This document shows, one piece after another, positions 1 through 64,000 of a stretch of 64,000 nucleotides of DNA (its first letter is position 1; each line of letters begins with the position of its first letter). Location of the stretch: the NCBI RefSeq assembly GCF_000019085.1, contig NC_010321.1:566501-630500 (forward strand), in the 5' to 3' direction. The stretch is from Thermoanaerobacter pseudethanolicus ATCC 33223. GTDB lineage: Bacteria; Bacillota; Thermoanaerobacteria; Thermoanaerobacterales; Thermoanaerobacteraceae. Under the pieces are notes generated by a model. That model did not search any database. It was not told the DNA's origin and saw only the letters and a list, made by a program, of their open reading frames with translations. The translations under genes were made by a program, and so were the position numbers.

Positions 1-1
1 T

Positions 2-268
2 CCCAAAGGAGAATATAGTGAAAGGACTCTTTATCTTACTAAGTCTTTAGGATACAGGACTGTTTTTTGGAGCCTTGCTATGGCTGATTGGCAGCCACTT
101 CCTGGAGGTCCAGAAGAAAGCTATAATACTGTTATGAAAAGGCTTCATCCGGGGGCGGTAATACTTCTTCATGCAGTTTCAAAAGACAATGCTTTAGCCC
201 TTGATAGAATAATTAAGAGTATTAAAGCTGAAGGATATGAATTTAAAACTCTAGACGATATACCATGA
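2..268 (+). CDS. Polysaccharide deacetylase (PdaA-like), C-terminal part only
   Basis: The frame is open from the left edge (codons from base 2) to a TGA at 266-268, so only the last ~88 residues are present. It contains YRTVFWSLAMADWQPLPGG, PGAVILLHAVSKDNA and GYEFKTLDDIP, typical of the C-terminal half of NodB-fold deacetylases of the PdaA type. These remove acetyl groups from N-acetylmuramic acid so that muramic delta-lactam can form in spore cortex. The internal ATG at 80 is not the real start because the homologous frame continues upstream. The stop overlaps the ATG of a small downstream frame. The family is clear; the exact substrate is inferred. Confidence 0.8.
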   Translation, partial: PKGEYSERTLYLTKSLGYRTVFWSLAMADWQPLPGGPEESYNTVMKRLHPGAVILLHAVSKDNALALDRIIKSIKAEGYEFKTLDDIP

Positions 269-420
269 AAAAAGCAAAATTTATACTTCCTCCCAGTAAG
301 TTAGAAATTTTTATAAATATATGGAGATTTTTTGTTTATTATGTTTACTTAGGAATTTTGGCTATAGGATTTTTTATGGCAATAAAAAATCAAGAGGAAA
401 AGAGAATGTTAATTAAATAA
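265..420 (+). CDS. Small single-span membrane protein, unknown
   Basis: A 51-residue frame starts at the ATG that overlaps the deacetylase stop (ATGA), which suggests translational coupling. It reads MKKAKFILPP, then a hydrophobic stretch at about residues 16-40 (FFVYYVYLGILAIGFFMAI), and ends in a charged tail KNQEEKRMLIK. There is no separate strong Shine-Dalgarno. I do not recognise a family. A single-pass membrane peptide cotranscribed with a spore-cortex type deacetylase is plausible, but a chance frame in AT-rich DNA cannot be excluded. Confidence 0.45.
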   Translation: MKKAKFILPPSKLEIFINIWRFFVYYVYLGILAIGFFMAIKNQEEKRMLIK

Positions 421-425
421 CATTT

Positions 426-472
426 TGATACTAATTATCATGATAAAAAATGACCTTTGATATTTTATACCA
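426..472 (+). promoter_or_regulatory. Paired upstream activator sites of the glp operon
   Basis: Two 15-bp inverted repeats of the form TGATA-N5-TAYCA lie at 426-440 (TGATA CTAAT TATCA, perfect) and 458-472 (TGATA TTTTA TACCA). They are 32 bp apart and the second is about 50 bp upstream of the -24 element. The same pair occurs upstream of dhaK at 8432-8476. The likely ligand is the sigma-54 activator encoded at 6806-8441. Confidence 0.6.
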
Positions 473-510
473 AATAGTTATTTTTTTTACTCATTTTACT
501 GAAGAGTTTT

Positions 511-527
511 TTGGCATATTACTTGCA
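511..527 (+). promoter_or_regulatory. Sigma-54 (-24/-12) promoter of the glp operon
   Basis: TTGGCAT-N5-TTGCA, with the GG at 512-514 and the GC at 525-526 at the spacing required for RpoN holoenzyme (consensus TTGGCAC-N5-TTGCA). It ends about 24 bases before the glpP start codon. A sigma-54 activator gene lies in the same locus. Confidence 0.75.
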
Positions 528-551
528 TAAAGAAAAGATGGGGGTATAAAA

Positions 552-1121
552 ATGAGAGAAAAGATTCTGGATGCAATGAGAGACTTCCCGATAATAGCTG
601 CAGTGCGAGAGGCAAAAGATTTAAATACGGCTCTTTCTTCAAATGCACAGGTGATATTTTTACTTACTGGTGACATAATGAACATTTCTGAAATAGTTCA
701 AGAGGTCAAAAGACATGATAAAATTGTTTTTGTGCATTTTGATTTGCTTGAAGGTTTAGGAAAGGACAACAAAGCAGTAGAGTATTTGGCTGAAAAAATA
801 AAGCCCCATGGTATAATCTCTACCCGCAATAATATTTTGATACACGCTAAACAATTTGATCTTTTCTGCATCCAGAGACTTTTCATTTTAGATTCCCAGG
901 CATTAAAAACAGGGTTTGCTTCAGCAAAACAAATAGTTCCAGATGCAATAGAAGTAATGCCTGGGATAATTCCCTCAGTGATAAGTGAAATATCAGTAGA
1001 TGTGCATCAACCAGTCATCGCAGGAGGTTTAGTCAAGACAAAAGAAGAAGTTATAAATGCACTTAAATCTGGAGCTATTGCCGTATCAACGAGTGAAAAA
1101 AATCTGTGGTTTATTGAGTGA
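552..1121 (+). CDS. glpP: Glycerol-3-phosphate-responsive antiterminator GlpP
   Basis: A 189-residue protein of normal GlpP length. It starts MREKILDAMRDFPIIAAVRE and carries the family blocks VIFLLTGDIMNISEIV, FVHFDLLEGLGKD, GIISTRN, FLIQR-like FCIQRLFILDSQAL, EVMPGIIPSVI and PVIAGGLVKTKEEV. GlpP is a TIM-barrel RNA-binding protein that, with glycerol-3-phosphate, lets RNA polymerase pass leader terminators of glp genes. Its ATG follows a GATGGGGG ribosome site, and it is the first gene after the sigma-54 promoter. A candidate target terminator lies at 3599-3639 before glpA. The function is well supported; the target is inferred. Confidence 0.9.
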   Translation: MREKILDAMRDFPIIAAVREAKDLNTALSSNAQVIFLLTGDIMNISEIVQEVKRHDKIVFVHFDLLEGLGKDNKAVEYLAEKIKPHGIISTRNNILIHAKQFDLFCIQRLFILDSQALKTGFASAKQIVPDAIEVMPGIIPSVISEISVDVHQPVIAGGLVKTKEEVINALKSGAIAVSTSEKNLWFIE

Positions 1122-1198
1122 AAGGAGGGTGAGAGACATAAAAATTGAGTTTTAAAAAATAAAACTTAATAAATTTTGGAATCATGGAGGGATATTTT

Positions 1199-1930
1199 AT
1201 GAGTGACCTTGCAAAATATGTTGCTGAATTTTTTGGTACGATGATACTTATATGGTTAGGTGATGGCGTGGTTGCAAACGTTGTCTTAAATAAATCTAAA
1301 GGGCAAAACAGCGGTTGGATTGTAATCACCGCGGGATGGGGATTTGCAGTAATGGTAGGAGCGTATACAGTTGGGTGGATAAGTGGTGCTCACTTAAATC
1401 CAGCTGTGACAATTGGCTTAGCAACGATAGGCAAGTTTTCATGGAGTTTGGTGCCAGGCTACATTATAGCACAAGTTTTAGGAGCTTTTGTGGGAGCTAT
1501 AATTGTTTATTTGATGTACATGGATCATTATGCAGCAACTGAAGATCCCACAGCTAAGCTTGGTACTTTTGCAACTATTCCAGCTATAAGAAAGTTGGGT
1601 AAGAATTTTATGACAGAGGCATTTGGTACTGCTATGCTTTTAATAGGAATACTGGGTATAACAAATGGCAACAATCAATTAGTTGGAGGATTAGGACCGC
1701 TTCTAATTGGTTTACTTATTTGGGCAATAGGGTTAAGCTTAGGTGGACCTACAGGTTATGCAATTAATCCAGCAAGAGACTTTGGACCAAGGCTTGCTCA
1801 TGCTGTTCTTCCTATTCCAGGTAAAGGGGATTCTGATTGGGGATACGGCTTAATAGTTCCAATATTTGGGCCGATAGTCGGAGGAATACTTGGAGCCATA
1901 GTTTACCAACTTATTGTGAATATACATTAG
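1199..1930 (+). CDS. glpF: Glycerol uptake facilitator (aquaglyceroporin)
   Basis: 243 residues with six hydrophobic spans and both aquaporin NPA boxes: GAHLNPAV at residues 67-69 and INPARDFGPR at 190-192. The Asp after the second NPAR is typical of glycerol-conducting members. It lets glycerol diffuse across the cytoplasmic membrane for trapping by glycerol kinase, the next gene. The start is the ATG at 1199, because GGAGGG at 1186-1191 lies 7 bases before it; the ATG at 1184 would overlap that ribosome site. A stable hairpin separates it from glpK. Confidence 0.93.
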   Translation: MSDLAKYVAEFFGTMILIWLGDGVVANVVLNKSKGQNSGWIVITAGWGFAVMVGAYTVGWISGAHLNPAVTIGLATIGKFSWSLVPGYIIAQVLGAFVGAIIVYLMYMDHYAATEDPTAKLGTFATIPAIRKLGKNFMTEAFGTAMLLIGILGITNGNNQLVGGLGPLLIGLLIWAIGLSLGGPTGYAINPARDFGPRLAHAVLPIPGKGDSDWGYGLIVPIFGPIVGGILGAIVYQLIVNIH

Positions 1931-1944
1931 TGAAAGAGCTTAAA

Positions 1945-1969
1945 TCGGCGAGAGTTTTTCTCTCGCCGA
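1945..1969 (+). other. Stable hairpin between glpF and glpK
   Basis: A perfect 10-bp stem TCGGCGAGAG / CTCTCGCCGA with a TTTTT loop. No T-tract follows, so it is unlikely to be an efficient intrinsic terminator. It could be an mRNA processing or stabilising element that sets the ratio of facilitator to kinase. Confidence 0.6.
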
Positions 1970-1990
1970 CAAATATAACAAAAATTATGA

Positions 1991-3496
<1,506 letters not shown>

Positions 3497-3598
3497 AATA
3501 AAAAATTGATAAAAAGTAGCAGGAATTTTAAAAGATTTGTAGAATATATCTTATTAAAGGGAGAAAAAATAAATAATAAGTATGGTGGAGATTTGGAG

Positions 3599-3639
3599 AA
3601 CCATATATAGCCGATAGGATCGGTTATATATGGTTTTTT
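3599..3639 (+). terminator. Leader terminator before glpA, likely GlpP-controlled
   Basis: AACCATATATAGCCGAT, a 3-nt loop AGG, then ATCGGTTATATATGGTT followed by TTTTT form a long near-perfect stem with a U-tract. It ends 20 bases before the next start codon and inside the operon. Leader terminators in this position before the glycerol-3-phosphate dehydrogenase gene are the known GlpP targets in Bacillus. The GGTGGAGATTTGGAG just upstream may belong to the antiterminator. Confidence 0.7.
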
Positions 3640-3658
3640 ATCTTTTAAGGAGGTTTTA

Positions 3659-5167
3659 ATGACTATGAAAGAAATGTACGATGTTTTAATAATAGGTGCT
3701 GGAGTGGTTGGTTGTTCAATTGCGAGAGAACTTTCAAAATACAAATTAAAAATATTAGTTGTAGAAAAAGGTGAAGATGTGGCTTCAGAAGGGGCTTCTA
3801 AAGCTAATAGCGCAATACTACATGCGGGTTATGACCCTGTACCTGGTACTTTAAAAGCTATGCTGAATGTCAGAGGAAATGAAATGTACGATGAGTTGTG
3901 TAAAGATTTGGATGTTCCAATAAAGAGAACAGGTTCTTTAGTTGTGGCTTTTTCTGAAGAAGAGGTAAAAGAGCTCTATGAATTGTTTGATAGAGGAATA
4001 AAAAATGGTGTCAAAGGGTTGTCTCTCATTACAAAAGATATGGTCAAAGAGATAGAACCACACATAAATGACACTGTAGTTGCTGCTTTGTATGCCAAAA
4101 CAGCAGGAATAATATGTCCTTATGGATATACTATTGCAGTGGCAGAAAATGCTGCACAAAATGGAGCAGAATTTGTTTTTAATTCAGAAGTAATTGATAT
4201 CAAAAAAAATGGGGACTTCTTTATAGTAAAAACTCACAAAGAAGAATTTTACAGTAAATATGTTGTCAATGCTGCAGGACTTTATTCAGATGTCATAAAT
4301 AACATGGTAGGGGCGAAGCCATTTTCTGTGCATCCTAGAAAAGGAGAATATTTGATATTAGATAAAGACCAAGGATATCTTGCAAGGACAGTAATATTCC
4401 AGGTTCCAACTAAAATGGGTAAAGGAATACTAGTTTCTCCTACAGTTGATGGAAATCTATTGATAGGACCTACTTCAGAAGACATACAAGATAAAGAATT
4501 TAAAGCAACTACCAGAGAAGGGCTCAATAAAGCAATTACAGTTGCAAAAAGAAGTGTGGATAAATTTGATGTCAGAAAGACTATCACTCAGTTTACAGGA
4601 CTTAGAGCGACTCCTGATACAGAAGACAAAGACTTTATAATTGGAGAATCTGATGTGAAAGGATTTATAAATGCTGCTGGAATAGAATCTCCTGGTTTTA
4701 CTGCAGCTCCTGCTATCGCTGAAATGATAAGGGATATACTTAAAGATGCTGGACTTCAGTTGATTGAAAAAGTAGATTTTAACCCAAAAAGAAAACCAGT
4801 CATAAGATTTACTGAACTTTCAGACGAGGAAAGAAACAAGCTTATAAAAGAAAATCCTGCTTATGGAAGAATAATATGCAGATGTGAGACAGTGACGGAA
4901 GGAGAGATAATAGATGCGATAAGAAGACCTGTAGGTGCAAAATCTTTAGATGGTGTTAAAAGGCGTGTAAGAGCTGGAATGGGAAGATGCCAGGGAAGTT
5001 TTTGTGGGCCGAGAGTTGTTGAAATATTAGCAAGAGAACTTAATATTTCTCCTCTTGAGGTTACAAAGCATGGAAGAAATTCGAATATACTAACTGCAGA
5101 GACAAAAAAATTTTTATTAGAAAAAGCATCGGAGGTTTTAAAGAAAGAGGTGTATGAGAATGCTTAA
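3659..5167 (+). CDS. glpA: FAD-dependent glycerol-3-phosphate dehydrogenase (GlpA type) with BFD-like [2Fe-2S] domain
   Basis: 502 residues. The N-terminal Rossmann motif DVLIIGAGVVGCSIAREL (residues ~8-25) and the DAO fold include GIICPYGYTIAVAENA and PRKGEYLILD. The C-terminal ~100 residues are a BFD/Fer2-like domain, CRCETVTEGEI and GMGRCQGSFCGPRVVEIL, with four Cys for a [2Fe-2S] cluster. It should oxidise glycerol-3-phosphate to dihydroxyacetone phosphate and pass electrons to the next two proteins. The ATG at 3659 follows AAGGAGG by 5 bases. It overlaps the next gene. Confidence 0.85.
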   Translation: MTMKEMYDVLIIGAGVVGCSIARELSKYKLKILVVEKGEDVASEGASKANSAILHAGYDPVPGTLKAMLNVRGNEMYDELCKDLDVPIKRTGSLVVAFSEEEVKELYELFDRGIKNGVKGLSLITKDMVKEIEPHINDTVVAALYAKTAGIICPYGYTIAVAENAAQNGAEFVFNSEVIDIKKNGDFFIVKTHKEEFYSKYVVNAAGLYSDVINNMVGAKPFSVHPRKGEYLILDKDQGYLARTVIFQVPTKMGKGILVSPTVDGNLLIGPTSEDIQDKEFKATTREGLNKAITVAKRSVDKFDVRKTITQFTGLRATPDTEDKDFIIGESDVKGFINAAGIESPGFTAAPAIAEMIRDILKDAGLQLIEKVDFNPKRKPVIRFTELSDEERNKLIKENPAYGRIICRCETVTEGEIIDAIRRPVGAKSLDGVKRRVRAGMGRCQGSFCGPRVVEILARELNISPLEVTKHGRNSNILTAETKKFLLEKASEVLKKEVYENA

Positions 5168-6419
5168 CTATGATATAGTCATAATAGGTGGCGGCCCTGC
5201 AGGCTTGGGTGCTGCTGTAGAAGCCTATGAAAAGGGTGTAAAAAATATAGTCATAATTGAAAGAGATAAATATCTTGGGGGTATTTTAGAGCAGTGCATA
5301 CACAATGGATTTGGACTTCAGGAATTTAAAGAAGAATTGACAGGACCAGAATATGCACAAAGATTCATTGATAAAGTAGAAGAATATGACATAAATGTAA
5401 TGTTGGAAACTATGGTTTTGGAAATAACTCCTGATAGAATTGTAAAAGCTGTTAATTCTAAGGAAGGTGTGTTCACAATAAAAGCTGGAGCTATAATTTT
5501 AGCTATGGGATGCAGGGAAAGGCCGAGAGGTGCTATTATGATACCTGGCACTCGCCCAGCAGGTATTCTCACAGCAGGTACTGCTCAGAGGTATGTAAAT
5601 ATGGAAGGATATCTTCCAGGGAAAGAAATAGTGATATTAGGTTCTGGTGATGTTGGGCTTATTATGGCGAGAAGGCTTACATTAGAAGGAGCAAAAGTCA
5701 AAGCAGTTGTAGAACTCATGCCTTACTCTAGTGGACTTACAAGAAACATCGTTCAGTGTTTAGAGGACTTTAATATTCCTCTTCTTTTAAGTCACACTGT
5801 CATTGAAATTCACGGCAAAGACAGGGTAGAAGGAGTTACAATTGCCAAAGTTGATGAAAATAGAGAGCCAATTATGGAGACTGCACAGTATATAAGTTGT
5901 GATACGTTAATACTTTCTGTTGGCTTGATTCCTGAAAATGAGCTCTCTCAAAAGGCCGGTATAGAGCTAGACCCTATAACAGGAGGACCTATTGTAAATG
6001 AAATGTTAGAAACAAGTGTTCCTGGAATTTTTGCTTGTGGCAATGTCCTTCAAGTTCACGACTTAGTTGACAATGTTACTGCAGAAGCGAGATTGGCAGC
6101 TAATTCAGCAATACGATTTATTCGAGAAGGTGAATTTGGAAAAAGCAATATTGCCGTAAAAGCTGGTAATGGCATACGTTATGTTGTTCCGCAAAAGATA
6201 AATGTAGATAACATAGAAAAAAGGATAAAATTCAGAATGAGACCTGTTAACGTTTATAACAATGCTATGTTAGCAGTAAAGTCAGGAGACAAATATTTAC
6301 TAAGACAAAAAAGGCAGCGCTTAACCCCTGGTGAAATGATTGATGTAAATTTAAGTAAAGACATACTAAAAAATGCAAATCTTGAAGAAGGTATTGTCTT
6401 TTTAGTTGAGGAGGGATAA
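5160..6419 (+). CDS. glpB: FAD/NAD(P)-binding oxidoreductase (GlpB-like partner)
   Basis: About 419 residues with the dinucleotide motif YDIVIIGGGPAGLGAAVEA at the N-terminus, a second one (EIVILGSGDVGLIMARRL) in the middle, and a C-terminal GIFACGNVLQVHDLVDNV FAD motif. It belongs to the pyridine nucleotide-disulfide oxidoreductase class found next to GlpA-like dehydrogenases in clostridia, and probably relays electrons from GlpA. I chose ATG 5160 because AGAGG at 5146-5150 is 9 bases upstream; ATG 5154 (two residues longer) is only 3 bases away. It overlaps glpA by 8 bases. The electron acceptor is not evident. Confidence 0.82.
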   Translation: MLNYDIVIIGGGPAGLGAAVEAYEKGVKNIVIIERDKYLGGILEQCIHNGFGLQEFKEELTGPEYAQRFIDKVEEYDINVMLETMVLEITPDRIVKAVNSKEGVFTIKAGAIILAMGCRERPRGAIMIPGTRPAGILTAGTAQRYVNMEGYLPGKEIVILGSGDVGLIMARRLTLEGAKVKAVVELMPYSSGLTRNIVQCLEDFNIPLLLSHTVIEIHGKDRVEGVTIAKVDENREPIMETAQYISCDTLILSVGLIPENELSQKAGIELDPITGGPIVNEMLETSVPGIFACGNVLQVHDLVDNVTAEARLAANSAIRFIREGEFGKSNIAVKAGNGIRYVVPQKINVDNIEKRIKFRMRPVNVYNNAMLAVKSGDKYLLRQKRQRLTPGEMIDVNLSKDILKNANLEEGIVFLVEEG

Positions 6420-6420
6420 A

Positions 6421-6786
6421 ATGGAACTAAAAGAAATTACATGCATAGTTTGCCCCTTGGGCTGCAGGATACAAGTTGAAATGGAAGGAGGGGAGATAAA
6501 AAGCGTAAAGGGATATTCTTGTTCTAGAGGATTAGAATATGCTAAAAATGAAGTTACTATGCCTAAAAGGACTATTACTACAAGTGTGAGAGCGATAGGG
6601 GGGCATCTTCCACTTTTATCAGTTAGGACAAAAGAGCCTGTTCCAAAAGAAAAGATACAAGAAATAATGCTTGAATTGGCTAAGGTAGAGGTTAAAGCTC
6701 CTGTAAAAATAGGAGATGTAGTGGTGAAGAACATTTTAGGTACGGGGGTTGACATAATTGCTACAAGAAACCTCTATGTAAAATAA
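6421..6786 (+). CDS. DUF1667 small iron-sulfur-type protein
   Basis: 121 residues beginning MELKEITCIVCPLGCRI, with a CxxCxxxC cluster at residues 8-15 and a further Cys in GYSCSRG; this is the DUF1667 signature. DUF1667 genes commonly follow glpA/glpB-like pairs in Firmicutes, so it is probably the third subunit of an anaerobic glycerol-3-phosphate dehydrogenase complex, in the position of GlpC but much smaller. GAGGAGGGA lies 4 bases before ATG 6421. Calling it an electron-transfer subunit is inference from the cysteines and context. Confidence 0.8.
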   Translation: MELKEITCIVCPLGCRIQVEMEGGEIKSVKGYSCSRGLEYAKNEVTMPKRTITTSVRAIGGHLPLLSVRTKEPVPKEKIQEIMLELAKVEVKAPVKIGDVVVKNILGTGVDIIATRNLYVK

Positions 6787-6805
6787 GTTTTTGCGTGGTG
6801 ATAAA

Positions 6806-7111
6806 ATGGAGGGAAGAAGGGAAATATTAAGAACTCCTGTGAGTATCCATTCTCAGATTGCTGCCCATATTGTTCAAAAGGTTAGTCACATAAGCAGACA
6901 AAACAATGTAAGCATATTTTTAAGGAAGATAAATGACAATAGGTTGATTCCTGCAAATAGTATGTTATCAATGGTGACTTTTTTTGCTTCTCGGGGAGAA
7001 GAAATAGAAGTAGTGGTAGAAGGAGCAAATGTGGACAATGCTATAAAAGAGTTTAAAGGCTTTTTTTTACAACGAGTTAGGGAAAGAAAAGGAAGAAAAA
7101 ACTACTTATGA
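6806..7111 (+). CDS. HPr-like domain, N-terminal part of a frameshifted sigma-54 activator
   Basis: 101 residues, MEGRREILRTPVSIHSQIAA onward, matching an HPr fold. The SIHSQIA segment keeps the HPr active-site His but replaces the usual following Arg. The frame runs off into an artificial tail (RVRERKGRKNYL) after a run of eight T at 7061-7068. One T fewer would join it to the PAS/AAA+ frame, giving FKGFFYNELGKEKEEKTTYE. So this and the next entry are almost certainly one gene. An HPr domain on a sigma-54 activator suggests control by the phosphotransferase system, which also feeds DhaM. Confidence 0.7.
   Translation: MEGRREILRTPVSIHSQIAAHIVQKVSHISRQNNVSIFLRKINDNRLIPANSMLSMVTFFASRGEEIEVVVEGANVDNAIKEFKGFFLQRVRERKGRKNYL
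7061..7068 (+). other. T8 run at the frame change of the activator gene
   Basis: Eight T residues mark where the HPr frame (codons from 6806) and the PAS/AAA+ frame (codon positions divisible by 3) must be joined. Possible explanations are a base-call error, a true one-base insertion, or productive transcriptional slippage. Confidence 0.6.
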
Positions 7112-8441
7112 ACTTTTAAAAAATACCTCAATAGCCTATGAGAAAATATTTAATTCTATTGGCTCAGGACTTATAGTTACTGATGAAAATGGGGCAATAA
7201 TGATTTTTAACAAAGCAGCTGAAAGTATTACAGGGATTAATATGGACCAGGCTATAGGGAAAAAAATACAAGAAGTGATGTCGGATATAAAAATTGCTGA
7301 TGTGTTAAAAACTGGCAAAGAAGAGATGAATAAAAAACTAAAAATAGGCACAAATGTGGTGTTAACAAATATAACACCTATTTATACAGGTACAAAAATA
7401 GAAGGGGCGGTTATAGTATTTTATGACTTCCCTCAAATAGAATATTTGGAAAATGAGCTGAAAAGAGATAGAAAACTTGACAAAGCTTTTGACATAATAA
7501 TAGGCAATAGCGGAAAATTAAAAGACGCTCTTACTATTGCTTCTAAAGCTGCAGAAACTGATTCAACAGTCCTCATAAGAGGGGAAAGCGGAACGGGGAA
7601 AGAGCTGGTGGCTAATGCGATACATTACGCCAGTAAGAGAAAGGATAAACCATTTATAAGGGTAAATTGTGCGGCTATTCCTGTGACTCTATTGGAGAGT
7701 GAACTTTTTGGGCATGAAAGAGGAGCTTTTACTGGAGCTGTAACTCAAAAGATAGGAAAATTCGAATTAGCAGATGGAGGAACGATATTTCTTGATGAAA
7801 TAGGAGATATTCCACCTGAGATTCAGGTAAAGCTTTTGAGAGTGATTCAAGAAAAGGAATTTGAAAGAGTAGGGGGAATAAAAACTATAAAAGTAGATGT
7901 GAGGATAATCGCTGCGACAAATAAAGATTTAGAGAAGGCAATAAAAGAGGGGACTTTTAGAGAAGATTTATACTATAGATTAAACGTTATACCTGTGATT
8001 TTGCCTCCATTAAGAGAAAGAAGAGAAGATATTCCTCTTCTTGTGGAACATTTTATAGAAAAGCTTAACAAAAAATTAAATAAAAATGTAAAAAAGGTTA
8101 CTAGAAAAGCTATGCAAGCATTGATATATTATGATTGGCCTGGGAATATACGAGAATTAGAAAATATAATTGAAAGATGTATAACATTGAGTGATAATGA
8201 TTACATCGATTATAAGGACTTACCTCATTATATTCGAAATGAAAGTGCTGTTCTCTCAGATGATGATATTATTTATCTTGGAGAAAACAACAAGCTACTT
8301 ACAATGGAAGAATATGAGCGCAAAATAATAAAAGCTGCGCTACAAAGGTATAAAAGTTTTAATAAAGCAGGAAAAGTTTTAGGACTTACCCATAAAACTA
8401 TTGCTGCAAAAGCAAGGAAATTTGGACTTGTTGATAGATAA
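7074..8441 (+). CDS. Sigma-54-dependent transcriptional activator (PAS-AAA+-Fis), 5' part out of frame with HPr domain
   Basis: The PAS-like part is open from the T8 run (ELLKNTSIAYEKIFNSIG, GLIVTDENG). The first ATG in this frame, at 7200, is inside the PAS domain and has no ribosome site. Counting from 7200: Walker A GESGTGKE ~128-135, sigma-54 contact loop GAFTGA 175-180, Walker B IFLDEIGD ~196, then a C-terminal Fis-type helix-turn-helix (AGKVLGLTHKTIAAKARKFG). It should open complexes at the -24/-12 promoters of glpP and dhaK by binding the TGATA-N5-TAYCA pairs. It lies between the two operons it probably controls. Confidence 0.85.
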   Translation, partial: ELGKEKEEKTTYELLKNTSIAYEKIFNSIGSGLIVTDENGAIMIFNKAAESITGINMDQAIGKKIQEVMSDIKIADVLKTGKEEMNKKLKIGTNVVLTNITPIYTGTKIEGAVIVFYDFPQIEYLENELKRDRKLDKAFDIIIGNSGKLKDALTIASKAAETDSTVLIRGESGTGKELVANAIHYASKRKDKPFIRVNCAAIPVTLLESELFGHERGAFTGAVTQKIGKFELADGGTIFLDEIGDIPPEIQVKLLRVIQEKEFERVGGIKTIKVDVRIIAATNKDLEKAIKEGTFREDLYYRLNVIPVILPPLRERREDIPLLVEHFIEKLNKKLNKNVKKVTRKAMQALIYYDWPGNIRELENIIERCITLSDNDYIDYKDLPHYIRNESAVLSDDDIIYLGENNKLLTMEEYERKIIKAALQRYKSFNKAGKVLGLTHKTIAAKARKFGLVDR

Positions 8442-8476
8442 TACCAAAAGAAATAAATAGTTGATACTTTTTACCA
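8432..8476 (+). promoter_or_regulatory. Paired upstream activator sites of the dha operon
   Basis: TGATA GATAA TACCA at 8432-8446 (overlapping the activator's stop codon) and TGATA CTTTT TACCA at 8462-8476, exactly 30 bp apart. This matches the architecture at 426-472. The second site is about 50 bp before the -24 box. Confidence 0.6.
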
Positions 8477-8502
8477 AAATAGCCTTTGAAGGCTATTTTT
8501 TT
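8476..8502 (+). terminator. Terminator of the activator gene
   Basis: AAATAGCC-TTTGAA-GGCTATTT with a following T run, between the upstream activator sites and the dha promoter. Confidence 0.75.
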
Positions 8503-8525
8503 ATTACCTGTTCGCTACAATTTAT

Positions 8526-8542
8526 TTGGCACGTAAATTGCA
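8526..8542 (+). promoter_or_regulatory. Sigma-54 (-24/-12) promoter of dhaKLM
   Basis: TTGGCAC-GTAAA-TTGCA is an exact match to the sigma-54 consensus core. It lies 40 bases before the dhaK ATG and downstream of two activator sites. Confidence 0.88.
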
Positions 8543-8581
8543 TTTAAAAACTAACAAAAGTAAATTAAGAGGAGGTAAATT

Positions 8582-9580
8582 ATGAAAAAGTTGATTAATA
8601 ATCCTAATGATGTCGTGAAAGAAATGATAGAAGGTTTGCTGGCTGCTCACCCATCTTACCTGAGAAAGCTTGACAACATAGATGTAATTGTCAGAAAAGA
8701 CGCACCTGTAGAAGGAAAAGTTGGACTTGTAAGTGGTGGTGGCAGTGGCCATGAGCCTGCTCATGCAGGATATGTGGGCTATGGAATGTTAGATGCGGCT
8801 TGCCCTGGTGCTGTCTTTACTTCACCTACACCTGACCAAATTTATGAAGCGATTAAGGCAGTGGATGGAGGAAAAGGAGTATTATTGATTATTAAAAATT
8901 ACACAGGTGACGTAATGAATTTTGAAATGGCTAGAGAAATGGCACAGATGGAGGGAATAGAAGTAGATGAAGTGATAGTGAACGATGATGTTGCAGTAGA
9001 AAATAGCACTTGGACGCAGGGAAGGCGTGGCATTGCTGGAACTGTTTTTGTTCACAAAATTGCTGGTGCAAAGGCACAAGAAGGGGCTAGCTTACAAGAA
9101 GTAAAAAGAGTAGCTGAGAAAGTAATTGCAAATGTAAGGTCAATGGGAATGGCACTAACACCCTGTATTGTTCCAGCAGCAGGGAAACCCAGCTTTACTC
9201 TTGCAGAAGATGAGATGGAGATTGGTATAGGAATACATGGAGAGCCTGGAACTCACAGAGAAAAAATAAAACCTGCAGATGAAATAGTAGAACATTTAAT
9301 GGAGAAAATAATAAATGACCTGCCTTATAAAGAAAATGACGAGGTTGCTGTTATGATAAACGGGCTTGGTGCAACTCCTTTAATGGAACTTTATGTTGCG
9401 AACAGGAAAGTAGCAGAAATCTTAGAGAGTAAGAAGATCAAAGTTTACAAAACATACGTAGGAGAATTTATGACCTCTCTTGAAATGAGTGGATTTTCTA
9501 TAACATTATTAAAATTAGATGAAGAACTTAAAACATTGTTAGATGCAAAGGCTGATACACCTGCTTTCAAACAATTATAA
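8582..9580 (+). CDS. dhaK: Dihydroxyacetone kinase, substrate-binding subunit DhaK
   Basis: 332 residues, normal DhaK length. GGGSGHEP (residues ~52-59) is the substrate pocket loop. GIGIHGEPG near residue 219 carries the His that binds dihydroxyacetone as a hemiaminal. It forms the PTS-dependent kinase with DhaL and DhaM, converting dihydroxyacetone to its phosphate with phosphoenolpyruvate as final donor. The ATG follows GAGGAGG by 7 bases. It is the first gene after a consensus sigma-54 promoter. Confidence 0.96.
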   Translation: MKKLINNPNDVVKEMIEGLLAAHPSYLRKLDNIDVIVRKDAPVEGKVGLVSGGGSGHEPAHAGYVGYGMLDAACPGAVFTSPTPDQIYEAIKAVDGGKGVLLIIKNYTGDVMNFEMAREMAQMEGIEVDEVIVNDDVAVENSTWTQGRRGIAGTVFVHKIAGAKAQEGASLQEVKRVAEKVIANVRSMGMALTPCIVPAAGKPSFTLAEDEMEIGIGIHGEPGTHREKIKPADEIVEHLMEKIINDLPYKENDEVAVMINGLGATPLMELYVANRKVAEILESKKIKVYKTYVGEFMTSLEMSGFSITLLKLDEELKTLLDAKADTPAFKQL

Positions 9581-9598
9581 ATTTTTAGGAGGTAGAAG

Positions 9599-10237
9599 AT
9601 GGTTATCACAAAAAATGATGTCCTAAAAATTGTGGACAAAATTGTAGAGGTTATAAAAGAAAATAAAGAGTACCTTACAGAGTTGGATGCTGCTATTGGT
9701 GATGCGGACCACGGAATAAATTTAGATAGAGGATTTGATGCCGTAAAGCAAAAATTGACCACATTGCCTGAAACTACTGATATAGGGACAATATTAAAAA
9801 CTATAGGCATGACTCTTGTATCTACGGTGGGAGGAGCTTCTGGTCCTTTATATGGTACAGCTTTTATGAGGGCTGGACAAGTAGTTCAGGGTAAAAATGA
9901 ACTTTCTGAAGAGGATATAGTTAAAATCTTTGAAGCTGCTTTAGATGGCATCAAACAAAGAGGAAAAGCCGAAGCAGGAGACAAGACTATGATAGATTCT
10001 ATTGAACCTGCATATAAAGCTTTAAAAGAGAGTTTAGAGAACAACATTGCATTACCTGAAGCATTAAATAGAGCAGCTAATGCTGCAAAAGAGGGAATGG
10101 AATACACTAAGAATATTTCTGCAAGAAAAGGAAGAGCAAGTTACTTAGGAGAAAGAAGTATTGGACACTTAGATCCAGGGGCAACATCAGCATATTTGAT
10201 GATAAAGTCTTTTTCTGATGTTGTCAATTTATCATGA
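9599..10237 (+). CDS. dhaL: Dihydroxyacetone kinase, ADP-binding subunit DhaL
   Basis: 212 residues. LDAAIGDADHGINLDRGF (about residues 29-46) holds the Asp cluster that binds Mg-ADP. GGASGPLYGTAFM, AGDKTMIDSIEP and the C-terminal GRASYLGERSIGHLDPGATS are classic DhaL blocks. DhaL carries a tightly bound nucleotide that is rephosphorylated by DhaM rather than exchanged. It has a GGAGGTAGAAG ribosome site just before ATG 9599, and its stop is just upstream of dhaM. Confidence 0.96.
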   Translation: MVITKNDVLKIVDKIVEVIKENKEYLTELDAAIGDADHGINLDRGFDAVKQKLTTLPETTDIGTILKTIGMTLVSTVGGASGPLYGTAFMRAGQVVQGKNELSEEDIVKIFEAALDGIKQRGKAEAGDKTMIDSIEPAYKALKESLENNIALPEALNRAANAAKEGMEYTKNISARKGRASYLGERSIGHLDPGATSAYLMIKSFSDVVNLS

Positions 10238-10251
10238 TGGTGGAGGAAAAA

Positions 10252-10644
10252 ATGGTTGGAATAGTGTTAGTCTCTCACTCAAGAAAAATAGTAGAGGGGA
10301 TTTATGAACTTGCAAGCCAAATGACAGGTGGAAAAGTTCCTATAGGGATAGCTGGCGGGACACAAGATGGCAGATTGGGAACAGATGCTACAGAGATAAT
10401 GGAGGAAATTAAAAAAGTAGACGAGGGAGAAGGAGTAGTAGTTTTAGTTGATATTGGAAGTGCTGTAATGAGTGCGCAAATGGCGATAGAACTCCTGGGA
10501 GAGGAATATGAAGGTAAAGTAAAAATTGCTGATGCACCTTTAGTGGAGGGAGCAATTGCAGCTAGTGTAGAGGCTTCTATAGGTAGTGATTTTGATAAAG
10601 TTCTTTTAGTGGCAGAAGAAGCAAAAAAACTTAATAAATTTTAA
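10252..10644 (+). CDS. dhaM: PTS-dependent dihydroxyacetone kinase phosphotransferase subunit DhaM
   Basis: About 130 residues, an EIIA-mannose fold only, as in Gram-positive DhaM (the E. coli protein has extra HPr and EI domains). It starts MVGIVLVSHSRKIVEG with the phospho-accepting His at residue 9, then AGGTQDGRLGTDATEI and VLVDIGSAVMSAQMAIELL. It takes phosphate from HPr and passes it to DhaL. I chose ATG 10252 because GGTGGAGG at 10239-10246 sits 5 bases upstream; ATG 10234 overlaps the dhaL stop and has no such site. Confidence 0.93.
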   Translation: MVGIVLVSHSRKIVEGIYELASQMTGGKVPIGIAGGTQDGRLGTDATEIMEEIKKVDEGEGVVVLVDIGSAVMSAQMAIELLGEEYEGKVKIADAPLVEGAIAASVEASIGSDFDKVLLVAEEAKKLNKF

Positions 10645-10651
10645 TATTTTT

Positions 10652-10682
10652 GAGTCTGGACAAAATCCAGACTTAGTTTTTG
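10652..10682 (+). terminator. Terminator of the dha operon
   Basis: AGTCTGGA-CAAAA-TCCAGACT followed by TAGTTTTTG, directly after dhaM. Confidence 0.85.
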
Positions 10683-10737
10683 TGTAGAATTTTTACTCAA
10701 AAGGTATTAAAATAAAAACATAAGGAGGTGATGGAAT

Positions 10738-12693
10738 ACGTCATTTTTAAATATTTATGATGTATACGATAACAACCTAAAAGAATTTATAGAAAAGGAG
10801 GATTATATAAATGCTTATTGGTATGTTTTTCAGCAAAAAAGTTTGGTAAAGAAATTGGACAAAAAATTATATGAATATTTGCTGTTGTGGCAGATAATAC
10901 TTGAAATTTATATAGGTATTCCTGAAGAGGCAAAAGAGCATTTTTTTGAGCTAAAAAGCGAATTAGAAATTGATGAACATAATTTAGCTTTGTTTATAAA
11001 AAGTGTGATTCTTTTAGATTTGGTAGAAGAATCTTTAAAAACAAAAAACCTTTTTGAAGCATTAATGAATTATAGTGGGGAAGACCAATGGATAAAATTT
11101 TATTTATTGTTACTTTCTTTTAAAAATAAAAGAAGGATTTTAGAAGTTTTGGAAGAATTACTTTATATGGAGAAAAAAGTAGAAGATAAATTGTTACTGC
11201 CTAAAATATATGGGCTTATAGCTGAAATATACGAAGAAATTGGTGAGATAAAATGGCACCAATTCTTAGATAAAGCTTATAAATTAAATCCTCAAGATTT
11301 ATATATATTGCGGCTAAAATTAAAATATGGCCTTATTAGTGAAGAAGAAAAACAAAATCTTAAACTTTATCGTTTGTTTCCAGAAGATTCGAAATTAATC
11401 AATGAATATTACCATAAAACCAGAAAAAATTTTAACTCCATCCATAACTTTAAATTTTTTTGTTGGGGAGGGGATAATATTGGTGCTAGCTCTTATTTGG
11501 TATCCTATGAGGGAATAAATATTTTACTAGATGCGGGAGCTTTGATTAAGGATAAAACCTTATATTACAATTCTATAAAAAATTTACCTATAGATATTAA
11601 AGATATTGATTTGGTAATTATTACTCATGCTCATTTAGACCATTCTGCAGGAATTGTGGAATTATTAAGAAAAGGTTTAAACTCTCCGATTATAATGTCA
11701 AGACCTACTAAAGAAATTTTGAAGCAAATATTTTTGCGGGGACATACAAGATTAGAGATAAAAATAGAAGAGGAGATTATAAATTTTGACAGTCAGATTA
11801 TAAGTTTTGATACAGAAGAAGAAAGTAGTTTTAGAATAAAAAATAAAGAAGTAAAACTTAAGTTATTTCCTGCGGGGCATATATTAGGGGCTGTAGCTGT
11901 GTATCTTGAGATTGAGGGGATAAAAATTTTTTATACAGGTGATTTTACATTAAAAGATGTGGAAAGCAATAAAGGACTTAGATTTCTTCCCGATTTAAAA
12001 GTAGATATTTTAATAACTGAGGCTACTTATGGGTATGGCAATAACTTTGGTGTCCAAAATAAGTATTTACAGGATAAATTGATACTTAAGTCGATAGAAA
12101 AACTATTAAAAGATGAAGAGAGAATACTTTTGCCTGTATATGCTATTGGTAAAGGGCAAGACATATTATTATTTTTTAGAAAAACTTTTTCCTATATTCC
12201 TTTTAATGTGTATGTAGATGGAGATGTAGCATATTTTAGTAAATTATACGAAAATTTTGCTGGGCCCATATATGGAAATGGAATACTAAATGTGGCTGAA
12301 GATACTTTATACACTGATAGAAAAGATTTTATAAAGAAGGAAATAGCCCTAGGCAATTGTGTGGTTCTCGCCAGTTCAAATGACTTAAAAGAGGGAAGTG
12401 CATCTTTTGTATATGCTACTGAAATGAAAAATTTTACAAAGGGCTGTATTATGAATCTCGATTCTAATAATAGAGAAATTGCAGGTCTAAAAAATTATCA
12501 AATTGGAATGTTAAATCATGCAAATATAGTAGACCTATTAGAAACAGTTATAAAGATGGCTCCATCTGCTGTTTTTGTAATTCACAGGGGATACGAAAGT
12601 AAGAGTGAAATAACTATAGAAACAATTTTAAAAAGAATTGAAGGAATAAAAGTTTTTGCACCAAAAGAAGGAGAAATAATAGAACTTCAATAG
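10738..12693 (+). CDS. MBL-fold beta-CASP-like hydrolase with helical N-terminal domain
   Basis: About 650 residues if started at the ACG at 10738, which lies 9 bases after a perfect AAGGAGG; the frame then reads (M)SFLNIYDVYDNNLKEF. The first conventional start in frame is TTG 10843 and has no ribosome site. About 220 helical, TPR-like residues come first. Then come metallo-beta-lactamase motifs: HAHLDH at ~297-302, AGHILGA and YTGDF, followed by TEATYG and VIHRGYES, like beta-CASP motifs A and C. This pattern is typical of RNA-cleaving RNase J/CPSF-73-type enzymes. It is the first gene of an uncharacterised operon; nuclease activity is inferred. Confidence 0.8.
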   Translation, partial: TSFLNIYDVYDNNLKEFIEKEDYINAYWYVFQQKSLVKKLDKKLYEYLLLWQIILEIYIGIPEEAKEHFFELKSELEIDEHNLALFIKSVILLDLVEESLKTKNLFEALMNYSGEDQWIKFYLLLLSFKNKRRILEVLEELLYMEKKVEDKLLLPKIYGLIAEIYEEIGEIKWHQFLDKAYKLNPQDLYILRLKLKYGLISEEEKQNLKLYRLFPEDSKLINEYYHKTRKNFNSIHNFKFFCWGGDNIGASSYLVSYEGINILLDAGALIKDKTLYYNSIKNLPIDIKDIDLVIITHAHLDHSAGIVELLRKGLNSPIIMSRPTKEILKQIFLRGHTRLEIKIEEEIINFDSQIISFDTEEESSFRIKNKEVKLKLFPAGHILGAVAVYLEIEGIKIFYTGDFTLKDVESNKGLRFLPDLKVDILITEATYGYGNNFGVQNKYLQDKLILKSIEKLLKDEERILLPVYAIGKGQDILLFFRKTFSYIPFNVYVDGDVAYFSKLYENFAGPIYGNGILNVAEDTLYTDRKDFIKKEIALGNCVVLASSNDLKEGSASFVYATEMKNFTKGCIMNLDSNNREIAGLKNYQIGMLNHANIVDLLETVIKMAPSAVFVIHRGYESKSEITIETILKRIEGIKVFAPKEGEIIELQ

Positions 12694-12703
12694 GGGGGAG
12701 TTT

Positions 12704-13564
12704 ATGAAAAGATATGTAGGAATAGATTTGGGTACTACGAATACGGTTGCATCAATTTTGGAAATATCTCGAGAAGGGGAATTACTGCCTCGGGTCATAG
12801 ATATTGGACAGTTTAATGAAGACTATGAATATATTTATGATAAAATATTGCCTTCTTGTTTATATGTAGATGAAAGTGGAAATCAGTATGTGGGCAAAAT
12901 AGCACAGTATATGAAAGCTAAGAAACCAGAAAGAGTTATTTATAACAGTAAAAATTATATAGGAACGCCAGGTTATTTTTGGGAAATTGATAAAAAACTT
13001 TTTTCACCGGAAGAAGTGGCAGCTTTAATATTAAAGGAAGCTAAACAGAGTTTGGAGAGGGAAATTGGCGAAGAAATAGTAAATGCGGTTATAACTGTGC
13101 CAGCATCTTTTAATCACGACCAAATTCGGGCGACAAAAAAAGCTGCAAAAATGGCAGGATTTGATGAACAAAATACTTATTTTATTTCCGAGCCTACAGC
13201 AGCACTTCTTGATTTTATAAATACTGAAAAGAAATTGCCACAAAACAAAAGACATTTAGACTTTTCACAACCGAGAAAAATGTTGGTATTCGATTTGGGA
13301 GGAGGCACTTGTGATGTCTCGATATTAGAAGTCCAAATGACGGATAAGGACTTCATTGTAGAAGAAATAGCTATCTCTTCCCATACTCTGGTAGGAGGAA
13401 TAAATTTTGATTTAATAGGGGGCATTTATCTTTTGGAAAAATATTCAAAGGAAATGGGGATTTATTTGATAATGAAAATGAAAAAAGGCATGTATATAAC
13501 AGAATGGTTTGGGAGATGGAAAAGGCAAGAAAGTTTTTTAGTATTTCAGGTGGGGAAGAAGTAA
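12704..13564 (+). CDS. Hsp70-like ATPase, N-terminal part (frameshifted gene)
   Basis: MKRYVGIDLGTTNTVAS carries the Hsp70 phosphate-1 loop, followed by VITVPASFNHDQIRATKKAA, SEPTAALLDF and VFDLGGGTCDVSILEV, so the nucleotide-binding domain is well conserved. After about residue 250 (13456-13459, a run of four G) the frame turns into unrelated sequence, while the true continuation (GDLFDNENEKRHVYNRM) is in frame 1. One extra G would restore a single protein of about 527 residues ending at 14283. It is a divergent member, shorter than DnaK, and has no dnaJ or grpE nearby. Confidence 0.8.
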   Translation: MKRYVGIDLGTTNTVASILEISREGELLPRVIDIGQFNEDYEYIYDKILPSCLYVDESGNQYVGKIAQYMKAKKPERVIYNSKNYIGTPGYFWEIDKKLFSPEEVAALILKEAKQSLEREIGEEIVNAVITVPASFNHDQIRATKKAAKMAGFDEQNTYFISEPTAALLDFINTEKKLPQNKRHLDFSQPRKMLVFDLGGGTCDVSILEVQMTDKDFIVEEIAISSHTLVGGINFDLIGGIYLLEKYSKEMGIYLIMKMKKGMYITEWFGRWKRQESFLVFQVGKK

Positions 13565-14283
13565 TATATGAAAATATTATAGAAAATTTTATAAAAGGGA
13601 AACCTTACAAGTTTAAAATATCTAGTAAGGAATATGAGGAGTGTATAAGACCTTTATTGGTTAAAGAAGGAAACATGGGATATAATGTCGTAGACCCTAT
13701 TTTAGATACTTTGGAAAAAGCGGGGCTTATGATTCAAGATATAGATGATGTACTTTTGACAGGAGGTATGAGCAATTATAAGCCTGTGCGAAATGTCATA
13801 GAGAAATTATTTATGAAAAAAGCCTTAATAAGTTTACACCCTATGTTTTCGGTGGCGAGGGGAGCAGCAATCTACCACTATTTAAGCGAAAAACTGGATA
13901 AAGGAAATAACAATATCAAAATTGAGCCTGTTCTGGCTTCCAACATATACATTGATATAAAGAATGGGTTACCTTTTTTGATTGTTTCACAAGGTACAAA
14001 AGCACCTTATGAAAGAGAGTATGACAAGATTTTAAGAGTAACTAATGCTACGGGTATGCGCTTGGATGTATTTTCAGGGAAAAATTTATGGGATCCAAAG
14101 ATGAAGCGTTTAAAAAGCGTACAATTAAATTTTTCAAAGTTAATAAAACCCGGCACGCCTATTTCTCTAAAAATAAGTTTTGATAGAAATAGGATTTTGA
14201 CTTTGAGCGCATGGGTAATAGCTTCTACGGAGCAAAGAGTCCAAGTGGCTATTGACGAGGAGAGTGAAAACTATGAGCATTGA
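13459..14283 (+). CDS. Hsp70-like ATPase, C-terminal part (frameshifted gene)
   Basis: This is the continuation of the preceding frame. From the G4 run it reads GDLFDNENEKRHVYNRMVWE, then MEKARKFFSISGGEEVIYENI. DVLLTGGMSNYKPVRNVIEKLF is the Hsp70 adenosine-binding GGxxxxxPxV segment, and SVARGAAIYHY follows. The last ~110 residues (FLIVSQGTKAPYERE, LNFSKLIKPGTPISLKISFD) resemble a reduced beta-sandwich substrate-binding domain; no helical lid is apparent. The first ATG in frame is 13504. The stop overlaps the start region of the HEAT-repeat gene, which suggests coupling. Confidence 0.75.
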   Translation, partial: DLFDNENEKRHVYNRMVWEMEKARKFFSISGGEEVIYENIIENFIKGKPYKFKISSKEYEECIRPLLVKEGNMGYNVVDPILDTLEKAGLMIQDIDDVLLTGGMSNYKPVRNVIEKLFMKKALISLHPMFSVARGAAIYHYLSEKLDKGNNNIKIEPVLASNIYIDIKNGLPFLIVSQGTKAPYEREYDKILRVTNATGMRLDVFSGKNLWDPKMKRLKSVQLNFSKLIKPGTPISLKISFDRNRILTLSAWVIASTEQRVQVAIDEESENYEH

Positions 14284-15850
14284 CTGGAAAGAGTTGCTTT
14301 TGGAGAATAAAGATTTTTTTATAAATGTTTCTAAAGAGGTGATGGATGATGGAATGGAATATTTGGGAGCAAAAAGGATGAAGGATAAAGATAAAAACTT
14401 TAAAAGAGAACTATTTAAATATTATATTAGCGAAACTAATGCAAAACTTGTTGGAGAAAAAATTCAATTGCTATCTACTCTTCACCAATCTGCACTAGCT
14501 TCTTTAGAAAAAGACATTGTTGAATTAGGGAGAAATATTTTATCAGAGGGGCAAAATCCAATTGAGATGATAGTATATAGTGCAAAAGCTTTGGATTTAA
14601 GACAAGAGGAAATTTTTAAAAGAATGGTGAGAATTCTCAAAAATATATCAAATAACAGCTTAGAGGCCCGCGATGCTCTTATCACTATTTTGCAAGAATG
14701 GGAATGGGAAGAACAAATTAAACTTGTCATTCAAACGCTTAGAGAAATAAAAGAAATAAGGGCTTATGAGCAATTAATTACACTTTTAGAAAATGATAAT
14801 TTAAAGGAAATAGCAGCAGAAACTCTTATAGAATTGGGAGAGAAAAAATGCATTCCTTATATATTGAATATGGTTAATTCTCTTAATGGATTTAATAGTA
14901 GAGAAAGACATTTTGCTTTTAGAATTTTAACAAAGCTTGCTGGCTTGGGAGATGAAGCACTAAAGCAGATAATAGAAAGATATTTAGAGAATGAAAATAG
15001 CAGCTTGAATATTGTATATTCTAATGTTATAGCGAATTTAAAGGAAAAGGCCGTTGAAAATATTGCAGAGCTGCTATATGAGGAGAAATATAATCAAAAA
15101 GCTGCGATAACATTAGGGAAAATGAGGACAAGTATTGCTACAGAGTATTTACTTAAGGCTTATTATGATCCTAGCATAGAAAACAAAATGAATATAGTAA
15201 TTGGGTTAGGGTATACGAAAGATGAAAGATGTGCAAATGTAATGTTGGAAATTTTGAAAGAAGAAAATCAATCGTTAGAGTTAAAGGCTTGTGCTATTAC
15301 TTCTTTAGCAAATTTACAAATATTAGAAGCAAAACCTATGATAAAACAGATTTTAAAAAATAATTATTTGGCTATTAATGCTTATTCGGCTTTGGTTCAG
15401 TTGGGAGAGATAAAATATCTAAGTAATTTATTCTATTATATTGTAAAACCAGGTTTTTCTGTAGAGGAATTATTAAATGCAATAAAAGAAATTAAAAGAT
15501 TGAAGGGGCTTAGGAACAGTGACATAAATAGGCAAATTGCGGAAGGGATAAAGTATATTATTAAAAATGATGATGGTTATGCTTGTGTAAACGCTTTAAA
15601 AATAATAGAAACAAATCTCGACGAGGAAATAGCAAAAGAATTAATGCAAAAATTAAAAAACACTGCAAAGGAAGAAATACAGTATTTGATTTATAAAATT
15701 TTAGGTAAAAATGCCAAAGGATTGAAAAATATAATTGATGAAAAAATATTTAGGGATGCAATGGAAAGCGATAGTGCTAGGATTAGGTATTTAGCACAAA
15801 AAATCATTGAAGAGAGCTATAAAAAAACAGACAAGCTCATTAGAATGTGA
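14273..15850 (+). CDS. HEAT-repeat protein, unknown function
   Basis: About 525 residues, entirely helical. Repeating units such as EIRAYEQLITLLENDNLKEI, AAETLIELGEKKCIPYIL, VIGLGYTKDERCANVMLEIL and AITSLANLQILEAKPMIKQI show the helix-turn-helix spacing of HEAT/PBS-lyase-like repeats. These usually form scaffolds for protein interaction. I chose ATG 14273, 12 bases after GAGGAG; the TTG at 14252 lies before that site. It overlaps the end of the Hsp70-like gene by 11 bases. No catalytic motif is visible. It may be the partner or client platform of the Hsp70-like protein. Confidence 0.75.
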   Translation: MSIDWKELLLENKDFFINVSKEVMDDGMEYLGAKRMKDKDKNFKRELFKYYISETNAKLVGEKIQLLSTLHQSALASLEKDIVELGRNILSEGQNPIEMIVYSAKALDLRQEEIFKRMVRILKNISNNSLEARDALITILQEWEWEEQIKLVIQTLREIKEIRAYEQLITLLENDNLKEIAAETLIELGEKKCIPYILNMVNSLNGFNSRERHFAFRILTKLAGLGDEALKQIIERYLENENSSLNIVYSNVIANLKEKAVENIAELLYEEKYNQKAAITLGKMRTSIATEYLLKAYYDPSIENKMNIVIGLGYTKDERCANVMLEILKEENQSLELKACAITSLANLQILEAKPMIKQILKNNYLAINAYSALVQLGEIKYLSNLFYYIVKPGFSVEELLNAIKEIKRLKGLRNSDINRQIAEGIKYIIKNDDGYACVNALKIIETNLDEEIAKELMQKLKNTAKEEIQYLIYKILGKNAKGLKNIIDEKIFRDAMESDSARIRYLAQKIIEESYKKTDKLIRM

Positions 15851-15862
15851 GAAGGTGAAAAT

Positions 15863-16813
15863 ATGTTGGAATTTAAAAATGTGACAGAAAAGAAGTATAT
15901 AGATATTTTTTTATCTACTCTCCCCTATGATGTGCTTATAAAACCTTTCAAAAAAAATACTAATTTACAAAAAAAGTTGGCCGGTTTTCGATTAATAGAA
16001 AGTGCTTCTCCACCTAAAAAGATAATTCCAATTCTCAGAGAAGAGATTTTGAAAGGGAATATAGAGGAAGAAATGTTTATAAAAGAATGGGAAAAAATTT
16101 ATGCAGATTTGGTAAGGCAGATACAGCCTTTGACTCTTGAAAAAATAGAGGAGAAAGTACCAGAGCTTTTGAGTTTATATAAGCCAGAAGTTATTTTTTC
16201 CGCACTTCTATTTTCAAAAGATGAAAGTTATAAAAAAATATTGCAGGACTTATTAGATGTAATTGAAGGGGAAAAAGAAAAAATAGAAAAAAATATTGAG
16301 GGGCAAGAGGCTATTGATAAATCAGTAAAAATCAACAAAAAATTATTGAAAGAGATTGAAAAATTACGGAAAAAATTGATTCTGCAAGAAAAAAAGAATA
16401 TAATGGAGATAGAAAGGCTTACTGAAAAAATAAAAGAGCAAGAAGGAGAAATTTTAAACTATAAAAATAAAATTTCACAGTTAGAAAAGGAAAAAGAAAT
16501 GTTAGAGGAGAGAATAGAAAAAATTGGATTAGAGTTTGAAAAAAGAATGAACAAGATTATTGAAAATGCTTCATCAAAAGAAAGACAAGCCGAAAATTTA
16601 AAAATCTTAGTGAATAGATTGCTAGTAGAAATCCAACAGCAAAAGATAGATTTTAACAATGCTTTGCTTGAAATAAAAGAAATTTTGAGTAATATAGAAG
16701 AGAAAACAAATTTTTTGTTTGACAACACTGTAGCTCAAGTAGCTGTAACTAAAGAAGAACAAGAGTATTCTTTAGTAGAAGACCTGTCGCGAATGCTAAA
16801 GATAATTGACTGA
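15863..16813 (+). CDS. Coiled-coil protein, unknown
   Basis: 316 residues. The N-terminal ~135 residues are a mixed helical domain (YIDIFLSTLPYDVLIKPFKK). Residues ~140-250 are a long heptad-rich coiled coil (EIEKLRKKLILQEKKNIMEI, YKNKISQLEKEKEMLEERIE). A short C-terminal helix ends in LVEDLSRMLKIID. No signal peptide or membrane span is seen. The gap to the HEAT-repeat gene is 12 bases and an AGAAGGTG ribosome site lies before the ATG. I do not recognise a family; it is probably a structural partner in the same complex. Confidence 0.72.
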   Translation: MLEFKNVTEKKYIDIFLSTLPYDVLIKPFKKNTNLQKKLAGFRLIESASPPKKIIPILREEILKGNIEEEMFIKEWEKIYADLVRQIQPLTLEKIEEKVPELLSLYKPEVIFSALLFSKDESYKKILQDLLDVIEGEKEKIEKNIEGQEAIDKSVKINKKLLKEIEKLRKKLILQEKKNIMEIERLTEKIKEQEGEILNYKNKISQLEKEKEMLEERIEKIGLEFEKRMNKIIENASSKERQAENLKILVNRLLVEIQQQKIDFNNALLEIKEILSNIEEKTNFLFDNTVAQVAVTKEEQEYSLVEDLSRMLKIID

Positions 16814-16824
16814 GAGGTGTAACA

Positions 16825-18321
16825 ATGCAACAAGATGAAGTAAGAGAATTGCGGGAACAACTCAATAAAACTCCGAAGACACCAAATGAAATTTCTCTGT
16901 TGTTAAAAAGAATAATAAAAAAACAAAAAGAAATAGTACAAATAATTAGCATTTTGGAGCTTTTTAATGAGACGGTGTACTTATACCATGTACTATTTAG
17001 GAAAAAGAATGTGGCAAATGCTTTGGCATATTTAGATAAAGAAACACAAAACATTTTGGAGGTTGTTAAGAATATAGCAAATAATACAAAATATTTCAGC
17101 CTTATGGAAGAAAAAATGAAAAGAAATACAGAAAAGACGATTAGAAAATATAAAGAGTACTTTGAAAATGCTATAGATGTTTTGTATGGATATTATGTAG
17201 AATCGAGATATGTTAACGAAGTGGTAAGTGATAGAGCAAGAGATTTCTTTTCTGAGGAATTAATAGATGAGGAAGAATTTTATGAAAATGTTATTAATTT
17301 TATAAATGAGGTTGAAGAGGAAAAAGAAGAAAGGATAAAAGAAATAATATCCAGCATTCCTTTTGCTATGTCTAAAAAACGCTTTTATGAATATTTAACA
17401 AAGGGATTGGAGAAGGATTATTCAAATTATGAAGCTTTTTTGGAAAATGTAATAGATATAGAGGAAAATTTTTATGGAAAATTAATAGAAGGCTACGGCG
17501 AAATTTTCCCTCGTATTGCTAAAAAAATTGAGTACTTACAGTCACTGGATTTTAAAGAAATGACTCGGGAAGAAGTAGACGTGTATTTTAGAAAAAGTGT
17601 AGAGTTAATAAAAAGTGTTCAAAGTCTAAGAGAGATTTCTTTTTCTGTTTTAAAAATTATAAATAGACTATTGGTAGTGTTTTTGTCAGAAAATAAATTT
17701 GAAACTTTATTTAAAAAAGAGCCTTTTATTGGGGAGTATATAGATTTTTATGGTAAATTAAATAAAAATTCTTTAGATTACAAAGAAATAGAAAAAAATA
17801 TCAAAACCTGTGATAATGTAATTTCAAATTGGTATTTTGAATTGTATAGGTATAATCTACTATTAGGAGAAATTGATTATTCTGATCTGGAGATTATGGA
17901 AATTATAGATGAGGGTATATTAGAAGACATTGAAACGCTTTCAGAGTACGAAAACTTGTTAAATGATACCAGTGAGGTAGTACTCGAGGATGGTCAAATA
18001 GAAGAAGAACCTATAGATATGGCTCTGATAAAAGGCGAAATAAAAAATGTCATTTCTTTAATTGAAGATATTTCAAGAAACATGAAAAATGAGTATAGAA
18101 AAGCGAGAATGAGAAGACTTATGGGAATTATTCCTGTGCCTCAGAATTTTGAAAAAGAAGTCTTGCATTATATAAAAAACTCCATTGAGCTTGATAATTC
18201 ACGGAGTAGAAAGTTATCTTTTATGCATACAGTAAAGAAAAAAATAGAGCTTTACAAGGATTTAAAAAACCAAAAAAATTTTTATGAGGCTATAATAAAA
18301 GGCGCAAAGGATGTTATTTAA
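16825..18321 (+). CDS. Large all-helical acidic protein, unknown
   Basis: 498 residues, predicted almost wholly alpha-helical and rich in Glu and Lys, with no recognisable catalytic motif, signal peptide or membrane span. Blocks include EISLLLKRIIKKQKEIVQII, EEEKEERIKEIISSIPFAM and RRLMGIIPVPQNFEKEVLHY. It follows the coiled-coil gene by 11 bases with an AGAGGTG site and overlaps the next gene by 11 bases, so it clearly belongs to the same operon. I do not recognise it; a cytoplasmic scaffold is the only reasonable guess. Confidence 0.72.
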   Translation: MQQDEVRELREQLNKTPKTPNEISLLLKRIIKKQKEIVQIISILELFNETVYLYHVLFRKKNVANALAYLDKETQNILEVVKNIANNTKYFSLMEEKMKRNTEKTIRKYKEYFENAIDVLYGYYVESRYVNEVVSDRARDFFSEELIDEEEFYENVINFINEVEEEKEERIKEIISSIPFAMSKKRFYEYLTKGLEKDYSNYEAFLENVIDIEENFYGKLIEGYGEIFPRIAKKIEYLQSLDFKEMTREEVDVYFRKSVELIKSVQSLREISFSVLKIINRLLVVFLSENKFETLFKKEPFIGEYIDFYGKLNKNSLDYKEIEKNIKTCDNVISNWYFELYRYNLLLGEIDYSDLEIMEIIDEGILEDIETLSEYENLLNDTSEVVLEDGQIEEEPIDMALIKGEIKNVISLIEDISRNMKNEYRKARMRRLMGIIPVPQNFEKEVLHYIKNSIELDNSRSRKLSFMHTVKKKIELYKDLKNQKNFYEAIIKGAKDVI

Positions 18322-19015
18322 AATGGTGAGGAAAATTATTCATACCTTCCTTATTAGCGGCATGGTGGTTTCACTGTTTTTGGCTGTTTTTCTTACTAGT
18401 TTGCAATATGTGGCTTTTAACCGTAATTTTTATAAAGAGGAATATGAAAAAAATAATGTAATGTCAGTAACTGGCATGAGTATTGATGAACTTATGAAAG
18501 TAACCCAGATAATGCAGAAGTATTTAATGGATAAAGAAGAAACTTTAGATGTAATGGCAAAAATTAATGGCAGTATGCAGAGAATGTTTAATGATAGAGA
18601 ATTAGCTCATATGAAAGATGTAAAAGATTTGTTTCAAATGGGTTTTTTAACAAGAAATATATCAATAATAGTTTTTATACTCATTTTTACATACTTTCTT
18701 TTTGAAAAATCCTTTTATAAAGCCTTTGATTATCTTCTAAAAGGTACAATATTTATAATAATTCTACTGTTGGTTTTTGCGCTGGCGGTGACTTTGAATT
18801 TTGATAATTGGTTTACTGGTTTTCACCTTGTATTTTTTGACAATGATTTATGGCTATTAAACGTTGAAACAGATAGACTTATACAAATGTTTCCTTTAGA
18901 ATTTTTTCAAGATGCTGTGTTTGTAATTTTCAGAAATACTTTCTTTACTTTTATAGTTATACTTGCTATAGTATATGGAGTAGTGAAAATGACAAAAAAG
19001 CCTGTTTTTAAATAG
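18311..19015 (+). CDS. Multi-span membrane protein, last gene of the operon
   Basis: About 231-234 residues depending on ATG 18311 or 18323; the latter is farther from the AAAGG site. Hydrophobic segments lie near the N-terminus (FLISGMVVSLFLAVFLTSL), then NISIIVFILIFTYFLFE, IFIIILLLVFALAVTL and TFFTFIVILAIVYGVV, so four spans with a ~75-residue extracytoplasmic or cytosolic loop between the first two. It could anchor the soluble proteins of the operon to the membrane. No family recognised. Its stop lies inside a bidirectional terminator. Confidence 0.72.
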   Translation: MLFKMVRKIIHTFLISGMVVSLFLAVFLTSLQYVAFNRNFYKEEYEKNNVMSVTGMSIDELMKVTQIMQKYLMDKEETLDVMAKINGSMQRMFNDRELAHMKDVKDLFQMGFLTRNISIIVFILIFTYFLFEKSFYKAFDYLLKGTIFIIILLLVFALAVTLNFDNWFTGFHLVFFDNDLWLLNVETDRLIQMFPLEFFQDAVFVIFRNTFFTFIVILAIVYGVVKMTKKPVFK

Positions 19016-19027
19016 GCTTTTTTGTCA
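18990..19027. terminator. Bidirectional terminator between convergent genes
   Basis: TGACAAAAAAGCCT and AGGCTTTTTTGTCA form a 14-bp stem with A/T tracts on both strands. It serves the unknown operon (+) and the FtsH-like gene (-) and overlaps both gene ends. Confidence 0.85.
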
Positions 19028-20557
19028 TACGCATAAGGTATTTTCTTCTTCCCATAATGTTTCTAATTCTTCTTTTGTAATTGATTCTTTTTCTAAAAGC
19101 TTTTCGGCTATTGCAATAACTTTATGTTTATTTTCCAGCAATATTTTTTTGGCAAGTGTATAACAGCTATTTATAATTTTGTCAATTTCTTTATCGACAA
19201 TTTCTGTGGATTTTAACATATGAAGGTCAATAACCCTGTTTCCCAATTCACTCATTCCATAATTGCAAACCATCTGATAAGCAATTTTTGTAGCTTCTTT
19301 TAAGTCATTTTCGGCTCCTGTTGAAATTTCATTGAATATTATTTCCTCAGAAGCTCTACCCCCTAAAAGCATGGTTATTTTATTTTTCAACTCTGTTTTT
19401 GTTAGTAAAAAGGCATCTTCTTTTGGAAAGTTTAATACATATCCTAATGCTTCACCTCGAGGAACGATTGAAATTTTTTCTATAGTATTTACGTTTAAAA
19501 TTTTTCCAATAAGAGCGTGACCTGCTTCGTGGTATGCAGCAATATTTCGTTCTTTTTCTAATACAGAAGGATTTTTCTTTTTAAGACCTGCGATTACGCG
19601 CTCTAATGCTTCTTCAAACTCTTCCTTTCCAATTTTACTTTTGTTTTTCATTACAGCCAGTATTGCTGCTTCGTTGCACATAGCAGCCAGATGTGCCCCT
19701 GTCATACCGTGAGTTTTTCGAGCTAATTCACTTAAAGATACACTTTCGTCAAGGGGTTTATTGCGAGTATGTACCTTTAATATTTCCAACCTTGCTTTCA
19801 TATTAGGTGCTCCAATGTGTATGGTTCTATCAAATCTTCCAGGCCTTAATAAGGCTTCGTCTAACATGTCAATTCTATTAGTTGCTCCTATGACTATAAT
19901 CCCTTCGTTGCTATTAAAACCATCCATTTCTACTAACAGTTGATTTAAAGTTTGATCTTTTTCTGAATTGTTATCAGTGTTTCTCTTTGTTCCCACAGCA
20001 TCTATCTCATCTATAAATATAATACTGGGAGCGCTTTTTTTTGCTTTTGCGAAAAGAGCTCTTATGCGACTTGCACCTACTCCTACATATTTCTCTACAA
20101 ATTCTGAACCGGAAGCACTGATAAAAGTAGAATTGGTTTCACCAGCTAATGCCGTAGCCAAAAGAGTTTTTCCTGTGCCTGGTGGTCCGTAAAATAATAT
20201 ACCCTTAGGAATTTTTGCACCCATTTTGTTGTACTTTTCTGTATTTGTCATAAAGTCGATTATAACTTTTAATTCATCGATTACTTCATCTAATCCTGCC
20301 ACATCCTTAAAAGTGATATTGGTTTTTCGATGACTGGTATCTTCCTTTGTCTCAGTGATATTGTTGTAGTTTACAGGCATGAGCTCCGAAAATTTATTTT
20401 TAAATAGTAGGTAGGTTACAACAATTACTGCTGCTGTCAAGATAAAAGAAAGGTTGAGATTTAGATTTGGTTTTACTTCTGAGATAAAAATGTAAATAAA
20501 AAGTAAATTTATAAAGATAGAAAGCGCCAAAATAATAATATGCAAATTCTTTTTCAT
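19025..20557 (-). CDS. FtsH-like AAA+ zinc metalloprotease, compact form
   Basis: 510 residues, about 100 shorter than typical FtsH. Two N-terminal membrane spans (residues ~7-25 and ~37-52) leave only about a dozen residues outside, so the usual ~70-residue FtsH external domain is missing. Walker A GPPGTGKT 124-131, Walker B IIFIDEID ~179-186, arginine-finger region [14 protein letters not shown], and HEAGH zinc site 343-347 with a distal Asp in [12 protein letters not shown] are intact, so it should be an active membrane-anchored ATP-dependent protease. It converges on the Hsp70/HEAT operon and is probably a second FtsH paralogue. Confidence 0.88.
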
Positions 20558-20691
20558 AATTTCTCGCCCCCACTTTTATTCTGAATGTAGTTTTTGCTTA
20601 TTAATGCAATTTATTCGTTAATTGAAAGAGTATAAAAAATGATTTTGAAGGTAAAAATGTAAAATAAATGAACGATTTTAGGAGGTTAGAT

Positions 20692-21675
20692 ATGAAAGGT
20701 TACATGGGGATAGACGTAGGTTCTGTTAGTACTAATATTGCAGTAATTGATGAGAATAATAGAGTAATAGATTCTGTTTACATAAGGACACAGGGTCAAC
20801 CTATTAAAGCAGTTCAAAATGCTCTTCGTGAGATAAAAAATAAAATAGGAGATATGGTTATTAAAGGAGTAGGCACCACAGGGAGTGCAAGGCAATTGAC
20901 TGGCTTAATGGTGGGGGCAGACATTGTCAAAAATGAAATTACTGCTCATGCCGTGGCAGCTTCCAATGTAATAAAGGATGTCAGAACGGTAATTGAAATA
21001 GGGGGACAAGACTCGAAGATCATAATTTTAAGAGATGGGGTAGTAGTAGATTTTGCAATGAATACAGTCTGTGCAGCAGGTACCGGTTCTTTTCTTGACC
21101 AGCAAGCATACCGGTTAAATATTCCCATCGAACAGTTTGGAGACATAGCTTTGCAATCTAAAAGTCCTGTCAGAATTGCGGGTAGATGTAGTGTTTTTGC
21201 AGAATCTGACATGATTCATAAGCAGCAGATGGGATATGCTCTTCCAGACATAATAAGTGGCTTGTGTGATGCACTTGTTAGAAATTATCTAAATAATGTA
21301 GGGAAGGGAAAAGAAATAAAAGAGCCAATAGTGTTTCAAGGTGGTGTTGCTGCTAATAAAGGAATAAAGGCAGCCTTTGAAAAGGCATTAGGAATGAAAG
21401 TATATGTGCCTGAACATTACGGTGTAATGGGAGCCATCGGGGCAGCAATATTGGCAAAAGAAGCAGTGAAAGAAAAAGGATATACTTCCTTTAAAGGCTT
21501 TGAAGTAAGTGACTTTAAATATAGAGCGGTAGGTTTTGAGTGTACTGCTTGCCCAAATCGATGCGAAGTCGTAGAATTCATACAAGGAGATGAGGTAATT
21601 TCAAGATGGGGAGATAAGTGTGGCAGGTGGTCTAACAGTACTAGTAAGAAAGTCCATGCAAATACAGCTAGTTAA
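20692..21675 (+). CDS. 2-hydroxyacyl-CoA dehydratase-type activator ATPase (BadF/BadG/HgdC family)
   Basis: 327 residues in the ASKHA fold. MKGYMGIDVGSVSTNIAVI is the phosphate loop and VIEIGGQDSKIIIL the second ATP motif. Cys at 127 (NTVCAAGTGSF) and 166 (AGRCSVFAE) match the two cysteines that bridge a [4Fe-4S] cluster across the HgdC dimer. A C-terminal extension adds CTACPNRCEVVEF and WGDKCGRW. It should drive ATP-dependent low-potential electron transfer to a dehydratase or reductase partner, but no partner gene is adjacent. The start at 20692 follows AGGAGG by 7 bases; the upstream ATG at 20668 lacks a site. Confidence 0.88.
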   Translation: MKGYMGIDVGSVSTNIAVIDENNRVIDSVYIRTQGQPIKAVQNALREIKNKIGDMVIKGVGTTGSARQLTGLMVGADIVKNEITAHAVAASNVIKDVRTVIEIGGQDSKIIILRDGVVVDFAMNTVCAAGTGSFLDQQAYRLNIPIEQFGDIALQSKSPVRIAGRCSVFAESDMIHKQQMGYALPDIISGLCDALVRNYLNNVGKGKEIKEPIVFQGGVAANKGIKAAFEKALGMKVYVPEHYGVMGAIGAAILAKEAVKEKGYTSFKGFEVSDFKYRAVGFECTACPNRCEVVEFIQGDEVISRWGDKCGRWSNSTSKKVHANTAS

Positions 21676-21679
21676 TTAA

Positions 21680-21708
21680 TGGGAGGCAATATAAGCCTCC
21701 CAATTTTA
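21680..21708 (+). terminator. Terminator after the activator gene
   Basis: TGGGAGGC-AATATAA-GCCTCCCA followed by ATTTT. Confidence 0.85.
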
Positions 21709-21712
21709 AACC

Positions 21713-21793
21713 TTATTTTTTTATATATGTCCATTTCCAATCATTATCCACGCCAACTGCATGCCTTACAATTCCTTTTACGTAATCCTGCTG
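21713..21793 (-). pseudogene. Possible 3' relic of a lost gene
   Basis: On the minus strand a 26-codon stretch reads QQDYVKGIVRHAVGVDNDW then KWTYIKK and stop, bounded upstream by another stop. Its Trp-rich, protein-like composition differs from the surrounding AT-rich spacer, which suggests the tail of a decayed coding sequence. Chance cannot be excluded. Confidence 0.25.
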
Positions 21794-21894
21794 TTAAAAA
21801 TGTTAATCTATATTAAACTTACTAAAAACTCTTCCGAAATAATATGTAAAATTGTATAATAAAATTATAAAGTAATAATTTCGGAGGTTAAAGG

Positions 21895-23649
21895 ATGGAT
21901 AACCGTGATATTATTTTTGCTCTTGACATTGGGACAAGGGTAGTTGTAGGGATAGTTGGAATTGAAAATAATGGGAAATTCCAAGTGCTTGCTGTTGAAC
22001 AGATGGAACATGAAAGTAGGGCAATGTTTGATGGGCAAGTTCATGATATAGATAAAGTTGCTAATGTTGTTGAAAAAATAAAGAGAAGGCTTGAAGATTC
22101 TTTAAATATAAAATTGACGGAAGTGTGTATTGCGGCGGCGGGAAGGTCTTTAAAAACTCAATTTGCGAGAGCGGAAAAAAATATTGATGAAGAGCACGAA
22201 ATAACAGTAGAAGACATAAACAATCTCGAATTGGAAGCCCTTGAGATTGCACAAAATTCCATCATTTCTCAATCAGGAGTTACAAGATATCATACCGTCG
22301 GTTATACAGTATCCAATTATTACTTAAATAGTTTTCCTATTACCAATTTAAAAGGACATAAAGGCCGTGAAATAGCAGTAGAAATTTTAGCTACTTTTCT
22401 TCCTTACGATGTAGTAGAGGGACTCTATGCTGCAGTAAAAAAAGCTGGGTTGGAAGTTTCATATATCACTTTAGAGCCTATAGCAGCAATAAATGTGGCA
22501 ATTCCACCTGAAATTCGGATGTTGAATATAGCTCTTGTAGATATAGGAGCAGGTACTTCTGACATTGCTATATCAAAAGAAGGAAATATAATAGCATATT
22601 CTATGGTGCCTTATGCCGGCGATGAAATTACCGAATCAATTGCTACCCATTTCCTCACCGATTTTAATACTGCCGAAAAAATAAAAAAAAGCACAAAAAA
22701 AGAAATAAAATTTAAAGACGTGTTAAATATAGAGCACAAAATAACAAAAGAAGAAGTAATGGAAATTATAGCGCCACAAGTTAAAGTTTTAGCGCAAAAG
22801 ATATGCGAGGAAATTATAAAATATAATGGTAAAAGCCCTTCTGCAGTATTTTTAGTGGGTGGCAGTAGTAATCTTCCTAATTTGCCTGAAGAAATAGCCT
22901 CTATATTGAATTTACCTATAAATAGAGTATCTGTGCGAGATATAAAATCAGTAGAAATTTTAGATTACAAAGGGAAGACGTTAAAAGGCCCTGAAAGCAT
23001 AACTCCAATAGGAATAGCTTACTCTGCAATGATAAATAAGAAAAAGGACTTTATAAAAGTTTCTATTGACAATAAAACAATAAAGATTTTTAACATAAAA
23101 AATCCCACGGTAATGGATGCTTTAGTTGCTATAAACTATGACTCTAAAAATTTAATTGTGCAAAATGGTGAAGATTTAGTTATCAAGCTTAACGGCCAAA
23201 AAGTTGTTATTAAAGGTGAAGAAGGAACACCTCCCAAAATATATGTAAATGGTTCATTAGCAAATTTAAAGACTCATATAAACGATGGGGACAAAATAAC
23301 AATTGTAAAAGGTCAAAAAGGGCAAGATGCTACAATAACCGCTGGTGAACTACTAAAGCAGCAAAAGGGGAAATTAATTTTTGTAAATGATTCCAAAGTG
23401 GACAAAAATTATGTTATAAAAAATGGGGATGAGATAGTTATAAAAGAAGATTTAACAAGTTTTGTTGTTACAGTAAATGGGAAAGAAGTAGAGTTAAAGG
23501 GGAAAGAAGAGTATCTCTTTGTAGACGTATTTAATTTTATAGATTTGAAACTGGATAATAACAAGGTGCCAGAAATGAAAGTTAATGGAAGGCGTGCCTC
23601 CTATACAGATATATTAAAGCCAGGAGATAATATTGAAATTGAAATATAA
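21895..23649 (+). CDS. FtsA-like actin-fold protein with beta-grasp C-terminal tail
   Basis: 584 residues, against ~410-440 for FtsA. Residues 1-~385 are FtsA/PilM-like: IIFALDIGTRVVVGIVG, EVCIAAAGRSLKT (a shortened 1C-type region), ALVDIGAGTSDIAI, VFLVGGSSNLPNLPE. The remaining ~200 residues are small domains ending in patterns such as YVNGSLANLKTHINDGDKI and VNGRRASYTDILKPGDNIEI, resembling ubiquitin/ThiS-type beta-grasp folds. No amphipathic membrane helix is obvious at the end. It stands alone with its own TATAAT (21855-21860) and a GGAGG site, away from any ftsZ. Probably a cell-envelope or division-associated ATPase; the role is unknown. Confidence 0.8.
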   Translation: MDNRDIIFALDIGTRVVVGIVGIENNGKFQVLAVEQMEHESRAMFDGQVHDIDKVANVVEKIKRRLEDSLNIKLTEVCIAAAGRSLKTQFARAEKNIDEEHEITVEDINNLELEALEIAQNSIISQSGVTRYHTVGYTVSNYYLNSFPITNLKGHKGREIAVEILATFLPYDVVEGLYAAVKKAGLEVSYITLEPIAAINVAIPPEIRMLNIALVDIGAGTSDIAISKEGNIIAYSMVPYAGDEITESIATHFLTDFNTAEKIKKSTKKEIKFKDVLNIEHKITKEEVMEIIAPQVKVLAQKICEEIIKYNGKSPSAVFLVGGSSNLPNLPEEIASILNLPINRVSVRDIKSVEILDYKGKTLKGPESITPIGIAYSAMINKKKDFIKVSIDNKTIKIFNIKNPTVMDALVAINYDSKNLIVQNGEDLVIKLNGQKVVIKGEEGTPPKIYVNGSLANLKTHINDGDKITIVKGQKGQDATITAGELLKQQKGKLIFVNDSKVDKNYVIKNGDEIVIKEDLTSFVVTVNGKEVELKGKEEYLFVDVFNFIDLKLDNNKVPEMKVNGRRASYTDILKPGDNIEIEI

Positions 23650-23658
23650 AAGTAGGTG

Positions 23659-23688
23659 AAGTCTCCACTTTTAAAAGGGTGGAGACTT
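23659..23688 (+). terminator. Hairpin after the FtsA-like gene
   Basis: AAGTCTCCAC and GTGGAGACTT form a 10-bp stem around a TTTTAAAAGG loop; the following T tract is weak (TTATAAAG). Confidence 0.65.
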
Positions 23689-23745
23689 TATAAAGTTGTG
23701 GAATTTTGACATTGCTGATATAATTAAGGGAGAGGTGAAAAGAGA

Positions 23746-24252
23746 ATGGATATATTTATTGAAAAATTGGTCAAAAAACAAAAAACTTCGAAGGATACTC
23801 TATTTAGTATTGGTGTTGTGGTGGCTACATTAATTATTGTGTTTGGCGTGATACCTTTAATACCAATAGTTAAAAATTTCTTAATTTTCTTTTTGTTTTT
23901 GTTTGGCTATTTAGCGCATTACTTAATAAGGTCGAGAAACATTGAGTTTGAGTATTCGCTTACAAACAGTGAATTGGATGTAGATAAAATAATTGACCAA
24001 AAAAGAAGGAAACATGTTATAAGCGTTGACTGCAGAGATTTTGAAATCATGGCAAGAGTTAACAGTGACAGATTCACACAAGATATAAAAACTATTAAAA
24101 ATCGAATTGAAGCGGTAAGTTCTATGTCTTCTCCTGATGTATATTTTGCAGTTTTTGAAAATGGGGGAGTAAAAACTTTGCTATTTTTTGAGCCAAATGA
24201 AAAAATGTTGGAAGCGATAGCAAGGTATATACCAAGGAAGCTTTTTAGATAA
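23746..24252 (+). CDS. DUF6106-like membrane protein
   Basis: 168 residues with two adjacent hydrophobic spans near the N-terminus (DTLFSIGVVVATLIIVFGVI and IVKNFLIFFLFLFGYLAHYLI), then a soluble domain with EYSLTNSELDVDKIIDQKRR, SVDCRDFEIMARVNSDRF and LFFEPNEKMLEAIARYIPRKL. This resembles DUF6106 proteins found in clostridia, which have no assigned function. AGAGGTGAAAAGAG precedes ATG 23746. The next gene starts 18 bases later, so they may be cotranscribed, although no functional link is clear. Confidence 0.65.
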   Translation: MDIFIEKLVKKQKTSKDTLFSIGVVVATLIIVFGVIPLIPIVKNFLIFFLFLFGYLAHYLIRSRNIEFEYSLTNSELDVDKIIDQKRRKHVISVDCRDFEIMARVNSDRFTQDIKTIKNRIEAVSSMSSPDVYFAVFENGGVKTLLFFEPNEKMLEAIARYIPRKLFR

Positions 24253-24270
24253 TATTGAGAGGTTTGGGAT

Positions 24271-24627
24271 ATGAAAGGAGAATTAGAATTTCTAGATATT
24301 AGTAAGAAAACAGGATTGTCTGTCACACTATTGAAAGAAATAATAAAGGTGATATCAAAATATACAAGTGTTGAAAAAGCAGTTATTTTTGGTTCCAGAG
24401 GTCGGGGAGACTTTAAAAAAACGTCGGATATTGATATTTGTATTTTTGGAGATGAAGTAACACATACAGAGATAAATCTTTTAGAATTTGATTTAAGAGA
24501 ATTAAATACTCCTCTTGACTTTGATGTAGTAAGTTTTAAAAGTATTACGAAAGAGGAATTAAAAGAAAACATATTGAAGGATGGAGTAGAGGTATATGAT
24601 AGAAAAAAGATTACTTCAGAGATTTGA
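24271..24627 (+). CDS. mntA: MNT-type nucleotidyltransferase antitoxin (MntA-like)
   Basis: 118 residues. VIFGSRGRGDFKKTSDIDI is the minimal nucleotidyltransferase signature (GSxxxGxxxxxSDIDI), with a third acidic residue later in LDFDVVSF. A short helical stretch precedes it. It overlaps the following HEPN-domain gene by 32 bases. In characterised MntA-HepT pairs the MNT enzyme adds AMP to the HEPN toxin and so neutralises it. Ribosome site AGAGGTTTGGGAT. The module assignment is good; activity is inferred. Confidence 0.82.
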   Translation: MKGELEFLDISKKTGLSVTLLKEIIKVISKYTSVEKAVIFGSRGRGDFKKTSDIDICIFGDEVTHTEINLLEFDLRELNTPLDFDVVSFKSITKEELKENILKDGVEVYDRKKITSEI

Positions 24628-25003
24628 AGATTTTAAAAATGCTTTTATGCGTTTAAAAGAAGCCTTTGATATCGAGATAGAGAATGAGATAATTATTGAT
24701 GGGATAATACAAAGATTTGAATTTACTTTTGAATTAGCGTGGAAACTTATGAAAGATTATCTTGCTTATGAAGGGATTGAAGTAAACAGTCCGAGAAGTG
24801 TTATCAGGGCAGCTTATGAAAATCATTTAATAGATGATGGAGAAGCTTGGATAGATATGTTAATGGATAGAAATAAAACTTCACATATTTACGATAAAAA
24901 ATTATCTTTAGAGATTTATAACAATATAAAGGATAAGCATTTAAAATATCTTGAAGATTTAAAAAGAAAATTGGAAATGATCATTGAGAGAGAAAATAAG
25001 TAA
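24596..25003 (+). CDS. hepT: HEPN-domain toxin (HepT/HI0074 type)
   Basis: 135 residues, an all-helical HI0074-like protein: QRFEFTFELAWKLMKDYLAY, then SPRSVIRAAYENHLI and MLMDRNKTSHIYDKK. RNKTSH is the RX4H motif of HEPN ribonucleases, so the toxin active site looks intact. A YD-like element follows (HIYD), including the Tyr region that MntA modifies in studied systems. The start lies inside the 3' end of mntA with an AGAGG site 3 bases upstream, so translation is coupled. Confidence 0.82.
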   Translation: MIEKRLLQRFEDFKNAFMRLKEAFDIEIENEIIIDGIIQRFEFTFELAWKLMKDYLAYEGIEVNSPRSVIRAAYENHLIDDGEAWIDMLMDRNKTSHIYDKKLSLEIYNNIKDKHLKYLEDLKRKLEMIIERENK

Positions 25004-25089
25004 GATTCCTTTATCTTAATTTATGCTGCTATAAGGGGATTATTTGAAAATAGAAAGAAATAACTAATAAATTATAAGGAGTTGATGAA

Positions 25090-25770
25090 ATGATTAAAGC
25101 AGTTATTTTTGACATGGACGGTGTAATTATTGACAGTGAGCCAATACACATTAAATTAGAAGAGGAATTATTCAAAAGTTTAGGAGTAGAGATAAGTGAA
25201 GACGAACATTTGACATTTGTGGGGACTTCTTCTTATTATATGTGGAGGAAGGTTAAAGAAAAATTTAATCTTTCTCAAAGCGTAGAAGAGCTTGTAGAAA
25301 TAGATAGAAAAAGGTATTTAGAACATGTCTTGAAAACAGGCGAAATAATTCCTATAGAAGGTATAACAGAGACGGTAAAAAAGCTTTTTGAGAAAGAGTA
25401 TAGATTAGCTGTTGCTTCTTCCTCTCCTATAGATGTGATAGAATTAGTTGTGAAAAAGTTGGGAATTGATAACTGTTTTGAGGTGCTTGTATCTGGAGAC
25501 TATGTAAAAAATAGCAAACCAGCCCCAGATATATTTTTATATGCAGCAGACAAATTAAAAGTAAAACCTCATGAGTGTGTTGTAATTGAGGATTCATACA
25601 ATGGAGTTCATGGTGCTAAAAAAGCAGGGATGAAAGTGATAGGTTTTAAAAATCCTAATTCCGGAAATCAGGACTTATCAGAAGCTGATTTTATTATAGA
25701 TTCTTTGGGAGAAGAATTATTAGAAATTATAGATGAATTAAACAATGCGGAAGATGTTGTTAAAAACTAA
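25090..25770 (+). CDS. HAD-superfamily hydrolase, beta-phosphoglucomutase-like
   Basis: 226 residues. The nucleophile motif is FDMDGVIIDSEPIH (Asp at residues ~9 and 11), motif II is VASSSPIDVIE, and motif III/IV are KPAPDIFLYAADKL and VIEDSYNGVHGAKKAGM. The four-helix cap after motif I is the PGM-like subclass. It could be a sugar-phosphate phosphatase or phosphomutase; the substrate cannot be read from the sequence. Ribosome site AAGGAGTTGATGAA. It sits alone, followed by a tRNA gene on the other strand. Confidence 0.82.
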   Translation: MIKAVIFDMDGVIIDSEPIHIKLEEELFKSLGVEISEDEHLTFVGTSSYYMWRKVKEKFNLSQSVEELVEIDRKRYLEHVLKTGEIIPIEGITETVKKLFEKEYRLAVASSSPIDVIELVVKKLGIDNCFEVLVSGDYVKNSKPAPDIFLYAADKLKVKPHECVVIEDSYNGVHGAKKAGMKVIGFKNPNSGNQDLSEADFIIDSLGEELLEIIDELNNAEDVVKN

Positions 25771-25780
25771 TAAAAATAAA

Positions 25781-25856
25781 TGGTGCGCCTGACAGGAATT
25801 GAACCTGCGACCTCTCGGTCCGGAGCCGAACGCTCTATCCGCTGAGCTACAGGCGC
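25781..25856 (-). tRNA. tRNA-Arg (anticodon CCG)
   Basis: On the minus strand it folds as acceptor GCGCCTG/CAGGCGC, D arm GCTC-AGCGGATA-GAGC, anticodon arm TTCGG-CTCCGGA-CCGAG with anticodon CCG, variable AGGTC, T arm GCAGG-TTCAATT-CCTGT, discriminator A, and an encoded CCA at 25781-25783. It reads CGG codons. Confidence 0.95.
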
Positions 25857-25907
25857 ACACTTTACACATAAAAGTTTACTATGAAAAAACTAACCTGTCA
25901 AATGGAT

Positions 25908-25936
25908 TTGATATTTATTAAACGTAGTGGTAAAAT
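25908..25936 (+). promoter_or_regulatory. Sigma-A-type promoter of the L25 gene
   Basis: TTGATA (25908-25913), 17-bp spacer, TAAAAT (25931-25936), 38 bases before the start codon. Confidence 0.6.
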
Positions 25937-25973
25937 AATATTTGGAAACAATAAACAAAAGGAGGAGTGACAG

Positions 25974-26579
25974 ATGCAGAGCGTTAGTATCGAAGCTATA
26001 AAAAGAGATACTGGTAAAAATGCAGCTCGCCGTTTGAAAAATCAAGGCTATATTCCTGCTATTTTATATGGCAAGGGTATGGCGGAGAGCATTCCTTTGG
26101 CAGTTGAATATAACAAGCTTCAAAGGTTGCTACAAAAACATGGAAGGAATGTCCTCCTCAATGTGATTGTGGATGGTTCTACTCATAATGCGGTTATTAA
26201 AGAGATTCAAGAAGATACTTTGAAAGGGAAAATAATTCATGTTGATTTCCAAAGAGTGTCAATGTATGAAGAAATTGAAGCTACTGTTCCATTGAAATTT
26301 GAGGGAACAGGCCTTATTGAAAGTAGAGGTGGAATTGTACAGCATCAACTTTGGGAGTTGACAGTGGAAAGCTTACCCGACAAAATTCCTCAAGAAATTG
26401 TTGTGGATTTAAGCAATTTAGAGATTGGAGATACACTTTTTGTAAAAGATATACAAGTTCCTGAGGGAGTAAAAGTTGTAGATGACCCCGATGAGATTGT
26501 AGTTTCTGTATTGGCACCTAGAGAAAGTGAAGAAGAGGCAGAAGAAGAGGCTACTGAAACAGCGAAAGAAAGTGAATAA
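25974..26579 (+). CDS. rplY: 50S ribosomal protein L25, long Ctc form
   Basis: 201 residues, the two-domain Ctc/TL5 form. The N-terminal 5S rRNA-binding part (SIEAIKRDTGKNAARRLKNQ, GYIPAILYGKG, HVDFQRVSMYEEIEATVPL) is followed by the C-terminal beta domain (PDKIPQEIVVDLSNLEIGDT, VVDDPDEIVVSVLAPRE) and an acidic tail. In Bacillus ctc is a general stress gene; here it has its own sigma-A-like promoter and terminator. ATG 25974 follows AAGGAGGAG. Confidence 0.95.
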   Translation: MQSVSIEAIKRDTGKNAARRLKNQGYIPAILYGKGMAESIPLAVEYNKLQRLLQKHGRNVLLNVIVDGSTHNAVIKEIQEDTLKGKIIHVDFQRVSMYEEIEATVPLKFEGTGLIESRGGIVQHQLWELTVESLPDKIPQEIVVDLSNLEIGDTLFVKDIQVPEGVKVVDDPDEIVVSVLAPRESEEEAEEEATETAKESE

Positions 26580-26580
26580 T

Positions 26581-26613
26581 AAAAAAAGAGAGGTTATACC
26601 TCTCTTTTTTTAA
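26581..26613. terminator. Bidirectional terminator between rplY and lysA
   Basis: AAAAAAGAGAGG-TTATA-CCTCTCTTTTTT with A/T tracts on both strands, lying between the two convergent genes. Confidence 0.85.
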
Positions 26614-27947
26614 TAATTAGCTATTTTTCTTTTTTCATTGGTTAGCCTTTCTGGGATTATATCATTTCGGATTAGGTCTTCATAAGTTTCTCGCGCAACA
26701 ATTATATCAGCCTGACCATTAGATACGAGTACTGCAGCAGGACGAGGTAACCTGTTATAATTGCTGGCCATCGAATAATTGTAAGCACCTGTACAGGTTA
26801 CAGCTAGTATATCTCCTTCTTCAATTTTAGGTAGAGTAATGTCCCAAATTAGCATATCACCTGATTCGCAAAGCTTTCCTGCTATTGAAACTTTTTCTGA
26901 TTTTATATTCTTAGCTTTATTAGCTACAATAGCATCATATTTTGCTCCATATAAAGCGGTACGTATATTATCAGACATTCCTCCATCTACCGCTACGTAT
27001 TTTCTGACACCTGGTATGTCTTTAATTGCTCCTACTGTGTAAAGAGTAGTTCCGGCATTTCCTATTATAGAACGACCTGGCTCTACAATTATGTTTGGCA
27101 TTTTTATATTTAAAGCAACGGAGTATTCTTTTACTGCTTGCATTATTTCTTGAGCTATTTGTTCGATTGGCTGGGGATCGTCCTCTTCTACATATGCTAT
27201 TCCAAAACCTCCACCTAAATCTAGTTCCCCTACTTCCCAACCTAAAAATTCTTTTACTAATTTTAAGAAATTCATCATAATTTCTATTTCAGCTTTATAA
27301 GATTCTGCATCAAAAATCTGAGAACCGATATGAGAATGTAGACCTACTAGATTTACATTTTCCAAAGTTAAAGCATATTCTATGGCTCTCATTGCGTCTC
27401 CATTAAAAAGAGGGAAGCCAAATTTTGAATCCATTTGTCCTGTTTTTACATATTGGTGAGTATGAGCTTCTACACCAGGAGATACTCTTATATAAATATT
27501 AGGAACTTTATTCATCTTTTTTGCCAAGTCATTTAACATATTTAGTTCATACCAATTATCTACAATGATTCTCCCAATATTATTTTCTAATGCCATTATA
27601 AGTTCTTCTTTTGATTTATTGTTGCCGTGAAAGTATATTTTTTCAGCAGGGAATCCTGCTTTTAACGCAGTATATAGTTCTCCACCAGAAACGACATCAA
27701 GACCCAAGTTTTCTTCTTCAATTATTTTGCATATTGCCATTGTCATGAAAGCTTTGCTGGCATAAATCACTTCATTTCCTGGATAATCTTTTTTAAAGCC
27801 ATTATAAAATGCTCTACAATTTTGCCGCAATAACTCTTCGTCTATTACATAAAGCGGTGTACCAAACTTTTTTGCAAGAGTTACAGTATCGCAACCACCT
27901 ATTTCCAAATGACCCTTTGAATTTATCTTCATTGTCCCATGCAACAT
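26610..27947 (-). CDS. lysA: Diaminopimelate decarboxylase
   Basis: 445 residues of the fold-III PLP decarboxylase family. VIYASKAFMTMAI carries the PLP lysine. FHGNNKSKEELIMAL, VGLHSHIGSQIFD, ELDLGGGFGIAYVEEDDP, VEPGRSIIGNAG, CESGDMLIWD (active-site Cys) and TGAYNYSMASNYNR are all present. It makes L-lysine from meso-diaminopimelate, the last step of lysine synthesis. An intact lysine riboswitch leader lies upstream, so expression should fall when lysine is high. Confidence 0.96.
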   Translation of the reverse strand: MLHGTMKINSKGHLEIGGCDTVTLAKKFGTPLYVIDEELLRQNCRAFYNGFKKDYPGNEVIYASKAFMTMAICKIIEEENLGLDVVSGGELYTALKAGFPAEKIYFHGNNKSKEELIMALENNIGRIIVDNWYELNMLNDLAKKMNKVPNIYIRVSPGVEAHTHQYVKTGQMDSKFGFPLFNGDAMRAIEYALTLENVNLVGLHSHIGSQIFDAESYKAEIEIMMNFLKLVKEFLGWEVGELDLGGGFGIAYVEEDDPQPIEQIAQEIMQAVKEYSVALNIKMPNIIVEPGRSIIGNAGTTLYTVGAIKDIPGVRKYVAVDGGMSDNIRTALYGAKYDAIVANKAKNIKSEKVSIAGKLCESGDMLIWDITLPKIEEGDILAVTCTGAYNYSMASNYNRLPRPAAVLVSNGQADIIVARETYEDLIRNDIIPERLTNEKRKIANY

Positions 27948-27989
27948 TCTATCAACCTCATTTACTTTAATAATTTAAATTATGAAACT

Positions 27990-28030
27990 AAATAACAAAA
28001 TAAAATACAGCTAAGTATTACCTCAGCTGT
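27990..28030 (-). terminator. Lysine-riboswitch expression-platform terminator
   Basis: On the minus strand ACAGCTGAG-GTAATA-CTTAGCTGT is followed by ATTTTATTTTG. Its GGTAATACTT portion (28013-28022) can instead pair with AGGTATTACC at 28050-28059 next to the aptamer, giving an antiterminator. Confidence 0.8.
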
Positions 28031-28074
28031 CTAGTTTGCACATAGACATGGTAATACCTCCTTCCCCCTATAGC

Positions 28075-28256
28075 GAGATAGCTCTTCACTGAAGGCTCGG
28101 GAAACCTCCAGTGACAGTCCTATACCTATTCGGCATAGGCCCAGCTGCGTAAACTTTAAGGAATTTACGCGCTTCGGCGAGCATCCCTTTCATATACCTT
28201 CATCGGCCCTTAAATACCTCTGGTATACTACTCTTGATAACCCGCGCCTCTACCTC
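28075..28256 (-). ncRNA. Lysine riboswitch (L box) aptamer
   Basis: The minus-strand RNA begins GAGGTAGAGGCGC and ends GAGCTATCTC, which pair as P1 (GAGGTAG with CTATCTC). Inside are L-box landmarks: a TCAAGAGTA loop-E-like turn, GAAAGGGATGCTCGCCGAAG, CTGGGCC and ACTGTCACTGGAGG. It lies in the lysA leader between a TTGACA/TATTAT promoter and a terminator, exactly where L boxes are expected. Confidence 0.92.
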
Positions 28257-28306
28257 ACCTTCCAAGAAGATGAGGTATTGTTATTCAATTTTTTTATTTT
28301 TTTATT

Positions 28307-28335
28307 ATAATATCATTTATGAAAACACCTGTCAA
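28307..28335 (-). promoter_or_regulatory. Promoter of the lysA leader
   Basis: On the minus strand TTGACA (28335-28330), 17-bp spacer, TATTAT (28312-28307). A strong match to the sigma-A consensus; transcription would start about 45 bases before the riboswitch P1. Confidence 0.8.
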
Positions 28336-28400
28336 TAGATTTTCGAAAAATTCTTATTAGAAATTAAAAAATGGATAAACTAAATGAGAGGTGTTTATAA

Positions 28401-28856
28401 ATGCCATGGATAATAACTTTCATAGTTTCATGGATTATATTCTTTTTGTTAGTTGATTGGAGGTATATAAAATATACTGTATGGGGAGGACTATTAGCTT
28501 TAAGCTTTCAACTTGTTGTAGATGAAATTGCAATTGGTCTTAATCTTTATGATTTTTCTAATGTTGTTATTAGGATCTTTGATTCAAGTTTATTTTTTAC
28601 TTTAGGTGCGCCTTTTTGCATAGGGGTATTGTATGCACAAACATATCCTAAAAATAATATTTTGCGCCTTATAGATGTGATCATTTCAACCGCATTATTT
28701 TTTATAATGGAATATTTATTAGTGCATATAGGGGCACTAAAGTATTTTCACTGGCACTATTTATATAGTCTAATTATAGACGTGGCAGCACTTTTGGCCT
28801 TAGGAAATCTCATCACTATTTTTAAATTGTCCCCCTGGATGAGGAGGGAAAAATAG
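28401..28856 (+). CDS. Four-to-five-span membrane protein, CBO0543-like
   Basis: 151 residues, mostly hydrophobic: WIITFIVSWIIFFLLVDW, WGGLLALSFQLVVDEIAIGL, LFFTLGAPFCIGVLYAQTY, IISTALFFIMEYLLVHIGAL and YSLIIDVAALLALGNLITIF. This resembles the CBO0543 family of small Firmicute membrane proteins with no assigned function. AGAGGTG lies 7 bases before the ATG. Its stop overlaps the GTG of a tiny downstream membrane frame with a strong ribosome site. Confidence 0.65.
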   Translation: MPWIITFIVSWIIFFLLVDWRYIKYTVWGGLLALSFQLVVDEIAIGLNLYDFSNVVIRIFDSSLFFTLGAPFCIGVLYAQTYPKNNILRLIDVIISTALFFIMEYLLVHIGALKYFHWHYLYSLIIDVAALLALGNLITIFKLSPWMRREK

Positions 28857-28954
28857 TGAAACTATATGTTTTTTTGAGTTTGATTGTTATTGATGGGGTA
28901 TTGGTGTTCTTGTGGTTTAATTTTTTAAATAAAATTCAAAAAAAAGAGGGTTAA
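28856..28954 (+). CDS. 32-residue membrane peptide, unknown
   Basis: A GTG start overlaps the previous stop (TAGTG) and is 7 bases after GAGGAGGG. The peptide MKLYVFLSLIVIDGVLVFLW followed by FNFLNKIQKKEG has one hydrophobic span and a basic tail. Coupling to the upstream membrane protein suggests a real small subunit. Confidence 0.5.
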   Translation: MKLYVFLSLIVIDGVLVFLWFNFLNKIQKKEG

Positions 28955-29019
28955 AGAAAAAAATACCTACTATTGTAGATATATTGTACAAAAATTTGTG
29001 CTAAATATCATATTTATTG

Positions 29020-29073
29020 ACGATAGTAAAGTAGAAGAAATAGTATTATAATAAAGGCATCAAACGTTTTCTA
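29020..29073 (+). promoter_or_regulatory. Putative promoter and LacI/CcpA-like site before ugpC
   Basis: TTGACG with TAGTAT 18 bases later, followed by TCAAACGTTTTCT (29060-29072). The latter has a central AAACGTTT palindrome like LacI-family operators, but matches only the right half of the cre consensus. Confidence 0.35.
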
Positions 29074-29090
29074 ATAGGGGGAATCTAAAA

Positions 29091-30215
29091 ATGGCTGATG
29101 TTGTACTCAAACATGTTTACAAAGTCTATCCAGGTGGTGTTACCGCAGTTAAAGATTTTAATCTGGAAATTCAGGACAAAGAGTTTATAGTATTGGTTGG
29201 ACCTTCCGGTTGTGGTAAAACTACAACATTGAGAATGATAGCAGGACTTGAGGAAATATCAAGTGGGGAACTTTATATTGATGGCAAACTTGTGAATGAC
29301 GTGCCACCAAAAGATAGGGATATCGCAATGGTATTCCAAAACTATGCTCTTTATCCTCATATGACAGTGTATGACAATATGGCTTTTGGTCTTAAACTTA
29401 GAAAGGTTCCAAGAGCGGAAATTGATAGAAAAGTAAAAGAAGCAGCTCGAATTTTAGGATTGGAAGAATATTTAAACAGGAAACCAAAAGCTTTGTCAGG
29501 TGGACAAAGACAGAGGGTTGCATTGGGACGTGCTATTGTCCGCAATCCAAAAGTATTCTTGATGGATGAACCTTTGTCCAACTTAGATGCAAAGTTGAGA
29601 GTACAAATGAGAACCGAGTTGGCTAAACTACACGATAGATTACAGACGACTTTCATATATGTTACCCACGACCAAACAGAAGCTATGACAATGGGTACAA
29701 GAATAGTAGTTATGAAGGATGGCGTTATTCAGCAAGTAGATAAACCTCAGACTATTTATGATTATCCAAATAATTTGTTTGTAGCTGGATTTATTGGAAG
29801 TCCTCAAATGAACTTTATTGATGCAAGATTAGAAAATAAGAATGGCAAAGTATATGCTACTTTTAAGGGATTCAGCATTTTGGTGCCAGAAGGGATTTTA
29901 AAGAGATTAAAAGATCCAAGCTACGTTGGAAAAGAAATTGTGCTAGGAATAAGGCCAGAAGATTTGCATGACGAAGAAGTGTTCTTGGAAGCATATCCAG
30001 AGGCTGTAGTTGAAGCAAAAGTAGATGTTACAGAGTTGATGGGTCCAGAGACATATCTATATTTGGATGTGAATGGTGTTCCATTGACAGCAAGAGTAGA
30101 TCCAAGAACAAGGGCAAAAGCAGGAGACGTAATTAAAATAGGATTTGATATAAATAAATTGCACATGTTTGATAAAGAAACAGAAATGTCAATTTTGAAT
30201 AGAGTAATAAGCTAA
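29091..30215 (+). CDS. ugpC: Sugar/glycerol-phosphate ABC transporter ATPase (UgpC/MsmX type)
   Basis: 374 residues. Walker A GPSGCGKTT, Q-loop FQNYALYP, signature LSGGQRQRVALGRAI, Walker B VFLMDEPLSNLDAKLR and switch THDQTEAM are all present. The C-terminal ~130 residues form the OB-like regulatory domain of MalK/UgpC/MsmX (LGIRPEDLHD, YLYLDVNGVPLTARVDPRT). There are no permease or binding-protein genes nearby, so it is probably a shared ATPase serving several carbohydrate importers, as MsmX does in Bacillus. Followed by a terminator interrupted by a structured repeat. Confidence 0.9.
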   Translation: MADVVLKHVYKVYPGGVTAVKDFNLEIQDKEFIVLVGPSGCGKTTTLRMIAGLEEISSGELYIDGKLVNDVPPKDRDIAMVFQNYALYPHMTVYDNMAFGLKLRKVPRAEIDRKVKEAARILGLEEYLNRKPKALSGGQRQRVALGRAIVRNPKVFLMDEPLSNLDAKLRVQMRTELAKLHDRLQTTFIYVTHDQTEAMTMGTRIVVMKDGVIQQVDKPQTIYDYPNNLFVAGFIGSPQMNFIDARLENKNGKVYATFKGFSILVPEGILKRLKDPSYVGKEIVLGIRPEDLHDEEVFLEAYPEAVVEAKVDVTELMGPETYLYLDVNGVPLTARVDPRTRAKAGDVIKIGFDINKLHMFDKETEMSILNRVIS

Positions 30216-30234
30216 AAGGCGGTTATTCCGCCTT
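30216..30234 (+). terminator. Terminator hairpin after ugpC, first copy
   Basis: AAGGCGG-TTATT-CCGCCTT. The same 18 bases (AGGCGGTTATTCCGCCTT) recur at 30498-30515 after the structured repeat, there followed by TTATTTTTT. Confidence 0.8.
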
Positions 30235-30497
30235 AGACTGTAGACAAACTTTTTATATAACATGTTAGCATTTTGCATAAGTGTAGCGACTTGATAGAGC
30301 AGTAACTAAACTTAGCGAGGCTGAGAGGCGAAAGCGGGGCCGAAGCCAAGGAAGGCGGAGGCGGGCACTAAGTCAAGGATGACGAATGTGCCCGGAACCC
30401 CGCTTGAGCCCGAGGGCGAGCGATAGTTTAGTCTGCGATATCACCGGAGCGAACGATGCAAAATGCTAACAACGATAATTAGTTTGCCAGCAAACTG
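30235..30497. repeat. Structured ~263-bp repeat, copy 1 (possible ncRNA or MITE-like element)
   Basis: This GC-richer block is flanked by 18-bp direct repeats of the ugpC terminator. Nested complementary arms: GTTAGCATTTTGCAT (30264-30278) with ATGCAAAATGCTAAC (30456-30470); ACTAAACT (30305) with AGTTTAGT (30425); AAGCGGGG (30332) with CCCCGCTT (30398); GGGCAC (30363) with GTGCCC (30388). Copy 2 at 47579 keeps the same pairing with different bases. The ends, TAGACAAACTTT and AGTTTG(N)4CAAACT, are also complementary. No coding frame is conserved between copies. Confidence 0.75.
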
Positions 30498-30520
30498 AGG
30501 CGGTTATTCCGCCTTTTATT
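30498..30520 (+). terminator. Terminator hairpin after ugpC, second copy
   Basis: AGGCGG-TTATT-CCGCCTTTT with T run; a direct duplicate of 30217-30234 on the other side of the structured repeat. Confidence 0.75.
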
Positions 30521-30618
30521 TTTTGTGTCAAAATACCACATAAATTTACATTTGCCTATTATTTCTTCTAGGAAATAGTGTATAATTATTGTATACTATA
30601 AAGTAAGGTGGTATGAAA

Positions 30619-31671
30619 ATGATCGGCTATGACCTTATAAAAAAGGTGGCTTACGATATTCAAAAAAATCTTCAAATGCCGTTATATATAATAGATAAGT
30701 CAGGAAATTTAATTTACGGTAACAAAGATTTTTTTGAAAAAAAAGCAGGATTTTTAGAGATAAAGGTAGAATATATTGATGAAAAAGATATATATGAAGT
30801 AGGAGAATTTATATGCTATAACATATTTTACAATAATGTTCTCTTTTTTACTATCGCTTTAGAAAGAAAAGATGAACAATCAAAAAAAGTGCTTTATCTA
30901 ATTTCTCTAATTTTTGAACAATTGCTGCAGAAATATAATAGAGAAGAGTTTTTGATAGAGGCTTTAACAGGTAAATTAAGCGTAAATTTAGTGTCGTATT
31001 ATGCTGAAAAATATAAAATAAATAAGAATGTGAAATACACAGTAGCAATTGTCGAATCGAATAATGAAATTGATGATGCGATAAAGATAATTACAAATAT
31101 TTTTGATAAAGGCAATTTATATACTGTAAAATTTGATGATAAAAGATTTGTAACGATATTTTCTTACAAAGGAAATAACTCTTTAATAGAACTTTATAAA
31201 ACTATGAAAGATATGATAGAATCTGAAGGCTATATGAAAGTAAAAATAGCTAGTTCTTCTTCCTTTGTGCCAATTGAGAATATACATATCGCCTATAGGG
31301 AAGCAGAGACAGCCTTACTTATTGGACAAAAATTGGAAGATGAAAAAGGAATATATATTTACGAAGATTACAGCTTTCCAGAAATTTTATGGGGAATTGA
31401 TATAGAGAAGGTAAATAATTTTATTAAAAAAAGAAATATTGATTTTGGTATTTTCAAAGATGAGGAATTGATACAAACCTTAAATGCTTTTTTCAGGAAT
31501 AGTTTAAATTTGAGTGAGACTGCCAGAGAGTTATACATTCATAGGAATACATTAGTTTATAGACTTGATAAAATTTTTAAAATGACAGGTCTGGATGCTA
31601 AAAATTTTGATGATGCTGTCCTATTAAAGACGATCATGATTTTGACCAAATTATATAATATTCCGAGGTGA
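30619..31671 (+). CDS. PucR/CdaR-type transcriptional regulator
   Basis: About 350 residues. The C-terminal helix-turn-helix LNAFFRNSLNLSETARELYI then HRNTLVYRLDKIFKMTGLDA is the PucR/CdaR signature. A middle GGDEF-like region (VKIASSSSFVPIENIHIAYR, AETALLIGQKL) and an N-terminal sensor-like part (MPLYIIDKSGNLIYGNKDFF) precede it. I chose ATG 30619 because AAGGTGG at 30605-30611 is 7 bases upstream; ATG 30613 is too close. The gene ends 6 bases before ftsE. Its target is unknown; neighbours suggest cell-envelope genes, but this is weak. Confidence 0.78.
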   Translation: MIGYDLIKKVAYDIQKNLQMPLYIIDKSGNLIYGNKDFFEKKAGFLEIKVEYIDEKDIYEVGEFICYNIFYNNVLFFTIALERKDEQSKKVLYLISLIFEQLLQKYNREEFLIEALTGKLSVNLVSYYAEKYKINKNVKYTVAIVESNNEIDDAIKIITNIFDKGNLYTVKFDDKRFVTIFSYKGNNSLIELYKTMKDMIESEGYMKVKIASSSSFVPIENIHIAYREAETALLIGQKLEDEKGIYIYEDYSFPEILWGIDIEKVNNFIKKRNIDFGIFKDEELIQTLNAFFRNSLNLSETARELYIHRNTLVYRLDKIFKMTGLDAKNFDDAVLLKTIMILTKLYNIPR

Positions 31672-31677
31672 GAAAAT

Positions 31678-32364
31678 TTGATTAAATTTATAAATGTATC
31701 CAAAAGATACAATAAAGATATAATTGCTCTTTCAAATATTAGTTTTGAAATTGAAAGTGGGGAATTTGTATTTATTGTTGGGCCTAGTGGCGCAGGTAAA
31801 TCAACTTTAATTAAATTATTGCTAAAAGAGGAAGAACCTACTTCTGGCAGTATTATGATTAATAAAAAAGATATAACAAAACTTAAAAAGCGTGAGATAC
31901 CTTATTTGAGAAGGAGTATGGGGGTAGTTTTTCAAGATTTTAGATTGCTTCCTAATAAAACAGTGTTTGAGAATGTTGCCTTTGCTATGGAAATAGTTGG
32001 AGCACATCCAAAGGAGATAAGAAGAAAAGTCCCAATGGTATTGGCATTAGTAGGGTTAAGTGATAAAGCGGACAAGTATCCTAGGCAGCTGTCTGGTGGA
32101 GAACAACAAAGGGTTTCTTTAGCAAGAGCTATTGTAAATGAACCTTCTATTCTTATAGCAGACGAGCCTACTGGTAATCTTGATCCTGATACTTCCTGGG
32201 AAATTGTAAAACTCATTTCTGAAATAAACAAAAGAGGCACTACAGTTGTTATGGCCACCCATGCAAAAGATATAGTAGATGCCATGAAAAAAAGAGTAAT
32301 AGCGCTGGAGAAAGGAAACATAGTACGAGACGAAGTAAGGGGTGCTTATGGATATGCTCTTTAG
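31678..32364 (+). CDS. ftsE: Cell division ATP-binding protein FtsE
   Basis: 228 residues from a TTG start with GAGGTG 8 bases upstream. Walker A GPSGAGKST, VVFQDFRLLPNKTVFENVAF, signature LSGGEQQRVSLARAI, Walker B ILIADEPTGNLDP and the H-loop ATHAKD are all present, close to Bacillus FtsE. With FtsX it forms a type VII ABC machine that activates an extracellular peptidoglycan hydrolase by conformational coupling rather than transport. ftsX overlaps its end, and an M23/coiled-coil hydrolase gene follows. Confidence 0.93.
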   Translation: MIKFINVSKRYNKDIIALSNISFEIESGEFVFIVGPSGAGKSTLIKLLLKEEEPTSGSIMINKKDITKLKKREIPYLRRSMGVVFQDFRLLPNKTVFENVAFAMEIVGAHPKEIRRKVPMVLALVGLSDKADKYPRQLSGGEQQRVSLARAIVNEPSILIADEPTGNLDPDTSWEIVKLISEINKRGTTVVMATHAKDIVDAMKKRVIALEKGNIVRDEVRGAYGYAL

Positions 32365-33241
32365 AAATTTAAAATATTTTTTAAAAGAAGGTTTTAATAA
32401 TTTAGCAAGAAATAGGCTTATGACAATAGCTTCTATAACTTCTGTAATGGCAGCAATGCTTATTTTAGGTTTGTTTCTTGTTATTATTTTAAATGTTAAT
32501 AGCTTGACTAATCAGGTGGAATCTCAATTAGAACTTAAAGTCTTTTTAAAAGATAATATTTCTGAACAAGAAGTTAGCCAGATAGGTAATGAGATAAAAT
32601 CAATACATGGTGTTACTTCAGTAGTTTTTGAATCTAAAGAAGAGGCTTTACAAAAATTCAAACAACAATTAGGAGATAAAAGCTATTTAGCAGAAGGTTT
32701 AGAAAAGGACAATCCCCTTCCCCAATCTTATATAGTAAAAGTGAAAGATGCTAATTTGATGAAAAATATTTCAAACAAGATAAAGCAGATAAATGGAGTT
32801 GACAAAGTAAGTTATGGGCAAGATGTTGTAGATAAGCTTCTTGGAATTATAAAGATAATAAGGATAGTGGGGCTTTCTATTATACTTATTCTCTTTATAA
32901 TTTCAATTGTCATAATTTCCAACACAATAAAATTGGGGGTTTTTGCAAGGAGAAGAGAAATCAACATAATGAAGTATATTGGAGCGACTGATTGGTTTAT
33001 ACGATGGCCATTTTTGATTGAAGGTATAGTATTAGGATTGGTAGGTGCCTTGCTATCAGTTGTAATATTAGCTTTAATTTATGGATATATGCTTGATATT
33101 ATTAATAATAAATTAATGGTGTTTAAACTATTGCCATTAGAAAAAATAGCAGGGGACATTATAGTATATTTTTCTATAATTGGTGCAATTATTGGAGCCT
33201 TAGGAAGTGGACTTTCAATTAAAAGGTTCTTGAATGTTTAA
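32348..33241 (+). CDS. ftsX: Cell division membrane protein FtsX
   Basis: About 297 residues, four membrane spans. The first (MTIASITSVMAAMLILGLFL) is followed by a ~110-residue external domain (LELKVFLKDNISEQEV, FESKEEALQKFKQQLGD, NPLPQSYIVKV). Three C-terminal spans follow (IVGLSIILILFIISIVIISN, FLIEGIVLGLVGALLSVVIL, IIVYFSIIGAIIGALGSG), with the FARRREINIMKYIGATDWFI coupling helix. The start is ATG 32348; a GTG two codons upstream is also possible. It overlaps ftsE by 17 bases. Confidence 0.93.
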   Translation: MDMLFRNLKYFLKEGFNNLARNRLMTIASITSVMAAMLILGLFLVIILNVNSLTNQVESQLELKVFLKDNISEQEVSQIGNEIKSIHGVTSVVFESKEEALQKFKQQLGDKSYLAEGLEKDNPLPQSYIVKVKDANLMKNISNKIKQINGVDKVSYGQDVVDKLLGIIKIIRIVGLSIILILFIISIVIISNTIKLGVFARRREINIMKYIGATDWFIRWPFLIEGIVLGLVGALLSVVILALIYGYMLDIINNKLMVFKLLPLEKIAGDIIVYFSIIGAIIGALGSGLSIKRFLNV

Positions 33242-33264
33242 AAATTTACAAGGGGGAAATAGCA

Positions 33265-34404
33265 TTGCGAAGATATAGGTGGAAATGGCTAATCTTTGTC
33301 GTTATATTTCTCTTTACAGTGCTCTTTACGTCCTATCCAAAAGCAGACCAGCTTCAAGATGCTAAAAACAAATTAAATCAAATCCAAAAATCCATTACTG
33401 AGACTAAGAAGAAAAAGGAAGAAATAATTAATCAAAAAAATGATATTGCCGCTCAAATAGCAGATTTGGATAAAAAACTTAATGCTACACAGCAAGAATT
33501 AGCAAATGCACAAAAACAATTGTCTGATATTACTGCAAAACTTAACAAGACGCGAAAAGAATTAGAAGCGGCCAAACAAAAGGAAAATACCCAGCTCCAA
33601 ACAATGAAAGAGCGTATAAGGGCTATATACATAAGTGGCGAATGGGGATATTTAGACGTACTTCTTGGTGCCCAAAATTTTGGAGATTTTATAACGCGAT
33701 TGGATATTGTAAAACGCATAGTAGATTTTGATTCTAGTTTATTTGAATCCTATAAGCAACAGAGAGAACTTATTGAACAAAAAGAAAAAGAATTAGCACA
33801 AATGCAAAGAGAAGCGCAAAATTATAAAAACCAAATAGTTTCTCGACAAAGGGAATTACAAGTAGCTATGGCCTCGCGGGAAGGTTTGATGAGAGATTTA
33901 GAGAGACAGCAAAAATTATATGAACAACAGGAAGATGAGCTTTTGCAGCAGTCGAAACAGTTAGAGACAGTTATTCAACAATTGCAAGCGAAGTCAAGCA
34001 TCAAATATGGCGGTGGAAAACTCTTATGGCCTGTTCCTTCTAGTAATGTGATTACCTCACCTTTTGGAATGAGATTGCATCCTGTACTTGGGGTTTATAG
34101 AATGCATACAGGTATTGATATTGCCGCCAATACGGGGGCTTCAATAGTAGCTGCGGCAGATGGACAAGTAATTTTTTCAGGATACTATGGGGGATATGGT
34201 TATACGGTAATTATAGACCATGGGGATGGAATATCTACCTTGTATGCTCATAATTCTGCCTTATTAGTAAAAGAAGGAGATACAGTTAAAAGAGGCCAAG
34301 TTATTGCAAAGGCAGGAAGTACAGGTTTAAGCACAGGTCCGCATTTGCACTTTGAAGTGCGTAAAAATGGTGTTCCAGTTAATCCGATGGACTGGTTAAA
34401 ATAA
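33265..34404 (+). CDS. Coiled-coil M23 murein hydrolase (EnvC/CwlO-like, FtsEX partner)
   Basis: 379 residues from TTG 33265 after AAGGGGGAAATAGCA. A signal peptide (WKWLIFVVIFLFTVLFTSYP) is followed by a long coiled coil to about residue 245. A C-terminal M23 domain keeps ITSPFGMRLHPVLG (His ligand region), MHTGIDIAANTGASI (HxxxD) and TGPHLHFEV (HLH), the zinc-binding set of active LytM endopeptidases. Unlike EnvC, the LytM site is intact, so it should cleave peptide cross-bridges itself, controlled by FtsEX. Confidence 0.9.
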   Translation: MRRYRWKWLIFVVIFLFTVLFTSYPKADQLQDAKNKLNQIQKSITETKKKKEEIINQKNDIAAQIADLDKKLNATQQELANAQKQLSDITAKLNKTRKELEAAKQKENTQLQTMKERIRAIYISGEWGYLDVLLGAQNFGDFITRLDIVKRIVDFDSSLFESYKQQRELIEQKEKELAQMQREAQNYKNQIVSRQRELQVAMASREGLMRDLERQQKLYEQQEDELLQQSKQLETVIQQLQAKSSIKYGGGKLLWPVPSSNVITSPFGMRLHPVLGVYRMHTGIDIAANTGASIVAAADGQVIFSGYYGGYGYTVIIDHGDGISTLYAHNSALLVKEGDTVKRGQVIAKAGSTGLSTGPHLHFEVRKNGVPVNPMDWLK

Positions 34405-34420
34405 CCAGTCTGTTTTTTTT
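34390..34420 (+). terminator. Terminator after the M23 hydrolase
   Basis: GACTGGTTA-AAA-TAACCAGTC followed by TGTTTTTTTT, overlapping the stop codon. Confidence 0.88.
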
Positions 34421-34491
34421 ATTTCATGAATGTTGTATAATAAATAAGAACATATATATAATTTTAAGAGACTAAAAAAGGTGGGGAAATT

Positions 34492-35688
34492 ATGGCAAAA
34501 AAAAGATTTTATATTTTGTTAGCAATGCTTTTGATAGTTACAAATGTCATAACTTTTGCACTCGCAAATGTGGTGTCAGTGGCTCTTCCCAATGGTAAAG
34601 TAATTGTTTCTCGCGAGGAGTACCAGTTGATAAAAAAATATAGTAAACTTTTTGAAATTGAGAAAACCCTTGAAAATAGATATGTGGATAGAGTAAATTC
34701 TTCAATTCTTTTAGAAGGCGCTCTGAAAGGAATGGCTAATTCTTTAGAGGACCCTTATACTGTATACATGAATAAAAAAGAATTTTCTGATTTTATGACT
34801 CAAACTACAGGTACTTATGGGGGAATAGGGATAGTTGTAGCAGTTGATAAAGAAGACCATATTGTGGTGGTTTCTCCAATAAAGAATACACCGGGGGAAA
34901 GAGCAGGAATAAAATCCGGAGATATAATAGTAGAAGTGAACAATAAAAAAGTAAGTGGCAAAAATTTAGATGAAGCAGTAGCTATGATGAGAGGACCTCA
35001 AGGAACAGAGGTAACCCTTACTATAATGAGAGAAGGAAAAACTTTTACTAAGACAATTACAAGAGAGATAATAAAATTAGAAACAGTATATGATGAAATG
35101 CTTCCTGATAAGATTGGGTATATTAAGATTACAATGTTTGACCAAAGCACAGCTGATGACTTTAAGGCAGCTCTTGATAAATTAAAGTCTCAGGGTATGA
35201 AAGGACTTATACTAGATTTAAGAGATAATCCTGGTGGACTTTTAGAGGAAACTATAGATATTTCTAATTTAATTTTGCCAAAAGGGGTTGTTGTGACGAC
35301 CAAAGGGAGAGTTGACAATAAAGAATATTATTCTAAAGGACCTGGTCTGGGATTGCCACTTGCTGTGCTTGTAAATAAAGGCAGTGCTAGTGCCTCAGAA
35401 ATTTTAGCAGGTGCAATAAAAGATAGGAAAGTAGGAGTTTTAGTTGGATCAAATACTTTTGGAAAAGGACTTGTACAAACTATTGTTGACTTTGGTGATG
35501 GTACAGGATTAAAATATACTATTGCAAGGTATTACACGCCAAATGGCACAAATATTCAAGGCAAAGGAATTGAGCCCAACTATGTAGTGGAGCTTCCTGA
35601 AAGTTACACTCTTCAAGATACTCCTGACTTAAAAGGAGATACTCAGCTTATAAAAGCTTTTGAAATTGTAAAAAGTGAGATAAAGTAG
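34492..35688 (+). CDS. ctpA: Carboxyl-terminal processing protease (S41)
   Basis: 398 residues. An N-terminal anchor/signal (FYILLAMLLIVTNVITFALA) is followed by a PDZ domain (GTYGGIGIVVAVDKEDHIVV, AGIKSGDIIVEVNNKKVSGK). The S41 core has NKGSASASEILAGAIKD with the catalytic Ser and VGSNTFGKGLVQ with the catalytic Lys. Such proteases act outside the membrane on envelope proteins and, in Bacillus, activate sporulation signalling. ATG 34492 follows GGTGGGGAAATT. The next gene, also with a PDZ domain, starts 10 bases later. Confidence 0.92.
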   Translation: MAKKRFYILLAMLLIVTNVITFALANVVSVALPNGKVIVSREEYQLIKKYSKLFEIEKTLENRYVDRVNSSILLEGALKGMANSLEDPYTVYMNKKEFSDFMTQTTGTYGGIGIVVAVDKEDHIVVVSPIKNTPGERAGIKSGDIIVEVNNKKVSGKNLDEAVAMMRGPQGTEVTLTIMREGKTFTKTITREIIKLETVYDEMLPDKIGYIKITMFDQSTADDFKAALDKLKSQGMKGLILDLRDNPGGLLEETIDISNLILPKGVVVTTKGRVDNKEYYSKGPGLGLPLAVLVNKGSASASEILAGAIKDRKVGVLVGSNTFGKGLVQTIVDFGDGTGLKYTIARYYTPNGTNIQGKGIEPNYVVELPESYTLQDTPDLKGDTQLIKAFEIVKSEIK

Positions 35689-35697
35689 GGTGTTAAA

Positions 35698-36942
35698 ATG
35701 ACAGCTTTTATTAAAGTTTTTTGGTGGGCAATAGAGACGATAGCTTTATCAGTTTTTAATCCCTTTTTCTGGATAGTGATAATTCTGATAGTAATGCAGT
35801 ATAGAAACAAAATAGCCATAGAAAGGGAAATTATGGGACAGGAGCAAGAACCAATGAAAGAATTGGTTCTTGACTCTGTCTTTTATGGTGTAATTGCTGC
35901 AATAATTGGGAGCTTTCTCATGATATTTTTAGGAATAACAATAGAAAATATAGGGCTTCAGTATGTATGGCCTTTGGTCATAGTATTGATGCTTGTCAAT
36001 CCTAGATATATTTGTTTTTCTTATGCAGGAGGAATAGTTTCTCTATTCAGCTTGTTTTTTGGATTTCCTAATATAAGTGTGCCTGCCCTTATGTCTATTG
36101 TAGGTATTCTTCATTTGATGGAAAGCCTTTTAATATATATAGATGGTCCAAGGAATGCCACTCCTATCTTTGTAAGGCTTAAGGATGGGCGAGTGGCAGG
36201 AGGCTTTACTATGCAAAAGTTTTGGCCTATTCCTTTTGCTGCATTAACTATTGCTACTGGGATAACAATAACGGGACAGGGTGTAAATATGCCAGATTGG
36301 TGGCCCATCATCAAACCCTCTGGCATTGATTTAAATAATGTAATTTTTTTGATGATGCCAGCAATTGCAGCTTTGGGATATGGAGATTTAGCTTTAACTC
36401 AACTTCCAGAGAAGAAAACGCGCATTTCTTCGCTGCGTTTATTTTGCTTTAGCATAGTTTTAATTATATTAGCAGTATTAGGAATCTATATTAAATTATT
36501 TCAATATTTGGCAGCTATTTTTGCTCCAGTAGCTCATGAGCTTTTGATTTTGATAGGACAAAGAGAAGAAAGGGAAAATCCACCTCTTTTTGTAGCGCCA
36601 GATACAGGAGTGATGATTTTAGCGACAGCAAAAGGTTCTCCCGCTAGAGAAATGGGAATTAAACCGGGGGATGTAATATTAAAAATTAATGATATTCCTA
36701 TTAATGAGCCAGATGATATAATACGAATACTCAATGAACGGCCTTCTGTGATGTGGATCACTGTAAAAGATTTAAATGGCAATTATACTAACTATGAATA
36801 TAAGGATCCACAGGGAATTTTGGGATTAGGAGTTTTAATAGTGCCAAAGGCAACTTCTATGATTTATGAAATTAATGGGGAAGGAATATTTATAAAAAAA
36901 TTAAAAGAAATCTTTAAAAATATTTTTAAGAAAAACAGATAA
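35698..36942 (+). CDS. Multi-span membrane protein with C-terminal PDZ domain (MinJ-like topology)
   Basis: 414 residues. At least six hydrophobic segments (IETIALSVFNPFFWIVIILI, SVFYGVIAAIIGSFLMIFLG, YVWPLVIVLMLVNPRYICF and others) are followed by a PDZ domain near residues 300-370 (GVMILATAKGSPAREMGIKP, GDVILKINDIPINEPDDI). The layout resembles MinJ/SwrC-adjacent proteins of Bacillus that connect DivIVA to the division machinery, and it follows ftsEX and ctpA. The division role is inferred from topology and neighbours. Confidence 0.75.
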   Translation: MTAFIKVFWWAIETIALSVFNPFFWIVIILIVMQYRNKIAIEREIMGQEQEPMKELVLDSVFYGVIAAIIGSFLMIFLGITIENIGLQYVWPLVIVLMLVNPRYICFSYAGGIVSLFSLFFGFPNISVPALMSIVGILHLMESLLIYIDGPRNATPIFVRLKDGRVAGGFTMQKFWPIPFAALTIATGITITGQGVNMPDWWPIIKPSGIDLNNVIFLMMPAIAALGYGDLALTQLPEKKTRISSLRLFCFSIVLIILAVLGIYIKLFQYLAAIFAPVAHELLILIGQREERENPPLFVAPDTGVMILATAKGSPAREMGIKPGDVILKINDIPINEPDDIIRILNERPSVMWITVKDLNGNYTNYEYKDPQGILGLGVLIVPKATSMIYEINGEGIFIKKLKEIFKNIFKKNR

Positions 36943-36955
36943 GGAGGCAGGGTGA

Positions 36956-37681
36956 GTGTTTTTACAAACTTTTGAAACATATAATTCTTTTAATGAAAGA
37001 GAGTTAAAAAATAAAAACGTCGTTGTAATAGATACCCTACGAGCTACAAGTGTTATTACTACTGCTTTATACAATGGAGCTAAAGAGATTATTCCAGTTT
37101 CAGAAGTGGAAGAAGCGATCGAACTTGTAAAAAGTTTAGATAAAACGACTTATCTTTTGGGTGGGGAAAGGAACTCTACAAAGATTGAAGGCTTTGACTT
37201 ATCTAATTCTCCTTTGGAGTATACTCGTGAAAAGGTGGAAAATAAAACAATAATTTTTACTACTACTAATGGGACAAAAGCTTTAAAAAAAGTCTCTTTA
37301 GCAGATAATGTAATTTTAGGATGTCTTTTAAATGCTTCTGCGGTTGCTAAGTATATATATACCAGCAATAAGGATACAATAATTGTATGTGCCGGGACAG
37401 AAGGGAAATTTTCTCTTGACGACATAATAACTGCTGGAGTGATATATAAAAAACTGCAAGATTTAATGGAATTTGAAAGTGATGATTTATCAAAAGCCAG
37501 TTATTTTTTGTACAAACCTTATGAAGATAACTTGTATGAAATAATGAAACATGGCTTTCACTTTAAAAGATTAAAAGACTTAGGGTATGATGAAGACATA
37601 GAGTTTTGCTTGACGGTTGATAAGTTTGATATTGTGCCAAAACTTAAAGACGGAATTATAAAAAATTCAGCCGACCTGTAA
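36956..37681 (+). CDS. comB: ComB-type 2-phosphosulfolactate phosphatase family protein
   Basis: 241 residues. The family core VVVIDTLRATSVITTALYNG, IFTTTNGTKALKKVSLADNV, LLNASAVAKYI and VCAGTEGKFSLDDIITAGVI is clear. In methanogens ComB dephosphorylates phosphosulfolactate in coenzyme M synthesis; in Firmicutes that lack coenzyme M the substrate is unknown. The start is GTG 36956, 8 bases after AAGGAGG. It is followed by a terminator-like hairpin whose right arm is repeated about 80 bp later. Confidence 0.8.
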   Translation: MFLQTFETYNSFNERELKNKNVVVIDTLRATSVITTALYNGAKEIIPVSEVEEAIELVKSLDKTTYLLGGERNSTKIEGFDLSNSPLEYTREKVENKTIIFTTTNGTKALKKVSLADNVILGCLLNASAVAKYIYTSNKDTIIVCAGTEGKFSLDDIITAGVIYKKLQDLMEFESDDLSKASYFLYKPYEDNLYEIMKHGFHFKRLKDLGYDEDIEFCLTVDKFDIVPKLKDGIIKNSADL

Positions 37682-37774
37682 AGGCCGGCTGTTTGGTATG
37701 TGCAAAATGTCAGCCATTTATAAAGTGTAGCTACATCTTTACCTACAAGATCTTGACACGGACGGCTGTTTGGT
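37668..37774. repeat. comB terminator with duplicated right arm around a 65-bp insert
   Basis: CAGCCGACCT-GTAA-AGGCCGGCTG (37668-37691) ends in CGGCTGTTTGGT (37686-37697). That 12-mer recurs at 37763-37774. Between them lie 65 bases that include TGCAAAATGT and ATAAAGTGTAGC, faintly like parts of the structured repeat (TGCAAAATGC, ATAAGTGTAGC). It may be a deletion relic of a third copy. Confidence 0.35.
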
Positions 37775-37779
37775 TATGT

Positions 37780-37808
37780 TTGTGTTGACAAGTAGGGTAT
37801 GCTATAAT
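37780..37808 (+). promoter_or_regulatory. Extended -10 promoter of the uvrBA operon
   Basis: TGCTATAAT (TGn-extended -10, TATAAT at 37803-37808) with a weak TTGTGT -35 at 17-bp spacing; 34 bases before the uvrB start. TTGACA at 37785 is too close for normal spacing. Confidence 0.5.
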
Positions 37809-37841
37809 AATAAGATGATAATTGCAAAGAGGGTAGAAAAA

Positions 37842-39827
37842 ATGAGTGGATTTAAGTTGGTATCTAATTTTAAACCAACAGGAGACCAACCTCAAGCTAT
37901 AGATAAATTAGTTGAAGGGGTAAAAAAAGGATATAGATTTCAAACCTTATTGGGTGTGACGGGTTCTGGAAAAACCTTTACTATGGCTAATATAATCCAG
38001 AAGTTAAATCGTCCTACTCTTGTCATCGCTCATAACAAGACCTTGGCTGCACAATTGTACAGCGAATTTAAAGAGTTTTTTCCAGACAATGCGGTAGAAT
38101 ATTTTGTGAGTTATTATGACTACTACCAACCGGAGGCTTATATACCCCAAACTGATACTTATATTGAAAAAGATGCTTCTATAAATGAAGAAATAGATAA
38201 ATTGAGGCACTCTGCTACGGCAGCTCTTTTTGAGCGAAGAGACGTTATAATTGTCGCCAGTGTTTCTTGTATATATGGCTTAGGTGACCCTGTAGATTAC
38301 GAAAATCTTATGCTTTCTCTAAGGCCGGGAATGATAAAAGATAGGGACGAAATAATTAAAAAGCTTGTAGATATACAATATGAAAGAAATGATGTGAATT
38401 TTACAAGAGGCAAATTCAGGGTAAGAGGAGATGTTATAGAAATTTTCCCTGCTTCTTTTTCCAATAAGGCGATAAGGGTTGAGCTTTTTGGAGATGAAAT
38501 TGACAGAATAGCGGAAATTGATGTGTTAACAGGTGAAGTACTGGGATTAAGAAAACACGTGGCTATATTTCCGGCTTCTCACTATGCTACTTCAAAAGAC
38601 AAATTGGAAAGAGCGATAAAAAGCATTCGAGAAGAACTGGAGCAAAGGTACAAAGAGCTTAAAGATGCTGGCAAAATAGTAGAGGCTGAAAGACTAAGAC
38701 AGAGGACAAATTACGACTTAGAGATGCTTCAAGAGATGGGCTACTGCCAAGGAATAGAAAATTATTCAAGGCATATTTCAGGAAGACCTCCAGGAAGCCC
38801 TCCTTATACTCTTTTAGATTATTTCCCTAAAGATTTCCTTATCTTTATAGATGAGTCTCATGTGACAATTCCTCAGATTAGAGGGATGTACAATGGAGAT
38901 AGGTCGAGAAAAGAAGCATTAGTAGAATACGGATTTAGACTTCCTTCTGCCTTTGACAATCGTCCTCTTACTTTTGAAGAGTTTGAAAAGAGGATAAATC
39001 AAGTTATCTTTGTTTCTGCAACACCAGGACCTTACGAGCTTGAACATTCGGAGCAAGTTGTTGAGCAGTTAATACGACCGACAGGTCTTATAGATCCAGA
39101 AGTGATTGTAAAACCTGTAAAAGGGCAAGTAGATGACTTAATAGGAGAAATTAGAAAGACGGTAGACAAAGGCTTTAGAGTACTTGTTACAACTCTTACG
39201 AAAAAAATGGCAGAGGATTTAACGGATTATCTAAAAGATATGGGAATAAAAGTAAAATATTTACATTCTGATATTGAGACGATTGAAAGGGTGGAAATAA
39301 TAAGAGATTTAAGGCTGGGTAAATTCGATGTTTTAATAGGCATAAATCTTTTAAGAGAAGGGTTGGATATACCTGAGGTTGCTTTGGTGGCAATATTAGA
39401 CGCAGATAAAGAGGGATTTTTGCGTTCAGAGACTTCCTTAATACAGACTATAGGACGTGCCGCAAGAAATGCGGAAGGACGAGTAATAATGTATGCAGAT
39501 ACTGTAACAAATTCTATGAAGAGAGCAATTGATGAGACGAATAGAAGAAGAAAGATACAAATGGAATATAACAAAAAGCATGGTATAACTCCAAAGACAG
39601 TAATTAAGGGAGTAAGAGATGTAATTGAAGCTACTCACGTAGCTGAAGAAGAACAGAAGTACAGAAGAAAGAAAGTTAAGACTTATGACCCTGAAATTAT
39701 TAAGTCAACTATAGAGCAACTTGAAAAAGAAATGAAAGAAGCTGCAATTGAGCTGCAGTTTGAAAAGGCTGCAAAATTGAGAGATGTGATTTTTGAATTG
39801 AAGAAACAGTTGGAGGAAGTAGTTTGA
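37842..39827 (+). CDS. uvrB: Excinuclease ABC subunit B
   Basis: About 661 residues from ATG 37842 ([20 protein letters not shown]), 8 bases after AAAGAGGG; a longer upstream frame from 37770 overlaps the promoter and is not credible. Helicase motif [13 protein letters not shown], beta-hairpin [24 protein letters not shown] ([12 protein letters not shown]) and motif [16 protein letters not shown] are present. The C-terminal UVR coiled coil ([20 protein letters not shown]) binds UvrC. It verifies DNA damage and loads UvrC in nucleotide excision repair. Confidence 0.97.
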
Positions 39828-39836
39828 GGTGAAATC

Positions 39837-42620
39837 ATGGCGAAAGACAAAATTGTAATTAAAGGGGCAAGAGTTCATAATTTAAAAAATGTAGATTTGG
39901 AGATTCCACGAGATAAATTAACTGTGATAACGGGTTTATCAGGTTCTGGTAAGTCTTCTCTTGCCTTTGATACCATTTATGCTGAAGGTCAGAGAAGATA
40001 TGTGGAGTCGTTGTCAGCTTATGCAAGGCAATTTTTAGGACAAATGGACAAACCAGACGTTGATTATATAGAAGGTCTTTCACCGGCAATATCTATAGAC
40101 CAAAAGACCACAAATAAAAACCCTCGTTCTACGGTAGGAACGATAACTGAGATTTACGACTATCTAAGACTTTTATATGCAAGGGCTGGGATTCCCCATT
40201 GTCCTGTTTGTGGAAAAGAGATTAGCATGCAAACTATAGATCAGATGGTAGACAGAGTCAAAGAATTGCCAGAAGGTACAAGGATACAGGTACTGGCTCC
40301 TGTTATTAGAGGAAGAAAAGGGGAATATGCTAAGCTTTTAAATGACATAAAAAAGAGCGGATATGTCAGAGTGAAAATTGATGGAGTCATGTACGATGTA
40401 AATGAGGAGATTAAACTTGACAAAAATAAAAAGCATACTATTGAAGTTGTGGTAGACAGGGTTATTATAAAACCGGGAATAGACATGAGGTTGACAGACT
40501 CTATAGAAACAGCTTTAAAATTAGCAGATGGGATAGTTTCTATTGATGTAATAGACGGAGAAAGCTTTACACTCTCTGAAAAATACGCTTGTACAGAGTG
40601 CAACATAAGTATTGAAGAACTTTCCCCGAGAATGTTTTCCTTCAATAGCCCTTATGGGGTTTGCCCTGTTTGCACTGGATTGGGAGAATTTATGAAGGTA
40701 GATCCAGAGCTTTTAATACAAGACCCTAAAAAATCATTAGCAAATGGGTTGTTGCCGGGGATTGTTGCTTCACAGGATAGTTATGCTTATTACAACATTT
40801 TAAGATTAATTGAACATTTTGGATATACAGAGAATACTCCTTATGAAAAGTTTAGTGAAGATTTAAAGAATGTACTGCTTTATGGCAAAGATACAAAAGG
40901 TAAGTCCTATGGATTTGAAGGTATAGTAAACAATCTTGAAAGAAGGTACAACAATACTTCTTCAGATTTTATAAAAGAAGAGATAGAGAAATATATGAGA
41001 CCGGTTACTTGTCCTGCATGCCATGGGGCTAGATTAAAGCCAGAAGCGCTAGCTGTGACTGTTGGTGGACTTTCCATAAAAGAAATGACAGACCTTTCTG
41101 TTGGCGAGCTTATAAAATTTATTGAGGAACTCAAATTAACAGAAAAACAAGAGATTATTGCAAAGCCAATTTTAAAAGAAATAAAGGCAAGGCTTAATTT
41201 TCTTGTGGATGTAGGACTGGATTATTTGACTCTTTCAAGACCTGCAGCTACTTTATCAGGTGGAGAAGCACAAAGGATAAGATTGGCAAGCCAGATAGGC
41301 TCTGGGCTTGTAGGAGTCACATACATCCTGGACGAGCCGAGCATTGGACTTCATCAAAGAGATAATGAAAGGCTTATAAATTCCTTGAAAAAATTAAGAG
41401 ACCAAGGCAATACTCTTATAGTAGTAGAGCACGATGAGGATACAATATATGCGGCAGACTACATTGTGGATGTAGGACCAGGCGCAGGTGAGCATGGAGG
41501 AGAAATTGTAATTGCGGGTACGATAGAAGATGTGTTAAAATGTGAAAAATCAATTACAGGCCAGTATTTAAGTGGTAAAATAAAGATAGAAGTGCCAAAA
41601 CAGAGGAGAAAACCTAATGGAAAAGCTTTAATAGTGAAAGGAGCTAAGGAAAACAATTTAAAGAATATAGATGTGGTTTTCCCCCTCGGAGTATTTATAT
41701 GTGTTACAGGGGTTTCTGGCTCAGGCAAAAGCACCCTTATAAATGAGATACTGTACAAAGCATTGGCACAGAAGATTTATAAGTCCAAAGATAAACCAGG
41801 TATGCACGATGCAATAGAGGGTATCGATAATATAGATAAAGTAATAAATATTGACCAGTCTCCTATAGGCAGGACTCCTCGCTCAAATCCTGCTACCTAT
41901 ACAGGAGTTTTCGACTATATAAGAGAGGTTTTTGCAAATACTCCAGAAGCTAAAATGAGAGGCTATAAACCAGGAAGATTTAGTTTTAATGTTAAAGGTG
42001 GAAGGTGTGAAGCCTGTGGTGGAGATGGTATAATTAAAATTGAGATGAACTTTTTGCCGGATGTGTATGTCCCTTGTGAAGTCTGCAAAGGGCAAAGGTA
42101 TAATAGGGAAACATTGGAAGTAAAATATAAAGGGAAAAATATTTCGGATGTACTTAATATGACGGTAGAAGAGGCGTTAGAATTTTTTGAAAATATACCC
42201 AGGATAAAAAATAAATTGATGACTTTATATGATGTGGGTTTAGGATATATTAAGCTAGGGCAACCTTCTACTCAGCTTTCAGGAGGAGAAGCACAAAGAG
42301 TAAAATTAGCTACTGAACTTTCTAAAAGGCCTACAGGTAAAACACTATATATTTTGGATGAGCCTACAACTGGATTACATTTTGCAGATGTGCATAGGCT
42401 TCTTGAAGTTTTAAATAGATTAACTGATGCGGGCAATACTGTTATTGTAATTGAACACAACTTAGATATCATAAAAAGTGCAGACTATATCATTGACTTA
42501 GGACCAGAAGGTGGAGACAAGGGTGGAAGGGTAATAGCTACAGGGACACCTGAAGAAGTTGCTGCTAATGAGAATTCTTATACAGGCCATTTTTTGAAAA
42601 AAGTCCTTTCTCAAAAATGA
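39837..42620 (+). CDS. uvrA: Excinuclease ABC subunit A
   Basis: 927 residues. Two ABC cassettes carry Walker [10 protein letters not shown] and GVSGSGKST and signatures [12 protein letters not shown] and [15 protein letters not shown]. Zinc-finger cysteines occur in [39 protein letters not shown] and [10 protein letters not shown]. It scans DNA for distortions and hands them to UvrB, encoded 9 bases upstream. ATG 39837 follows TTTGAGGTGAAATC. Confidence 0.97.
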
Positions 42621-42629
42621 GGTGAATTT

Positions 42630-43034
42630 ATGTATTATGCCATAGCTTCTCAGATATTAAAATATGTCCTTATTTTTCTCATCTACCTGTTTTTATACAG
42701 GGTTTTTAAAATAGTGTATATGGACATAAAAGGGGTAAGATATGAGAGGCAAATAACAGCGGCTAAACTTTCTTTTTTAAATGGAGAAAGGACTTTTAAT
42801 CTTTTTGAAGTTACTACCATAGGAAGGTCGGAGGAATGCGATATAGTTATTGAAAGCCCTTATGTGTCTGCCAGACATGCTATCATACGAAAGAGAGGCA
42901 AAAGATTTTATATCCAAGATTTAAATAGCACAAATGGCACTTTTATAAATGGCAAAAGAATAAAAGGAATTGCTAAAATAAGGAATAATGATGTAATTAC
43001 TTTAGGTGATGTCGACCTCAAATTTATTTTGTAG
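42630..43034 (+). CDS. Membrane-anchored FHA-domain protein
   Basis: 134 residues. One N-terminal span (LKYVLIFLIYLFLYRVFKIV) is followed by a forkhead-associated domain: TTIGRSEECDIVIESPYVSA, RHAIIRKRGKRFYIQDLNST, NGTFINGKRIKGI. FHA domains bind phosphothreonine. It lies directly before an FtsW/RodA-type polymerase and a class B penicillin-binding protein, so it may bring Ser/Thr-kinase signals to wall synthesis. No kinase gene is seen in the window. GAGGTG precedes the ATG. Confidence 0.88.
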   Translation: MYYAIASQILKYVLIFLIYLFLYRVFKIVYMDIKGVRYERQITAAKLSFLNGERTFNLFEVTTIGRSEECDIVIESPYVSARHAIIRKRGKRFYIQDLNSTNGTFINGKRIKGIAKIRNNDVITLGDVDLKFIL

Positions 43035-43044
43035 GTGAAATCTT

Positions 43045-44289
43045 ATGGAAGAATATATAAAAACCGGTTCTAAAGCTATGAAAAATGTTTTTTGGATATT
43101 TGTAATAGCCTTTTTGCTGCTTTTTATACACAATAAACCGAAGGGATTTGACACTATATATTTTACATTAGCATTTCCAATATTAATTTATATTGTTTAT
43201 TACTTACATGTAAGATTGTTTCCCTTGGGGGAAATCCAATTTGTCATTTTAACTTCTTTTTTGACCGAAATGGGACTTATAATGATATACAGAGTTGCGC
43301 CGAATTTGCTCGTAAAACAGATTGTCTGGATTGCAATAGGATTTTTACTTTATTTCATTTCCTCATATATCTTCAAACACTATTATTTGCTTTATAAACT
43401 CAAATATGGGGAAGCTATTTACATTGCAATTACAATAGCGCTATTGGCTTTACCATTGATTTTTGGAAGAGAGATAGGTGGTGCTAAAAACTGGCTTACT
43501 TTTGATGGCATATATGTTCAGCCAGCTGAGCTTGCTAAGATAATATATATAATTTTCTTGGCAAAATATTTGTGTACTAGGAGAGAAACGAAAGACATAA
43601 TTATGTTAGGATTAATAACTCTTGTAATCGTAGGAATATTTGTATTGGAAAAAGACTTAGGGATGGCGTTTTTGTTTTATGCTACTACAGTATTATTAAT
43701 TTTTGTCTCTACTTCTAATCTATTGTACACAGCAGTAGGGATTGGGCTATTTGTTCTAGGAGGTATAATATCCTACTTTTTGTTTTGGCACGTAAGAGTA
43801 AGAATTGAGGCATGGTTGAATCCTTGGATGGATGTACCAGGAAAAACATATCAAATTGTACAGTCCCTTTTTGCCATTGCGGCGGGAGGTTTTTTTGGTA
43901 CAGGGCTTGGCATGGGGCATCCCGAATATATACCGGCTGTGGCAACTGACTTCATTTTTTCTGCCATTAGTGAAGAATTTGGGTTTTTAGGAGCGGTAGC
44001 TATAATTCTTGTGTATTTTGTTATAATGTATAGAGGGATTAAAGTGGCACTAAATGCTAAAGACGAGTTTGGTGTATTAGTAGCTACAGGCCTCATTTCA
44101 ATGTTTAGCTTACAAGTTTTTACTATAATTGGTGGTGTCATAAAATTCATACCTCTGACAGGGGTAACCCTTCCCTTTGTAAGTTATGGCGGTAGTTCTA
44201 TGGTGACGAGCTTTGTGACATTGGGCATGCTCAATGGCATAGCTCTTAAGGAGGAGCAACAGGATGTCCAACTTAAATCGCAATATTAA
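43045..44289 (+). CDS. FtsW/RodA/SpoVE-family peptidoglycan glycosyltransferase
   Basis: 414 residues with about ten hydrophobic spans. LGLMGMGHP-like GTGLGMGHPEYIPAVATDFI, FSAISEEFGFLGA and the C-terminal FIPLTGVTLPFVSYGGSSMV are SEDS-family hallmarks, and the Asp of VQPAELAKI-type sequence (GIYVQPAELAKIIYI) region is conserved. SEDS proteins polymerise lipid II with a partner class B PBP, here the next gene, which overlaps by 26 bases. Whether it acts in elongation, division or sporulation cannot be told. Confidence 0.9.
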   Translation: MEEYIKTGSKAMKNVFWIFVIAFLLLFIHNKPKGFDTIYFTLAFPILIYIVYYLHVRLFPLGEIQFVILTSFLTEMGLIMIYRVAPNLLVKQIVWIAIGFLLYFISSYIFKHYYLLYKLKYGEAIYIAITIALLALPLIFGREIGGAKNWLTFDGIYVQPAELAKIIYIIFLAKYLCTRRETKDIIMLGLITLVIVGIFVLEKDLGMAFLFYATTVLLIFVSTSNLLYTAVGIGLFVLGGIISYFLFWHVRVRIEAWLNPWMDVPGKTYQIVQSLFAIAAGGFFGTGLGMGHPEYIPAVATDFIFSAISEEFGFLGAVAIILVYFVIMYRGIKVALNAKDEFGVLVATGLISMFSLQVFTIIGGVIKFIPLTGVTLPFVSYGGSSMVTSFVTLGMLNGIALKEEQQDVQLKSQY

Positions 44290-45685
44290 AATTCTGTTTT
44301 GGTTTTTTTCTGTACTTTTTTTCGGCCTAATTGCCTATTTAACTTATTTCCAAATATATGAAAGAGATAAATTAATTACTAGTTCTTATAGTGTTTACAA
44401 TCGAAGACTTATAGAACAGGAAAAAAAGATATTGCGAGGTAGTATTTTGGACAGAAATGGGATTGTGCTTGCAAAAAGCGTGCAGGTAGATGGTTTACAA
44501 AAAAGGGAATATCTAGATGGACCTGCTTTTGCCCATGTGATAGGATACAGCCGTAGAATATACCAGCAAGGAAACACAGGGATAGAAAAAGCCTATGATA
44601 GGGAACTACTTGGAATGGTAGGAAATGACCCGATGATTCTTTTGAGGAAATTAATTTTTGGAAAAGGACAAATGGGGAATAATGTTTATTTAACAATAGA
44701 TAAAACATTACAAGATATTGCTTATAAGGATATGGAGGGTAAAAAAGGAGCGGTTGTGGCTTTAAATCCAAAGACTGGTGAAATTTTAGCGATGGTTTCT
44801 ACACCTTCTTATGACCCCAATACTTTAGGAGAGAATTGGGAAGAAATAATGACAAGTTCTGAGCACGTAGTTTTAAATAGAGCTACGCAAGGTTTGTATC
44901 CTCCAGGGTCTGTCTTTAAAATTGTAACTACCGCAGCAGTTTTGACATATAACCCTGAGTTATATGACAAGACTTTTTATTGTAAAGGATATATAATTGT
45001 AGATGGTAATAGAATAAATAATTTTGGAGGTATTGCTCACGGAATAGAAGATTTTAAACAAGCTTTTTATAGGTCTTGCAACTCCTTTTTTATACAGGCT
45101 GGTTTGGATTTAGGAAGTGAAAATTTGCAAACAATAGCTTATGCTTTTGGACTAGATAAACGAGTTCCTTTAGAGATAGATACAACAAAAAATCAATTTC
45201 CTCCTATTGATGGGAAGTCTGATTTAGCTGAGACTTCTATAGGGCAAGGGAAAATGCTTGTGACACCTCTTACAATGGCCTTAGTTGCTTCTGCCGTTGC
45301 AAATGATGGGGTTATAATGAAACCCTATTTGATGAAATATGTAGCAGATCCTATTTCAGGGGCTGTCATTGAAAAAAGCACTCCTTCACAGTATTTAAAT
45401 CCTATATCAAAAAAGGTGGCAGATGCTATTAAACAATTGATGATAGGCGCAGTTAACGATAAAGAGGGGACAGGTAAAGCTGCACAAATTCCTGGTATTA
45501 CAGTTGCAGGCAAAACTGGGACTGCAGAAAATCCTCACGGTGATCCTCATGCGTGGTTTGTAGGTTTTGCCCCTGCAGAAAACCCACAGATAGTTGTAAG
45601 TGTAATAGTTGAAAATGGCGGTGAAGGTGGGAAAGTAGCAGCACCTATAGCGAGAGATATAATAAGAGCTTATTTAACTAAATGA
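44264..45685 (+). CDS. Class B penicillin-binding protein (transpeptidase)
   Basis: 473 residues with an N-terminal membrane anchor (ILFWFFSVLFFGLIAYLTYF). A short pedestal (LRGSILDRNGIVLAKS) precedes the transpeptidase domain with SxxK in YPPGSVFKIVTTAAV, SxN in FYRSCNSFFIQ and KTGT in VAGKTGTAENP. It cross-links peptidoglycan and should work with the SEDS polymerase encoded just upstream. It is shorter than PBP2 or PBP3 because the pedestal is reduced, similar to PbpA-type proteins next to FHA/FtsW genes in Gram-positives. Confidence 0.92.
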   Translation: MSNLNRNIKILFWFFSVLFFGLIAYLTYFQIYERDKLITSSYSVYNRRLIEQEKKILRGSILDRNGIVLAKSVQVDGLQKREYLDGPAFAHVIGYSRRIYQQGNTGIEKAYDRELLGMVGNDPMILLRKLIFGKGQMGNNVYLTIDKTLQDIAYKDMEGKKGAVVALNPKTGEILAMVSTPSYDPNTLGENWEEIMTSSEHVVLNRATQGLYPPGSVFKIVTTAAVLTYNPELYDKTFYCKGYIIVDGNRINNFGGIAHGIEDFKQAFYRSCNSFFIQAGLDLGSENLQTIAYAFGLDKRVPLEIDTTKNQFPPIDGKSDLAETSIGQGKMLVTPLTMALVASAVANDGVIMKPYLMKYVADPISGAVIEKSTPSQYLNPISKKVADAIKQLMIGAVNDKEGTGKAAQIPGITVAGKTGTAENPHGDPHAWFVGFAPAENPQIVVSVIVENGGEGGKVAAPIARDIIRAYLTK

Positions 45686-45702
45686 CCTGAAGGTGATGGA
45701 TA

Positions 45703-47550
45703 ATGACCATAGAAGAAAAATTAAAGCTTTTGCCTGAAAAACCTGGCGTTTATATAATGAAAGATAAAAGTGGCAAAATAATTTATGTAGGTAAAGCGGT
45801 AGTTCTCAAAAACAGAGTGAGGCAGTATTTTCAAAACAAAGAAAAACAATTGCCAAAAGTAAAAGTAATGCTTTCTCATGTAGAAGACTTTGAGTACATT
45901 GTTACTGATACTGAACTTGAAGCTTTAATGTTGGAATGCAACTTAATTAAAAAGTATAAGCCTAAGTATAATGTATTATTAAAAGATGACAAAAATTACC
46001 CCTATATTAAAGTTACAGTAAATGAAGAGTATCCCCGCATAATGTTTACGAGAAGGATTGAACCCGATGGGGCGAAATACTTCGGACCTTATAGCAGTGC
46101 CTTTGCAGTGAGGGAGACTATAAAACTTGTCAGAAAAATGTTTCCAATAAGAACATGTAACAAAAATATTGAAAAGGACATGGGTAAGGTTAGAGAATGT
46201 CTCTATTACCACATAGGATTGTGTTCTGCCCCTTGTACTAACAAAATAAATAAAGAAGATTATATAAAATTAGTTGATCAGGCAGTTCTCTTTCTTGATG
46301 GAAAGAGGGATTGGCTCATACAAAAACTTAAAGAAGATATGAAAAAAGCGGCGGAAGAATTGAGGTTCGAGGAAGCGGCGAGGATTAGAGACCAGATTTT
46401 TGCTATTGAAAGGACATCAGAAAAACAAAAGGTGGTATCAGTAGGAGAAGATGAGCAGGATATAATTTCAATGGCCCGAAGTGCGGATATTTCCTGCATA
46501 CAGGTGTTCTTTGTACGAGACGGAAAATTAAGCGGAAGAGAGCATTATTATATGAAAAATACAGAAGGGATGGAAAGAGGAGAAATAATCTCTTCTTTTA
46601 TAAAGCAATTTTATGAAGGTGCTCCTTACATTCCCAAAGAAATAATAACTGATGTGGAATTAGACGAAAGTGAGCTTCTCAGTGAATGGTTATCACAAAA
46701 GAGAGGCAATAAAGTTTTTATAACCATTCCTGTTAGAGGTAAGAAAAAAGAGCTTGTGGATATGGTTTATCAAAATGCCTTAGAAGCCCTTAAGAATGAC
46801 ATATCAATAAGAGAGGAAATTTCAAAAGCCCAGGTTGTATTAGAACTTTCTAATTTAGTGGGACTTGACTACGCCAAGAGGATTGAAGCCTATGATATTT
46901 CAAACACAAGAGGTCAAGACAATGTAGGGTCTATGGTGGTGTTTGTAGATGGAAAGCCCAAGAAAAGTCAGTACAGAAAGTTTAACATAAAATATGTAGA
47001 GGGACAAGACGATTATGAGAGTATGAGAGAGGTAATAGAAAGGCGTTTTTTACATGCCATTGAAGAAAAAGAGCTTATTGAAAAAGGTGAACTTGAAGAG
47101 GATAAGGCCAAATTTGCTGAAATGCCAGATTTAATATTTGTAGATGGTGGCATAGGGCATGTAAATGCTGTACTGCAGGTGTTAAGTGGCTTGGGGATTT
47201 CTATTCCTGTTTATGGTATGGTAAAAGATTCAAAACACAGGACTCGAGGCCTTGTATCACCTCAAGGTGAAATTGACATACCTATGACTTCAAAAGCTTT
47301 TCGCCTGATTGCTCAAATACAAGAAGAAGCTCATAGATTTGCCATAACTTTCCACAAAGAAAAGCAAAGCAAAAGATTTAAAAGCGAACTTCTCAATATC
47401 CCCGGCATAGGAGAAAAGAGGGCAAAAGCTTTATATGATGCCTTCAAATCCATAGAAGAAATAAAAAGGGCAAGTGTGGAGGACCTTAAAAAAGTGGAAG
47501 GAATGAATGAAAAAGCTGCTCAAGCTGTATATGAATATTTTAGGAAATAA
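45703..47550 (+). CDS. uvrC: Excinuclease ABC subunit C
   Basis: 615 residues. The N-terminal GIY-YIG nuclease is PGVYIMKDKSGKIIYVGKAV, followed by a UVR motif (LRFEEAARIRDQIFAIERTS), an RNase H-like endonuclease domain (IEAYDISNTRGQDNVGSMVV, DLIFVDGGIGHVNAVLQVL) and C-terminal helix-hairpin-helix repeats (LLNIPGIGEKRAKALYDAF). It makes both incisions in nucleotide excision repair. It is 18 bases after the PBP gene and downstream of uvrBA. The stop abuts a terminator followed by the second structured repeat. Confidence 0.97.
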   Translation: MTIEEKLKLLPEKPGVYIMKDKSGKIIYVGKAVVLKNRVRQYFQNKEKQLPKVKVMLSHVEDFEYIVTDTELEALMLECNLIKKYKPKYNVLLKDDKNYPYIKVTVNEEYPRIMFTRRIEPDGAKYFGPYSSAFAVRETIKLVRKMFPIRTCNKNIEKDMGKVRECLYYHIGLCSAPCTNKINKEDYIKLVDQAVLFLDGKRDWLIQKLKEDMKKAAEELRFEEAARIRDQIFAIERTSEKQKVVSVGEDEQDIISMARSADISCIQVFFVRDGKLSGREHYYMKNTEGMERGEIISSFIKQFYEGAPYIPKEIITDVELDESELLSEWLSQKRGNKVFITIPVRGKKKELVDMVYQNALEALKNDISIREEISKAQVVLELSNLVGLDYAKRIEAYDISNTRGQDNVGSMVVFVDGKPKKSQYRKFNIKYVEGQDDYESMREVIERRFLHAIEEKELIEKGELEEDKAKFAEMPDLIFVDGGIGHVNAVLQVLSGLGISIPVYGMVKDSKHRTRGLVSPQGEIDIPMTSKAFRLIAQIQEEAHRFAITFHKEKQSKRFKSELLNIPGIGEKRAKALYDAFKSIEEIKRASVEDLKKVEGMNEKAAQAVYEYFRK

Positions 47551-47551
47551 A

Positions 47552-47578
47552 AAGCGTCAAGATTTTGTCTTGACGCTT
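47552..47578 (+). terminator. Terminator after uvrC
   Basis: AAGCGTCAAGA-TTTTG-TCTTGACGCTT. Its first 16 bases (AGCGTCAAGATTTTGT) recur at 47846-47861 beyond the structured repeat. Confidence 0.8.
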
Positions 47579-47845
47579 CAGACTATAGACAAACTTTCGT
47601 AAAGGAGATATTTTGCATAAGGAGCGACTTGTTACAAAGCGATAACAAAACTTAGCAAGACCGAGGGTGGAGGCAGGGCCGAAGCCATGGATGGCGGAGG
47701 CGGGCACCTTAAGGCATGGATGCCGATTGTGCCCGGTACCCTGCCGGAACCTGAAGGTCGAGCTTTAGTTTTGTCGCTTTGGAACACCGGAGCGACGATG
47801 CAAAATATCTCCTTTGAACATTTTTTAACTTTGTCAACAAACTGG
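47579..47845. repeat. Structured ~267-bp repeat, copy 2
   Basis: Same architecture as 30235-30497. Paired arms: AAAGGAGATATTTTGCAT (47601-47618) with its complement at 47798-47815; ACAAAACT (47645) with AGTTTTGT (47767); GGCAGGG (47672) with CCCTGCC (47739); GGGCAC (47702) with GTGCCC (47729). Arms differ from copy 1 but stay complementary, while single-stranded parts such as GGGCCGAAGCCA and CACCGGAGCGA are conserved. Short open frames on both strands are by-products. Confidence 0.75.
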
Positions 47846-47861
47846 AGCGTCAAGATTTTGT

Positions 47862-48842
47862 TTAAACATAATCCAGTAACCCCCTTACAGACACATCTCC
47901 TGACATAATACTAAGTCTTTTGCCTTCTTTTGTCTCTACTACCAAACTTCCATTATTGTCAATAGTGACAGCTTTTCCTTCAATTTCACCTTCATTGGCA
48001 ATGACTTTTATCTGCCTTCCTATTGTTATGGACTTTTCAATGCATATAGGCCTTATGTATTCAAAGCCTTTTTGTAAATATGCATTATAATAAAATTCCA
48101 GGTTATTTAAAATGCTGGCGGTAAGTTTTTTCCTATCAACTTTAGAGTTGGTTTCTAAGTACAAGGAAGTGGCTTTCCCTTTTAATTCTTCAGGGAAATT
48201 GTCACAATTTACATTGACTCCAATTCCTATTATCACATAGTTTATTTTGTCAATTTCTGAACTCATCTCTGTCAATATTCCACACACTTTTTTATTGTTT
48301 AGTATTATATCATTTGGCCACTTTATTTTGCTTTCTACATGAAATACTTCTTCAATAGCTTTGACTACAGAAATTGCCGCTACTTGTGTGAGATTAAGTG
48401 CCTCCTGTGGCTGTATATTTGGTTTTAAAATGATAGACATCCAGATGCCACAGCCTTTTTGAGATATCCAACTTCTTCCTAATCGGCCTCTTCCTGCTAT
48501 CTGCTCTTCGGCAATAATTACTGTACCATCAGGAACCTTTGATGCCATTTCTTTTGCGAAGTTGTTTGTAGAATCAATGACTAACTTATGTATATAATTT
48601 TTTCCTATAAAATTTGTAGTAAGATAAGGGGATACTTCTTCATAAATTAACAAATCAGGCTCAGAAACTAACATATACCCCAGCTTGTGATGGGCTTCTA
48701 TTTGGTATCCTTCATTTTTTAATTCATTTATATGTTTCCATATAGCAGTTCTTGAGACGTTGAGTTGATCAGAAAGTTTTTGCCCAGAGATATATTCCCC
48801 TTTGTTTTCTTTTAAAAGTTTAAGAAGCTTTGACCTTAACAT
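47862..48842 (-). CDS. birA: Bifunctional biotin-[acetyl-CoA-carboxylase] ligase / biotin operon repressor
   Basis: 326 residues, class II BPL. The N-terminal winged helix GQKLSDQLNVSRTAIWKHIN binds DNA. The catalytic core has GRGRLGRSWISQKGCGIWMS (biotinyl-AMP loop) and KIKWPNDIILNNKKVCGIL. A C-terminal SH3-like cap ends in SIMSGDVSVRGLLDYV. It activates biotin to biotinyl-AMP, biotinylates carboxylase carriers and represses biotin genes. It converges with uvrC, with the structured repeat between them. The helix-turn-helix implies a regulatory role; target operators were not found here. Confidence 0.95.
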   Translation of the reverse strand: MLRSKLLKLLKENKGEYISGQKLSDQLNVSRTAIWKHINELKNEGYQIEAHHKLGYMLVSEPDLLIYEEVSPYLTTNFIGKNYIHKLVIDSTNNFAKEMASKVPDGTVIIAEEQIAGRGRLGRSWISQKGCGIWMSIILKPNIQPQEALNLTQVAAISVVKAIEEVFHVESKIKWPNDIILNNKKVCGILTEMSSEIDKINYVIIGIGVNVNCDNFPEELKGKATSLYLETNSKVDRKKLTASILNNLEFYYNAYLQKGFEYIRPICIEKSITIGRQIKVIANEGEIEGKAVTIDNNGSLVVETKEGKRLSIMSGDVSVRGLLDYV

Positions 48843-48988
48843 TTTTTCACCTCAAAAGTTTATATAGCTATAAACATATTATAATTTACATCTTCCAAGA
48901 AGAAAAGGTTTTGTCTATTTACTTATTTTACATTAAATAATATAATTGAATTAAATGCAGCGTTTTGTTGCTGGCTGGAGGTGAAAAA

Positions 48989-49906
48989 GTGGATAAGATT
49001 CCTGTTGAAACTTTGATAAAGGATTTAAATTTGGAAGTTATTGTTGAGGCCAAAAATAATAAAATAGATATAACTACAAGTGATGTAAATAGGCCGGGCT
49101 TACAATTTTCCGGCTTTTATGAGCATTTTGCTTACGAAAGAGTGCAAATCATTGGAAAAGTTGAAACAACTTTTATAGAACAGTTGCCAGATGATGTATT
49201 AGCTGAAAGAGCAGACAGGTTTTTTAATTATCCCATTCCCTGTCTTATTGTAACGAGAGATTTAAATATTCGTCAAGAGATCATAGATGCTGCGCAAAAA
49301 CACGATAGATACCTTTTAAGGACAAAAGAAGCTTCTACCAAGTTTATAAATAGATTAATTAATTACCTTGATGAAAAGTTAGCACCACAAATTACTATTC
49401 ACGGAGACCTTGTAGATGTGTATGGTATAGGTGTTCTTTTATTAGGAGAAAGTGGCATAGGTAAAAGTGAAACGGCATTAGAGCTAATCAAAAGGGGACA
49501 CCGACTGGTTGCTGATGATGCGGTGGAAATCAGCAAGATAAGTGAGGACAAGCTTCAAGGGAGTTCACCTGAGATAATAAGGCATTTTATTGAAATAAGA
49601 GGTATTGGCATACTTGACATAAAGACATTGTATGGTGTGGGTTCTGTTAGAAATTCTATGAACATAGACTTAGTTATTCAATTGGAAGAATGGGACGAAG
49701 ATAAGTACTACGACAGGTTAGGATTAGAAGACGATTATATCAAATTTTTAGATGTCAAAGTTCCAAAGCTTACTATACCTGTAAGACCAGGAAGAAATCT
49801 CGCGATAATAGTAGAAGTAGCAGCGATGAACCACAGGCAAAAACAAATGGGATACAACGCTGCTCACGAACTTAACAAAAAATTATTAAAACAAATAGGG
49901 AATTAA
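48989..49906 (+). CDS. hprK: HPr kinase/phosphorylase
   Basis: About 305 residues from GTG 48989, 5 bases after GGAGGTG; the TTG at 48965 overlaps no site. P-loop LLGESGIGKSETALELIKRG is followed by HRLVADDAVEI and the HprK signature IEIRGIGILDIKTLYG. The C-terminal IVEVAAMNHRQKQMGYNAA is family-specific. It phosphorylates Ser46 of HPr in response to fructose-1,6-bisphosphate and ATP, linking glycolytic flux to CcpA catabolite control. glk and a PHP phosphatase are in the same operon. Confidence 0.95.
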   Translation: MDKIPVETLIKDLNLEVIVEAKNNKIDITTSDVNRPGLQFSGFYEHFAYERVQIIGKVETTFIEQLPDDVLAERADRFFNYPIPCLIVTRDLNIRQEIIDAAQKHDRYLLRTKEASTKFINRLINYLDEKLAPQITIHGDLVDVYGIGVLLLGESGIGKSETALELIKRGHRLVADDAVEISKISEDKLQGSSPEIIRHFIEIRGIGILDIKTLYGVGSVRNSMNIDLVIQLEEWDEDKYYDRLGLEDDYIKFLDVKVPKLTIPVRPGRNLAIIVEVAAMNHRQKQMGYNAAHELNKKLLKQIGN

Positions 49907-49921
49907 AGGGAGAGGATAAAG

Positions 49922-50659
49922 TTGAAGTTAGTTTTGGATACTCACACTCACACAATTTCCAGCGGTCACGCTTACAGCACTATTACAGAAAACGCAAGGG
50001 AGGCTTATAAAAAAGGGCTTCAACTTATATGTATGACAGACCACGGACCTAAAATGCCAGGAGCTGCTCACCTTTGGTATTTTGGAAATTTAAAAGTGTT
50101 ACCTGAAAAAATAGAGGGGGTGGAGATATTAAAAGGGGTAGAAGTTAATATAATGGATGAAGAAGGAAATTTGGACTTACCAGAAGGAATACTTAAAAAA
50201 CTAGATATAGTGATTGCCAGTTTACATGACGTGTGTTTTGAACCAAGTGACGATATAGAAAGAAACACAAAAGCTATTATAAATGCTATAAAAAACCCTT
50301 ATGTAGATATAATAGGACATCCTGGGAATCCCATCTATCCAATAGATATTGAAAAAGTTTTAATGGCTGCTAAAGAATATGGCAAATTTATTGAAATAAA
50401 CAACAGCTCCTTTGTAAGTTCAAGAAAGGGCAGTGAAGAAAATTGTTTTCTCATTGCTAAAAAAGCGAAAGAAATGGGAGTAAAAATTGCTGTGGGAAGC
50501 GATGCACATGTAAGCTTTGATGTAGGAAGGTTTGAGGAAGCTCTCAAAGTTATTAAGAATGCCGGTATAACTGAGGATTTAGTGCTTAATACTGATGTTG
50601 GAAAAATAAAAGAATATCTTAAAGAGAAAAAACGGAAAATTGGAGGAGAGGAAGAATGA
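49922..50659 (+). CDS. PHP-domain phosphatase/phosphoesterase (YcdX-like)
   Basis: 245 residues from TTG 49922 after GGGAGAGGATAAAG. Metal ligands: VLDTHTHTISSGHAYSTI (HTH), CMTDHGPKMPGAAH (DHG), EILKGVEVNIMDEEG, IIASLHDVCF-like VIASLHDVCFEPS, IIGHPGNPIYPID and AVGSDAHVSF, giving the trinuclear PHP site. YcdX-type proteins act on small phosphoesters; the substrate is unknown. The stop overlaps the glucokinase ATG (ATGA), so the two are translationally coupled. Confidence 0.85.
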   Translation: MKLVLDTHTHTISSGHAYSTITENAREAYKKGLQLICMTDHGPKMPGAAHLWYFGNLKVLPEKIEGVEILKGVEVNIMDEEGNLDLPEGILKKLDIVIASLHDVCFEPSDDIERNTKAIINAIKNPYVDIIGHPGNPIYPIDIEKVLMAAKEYGKFIEINNSSFVSSRKGSEENCFLIAKKAKEMGVKIAVGSDAHVSFDVGRFEEALKVIKNAGITEDLVLNTDVGKIKEYLKEKKRKIGGEEE

Positions 50660-51594
50660 GAATTGGTGTTGACCTTGGAGGCACTAATATTGCTGTTGGA
50701 TTGGTAGATGAGGAAGGACGTATAGTAGCAACAGGCAGTAGACCCACAAAACCAGAAAGAGGTTATGAAGCGGTTGCCAAGGATATAGCAGAAATAGCTC
50801 TTGAGCTTATTAATAGAACTAATACTGATATAAAAGAGATTAAATCAATGGGTATTGGAGTTCCAGGAGTAGCAGACAGTGAAAAGGGTATAGTGATACG
50901 GGCAGTTAATCTTTTTTGGACAAAAGTACCTCTTGCAAAAGAAATAAGAAAATATATTGATTTGCCAATATATATGGACAATGATGCAAATGTAGCGGCT
51001 TTGGCAGAGGCGGTATTTGGTGCTGGCAGAGGTTCAAAATCATCTGTGACAATTACTTTAGGCACAGGAGTAGGGTCTGGATTTGTTCTAGATGGCAAAA
51101 TATATAACGGTGCTCACCATTTTGCACCTGAGATTGGGCACATAGTAATAGGTAACAATGGCGTAAGGTGTAATTGTGGTAAAGTTGGTTGTTTGGAAAC
51201 ATACGCTTCAGCTACTGCTTTAATAAGAGAAGGGAAAAAGGCCGCTAAAAAAGACCCTAACTCTCTTATTTTAAAATTTGCAAATGGGGATATAGAAAAT
51301 ATAACGGCTAAAAATGTAATTGATGCCGCAAAGCAGTATGATGAAGAGGCTATCAAGATTTTTAATGACTATGTCAAATATTTAGCTATTGGAATTGTAA
51401 ATGTCATAAACATGCTTGATCCTGAAGTGATAATATTAGGCGGCGGTGTCGCAAATGCGGGGGATTTTCTTATAAAGCCTCTCAAAAAAGAAGTGGCGGA
51501 GAATATTTTGTTTAAAGACCTTCCTTATGCTGACATACGAAAAGCAGAGCTTGGAAATGATGCGGGAATCATCGGTGCTGCTATACTAGGTTAA
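50656..51594 (+). CDS. glk: ROK-family glucokinase
   Basis: 312 residues. MRIGVDLGGTNIAVGLVDEE is the ATP phosphate loop. ITLGTGVGSGFVLDG, the substrate His region EIGHIVIGNNG and the zinc motif RCNCGKVGCLETYAS (CxCGxxGCxE) place it in the ROK glucokinases. It makes glucose-6-phosphate from ATP and glucose. It overlaps the PHP gene by 4 bases with GGAGGAGAGG upstream. ROK transcriptional repressors have an extra N-terminal helix-turn-helix, which is absent. Confidence 0.93.
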   Translation: MRIGVDLGGTNIAVGLVDEEGRIVATGSRPTKPERGYEAVAKDIAEIALELINRTNTDIKEIKSMGIGVPGVADSEKGIVIRAVNLFWTKVPLAKEIRKYIDLPIYMDNDANVAALAEAVFGAGRGSKSSVTITLGTGVGSGFVLDGKIYNGAHHFAPEIGHIVIGNNGVRCNCGKVGCLETYASATALIREGKKAAKKDPNSLILKFANGDIENITAKNVIDAAKQYDEEAIKIFNDYVKYLAIGIVNVINMLDPEVIILGGGVANAGDFLIKPLKKEVAENILFKDLPYADIRKAELGNDAGIIGAAILG

Positions 51595-51606
51595 AGGAGG
51601 ATAATT

Positions 51607-53085
51607 ATGAAAATATATGAAATTTACAAAAACTCAGGAGTATCGGATAACCACATTGCTATAAAATTTAAAGACAAAATTTATACTTACAGAGAAGTTG
51701 ATTTTTTAATAGATAAATACGCTTCTTTCTTTCAATCAATAGGTGTAAAAAAAGGTGATAGAGTAGCATTGAGTTTTCCCAATTGCCCTGAGTATATATT
51801 TTCTTTTATGGGGGCATCCAAGGCAGGGGCTATTGTTGTCCCATTGAACATGATGCTTACACTTGAAGAAATTGCTTATATAATTATGGAATCGGGAACA
51901 AGTACCATTGTTTTACATCCTGTAATAGCTCAAAAAATTGACAAGTCTCAATTGGGAAGATTGAACATTAAAAATGTTGTCATTTTAGATGAAAATACGA
52001 TTGCTACTATATTAAAGATGAAAGTAGCTAAACCTGTTGATGTAGAAGCTGATGAAGTTTGTGCTTATTTATATACGTCAGGGACGACTGGAAAACCAAA
52101 AGGCGCAATGCTTACTCACAATAATTTCCTTGCTGATGTAAAAGCGTTGGATGAAGTTTCTGATTTGGGACCAAACGATAATTTTTTGGCTTTATTGCCT
52201 TTATTTCACAGTTTTTCATGGACAGTTAACATACTTCTTGGGTTTTATTTAGGTTCTACTATTACGATAAAAGAAAGTTTTATGCCAAAAGATACATTGG
52301 AAACGCTAACCAATGAAGATGTAACCGTATTCTGCGGGGTGCCTTCAATGTTTGCAGTTTTAATGAGAATGGCAGAAAAAGGTCAGTTTAAAGCATTAAG
52401 GTTAGCAATATCTGGAGGAGCTCCTTTAGCTCCTGAGATACAAAGGGGATTTGAGGAAAAATTTAATTTTCCGCTTGTAGAAGGTTATGGTTTAACTGAA
52501 GCGGCTCCTGTTGCACTTTTGAATCCTTTAGAACCTGATGCTATAAGGAAACCGGGGTCTATAGGATTGCCACTTCCTTGTGTTGAAGCGAAAATAGTAG
52601 ATGAAAATGACAACGAACTTTCCGTTGGAGAAATAGGAGAGCTTGTTTTAAAAGGGCCTAATATAATGGTGGGGTATCACAACATGCCAGAAGAAACTGC
52701 CAAGACTTTAAGGGGTGGTTGGCTTCATACAGGTGACCTTGTAAAAAAAGACGAAGACGGATATTTTTATATTGTAGACAGACTAAAAGATATGATAATA
52801 TTAGGTGGATTTAATGTATATCCAAGAGAAGTAGAAGATGCTTTGTTAGAGCATCCTGATGTTTTAGAAGTGGCTGTAATAGGTGTAGGTGACCAGTTAA
52901 AGGGAGAAGAAGTCAAAGCTTTTGTGGTATTAAAAGAGGGAGCAAAAGCCGACAAAAAGGAGCTTCAACACTTTTTAAAGAATAAACTAGCATCATATAA
53001 AATTCCAAAGATTTTTGAGTTTGTACCTAAACTACCTAAGAATGCGGCAGGAAAAATAGAAAAGAAATTATTAAAAGAGATGTAA
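51607..53085 (+). CDS. Acyl-CoA synthetase (AMP-forming, long-chain type)
   Basis: 492 residues of the ANL superfamily. P-loop YLYTSGTTGKPKGAML, A5 motif VEGYGLTEAAP, A7 GWLHTGDLVKKDEDGYFYIV and the A10 lysine in LPKNAAGKIEKKLLKEM are all present. The overall pattern matches Firmicute long-chain-fatty-acid-CoA ligases. It adenylates a carboxylic acid and transfers it to CoA; chain length cannot be read. GGAGGATAATT precedes ATG 51607. Cotranscription with glk is likely from the 12-base gap. Confidence 0.9.
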   Translation: MKIYEIYKNSGVSDNHIAIKFKDKIYTYREVDFLIDKYASFFQSIGVKKGDRVALSFPNCPEYIFSFMGASKAGAIVVPLNMMLTLEEIAYIIMESGTSTIVLHPVIAQKIDKSQLGRLNIKNVVILDENTIATILKMKVAKPVDVEADEVCAYLYTSGTTGKPKGAMLTHNNFLADVKALDEVSDLGPNDNFLALLPLFHSFSWTVNILLGFYLGSTITIKESFMPKDTLETLTNEDVTVFCGVPSMFAVLMRMAEKGQFKALRLAISGGAPLAPEIQRGFEEKFNFPLVEGYGLTEAAPVALLNPLEPDAIRKPGSIGLPLPCVEAKIVDENDNELSVGEIGELVLKGPNIMVGYHNMPEETAKTLRGGWLHTGDLVKKDEDGYFYIVDRLKDMIILGGFNVYPREVEDALLEHPDVLEVAVIGVGDQLKGEEVKAFVVLKEGAKADKKELQHFLKNKLASYKIPKIFEFVPKLPKNAAGKIEKKLLKEM

Positions 53086-53098
53086 AGGTGAAAATGCA

Positions 53099-53698
53099 AT
53101 GAGAGATTCAAAACTTTATGACATAGCTTATTTTATAAGTGATTTAATGATATTAAACTTTCTGTGGATTGTATTTTCGCTTCCTATAGTGACGCTTTTT
53201 CCCTCTACAGAAGCTCTTCTTCATTCTATGCATCTTTTAAGAAAAGACGAAGGAGAAGGAGTATGGAGAGAATTTTGGAAAGCTTTTAAAAAACACTTTC
53301 ATTGGATGCTTATAAATTTTGTGGTTACTGTTGCTGTTATTTTAATACTTTATGTAGATGTAAAATTTTTTACACATCAAAACACAGCTTTTGCATACCT
53401 TCTTGCTGGTTTATTATTGTCAATAGGGTTTATGTTTTTAATTACATTAATTTATACTTTTTTGACAAGCCAATATTATGAAGGAAGTCTCTTTAACTTA
53501 TGGAAGACTTCATTTATATTAGGACTTGGACATTTACCCCAAACAATGCTTATAATTTTGACGTTGTTAGCTGCTTTTATTCTTGCCAATATTATACCAA
53601 TATTGGTTTTTATAATATTAGCAAGTGGCTCAGCTTATATAATAGATATGATTTTTGAGGGAATAATTAGGAAGTATATAAAGAAAGATGAGGAATAA
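53099..53698 (+). CDS. YesL-like DUF624 membrane protein
   Basis: 199 residues with about five hydrophobic spans. It starts MRDSKLYDIAYFISDLMILN and has FLWIVFSLPIVTLFPSTEAL then WREFWKAFKKHFHW, typical of the DUF624/YesL family. These are often near carbohydrate transport genes but have no established role. It follows the acyl-CoA ligase by 13 bases and ends before a strong terminator. Confidence 0.8.
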   Translation: MRDSKLYDIAYFISDLMILNFLWIVFSLPIVTLFPSTEALLHSMHLLRKDEGEGVWREFWKAFKKHFHWMLINFVVTVAVILILYVDVKFFTHQNTAFAYLLAGLLLSIGFMFLITLIYTFLTSQYYEGSLFNLWKTSFILGLGHLPQTMLIILTLLAAFILANIIPILVFIILASGSAYIIDMIFEGIIRKYIKKDEE

Positions 53699-53733
53699 AA
53701 TAATTAACACAGGCATTAAAATTATGTAATTTT

Positions 53734-53780
53734 TAAAAAGCTTCACCCTAATATTAATTTATAAGGGATGAAGCTTTTGT
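53734..53780 (+). terminator. Terminator after the DUF624 gene
   Basis: AAAAGCTTCACCCT and AGGGATGAAGCTTTT form an imperfect 14-bp stem around an AT-rich loop, followed by GTTATT. The falsely long start of the next gene at 53768 lies inside it. Confidence 0.75.
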
Positions 53781-53788
53781 TATTGTGG

Positions 53789-53794
53789 TATAAT
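53789..53794 (+). promoter_or_regulatory. Extended -10 box before the MEMO/AMMECR1 fusion gene
   Basis: TGGTATAAT (TGn-extended TATAAT at 53789-53794) 37 bases before the chosen ATG at 53831 and just after a terminator. No good -35 is seen. Confidence 0.5.
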
Positions 53795-53830
53795 CAATAT
53801 ATGAAAAATAAATTTTTCGAGGTGTTAAAA

Positions 53831-55237
53831 ATGGGAACCTTGTTGTCTTGTTATCTCATGCCTCATCCACCTATAATCGTACCTGAAGTAGGGAGAGGAG
53901 AAGAAAAAAAGATTCAAAAGACGATAGATTCACTTAATACTGTTTCAATCAACATAAAAGAAAAAAAGCCTGATACAATTGTAGTTGTCACTCCTCATGG
54001 ATACGTTTTTAGAGATGCTGTGGCAGTGACTGTTTTTCCTAGTTTAGAAGGGGACCTTGGACAGTTTGGTGCAAGAGATGTAAGGTTTAATTTTGAGAAT
54101 GATTTGGAACTTGTTGAAAAAATTGTAGAAGAATCGAGAAAAAAAGATATACCTATTGCAGAAGTAAATGATGAATTGACCAAAAAATATGTGCTTTCAA
54201 AAAAGCTTGACCATGGAACTATTGTACCTCTATATTTTGTTACAAAACATTATTCTAACTTTAAATTAGTCCATATTTCTTATGGATTTTTGTCCTTTGA
54301 ACAGCTTTACGAATTTGGAATTGCAATTGGAGATGCTATAAGGAATTCAAACAAAAAGGCTGTTCTTATCGCTAGTGGGGATTTATCTCACAAATTGACT
54401 CCCAATAGTCCAAATGGCTATACGCCAAAGGGAGAAGTTTTTGACAGAAAACTTCTAGACTTGCTTTCTGAGATGAAGGTAGAAGAAATAATTGGAATGG
54501 ACAAAGGCCTAATTGAAGAAGCTGCAGAGTGTGGATTTAGATCGGTTTGTGTTATGCTGGGAGTCCTTGATGGATATGAAGTTAAAGCGGAAGTATTATC
54601 TCATGAAGGACCTTTTGGTGTAGGATATGGTGTTGTACAATTTGACGTTGGGGAGTACAAAGGCACAAGTCTGATAGAAAAATTGTACAGATTAAAAAGA
54701 CAAAGGATTGAAGAGATAAGGCAAAAAGAAGACCCCTATGTCAAACTTGCCAGAGAAAGCCTTGAATATTATGTGAAAAATAGAAAGCCAATGCTAGTAC
54801 CACAAGGTTTGCCGGAGGAGATGTATAGTAGGAGAGCAGGAGTTTTTGTTTCTCTTCACAAAGATGGGGAATTAAGAGGATGCATAGGTACAGTGTTTCC
54901 ACAGCAAAAGAACATAGCAGAGGAGATAATAAGAAATGCTATAAGTGCAGGTTTTGAAGACCCCCGCTTTGAGCCTGTCGAAGAACACGAGTTAAAGGAT
55001 ATAGAGTATTCTGTTGATGTTTTAACTCCTCCTCAACCTGTTAAATCAAAAGAAGAACTTGACCCTAAAAAATACGGAGTAATAGTAAGAAGCGGCTATC
55101 GTTCAGGATTGCTTTTACCTGACTTAGAAGGAGTAGATACTGTTGAAGAACAAATTTCTATTGCCTTGAGAAAAGCTGGAATTAGTCCAGATGAGGATTA
55201 CACCATAGAAAAATTTGAAGTTGAAAGACATAAATAG
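53831..55237 (+). CDS. AmmeMemoRadiSam system protein A/B fusion (MEMO + AMMECR1)
   Basis: 468 residues from ATG 53831, 6 bases after GAGGTG. The N-terminal ~265 residues are a MEMO/class III extradiol-dioxygenase-like domain ([46 protein letters not shown]). The remainder is an AMMECR1 domain ([40 protein letters not shown]). The two normally travel with a radical SAM enzyme in the AmmeMemoRadiSam system. No such gene is adjacent; an IS607 element sits directly downstream. The biochemical role is not settled for the family. Confidence 0.9.
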
Positions 55238-55310
55238 TAAGGTAAAAAGGAGGTCAAAACAGTTGGAATTAGTAGTAAAAAATGATACACCTTTAATTGA
55301 GTGATAATGA

Positions 55311-55591
55311 ATGTTATTAACTATAAAAAAGGTTAAATAGCTATATGATATAAGCAGAATTACATTAATAAACTGGGAAAAGGAAGGATTAATAACCCCA
55401 GTTAGAACACCAAAAGGAAGAAGATACAAAAAAGAAGATATAGAGAAGTTATTAGGCATGCTGGAAGAAAAACCAAAACCTAAAGTAGTTTTGTATGAAG
55501 GAGTGTCCACAAAAAAGCAATAGTAACATCTTTCGCAGCAAAAATTTACGGACAAAGGAGCAAAAAGCATGATAGTAATACAGGCTAAACT
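55311..55591 (+). pseudogene. tnpA: IS607 serine recombinase tnpA, degenerate
   Basis: Reads MLLTIKKVK then a stop at codon 10, continuing in frame as LYDISRITLINWEKEGLITP, RTPKGRRYKKEDIEKLLGML and VVLYEGVSTKKQ followed by another stop. Compared with the intact copy at 58950, the catalytic-Ser region YARVSTKKQ is altered to YEGVSTKKQ. About 320 bp encoding most of the recombinase domain is deleted, with the remnant rejoining at AATAGTAACATC. It cannot make a working recombinase. Confidence 0.85.
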
Positions 55592-57005
55592 CATTTTTCT
55601 AAATCAACAAGACAAACAAATAGTATTAGACTTAATGAGAAGATGGTCCTCCTGCATGAGATTTGCATACAAAAGGCTTCTAGAAGGTTATGATAGAAAA
55701 ACATTAAAAAGAGACCTTCAAGGGATTTTCAATTTAAACTCAAGATATGTAGATGATGCAATAATGAAAGCAATAGGTGTATTAAAATCATCTAGACAAT
55801 TAGACAACAATCCAAAGAAAGTCATTTTTGGAGGAAGAGACTTATTTAGAAAACTTCAAAAGCGCCATATAAATGGGAAAGAATATCAAAAGCTAAAAAC
55901 AAAGTGGCAAGAAAGAAGAAAAGGAAATCTCTATTCAAGAGGGGATAAAAGCAAAAAGGGAAATCTCAACACAAGGATAGAAGTAAAAGAAAATGGCACT
56001 TTCTTAAGGATAAATGTAGGGGAAAGAAAATATGTCTATGCCAGAATAGAAGTAGGCTACAAAAAGAATAAGAGAAGAGAAGAACTTCTACAGGAAATTA
56101 GAGAATCAAACATACCCTACTCTGTAGAATTAAAACTTAAAAATGGCAATATATACGCCTATTTTGCTATTGAAGAAGAATATTCAGAAATAAAAATAAC
56201 AAAAGAAAAAGGAGCAATAGGGATAGATATAAATGCATATCCGTACAACATATCATGGGCAGAGACAGATGAAAAAGGGAATCTAATAAACTATGATAAA
56301 ATGTCAATGCCAGAGCTTGCAAGTGGAAATAAAGACAAAAGAGAATACTTCAGATGGCACTATGCTCATGAAATAGTAAAAATAGCAAAAGAAAAAGGAA
56401 AAGCAATTGTAATTGAAGAATTAGAAATAAAAGACAAAGGCAGAAGAGGGGACTTTTCAGGGAGAAAATCAAGAAGAATAAGACATAACTTTAGCTATAA
56501 ATCACTTCTTTCAAAAATAAAAACACTGGCAAAAAGAGAAGGGATAGAAGTAATAGAAGTCAATCCTTCTTACACCTCAATAATAGGCATGTTAAAATAT
56601 GCACCGCAATACATGATAACGAAAGATATAGCAGCGGCCTATGTAATAGCAAGAAGGGGATTAGGACTACAAGAAAAGATACCAGATAATTATATAAAGT
56701 TTCTCAACGCATTGACTGTAGATGAATTAGAAGAATTAAAAGAGTACGTAAAGAAAACAGTCAGAAACAAGCATTTGAAGAAAAAGCATATAAGGGAAAT
56801 AAATAAAGCAATAGAATTTTTACAAAGCCTTGAGAGTGAGCCAGGGAGGGTGCTAGAACCTCTGTATGGAACAAGTTTTAGTGCCTATAATTTGTGGCAA
56901 GTTCTCAAGGTAGCGGTGGTAACGCCACTCTCTCCTGAGAAGGTACCAAGAGACTTCTCTGTCCTGAAGGAATTACTAATTCAGGGCAAGTGGGGAGGCC
57001 CGTAA
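55569..57005 (+). CDS. tnpB: TnpB RNA-guided nuclease, IS607 element 1
   Basis: 478 residues from MIVIQAKLIFLNQQDKQIV. RuvC-I Asp is in GAIGIDINAYPYNISW, RuvC-II Glu in KAIVIEELEIKDKG, and RuvC-III Asp in MITKDIAAAYVIARRG, so the nuclease site looks intact. The usual CxxC...CxxC zinc finger between RuvC-II and III is absent: that interval (VNPSYTSIIGMLKYAPQ) has no Cys at all. TnpB proteins cut DNA matching a guide encoded at the element's right end. The frame is intact although the partner tnpA is dead. It starts inside the relic tnpA. Confidence 0.9.
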   Translation: MIVIQAKLIFLNQQDKQIVLDLMRRWSSCMRFAYKRLLEGYDRKTLKRDLQGIFNLNSRYVDDAIMKAIGVLKSSRQLDNNPKKVIFGGRDLFRKLQKRHINGKEYQKLKTKWQERRKGNLYSRGDKSKKGNLNTRIEVKENGTFLRINVGERKYVYARIEVGYKKNKRREELLQEIRESNIPYSVELKLKNGNIYAYFAIEEEYSEIKITKEKGAIGIDINAYPYNISWAETDEKGNLINYDKMSMPELASGNKDKREYFRWHYAHEIVKIAKEKGKAIVIEELEIKDKGRRGDFSGRKSRRIRHNFSYKSLLSKIKTLAKREGIEVIEVNPSYTSIIGMLKYAPQYMITKDIAAAYVIARRGLGLQEKIPDNYIKFLNALTVDELEELKEYVKKTVRNKHLKKKHIREINKAIEFLQSLESEPGRVLEPLYGTSFSAYNLWQVLKVAVVTPLSPEKVPRDFSVLKELLIQGKWGGP

Positions 57006-57165
57006 GGGCGCAAGTTCCTGCTTCTTGGGGCAGGGGCTATGGCTTTCCCAAATACCGCCTGCTGGGGTTGGGAAAGCCTGAAGGGCGGACTACAAATACC
57101 CCAGCTATCTAAACTGTACAGTTTTGTACAGTTTGGGTAACCAGGTAAATAATAATGGATGACAT
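57006..57165 (+). ncRNA. Right-end guide RNA (omega/reRNA) of element 1
   Basis: Downstream of tnpB: hairpin GGCTTTCCCAA (57041-57051) with TTGGGAAAGCC (57068-57078); loop CCGCC (57055) can pair with GGCGG (57084) as a pseudoknot; GCTGGGG (57061) with CCCCAGC (57099). Copy 2 keeps the same pairings with different bases. The element ends at 57145; the following ~20 host bases (TAAATAATAATGG onward) would be the guide. Boundaries are approximate. Confidence 0.65.
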
Positions 57166-57382
57166 AAAAAAAGAATTTCAAAAGGCAGTTGATGCCTTAA
57201 AATATGCGATGGAATTGTCTTTTAAGGAATATAAAAAAGACCCGTCTAAAAAGAATGAAATAGTAAATTTATGGCAAGAGACAATAGGAGAATTTTTACA
57301 ATATTTTTCTAAAATTAGTGAAAAATATAATGCAAAGGATTTATATAAAGCGATAACAAAAGTTATGATTTTTGGTAAATAA
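57155..57382 (+). CDS. Small helical protein, unknown; ribosome site split by IS607
   Basis: 75 residues, charged and helical (MDDIKKEFQKAVDALKYAM, SKKNEIVNLWQETIGEFLQY, NAKDLYKAITKVMIFGK). No family recognised. Directly upstream is the end of IS607 element 1. Without the element, AAAGGAGG would lie 9 bases before this ATG, so the gene is real but now depends on a poorer CCAGG site and on transcription through the element. A 112-residue coiled-coil protein follows. Confidence 0.65.
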   Translation: MDDIKKEFQKAVDALKYAMELSFKEYKKDPSKKNEIVNLWQETIGEFLQYFSKISEKYNAKDLYKAITKVMIFGK

Positions 57383-57450
57383 CACATTAAATTATATAAA
57401 AAATTGAGGGCAAAATATTAATGGAGCAAAAGAGAGGAGGAGAGAAGAAA

Positions 57451-57789
57451 ATGGGTATTTTAAAATTTCTTTCCTCCAGAAAGCTTTACTGGGGGATTGG
57501 AGCAGCAGCTTTAAGTTTAATGCTCTACCCAAAAGCAAAAGAAAATATGAAACCCTCAATAGAAAAGAGCATAGAAGAGATGCAAGATGCTGTTAATAAA
57601 GCTATGGAGTTTTTTGACAATAGCAAACAAAAAATAGTTGAAACAGTTAAAAATAAGATGGAAGAATTAAGACAGCAAGGCAGTCAAAAAGAAGAGATGA
57701 TGCAACAAAAACAACAAGCACTACAGCAATTAGAATACCTTAAAAATAAGATACAAGCTCTTGAAGAGCAGATAAAAACATTAGAATGA
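57451..57789 (+). CDS. Coiled-coil membrane-associated protein (YtxH-like)
   Basis: About 112 residues from ATG 57451, preceded by GAGGAGGAGAG; ATG 57421 lies before that site. A short N-terminal hydrophobic segment (KLYWGIGAAALSLMLYPKAK) is followed by ~80 residues of coiled coil (EEMQDAVNKAMEFFDNSK, QQLEYLKNKIQALEEQIKTL). The layout resembles YtxH/gas-vesicle-like small proteins. The function is unknown. It ends 8 bases before a strong terminator. Confidence 0.65.
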   Translation: MGILKFLSSRKLYWGIGAAALSLMLYPKAKENMKPSIEKSIEEMQDAVNKAMEFFDNSKQKIVETVKNKMEELRQQGSQKEEMMQQKQQALQQLEYLKNKIQALEEQIKTLE

Positions 57790-57796
57790 TAGTTTT

Positions 57797-57822
57797 GCTC
57801 AACCGATAAGGTTGAGCTTTTT
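57797..57822 (+). terminator. Terminator after the coiled-coil gene
   Basis: GCTCAACC-GATAA-GGTTGAGC followed by TTTTTG. Confidence 0.9.
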
Positions 57823-57970
57823 GTAAGAGGAAATTACCTCAACAACTTTTTGAATCAAGCGGTAAATTTCATAGTCAAGTATTGTTTACAAGGTAGGTTA
57901 TATGTCATTACAGAAAAAGAAAATTCGGTTCACAAAGAGGCGGAATAAATTTGTTTTGTATAAAAACTTA

Positions 57971-58014
57971 GCAATATGTACATACTGTACATATTGCACA
58001 TAATATGATATAAT
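57971..58014 (+). promoter_or_regulatory. Toxin-antitoxin promoter with 12-3-12 operator
   Basis: GCAATATGTACA (57971-57982), spacer TAC, TGTACATATTGC (57986-57997) is a perfect inverted repeat. Its right arm contains the presumed -35 (TGTACA), 17 bases before TATAAT at 58009-58014. A bound antitoxin would block the promoter, the usual autoregulation of toxin-antitoxin operons. Confidence 0.75.
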
Positions 58015-58032
58015 GGAGGTGAAAAAGGGGGA

Positions 58033-58467
58033 ATGAATGAAATGTTTACAGTAAATGCAACAGATGCTCGAAATAAATGGAGTGATTTTATCAATTCGGT
58101 CATTCGTGAAAAGCCAAAAATTATTAAGCGCACAAAAGATTATATTTTTGTTTCAAACTTAGAAATGGCAAAAGAAATGTTAAAAATATATACATTTACA
58201 GCAAATATTTTTAAAGAAGAGGATGGGAGTGTAACAATTTCATTAAACGAAATTGATATTGTTACTAATGGAAAAGACGAAGAAGAAGCTTTAAATCGTT
58301 TAGTAAATGATTTAATTGAATATGCAGAAGACTTTTATAACGACTTTCAATATTGGTATTCAGCTCCTAACCGTAAAAAACATTTACCATATATTTTAAA
58401 TGTCTTATTACAAGATAGTCATGAAGGAGTAAAAAAACTAATAAAATGCCAACGTGGAGAGAATTAA
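58033..58467 (+). CDS. Antitoxin with Phd/YefM-like N-terminus and HicB-like C-terminus
   Basis: 144 residues. The N-terminal ~50 (FTVNATDARNKWSDFINSVI, KIIKRTKDYIFVSNLEM) match Phd/YefM dimerisation and DNA-binding domains. The following part (TANIFKEEDGSVTISLNEID then DEEEALNRLVNDLIEYAEDF) resembles a HicB partial RNase H fold. It overlaps the toxin gene by 22 bases. The start is ATG 58033, or 58042 (MFTVNATD), which is better spaced from AGGGGG. It should neutralise the toxin and bind the inverted repeat upstream. Confidence 0.72.
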   Translation: MNEMFTVNATDARNKWSDFINSVIREKPKIIKRTKDYIFVSNLEMAKEMLKIYTFTANIFKEEDGSVTISLNEIDIVTNGKDEEEALNRLVNDLIEYAEDFYNDFQYWYSAPNRKKHLPYILNVLLQDSHEGVKKLIKCQRGEN

Positions 58468-58664
58468 AGCGTTTTTGTGAAAGAGATGGTTGGGAGTTAT
58501 ACAAACAAACGGATCATTATTTCTACGTTAAACGTGATAAAAATGGCAATATTAGACGGACAAAAGTTTCAATGGGAAGTGGTGAAATTCCAAAATATTT
58601 ATGGAAAGAGATTTTAAAAAATCAGCTTCAAGTTTCAGAAGAATATTTTAACAGCAAAATATAG
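58446..58664 (+). CDS. HicA-like mRNA interferase toxin
   Basis: 72 residues. MPTWRELKRFCERDGWELYK, QTDHYFYVKR with the likely catalytic His, and SMGSGEIPKYLWKEILKNQL match HicA double-stranded-RNA-binding-fold toxins, which cleave mRNA. It overlaps the antitoxin end by 22 bases; antitoxin-before-toxin order is the reverse of classical hicAB. Followed by a strong terminator. The module lies between the two IS607 copies. Confidence 0.75.
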   Translation: MPTWRELKRFCERDGWELYKQTDHYFYVKRDKNGNIRRTKVSMGSGEIPKYLWKEILKNQLQVSEEYFNSKI

Positions 58665-58707
58665 TATCGAGGTACAGTATTTTTACTTCGATGCTTTTTA
58701 TTTTGTT

Positions 58708-58731
58708 AGACTGCTTCGGCAGTCTTTTTTA
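58708..58731 (+). terminator. Terminator of the toxin-antitoxin operon
   Basis: AGACTGC-TTCG-GCAGTCT followed by TTTTT, a UUCG-capped intrinsic terminator. A weaker hairpin (TATCGAGGTA/TACTTCGATG) lies just upstream. Confidence 0.92.
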
Positions 58732-58781
58732 AATAAAAAAACAAAATTTAAAATAAAAGTATGAAAATTTATTTGTTGCTA

Positions 58782-58885
58782 TTGATTTTTTTTAATTTAG
58801 AGGTATAATAGTAAATGTAATGCGTTACATATTTTATTAGATATGTCTCTGAAAATCAATGAAAAATATTATGTAATCTGTTACA
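58782..58885 (+). promoter_or_regulatory. Promoter and two operators of the LacI-type operon, now cut off by IS607
   Basis: TTGATT (58782-58787), 16-bp spacer, TATAAT (58804-58809). Two palindromes follow: TGTAA-TGCG-TTACA at 58816-58829 and TGTAA-TCTG-TTACA at 58872-58885, 56 bp apart, of the size typical of LacI-family sites. The AAGAGG ribosome site at 58887-58892 is where IS607 element 2 begins. Confidence 0.65.
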
Positions 58886-58949
58886 CAAGAGGTTATAACA
58901 GTTGGCGATAATCGTGCAAAAAGGTATAATTTTAATTAGGTGATGATAG

Positions 58950-59543
58950 ATGTTATTAAGTATGCAAAAAGTAAAAGAAATATACTCGATTAGTCGAAGG
59001 ACACTTATAAACTGGGAAAAAGAAGGGTTAATTACTCCTCTTAGAACTCCAAAGGGTAGAAGAAGGTATAGAAAAGAAGATATAGAGAAGTTATTAGGCA
59101 TGCTGGAAGAAAAACCAAAACCGACTGTAGTTTTATATGCAAGAGTGTCCACAAAGAAACAAGAAGAATATCTTAAGAATCAAATTAGAAGGCTTGAAGA
59201 ATACGCTAATTCCCAAGGATGGCAGTATGAAGTCATATCCGAAATAGCAAGTGGAGTAAATGAAAATAGAAGAGGCTTATTAAAGCTTTTGAACAAGATA
59301 AAAAGAGGAGAAGCTGAAAAAGTTGTAATAGAATATCCTGATAGACTAACGAGATTTGGCTTTGAATATCTCAAATTTTTCATGGAAAGCTTTGGGGTGG
59401 AGCTTATAGTTTTAGACGGGAAAGAAGACGAGGAAGATGCAAAGAAAGAACTAGTAGAGGACTTAATAGCAATAGTAACATCTTTTGCAGCAAGAATTTA
59501 CGGACAACGGGGTGGCAAAAAGCATGATAGTAATACAGGCTAA
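58950..59543 (+). CDS. tnpA: IS607 TnpA serine recombinase
   Basis: 197 residues. The N-terminal MerR-like DNA-binding domain (VKEIYSISRRTLINWEKEGL, TPKGRRRYRKEDIEKLLGML) is followed by a small serine-recombinase catalytic domain: VVLYARVSTKKQ with the nucleophile Ser, then KVVIEYPDRLTRFGFEYLKF. The DNA-binding domain precedes the catalytic one, the hallmark of IS607 TnpA as opposed to resolvases. It should mediate transposition with a two-base crossover. It overlaps tnpB by 20 bases. It is preceded by GATGATAG, a weak ribosome site. Confidence 0.93.
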   Translation: MLLSMQKVKEIYSISRRTLINWEKEGLITPLRTPKGRRRYRKEDIEKLLGMLEEKPKPTVVLYARVSTKKQEEYLKNQIRRLEEYANSQGWQYEVISEIASGVNENRRGLLKLLNKIKRGEAEKVVIEYPDRLTRFGFEYLKFFMESFGVELIVLDGKEDEEDAKKELVEDLIAIVTSFAARIYGQRGGKKHDSNTG

Positions 59544-60960
59544 ACTTATTTTTCTAACTCAACAAGACAAACAAATAGTATTAGATTTAATGAAAAGATG
59601 GTCTTCTTGTATGAGATTTGCATATAAGAGACTCTTAGAAGGTTATAATAGAAACACATTAAAAAGAGACCTTCAGGGAACATTTGATTTAAACTCAAGA
59701 TATGTAGATGATGCAATAATGAAAGCAAGAAGCATACTAGAATCTGCTAGAGAATTAGGTAAGAGTCCAAAGAAAGTCATTTTTGGAGGAAGAGACTTAT
59801 TTGGGAAACTTCAAAAGCGCCATATAAATGGGAAAGAATATCAAAAGCTAAAAACAAAGTGGCAAGAAAGAAGAAAAGGAAATCTCTATTCAAGAGGAGA
59901 TAAAAGCAAAAAAGGAAATCTCAACACAAGAATAGAAGTAAAAGAAAATGGTACTTTCTTAAGGATAAATGTAGGGGAAAGAAAATATGTATATACCAAA
60001 ATACAAGCAGGCTACAAAAAGAATAAGAGAAGAGAAGAACTTCTGCAGGAAATTAGAGAATCAAACATACCCTACTCTGTAGAATTAAAACTCAAAAATG
60101 GCAATATATATGCCTATTTTGCTATTGAAGAAGAATATCCAAAAATAAAAATAACAAAAGACAAAGGAGTCATAGCAATAGATACCAATGCATATCCAGA
60201 CAACATATCATGGGCAGAAACAGACGAAAAAGGAAATCTAATAAGCTATGGCAGTATACCAATGCCAGAACTTGCAAGCGGAAATAAGGACAAAAAAGAA
60301 TACTTCAGATGGCAGTATGCTCATGAGATAGTAAATATAGCAAAAGAAAAAGGAAAAGCAATTGTAATTGAGGGATTAGAAATAAAAGACAAAGGCAAAA
60401 GAGGGGACTTTTCAGGGAGAAAATCAAGAAGGATAAGACATAATTTTAGCTATAAATCGCTTCTTTCAAAAATAAAAACACTAGCAAAAAGAGAAGAGAT
60501 AGAAGTAATAGAAGTCAATCCTTCTTATACATCAATAATAGGAATGTTAAAATATTCTCCGCAGTATATGATAACAAAAGATGTAGCGGCAGCCTACGTA
60601 ATAGCAAGAAGAGGATTAGGACTGCAAGAAAAGATACCAGACAATTATATAAAGTTTCTCAACGCATTGACTGTAGAAGAATTAGAAGAATTAAAAGAGT
60701 ACGTAAAGAAAACAGTCAAAAACATATATTTAAAGAAAAAGCATTTAAGAGAGATAAATAGAGCAATAAAATTTTTACAAAGCCTTGAGAGTGAGTCAGG
60801 AAGGGTACTAAAACCTCTGGAGGGAACAAGTTTTAGTATCTATGATTTCTGGCGAGTTTTCAAGGTAGCGGTGGTAACACCACTCTCTCCTGAGAAGGTA
60901 CCAAGAGACTTCTCTATCCTGAAGGAATTATTAATTCAGGGTAAGTGGGGAGACCCGTAA
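59524..60960 (+). CDS. tnpB: TnpB RNA-guided nuclease, IS607 element 2
   Basis: 478 residues, the same length as element 1's TnpB and nearly identical over long blocks. Differences include AIDTNAYPDN for GIDINAYPYN and EGLEIKDKGK for EELEIKDKGR. RuvC Asp/Glu/Asp (VIAIDTNA, IVIEGLEI, ITKDVAAAY) are present. It too lacks zinc-finger cysteines. ATG 59524 lies inside the tnpA end; a longer upstream frame from 59485 overlaps tnpA further and is not conserved in element 1. Confidence 0.92.
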   Translation: MIVIQAKLIFLTQQDKQIVLDLMKRWSSCMRFAYKRLLEGYNRNTLKRDLQGTFDLNSRYVDDAIMKARSILESARELGKSPKKVIFGGRDLFGKLQKRHINGKEYQKLKTKWQERRKGNLYSRGDKSKKGNLNTRIEVKENGTFLRINVGERKYVYTKIQAGYKKNKRREELLQEIRESNIPYSVELKLKNGNIYAYFAIEEEYPKIKITKDKGVIAIDTNAYPDNISWAETDEKGNLISYGSIPMPELASGNKDKKEYFRWQYAHEIVNIAKEKGKAIVIEGLEIKDKGKRGDFSGRKSRRIRHNFSYKSLLSKIKTLAKREEIEVIEVNPSYTSIIGMLKYSPQYMITKDVAAAYVIARRGLGLQEKIPDNYIKFLNALTVEELEELKEYVKKTVKNIYLKKKHLREINRAIKFLQSLESESGRVLKPLEGTSFSIYDFWRVFKVAVVTPLSPEKVPRDFSILKELLIQGKWGDP

Positions 60961-61124
60961 GGGCGTAAGTTCCTGCTTCTTGGGGCAGGGGCTATGGGAG
61001 TGCTTAAATACCGCCTGCTGGGAATAGGCACTCTCTGAAAGGGCGGACTATAAATAGCCCAGCCTTCTAAACTAGTGCAGTTTTGCACAGTTTAGATGAC
61101 CAGGTTACAATGGCTAATATTAGA
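60961..61124 (+). ncRNA. Right-end guide RNA (omega/reRNA) of element 2
   Basis: Hairpin GGGAGTGCTTA (60996-61006) with TAGGCACTCTC (61025-61035) replaces element 1's GGCTTTCCCAA/TTGGGAAAGCC, while the loop AATACCGCCTGCTGGG and the downstream GGGCGGACTA are kept. This is compensatory change in a structured RNA. The guide would be the ~20 bases after 61104 (TTACAATGGCTAATATTAGA), covering the start of the LacI-type gene. Confidence 0.68.
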
Positions 61125-62102
61125 GAAGTTGCTAAAAGAGCAGGAGTCTCTGTTGCAACAGTATCAAGAGTTTTAAATGACAGTGACTCGGTGTCTGAAG
61201 AAACAAGGGAAAGAGTATTAAAAGCGATAAAAGAATTAAATTATCATCCAAATCTCCTTGGAAGAAATTTAAGACGTTCTGAAACGAAAATGATATTGGC
61301 TTTGATGCCTAATGTCTCAAATCCTTTTTATGCAAGGGTTGTAAAAGGAATAGAAGATGTAGCACATAAAAATGGTTATAATGTAATGCTTTGCAATACT
61401 GATTCTGATATTAACAGAGAAAAAGTATATCTTGAAATTTTAAAAAACAGATTAGCGGATGGCGTTATTTTTATGGCGCCTGTGATGGGAAAAGAAGAAT
61501 TGACATTGATAGGCCAAAATTATCCTGTCGTTCAGTGTTGTGAATACATAGAAGGAGCTGGCGTTTCATATGTATCTATAGACAACTTTTCTGCAGCTTA
61601 CAAAGCGGTGAAGCATTTGATAGGATTGGGACATAAAAGAATAGGAATGATAAGCTGTGAAAATAACTTTGTATCTACAAAGCAGAGGGAAGCGGGTTAT
61701 AAAAAAGCTCTTGAAGATTCAAGGATAGAATTTGACGAAAAGCTTATAAAATACGGAGATTACAGCTTTAAAAGCGGAGTAAGAGCAGCGAAACAGCTTT
61801 TGGCGATGGAAGAAAGGCCTACTGCTATATTTGCAATCTCTGACATCATGGCTATTGGAGCTATAAGAGCGATAAAGGAAGAAAGGCTTAAAGTCCCTGA
61901 GGATATAGCGGTTGTAGGCTTTGATGATATAAGCTTTGCTTCTATGTATGACCCTATGCTTACAACTATTTCACAGCCAAAGTACGATTTAGGATGTGTT
62001 GCTATGGAACTACTGATAAAACACATGTGTGGCAAATTAGAAGAACCACAGAGGATTTTTTTAGAGCATGAGCTAATAATAAGAGAGTCGACAGTAAAAT
62101 AA
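61110..62102 (+). CDS. LacI-family transcriptional regulator
   Basis: 330 residues. MANIREVAKRAGVSVATVSR then VLNDSDSVSEETRERV is the LacI helix-turn-helix plus hinge (YHPNLLGRNLRRSETK). A periplasmic-binding-like effector domain follows (MPNVSNPFYARVVKGIEDV, GHKRIGMISCENNFVSTKQR, VVGFDDISFASMYDPMLTTI). It precedes two Gfo/Idh/MocA genes and probably regulates a sugar or polyol catabolic operon. IS607 element 2 ends 5 bases before its ATG, so only a weak CCAGG ribosome site remains, and the original promoter/operators lie 2.2 kb upstream. Confidence 0.93.
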   Translation: MANIREVAKRAGVSVATVSRVLNDSDSVSEETRERVLKAIKELNYHPNLLGRNLRRSETKMILALMPNVSNPFYARVVKGIEDVAHKNGYNVMLCNTDSDINREKVYLEILKNRLADGVIFMAPVMGKEELTLIGQNYPVVQCCEYIEGAGVSYVSIDNFSAAYKAVKHLIGLGHKRIGMISCENNFVSTKQREAGYKKALEDSRIEFDEKLIKYGDYSFKSGVRAAKQLLAMEERPTAIFAISDIMAIGAIRAIKEERLKVPEDIAVVGFDDISFASMYDPMLTTISQPKYDLGCVAMELLIKHMCGKLEEPQRIFLEHELIIRESTVK

Positions 62103-62159
62103 AGAATAAAGTTTTGTCTTAAAAATACAAATTTAAATATAATCAGGGGAGGAATTTTT

Positions 62160-63248
62160 ATGGTAAAAGAGAAACTGAGAGTAGGAATTATAGGTTGTGG
62201 AGGAATTGCTTTTGGTAAACACATGCCCTCTTTGGCAAAACTAGACAATATTGAAATGGTGGCCTTTTGTGACATCATAGAAGAGAGGGCTCAAAAAGCG
62301 GCAAAAGAATATGGTACAAAAGACGCGAAAGTATATACGGATTACAAAAAACTTCTTGAAGATAAAACGATAGATGTGGTTCATGTTTGTACTCCCAACA
62401 AGTCTCATGCAGACATAACTATTGATGCTCTTTATGCAGGAAAACATGTAATGTGTGAGAAGCCTATGGCTAAGACTGCTGCAGATGCCAGAAGAATGGT
62501 GGAAGCATATAAGAAAACAGGTATGAAACTCACTATAGGGTATCAAAATCGCTTTAGACCAGATTCTCAATATTTACATAAAGTTTGTCAAAATGGTGAA
62601 TTAGGGGAAATATATTTTGCTAAGGCTCATGCTATACGTCGCCGCGCGGTACCTACATGGGGTGTTTTCTTAAATGAAGAAGAGCAAGGTGGTGGGCCTT
62701 TAATCGATATAGGAACACATGCCCTTGATTTGACATTGTGGATGATGAATAACTATAAGCCTAAAGTTGTAATGGGAAGCGCCTACTATAAATTAGGCAA
62801 AAAGGCAAATGCTGCGAATGCTTGGGGACCATGGGACCCTGAAAAGTTCACAGTTGAAGATTCAGCTTTTGGATTTATAGTAATGGAGAATGGGGCTACC
62901 ATTATATTAGAGTCCAGTTGGGCTTTAAATACTTTAGAGGTTGGCGAGGCTATGACCACTTTGTGTGGAACAGAAGGCGGAGCTGACATGAGAGATGGAC
63001 TTCGCATAAATGGAGAGAAATTTGGAAGACTTTATACAACTAAAGTTTCTACTGATGTAGGTGGAGTAGATTTCTATGAAGGTAAATCAGATGACCCAGG
63101 ATTTTTAGAAGCAAAAGCTTGGATTGATTGCATCATAAACGATACAGAGCCTGTTGTAAAACCAGAAGAAGCTCTTGTAGTAACTGAGATACTAGAGGCT
63201 ATTTATACATCTGCGAAAACAGGAGAACCAGTATATTTTAACAGGTAA
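62160..63248 (+). CDS. Gfo/Idh/MocA-family NAD(P)-dependent oxidoreductase
   Basis: 362 residues. The N-terminal Rossmann motif LRVGIIGCGGIAFGKHMPSL is followed by VVHVCTPNKSHADITIDAL and the catalytic EKP motif (HVMCEKPMAKTAADARRMV). A C-terminal alpha/beta domain has GGPLIDIGTHALDLTLWMM, whose His and Asp are typical of inositol/glucose-fructose type enzymes. It likely oxidises or reduces a sugar or inositol derivative; the substrate is unknown. AGGGGAGG lies 6 bases before ATG 62160. It is the first structural gene after the LacI-type regulator. Confidence 0.92.
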   Translation: MVKEKLRVGIIGCGGIAFGKHMPSLAKLDNIEMVAFCDIIEERAQKAAKEYGTKDAKVYTDYKKLLEDKTIDVVHVCTPNKSHADITIDALYAGKHVMCEKPMAKTAADARRMVEAYKKTGMKLTIGYQNRFRPDSQYLHKVCQNGELGEIYFAKAHAIRRRAVPTWGVFLNEEEQGGGPLIDIGTHALDLTLWMMNNYKPKVVMGSAYYKLGKKANAANAWGPWDPEKFTVEDSAFGFIVMENGATIILESSWALNTLEVGEAMTTLCGTEGGADMRDGLRINGEKFGRLYTTKVSTDVGGVDFYEGKSDDPGFLEAKAWIDCIINDTEPVVKPEEALVVTEILEAIYTSAKTGEPVYFNR

Positions 63249-63262
63249 ATGGAGGCTTTTGT

Positions 63263-64000
63263 ATGGAAAAACTTAAATATGCATGTGTTGGTGCAGGGTC
63301 AGTTGCTGATTACAAACACTTAAACGGTTATTCAAAAGTAGAAGGAGTTGAAATTGTAGCCATATCTGATCCGGATATAGAAGCTGCAAAAAGATTAGCG
63401 GAAAAGTACAATATACCTCACGTTTATACAGATTATGAAGAAATGTTTGAAAGAGAAGAACCAAACTTAATAAGCGTATGTACTCCTAATTATTTACATG
63501 CGCCTATTTCTATAAAAGCGATGGAAAAGGGAATTCATGTGCATTGTGAAAAACCTATAACTCTAAGCGCAAAAGAAGCTTATGAGGTCATTGAATCAAA
63601 AAATAAATACAAAAGGAAGTTTATGATAGGATTAAATAATAGGTTTACAAATGAATCTTTCTTTGTAAAAAGATATATAGAGGAAGGGTATATAGGCGAA
63701 ATATACCATGTAAAGACTGGCTGGAGGAGAAGGAGAGGCATTCCTGGAAAGGGCGGATGGTTTACAAATAAGAAATTGTCTGGAGGAGGCCCATTAATTG
63801 ATTTAGGTGTACATTTTTTAGACTTAGTCTTGTATTTCATGGGATACCCAGAGGTGCAATCTGTGTCAGCAGCTACTTATTCTAAGTTTTCAAATAGCAA
63901 CAGTTTAAACAGCTGGAATTATGCAAAAAGCGGGGATGGAATTTACGATGTGGAGGATATGGCAGTAGGCTTTGTAAGGCTTAAAAATGGTGCCACAATT
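63263..64000 (+). CDS. Second Gfo/Idh/MocA-family oxidoreductase (cut by window end)
   Basis: Open from ATG 63263 (AATGGAGG 7 bases upstream) to the right edge, 246 residues so far. KLKYACVGAGSVADYKHLNG is the nucleotide-binding motif, then ISVCTPNYLHAPISIKAM, HVHCEKPITLSAKEAYEVIE (EKP motif) and SGGGPLIDLGVHFLDLVLYF. It is a paralogue of the preceding gene and only 14 bases downstream. Paired Gfo/Idh/MocA enzymes in one operon often interconvert keto-sugar or inositol intermediates. The C-terminus is outside the window. Confidence 0.92.
   Translation, partial: MEKLKYACVGAGSVADYKHLNGYSKVEGVEIVAISDPDIEAAKRLAEKYNIPHVYTDYEEMFEREEPNLISVCTPNYLHAPISIKAMEKGIHVHCEKPITLSAKEAYEVIESKNKYKRKFMIGLNNRFTNESFFVKRYIEEGYIGEIYHVKTGWRRRRGIPGKGGWFTNKKLSGGGPLIDLGVHFLDLVLYFMGYPEVQSVSAATYSKFSNSNSLNSWNYAKSGDGIYDVEDMAVGFVRLKNGATI

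Follow-up and report, generated by a model that had tools for sequence, protein, structure and literature searches.

The 263-bp element at 30235–30497 (+) of the window, designated copy c01, is very probably a miniature non-autonomous transposon that bears IS1182-family ends, targets terminators, and carries a conserved TwoAYGGAY-like RNA body, which is a possible CsrA decoy. The window is the whole stretch of 64,000 nucleotides that was analysed, positions 566501–630500 of a one-contig genome of 2,362,816 bases. A non-autonomous, terminator-targeting element had already been proposed in the first-pass annotation of this DNA, and the proposal is borne out by the empty sites, the IS1182-family ends, and the covariation described below.

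Copies in the window and insertion at terminator hairpins

Copy c01 begins with the left terminal inverted repeat AGACTGTAGACAAACT (30235–30250, +) and closes with the right one, GTTTGCCAGCAAACTG (30482–30497, +). Between them, the TwoAYGGAY-like RNA core, delimited from outer helix to outer helix with the covariance model R1, spans 30271–30464 (+) and includes two hairpins with GGA loops, i.e., hairpin 1 (GCCAAGGAAGGC, 30345–30356, +) and hairpin 2 (GTCAAGGATGAC, 30372–30383, +). To the left of the element lies the terminator stem-loop AGGCGGTTATTCCGCCTT (30217–30234, no strand assigned), a target-site duplication to which the T-tract is no longer attached; to the right, an exact 18-bp copy of the same stem-loop (30498–30515, +) has retained its T-rich tail. 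This exact duplication on both sides had been reported in the first-pass annotation and is present in the sequence, and the features that it assigned to 30216–30520 are all there, the element proper being confined to 30235–30497. Likewise, each window copy has the three stems that it named, with both arms of each stem changed from one copy to the other, the conserved loop GCCGAAGCCA is kept in both, and neither copy contains an ORF of at least 80 amino acids, in agreement with its claim that the element has none. When the folds of c01 and of the second copy, c14, were compared with dinucleotide shuffles, z-scores of −11.8 and −12.2 were obtained, with none of 100 shuffles equalling them.

Copy c14 (47579–47844, +, 266 bp) follows an intact left terminator hairpin located downstream of uvrC (47552–47578, no strand assigned), and its RNA core (47611–47806, +), which has ATGGAT in both loops, scores 30.5 bits against the TwoAYGGAY model, whose cut-off is 43. 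The right hairpin copy (47846–47860, no strand assigned) is partly deleted; as the empty site in genome G005 shows, its second arm was lost after insertion. A possible sigma-70-type signal, TAGACA-17-TATTTT, within the left end of c14 (47586–47614) did not exceed shuffle expectation, and no such pair was found at c01. The window also contains a lysine riboswitch (28071–28260, −, 132 bits) and a tRNA gene (25784–25856, −), both ordinary.

The absence of other copies, which the first-pass annotation had set against its own proposal, does not apply, since the window's genome holds about 25. A BLAST search with the element returned 26 places in this genome, two of which are the halves of one copy separated by another insert, and an extra 3′ end at 1984096 belongs to a truncated copy. 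The covariance model R1, built from 18 cores of the window's genome, has 15–91 matches in each of ten Thermoanaerobacter genomes, the window's own included, and finds one copy in six of nine Thermoanaerobacterium genomes; in a third genus, represented by one genome, it found none. In the phylum scan, in which at most eight candidates were scored per genome, R1 matched in 46 of the 299 sampled genomes, representing 35 of 214 genera. The plasmid and phage collections searched gave no match to the element.

Another small insert with inverted repeats (CCCGGCACTCAARTAA... in the window's genome and CCAGCACTCACTG... in Desulfovirgula) was seen inside or beside the element at c06, c24, and c25 (L006, L054, and L055, respectively) as well as at L274 and L279. 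It replaces part of the element in c06, c24, c25, and L274, and is perhaps a different hairpin-targeting element. Additionally, five copies (L020, L051, L053, L054, and L055) have a replaced segment, GCCACCTGACGTAGG or close to it, instead of GCCGATTGTGCCCGG, and GGGGAAGCTTATGTTT is common to c19, c23, and c25; such mosaic copies suggest that gene conversion may occur between copies. In G007 (L068, L085, and L092–L111), many copies have one common right flank with variable end points. An interpretation of these flanks as 3′ transduction was not relied on, since G007 is a 30-contig draft in which collapsed repeats would give the same picture.

A comparison with empty sites in sister strains, which the first-pass annotation had suggested, was made for 12 copies by joining their flanks with one hairpin kept and searching the product against the genus. 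All 12 loci proved to be empty in at least one sister genome, the match being contiguous, with a 6-base gap in the case of c14. Fifteen of these empty sites, which cover the 12 loci, were fetched and read, and each contains a single hairpin where the filled sites have two. The c01 locus is empty in G003 and G010 (98%), G007 (97%), and G006 (86%), and, by alignment only, in G004 (77%). G002 and G005 carry the element there, and G009 about 115 additional bases. The left stem-loop of c01 is single at the empty site in the four sister genomes read, and the duplicated stretch comprises 18–28 bases at 11 of the 12 tested sites.

The flanks were surveyed in 67 copies, of which 25 are from the window's genome, 40 from listed places in G002–G004, and two from G008. 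Of these copies, 58 showed both ends, and 57 were retained after the misparsed c24 had been dropped; the nine copies without recognised ends include c05, c07, and c20, which have other ends, and damaged copies. In 52 of the 57 copies (all but c08, c25, L135, L136, and L139), the left and right flanks were more alike than 99% of mismatched flanks; the 57 include orthologues (e.g., c17/L123, L118/L138, and c10/L142) and therefore represent fewer than 57 independent events. The first 32 bases of the right flank fold with a mean energy of −11.5 kcal/mol, as against −2.5 kcal/mol when shuffled, and reach −5 kcal/mol or lower in 54 of the 57. The mobility of the element is thus well supported.

Among the same 57 copies, a T-tract occurs only downstream in 12 and the complementary A-tract only upstream in 13, with both present in 22 and neither in 10. 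Since the first two numbers are nearly the same, there is no orientation bias with respect to transcription, and recognition of the target as a DNA palindrome, not through termination itself, fits the observations. A function at the 3′ end of mRNAs has to be considered here, in which the element would stabilise or process the upstream transcript and re-use the right terminator without any trans-acting partner. The position of the element within terminators agrees with this, as does c01, where the left hairpin is without a T-tract and the right one keeps it; furthermore, ERIC repeats are reported, in parts of PMC2229807, to affect the stability of upstream mRNA. However, the lack of orientation bias relative to the T-tract speaks against such a function, for which conserved loops would also be needless if mere stability were at stake, and we consider it fairly unlikely.

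Relation to IS1182-family insertion sequences

Matches to PF13751 are present in all ten Thermoanaerobacter genomes. For 19 of 30 such loci, a script checked whether both ends of the element were present: 13 have both, four the right end only, and two neither. Since L167 and L171 denote one and the same locus, there remain 12 distinct IS copies of 1560–1568 bp with the ends of the element, CAGACTGTTGACAAA and TTTGTCAACAAACTG. A duplicated palindrome surrounds ten of the 12, with a few differences at L167; no whole-hairpin duplication exists at L155, which has a 6-base repeat, or at L173, which has none. The 500-residue protein encoded by the ORF 541–2043 of L163 is assigned to the IS1182-family transposases by NF033551 (496.3 bits, cut-off 270), and the domains PF13751, PF05598, and PF01609 were also matched, in line with an IS1182-type DDE transposase.

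The element and the IS have the ends CAGACTGTWGACAAA and TTTGTCAACAAACTG in common; in the pair compared, the right ends are identical at 16 of 16 bases and the left ends are alike by eye. In addition to ends common to an autonomous IS, the element displays the other features of a MITE, i.e., target-site duplication with empty sites, multiple copies, a length below about 600 bp, and the lack of a transposase gene. However, a blastn comparison of one element with one IS revealed only the ends in common, so that the classical origin of MITEs by internal deletion of an IS does not hold, and the body of the element appears, from this comparison, to come from elsewhere than the parent IS.

We propose that an IS1182-type transposase acts in trans on the element, whose ends would be joined to the outer foot on each side of a palindrome; in most cases, this palindrome would be an intrinsic terminator, used in either orientation. 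Gap repair would then copy the whole hairpin onto both sides; after the insertion of c01, the right hairpin would have kept the T-tract, from which the left hairpin would have been cut off. The window's genome has a single PF13751 match, which contains a stop and has different ends, and no intact IS1182 partner. Because its own IS1182 relative is broken and ends differently, the copies of the element in this genome are probably immobile at present.

Another candidate for an autonomous partner, a multi-copy, near-identical sequence marked by AGACTGCAGACAAC (L045, L047, L049, and L050, at 45637, 91863, 149293, and 168087, with more elsewhere), was rejected, the four stretches containing no such element; it is perhaps a group II intron. 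Near matches to the left end at L032–L035, L037, and L038 were also set aside, as no adjoining element was evident by eye.

The RNA body and its other transposon ends

Selection on the body at the level of RNA is well supported by two features of the alignments, namely, covariation and a strand that folds better. Among the 18 copies of the window's genome, 15 of 55 pairs have changed on both sides. The number is 34 of 55 in an alignment of 20 sequences, which includes Thermoanaerobacterium, Desulfovirgula, Desulfofundulus, and the Clostridiales bin PH28_bin88, and 47 of 55 in an alignment of 41 sequences (40 distinct) from several Clostridia, these two larger alignments having been fitted to the model and thus leaning towards it. 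In all three alignments, the double-change count and the covariation score were equalled by none of 500 shuffles, which do not allow for the relatedness of the sequences; further pair types, the weakest of five measures, were reached by 6, 36, and 0 of 500 in the 18-, 20-, and 41-sequence alignments, respectively. Most of the covariation signal is gone when the partners are slid by 1–3 columns. The claim of the first-pass annotation that structure is under selection is thus upheld in each of the three alignments.

In the 41-row alignment, GGA is present in loop 1 of 36 rows and in loop 2 of all 41, with both loops carrying it in 36. In every one of the 41 sequences, folding is more favourable for the sense than for the antisense strand, the mean difference (antisense minus sense) being 14.9 kcal/mol versus 7.8 kcal/mol for shuffles, so that composition accounts for about half. 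In G008, two of the 15 copies were read, and in both the fold is kept and GGA is absent from the two loops. These two copies agree with a role of the structure in transposition as DNA, as a cruciform or a single-stranded hairpin, in which the GGA loops would be incidental; also in its favour are the preference of the partner for palindromic targets and the long, imperfect palindrome that the element itself forms. Such a role is unlikely in our judgement, because the advantage of the sense strand in 41 of 41 sequences goes beyond composition on average, and because interiors with GGA loops are also found on other ends and are therefore not specific to one transposase.

At curated thresholds, the Rfam search gave nothing on the element. 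A permissive search recovered RF01731 (TwoAYGGAY) on c14 and not on c01, and at E-values of up to 10, all of its 15 matches in the window's genome fall on the element repeats, with 12 at E-values under 0.05. The best scores are 36.9 bits in the window's genome, 40.4 in the genus, and 42.7 in Thermoanaerobacterium, and the gathering threshold, below which Thermoanaerobacter thus stays unlike the accepted family, is 43. Nevertheless, the body resembles RF01731 in its two adjacent GGA-loop hairpins on a long interrupted stem, in full-length model matches (1–168) on most of the matched repeats, and in G-A pairs beside hairpin 1, recognised by eye, such as are described for the family in part of PMC4333381. 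Paired hairpin loops of the AYGGAY kind are present, the strict AYGGAY motif being realised only partly (AAGGAA and AAGGAT in c01). On these features, the body is best described as a diverged relative of RF01731. The new class of non-coding RNA envisaged in the first-pass annotation is therefore only partly right. Its suggestion of a covariance model and an Rfam search led to the family throughout the genus and to RF01731 only below threshold. A match to an IS end or to an Rfam family had been named there as evidence to the contrary; those that were found weigh weakly in this respect, and they explain the element and do not dissolve it.

In G036, a genome of the same order, RF01731 has 32 matches at E 0.01, of which 20 are above the cut-off, and in G035, all three matches are; in G036, the accepted TwoAYGGAY family is itself a dispersed repeat. 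Among 15 additional stretches scanned, six, all from Lachnospiraceae, scored above the threshold (82–112 bits), and at E 0.1 no match was obtained on five R1-found loci scanned from further genomes. Two above-cut-off copies from one Lachnospiraceae MAG, L264 (3017–3181, −) and L291 (4698–4861, −), are parts of a longer repeat that both have in common and that is bounded by inverted ends near GTTACTGTTCAG...CCTTAGCCG, and by eye they also look mobile. A table of 2010 (PMC2864571, in part) gives TwoAYGGAY as a probable RNA, probably without a cis-regulatory role, and the passages considered here contain no statement that it forms the body of mobile elements.

Related bodies occur on further ends. 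In the window's genome, c05, c07, and c20 have different ends; those of c07 (GTCCGTGTCAAG... and ...TTTTACACTGCC) match the ends found, about 1.4 kb apart, around a weak IS256-family fragment (L260), and direct repeats of nine bases at c05 (TTTAATTAG) and eight bases at c07 (TTTTTCTC) are visible by eye. G036 and G035 have the end sequences GATTTAGGTGTAAGAAC...CTTTGTACACTAAAATC, or close variants of them, with both present in 13 of 19 stretches (12 without the orthologue L228), and in five of the 12 (L212, L217, L222, L224, and L225), direct repeats lie above the 99th percentile of the mismatched-flank controls; no PF00872 transposase was found in these two drafts. The ends in G218 are CTGAGTTATCCCCAGTTTT or close to it, and repeats of 9–10 bases are above every control in four of seven (L312, L316, L317, and L318), while those in G157, G258, and G289 are different again by eye. 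Judged from these sequences, at least two end types, and probably four or more, carry related bodies.

The single copy in six Thermoanaerobacterium genomes lies between genes resembling those for a carboxyl-terminal protease and a glycerate kinase, as named from the translations and flanks read, and is oriented one way in two genomes and the opposite way in four. The sequences immediately adjoining it agree between L072 and L073, which have one orientation, and L074, which has the other, and this indicates a probable inversion in place; one or both flanks differ in L071, L075, and L076. Inverted repeats similar to AAGACAATTTTGA are located at the ends of L071–L076, and a possible invertible switch was noted. 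In G018, another genome of this genus, in which R1 found no copy, a weak TwoAYGGAY match (L230, 37.7 bits) with a single GGA hairpin occupies a different locus. The Thermoanaerobacterium locus may be a host gene of ancestral origin or an element that became stranded there. A single copy at a fixed place in six of nine genomes, together with the conserved RNA structure, would accord with a host sRNA or 3′ UTR element that had been copied by ordinary genome duplication, the flanking terminators being independent of it. As a whole account, this is refuted by the single-hairpin empty sites at 12 of 12 loci, and it is further contradicted by inverted repeats common to an IS and by the 15–91 scattered copies; we regard it as highly improbable for the element at large and as possible for the Thermoanaerobacterium single-copy locus.

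A possible CsrA decoy, an RNA cassette, and known systems

The likeliest role of the transposon body, which we hold with somewhat less than even confidence, would be the binding of CsrA via the two GGA-loop hairpins, making the RNA a decoy wherever it is transcribed. The loops are mostly CANGGANG, which we take to resemble the CsrA site consensus, and, as in CsrA-sequestering sRNAs, several GGA hairpin loops are present per RNA (both loops in 36 of 41 rows). The csrA gene is found in 35 of 37 genomes of the class, including every genome with the element, and the two genomes that lack csrA also lack the element. No element was found in 17 CsrA-bearing genomes of the class, comprising 13 of one family (f4) searched with RF01731 and four of another (f1) searched with R1, namely, G001, G016, G017, and G018, the last with its weak RF01731 match elsewhere. 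Against CsrA binding stand G008, which has csrA and whose two read copies are without GGA loops, and the five of 41 rows in which loop 1 is without GGA. In the part of PMC4333381 considered, TwoAYGGAY matches a CsrA-site model and CsrA-binding sRNAs are proposed in Clostridia, CsrA-sequestering sRNAs having been identified, as of 2014, only in Gammaproteobacteria.

Since bodies of this kind are also found in other Clostridia, on different transposon ends, the RNA is best viewed as a cassette borne by several transposons. In its widest form, this would make TwoAYGGAY-type RNA a transposon-independent, CsrA-titrating cassette that unrelated transposons of Clostridia (IS1182-type, IS256-type, and with further ends) have acquired, that spreads decoys and uses the target terminators as its own 3′ end, and that has a single invertible host locus in Thermoanaerobacterium; this is possible, though we hold it as doubtful. 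If true, it would represent a bacterial counterpart of SINEs carrying a host RNA. The findings place the orphan TwoAYGGAY family in a biological setting, namely, within mobile elements whose body it forms; they document IS1182-type insertion with duplication of the whole hairpin, and they make it testable whether mobile elements have spread binding sites of the global regulator CsrA. The effect could be broad, given that 46 of the 299 genomes sampled from the phylum contain matches.

MITEs, IS1182-type hairpin targeting, and TwoAYGGAY-like RNA are each of a known kind. Their combination, with an orphan RNA as transposon body, several end types, and duplication of the whole terminator, was not found in the literature search; among the titles and abstract openings covered, none calls TwoAYGGAY mobile or describes the repeat, which is weak evidence, as subscription papers are mostly outside that scope. 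The sRNAs CsrB, CsrC, and RsmX/Y/Z carry GGA motifs in hairpin loops, as does the RNA of the element; unlike them, the latter has two sites only, is located on a mobile element in Clostridia, and its binding is predicted. Among bacterial MITEs, bcr1 of Bacillus cereus is one with RNA structure. The element resembles IS1272, of the IS1182 family, in the transposase family of its partner IS and in the use of stem-loops, often terminators, as targets without sequence specificity (PMC5678879 and PMC4923244, in part). In the same parts of these sources, IS1272 and TnSha1 delete or replace their stem-loop targets with no duplication, and whole-stem-loop duplication is drawn in PMC5678879 only as a possibility (pathway b). 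In contrast, the element and its partner IS mostly duplicate the whole stem-loop, and deletion of the stem-loop is not what was found. Like NEMIS/Correia, ERIC, and CIR, the element is short, non-autonomous, and present in many intergenic copies whose transcripts are predicted to fold (PMC2229807 and PMC10969869, in part). However, it differs from these and from bcr1 in a fold that covaries extensively across genera, in the several end types found on related RNA bodies, and in having the terminator hairpin as its target.
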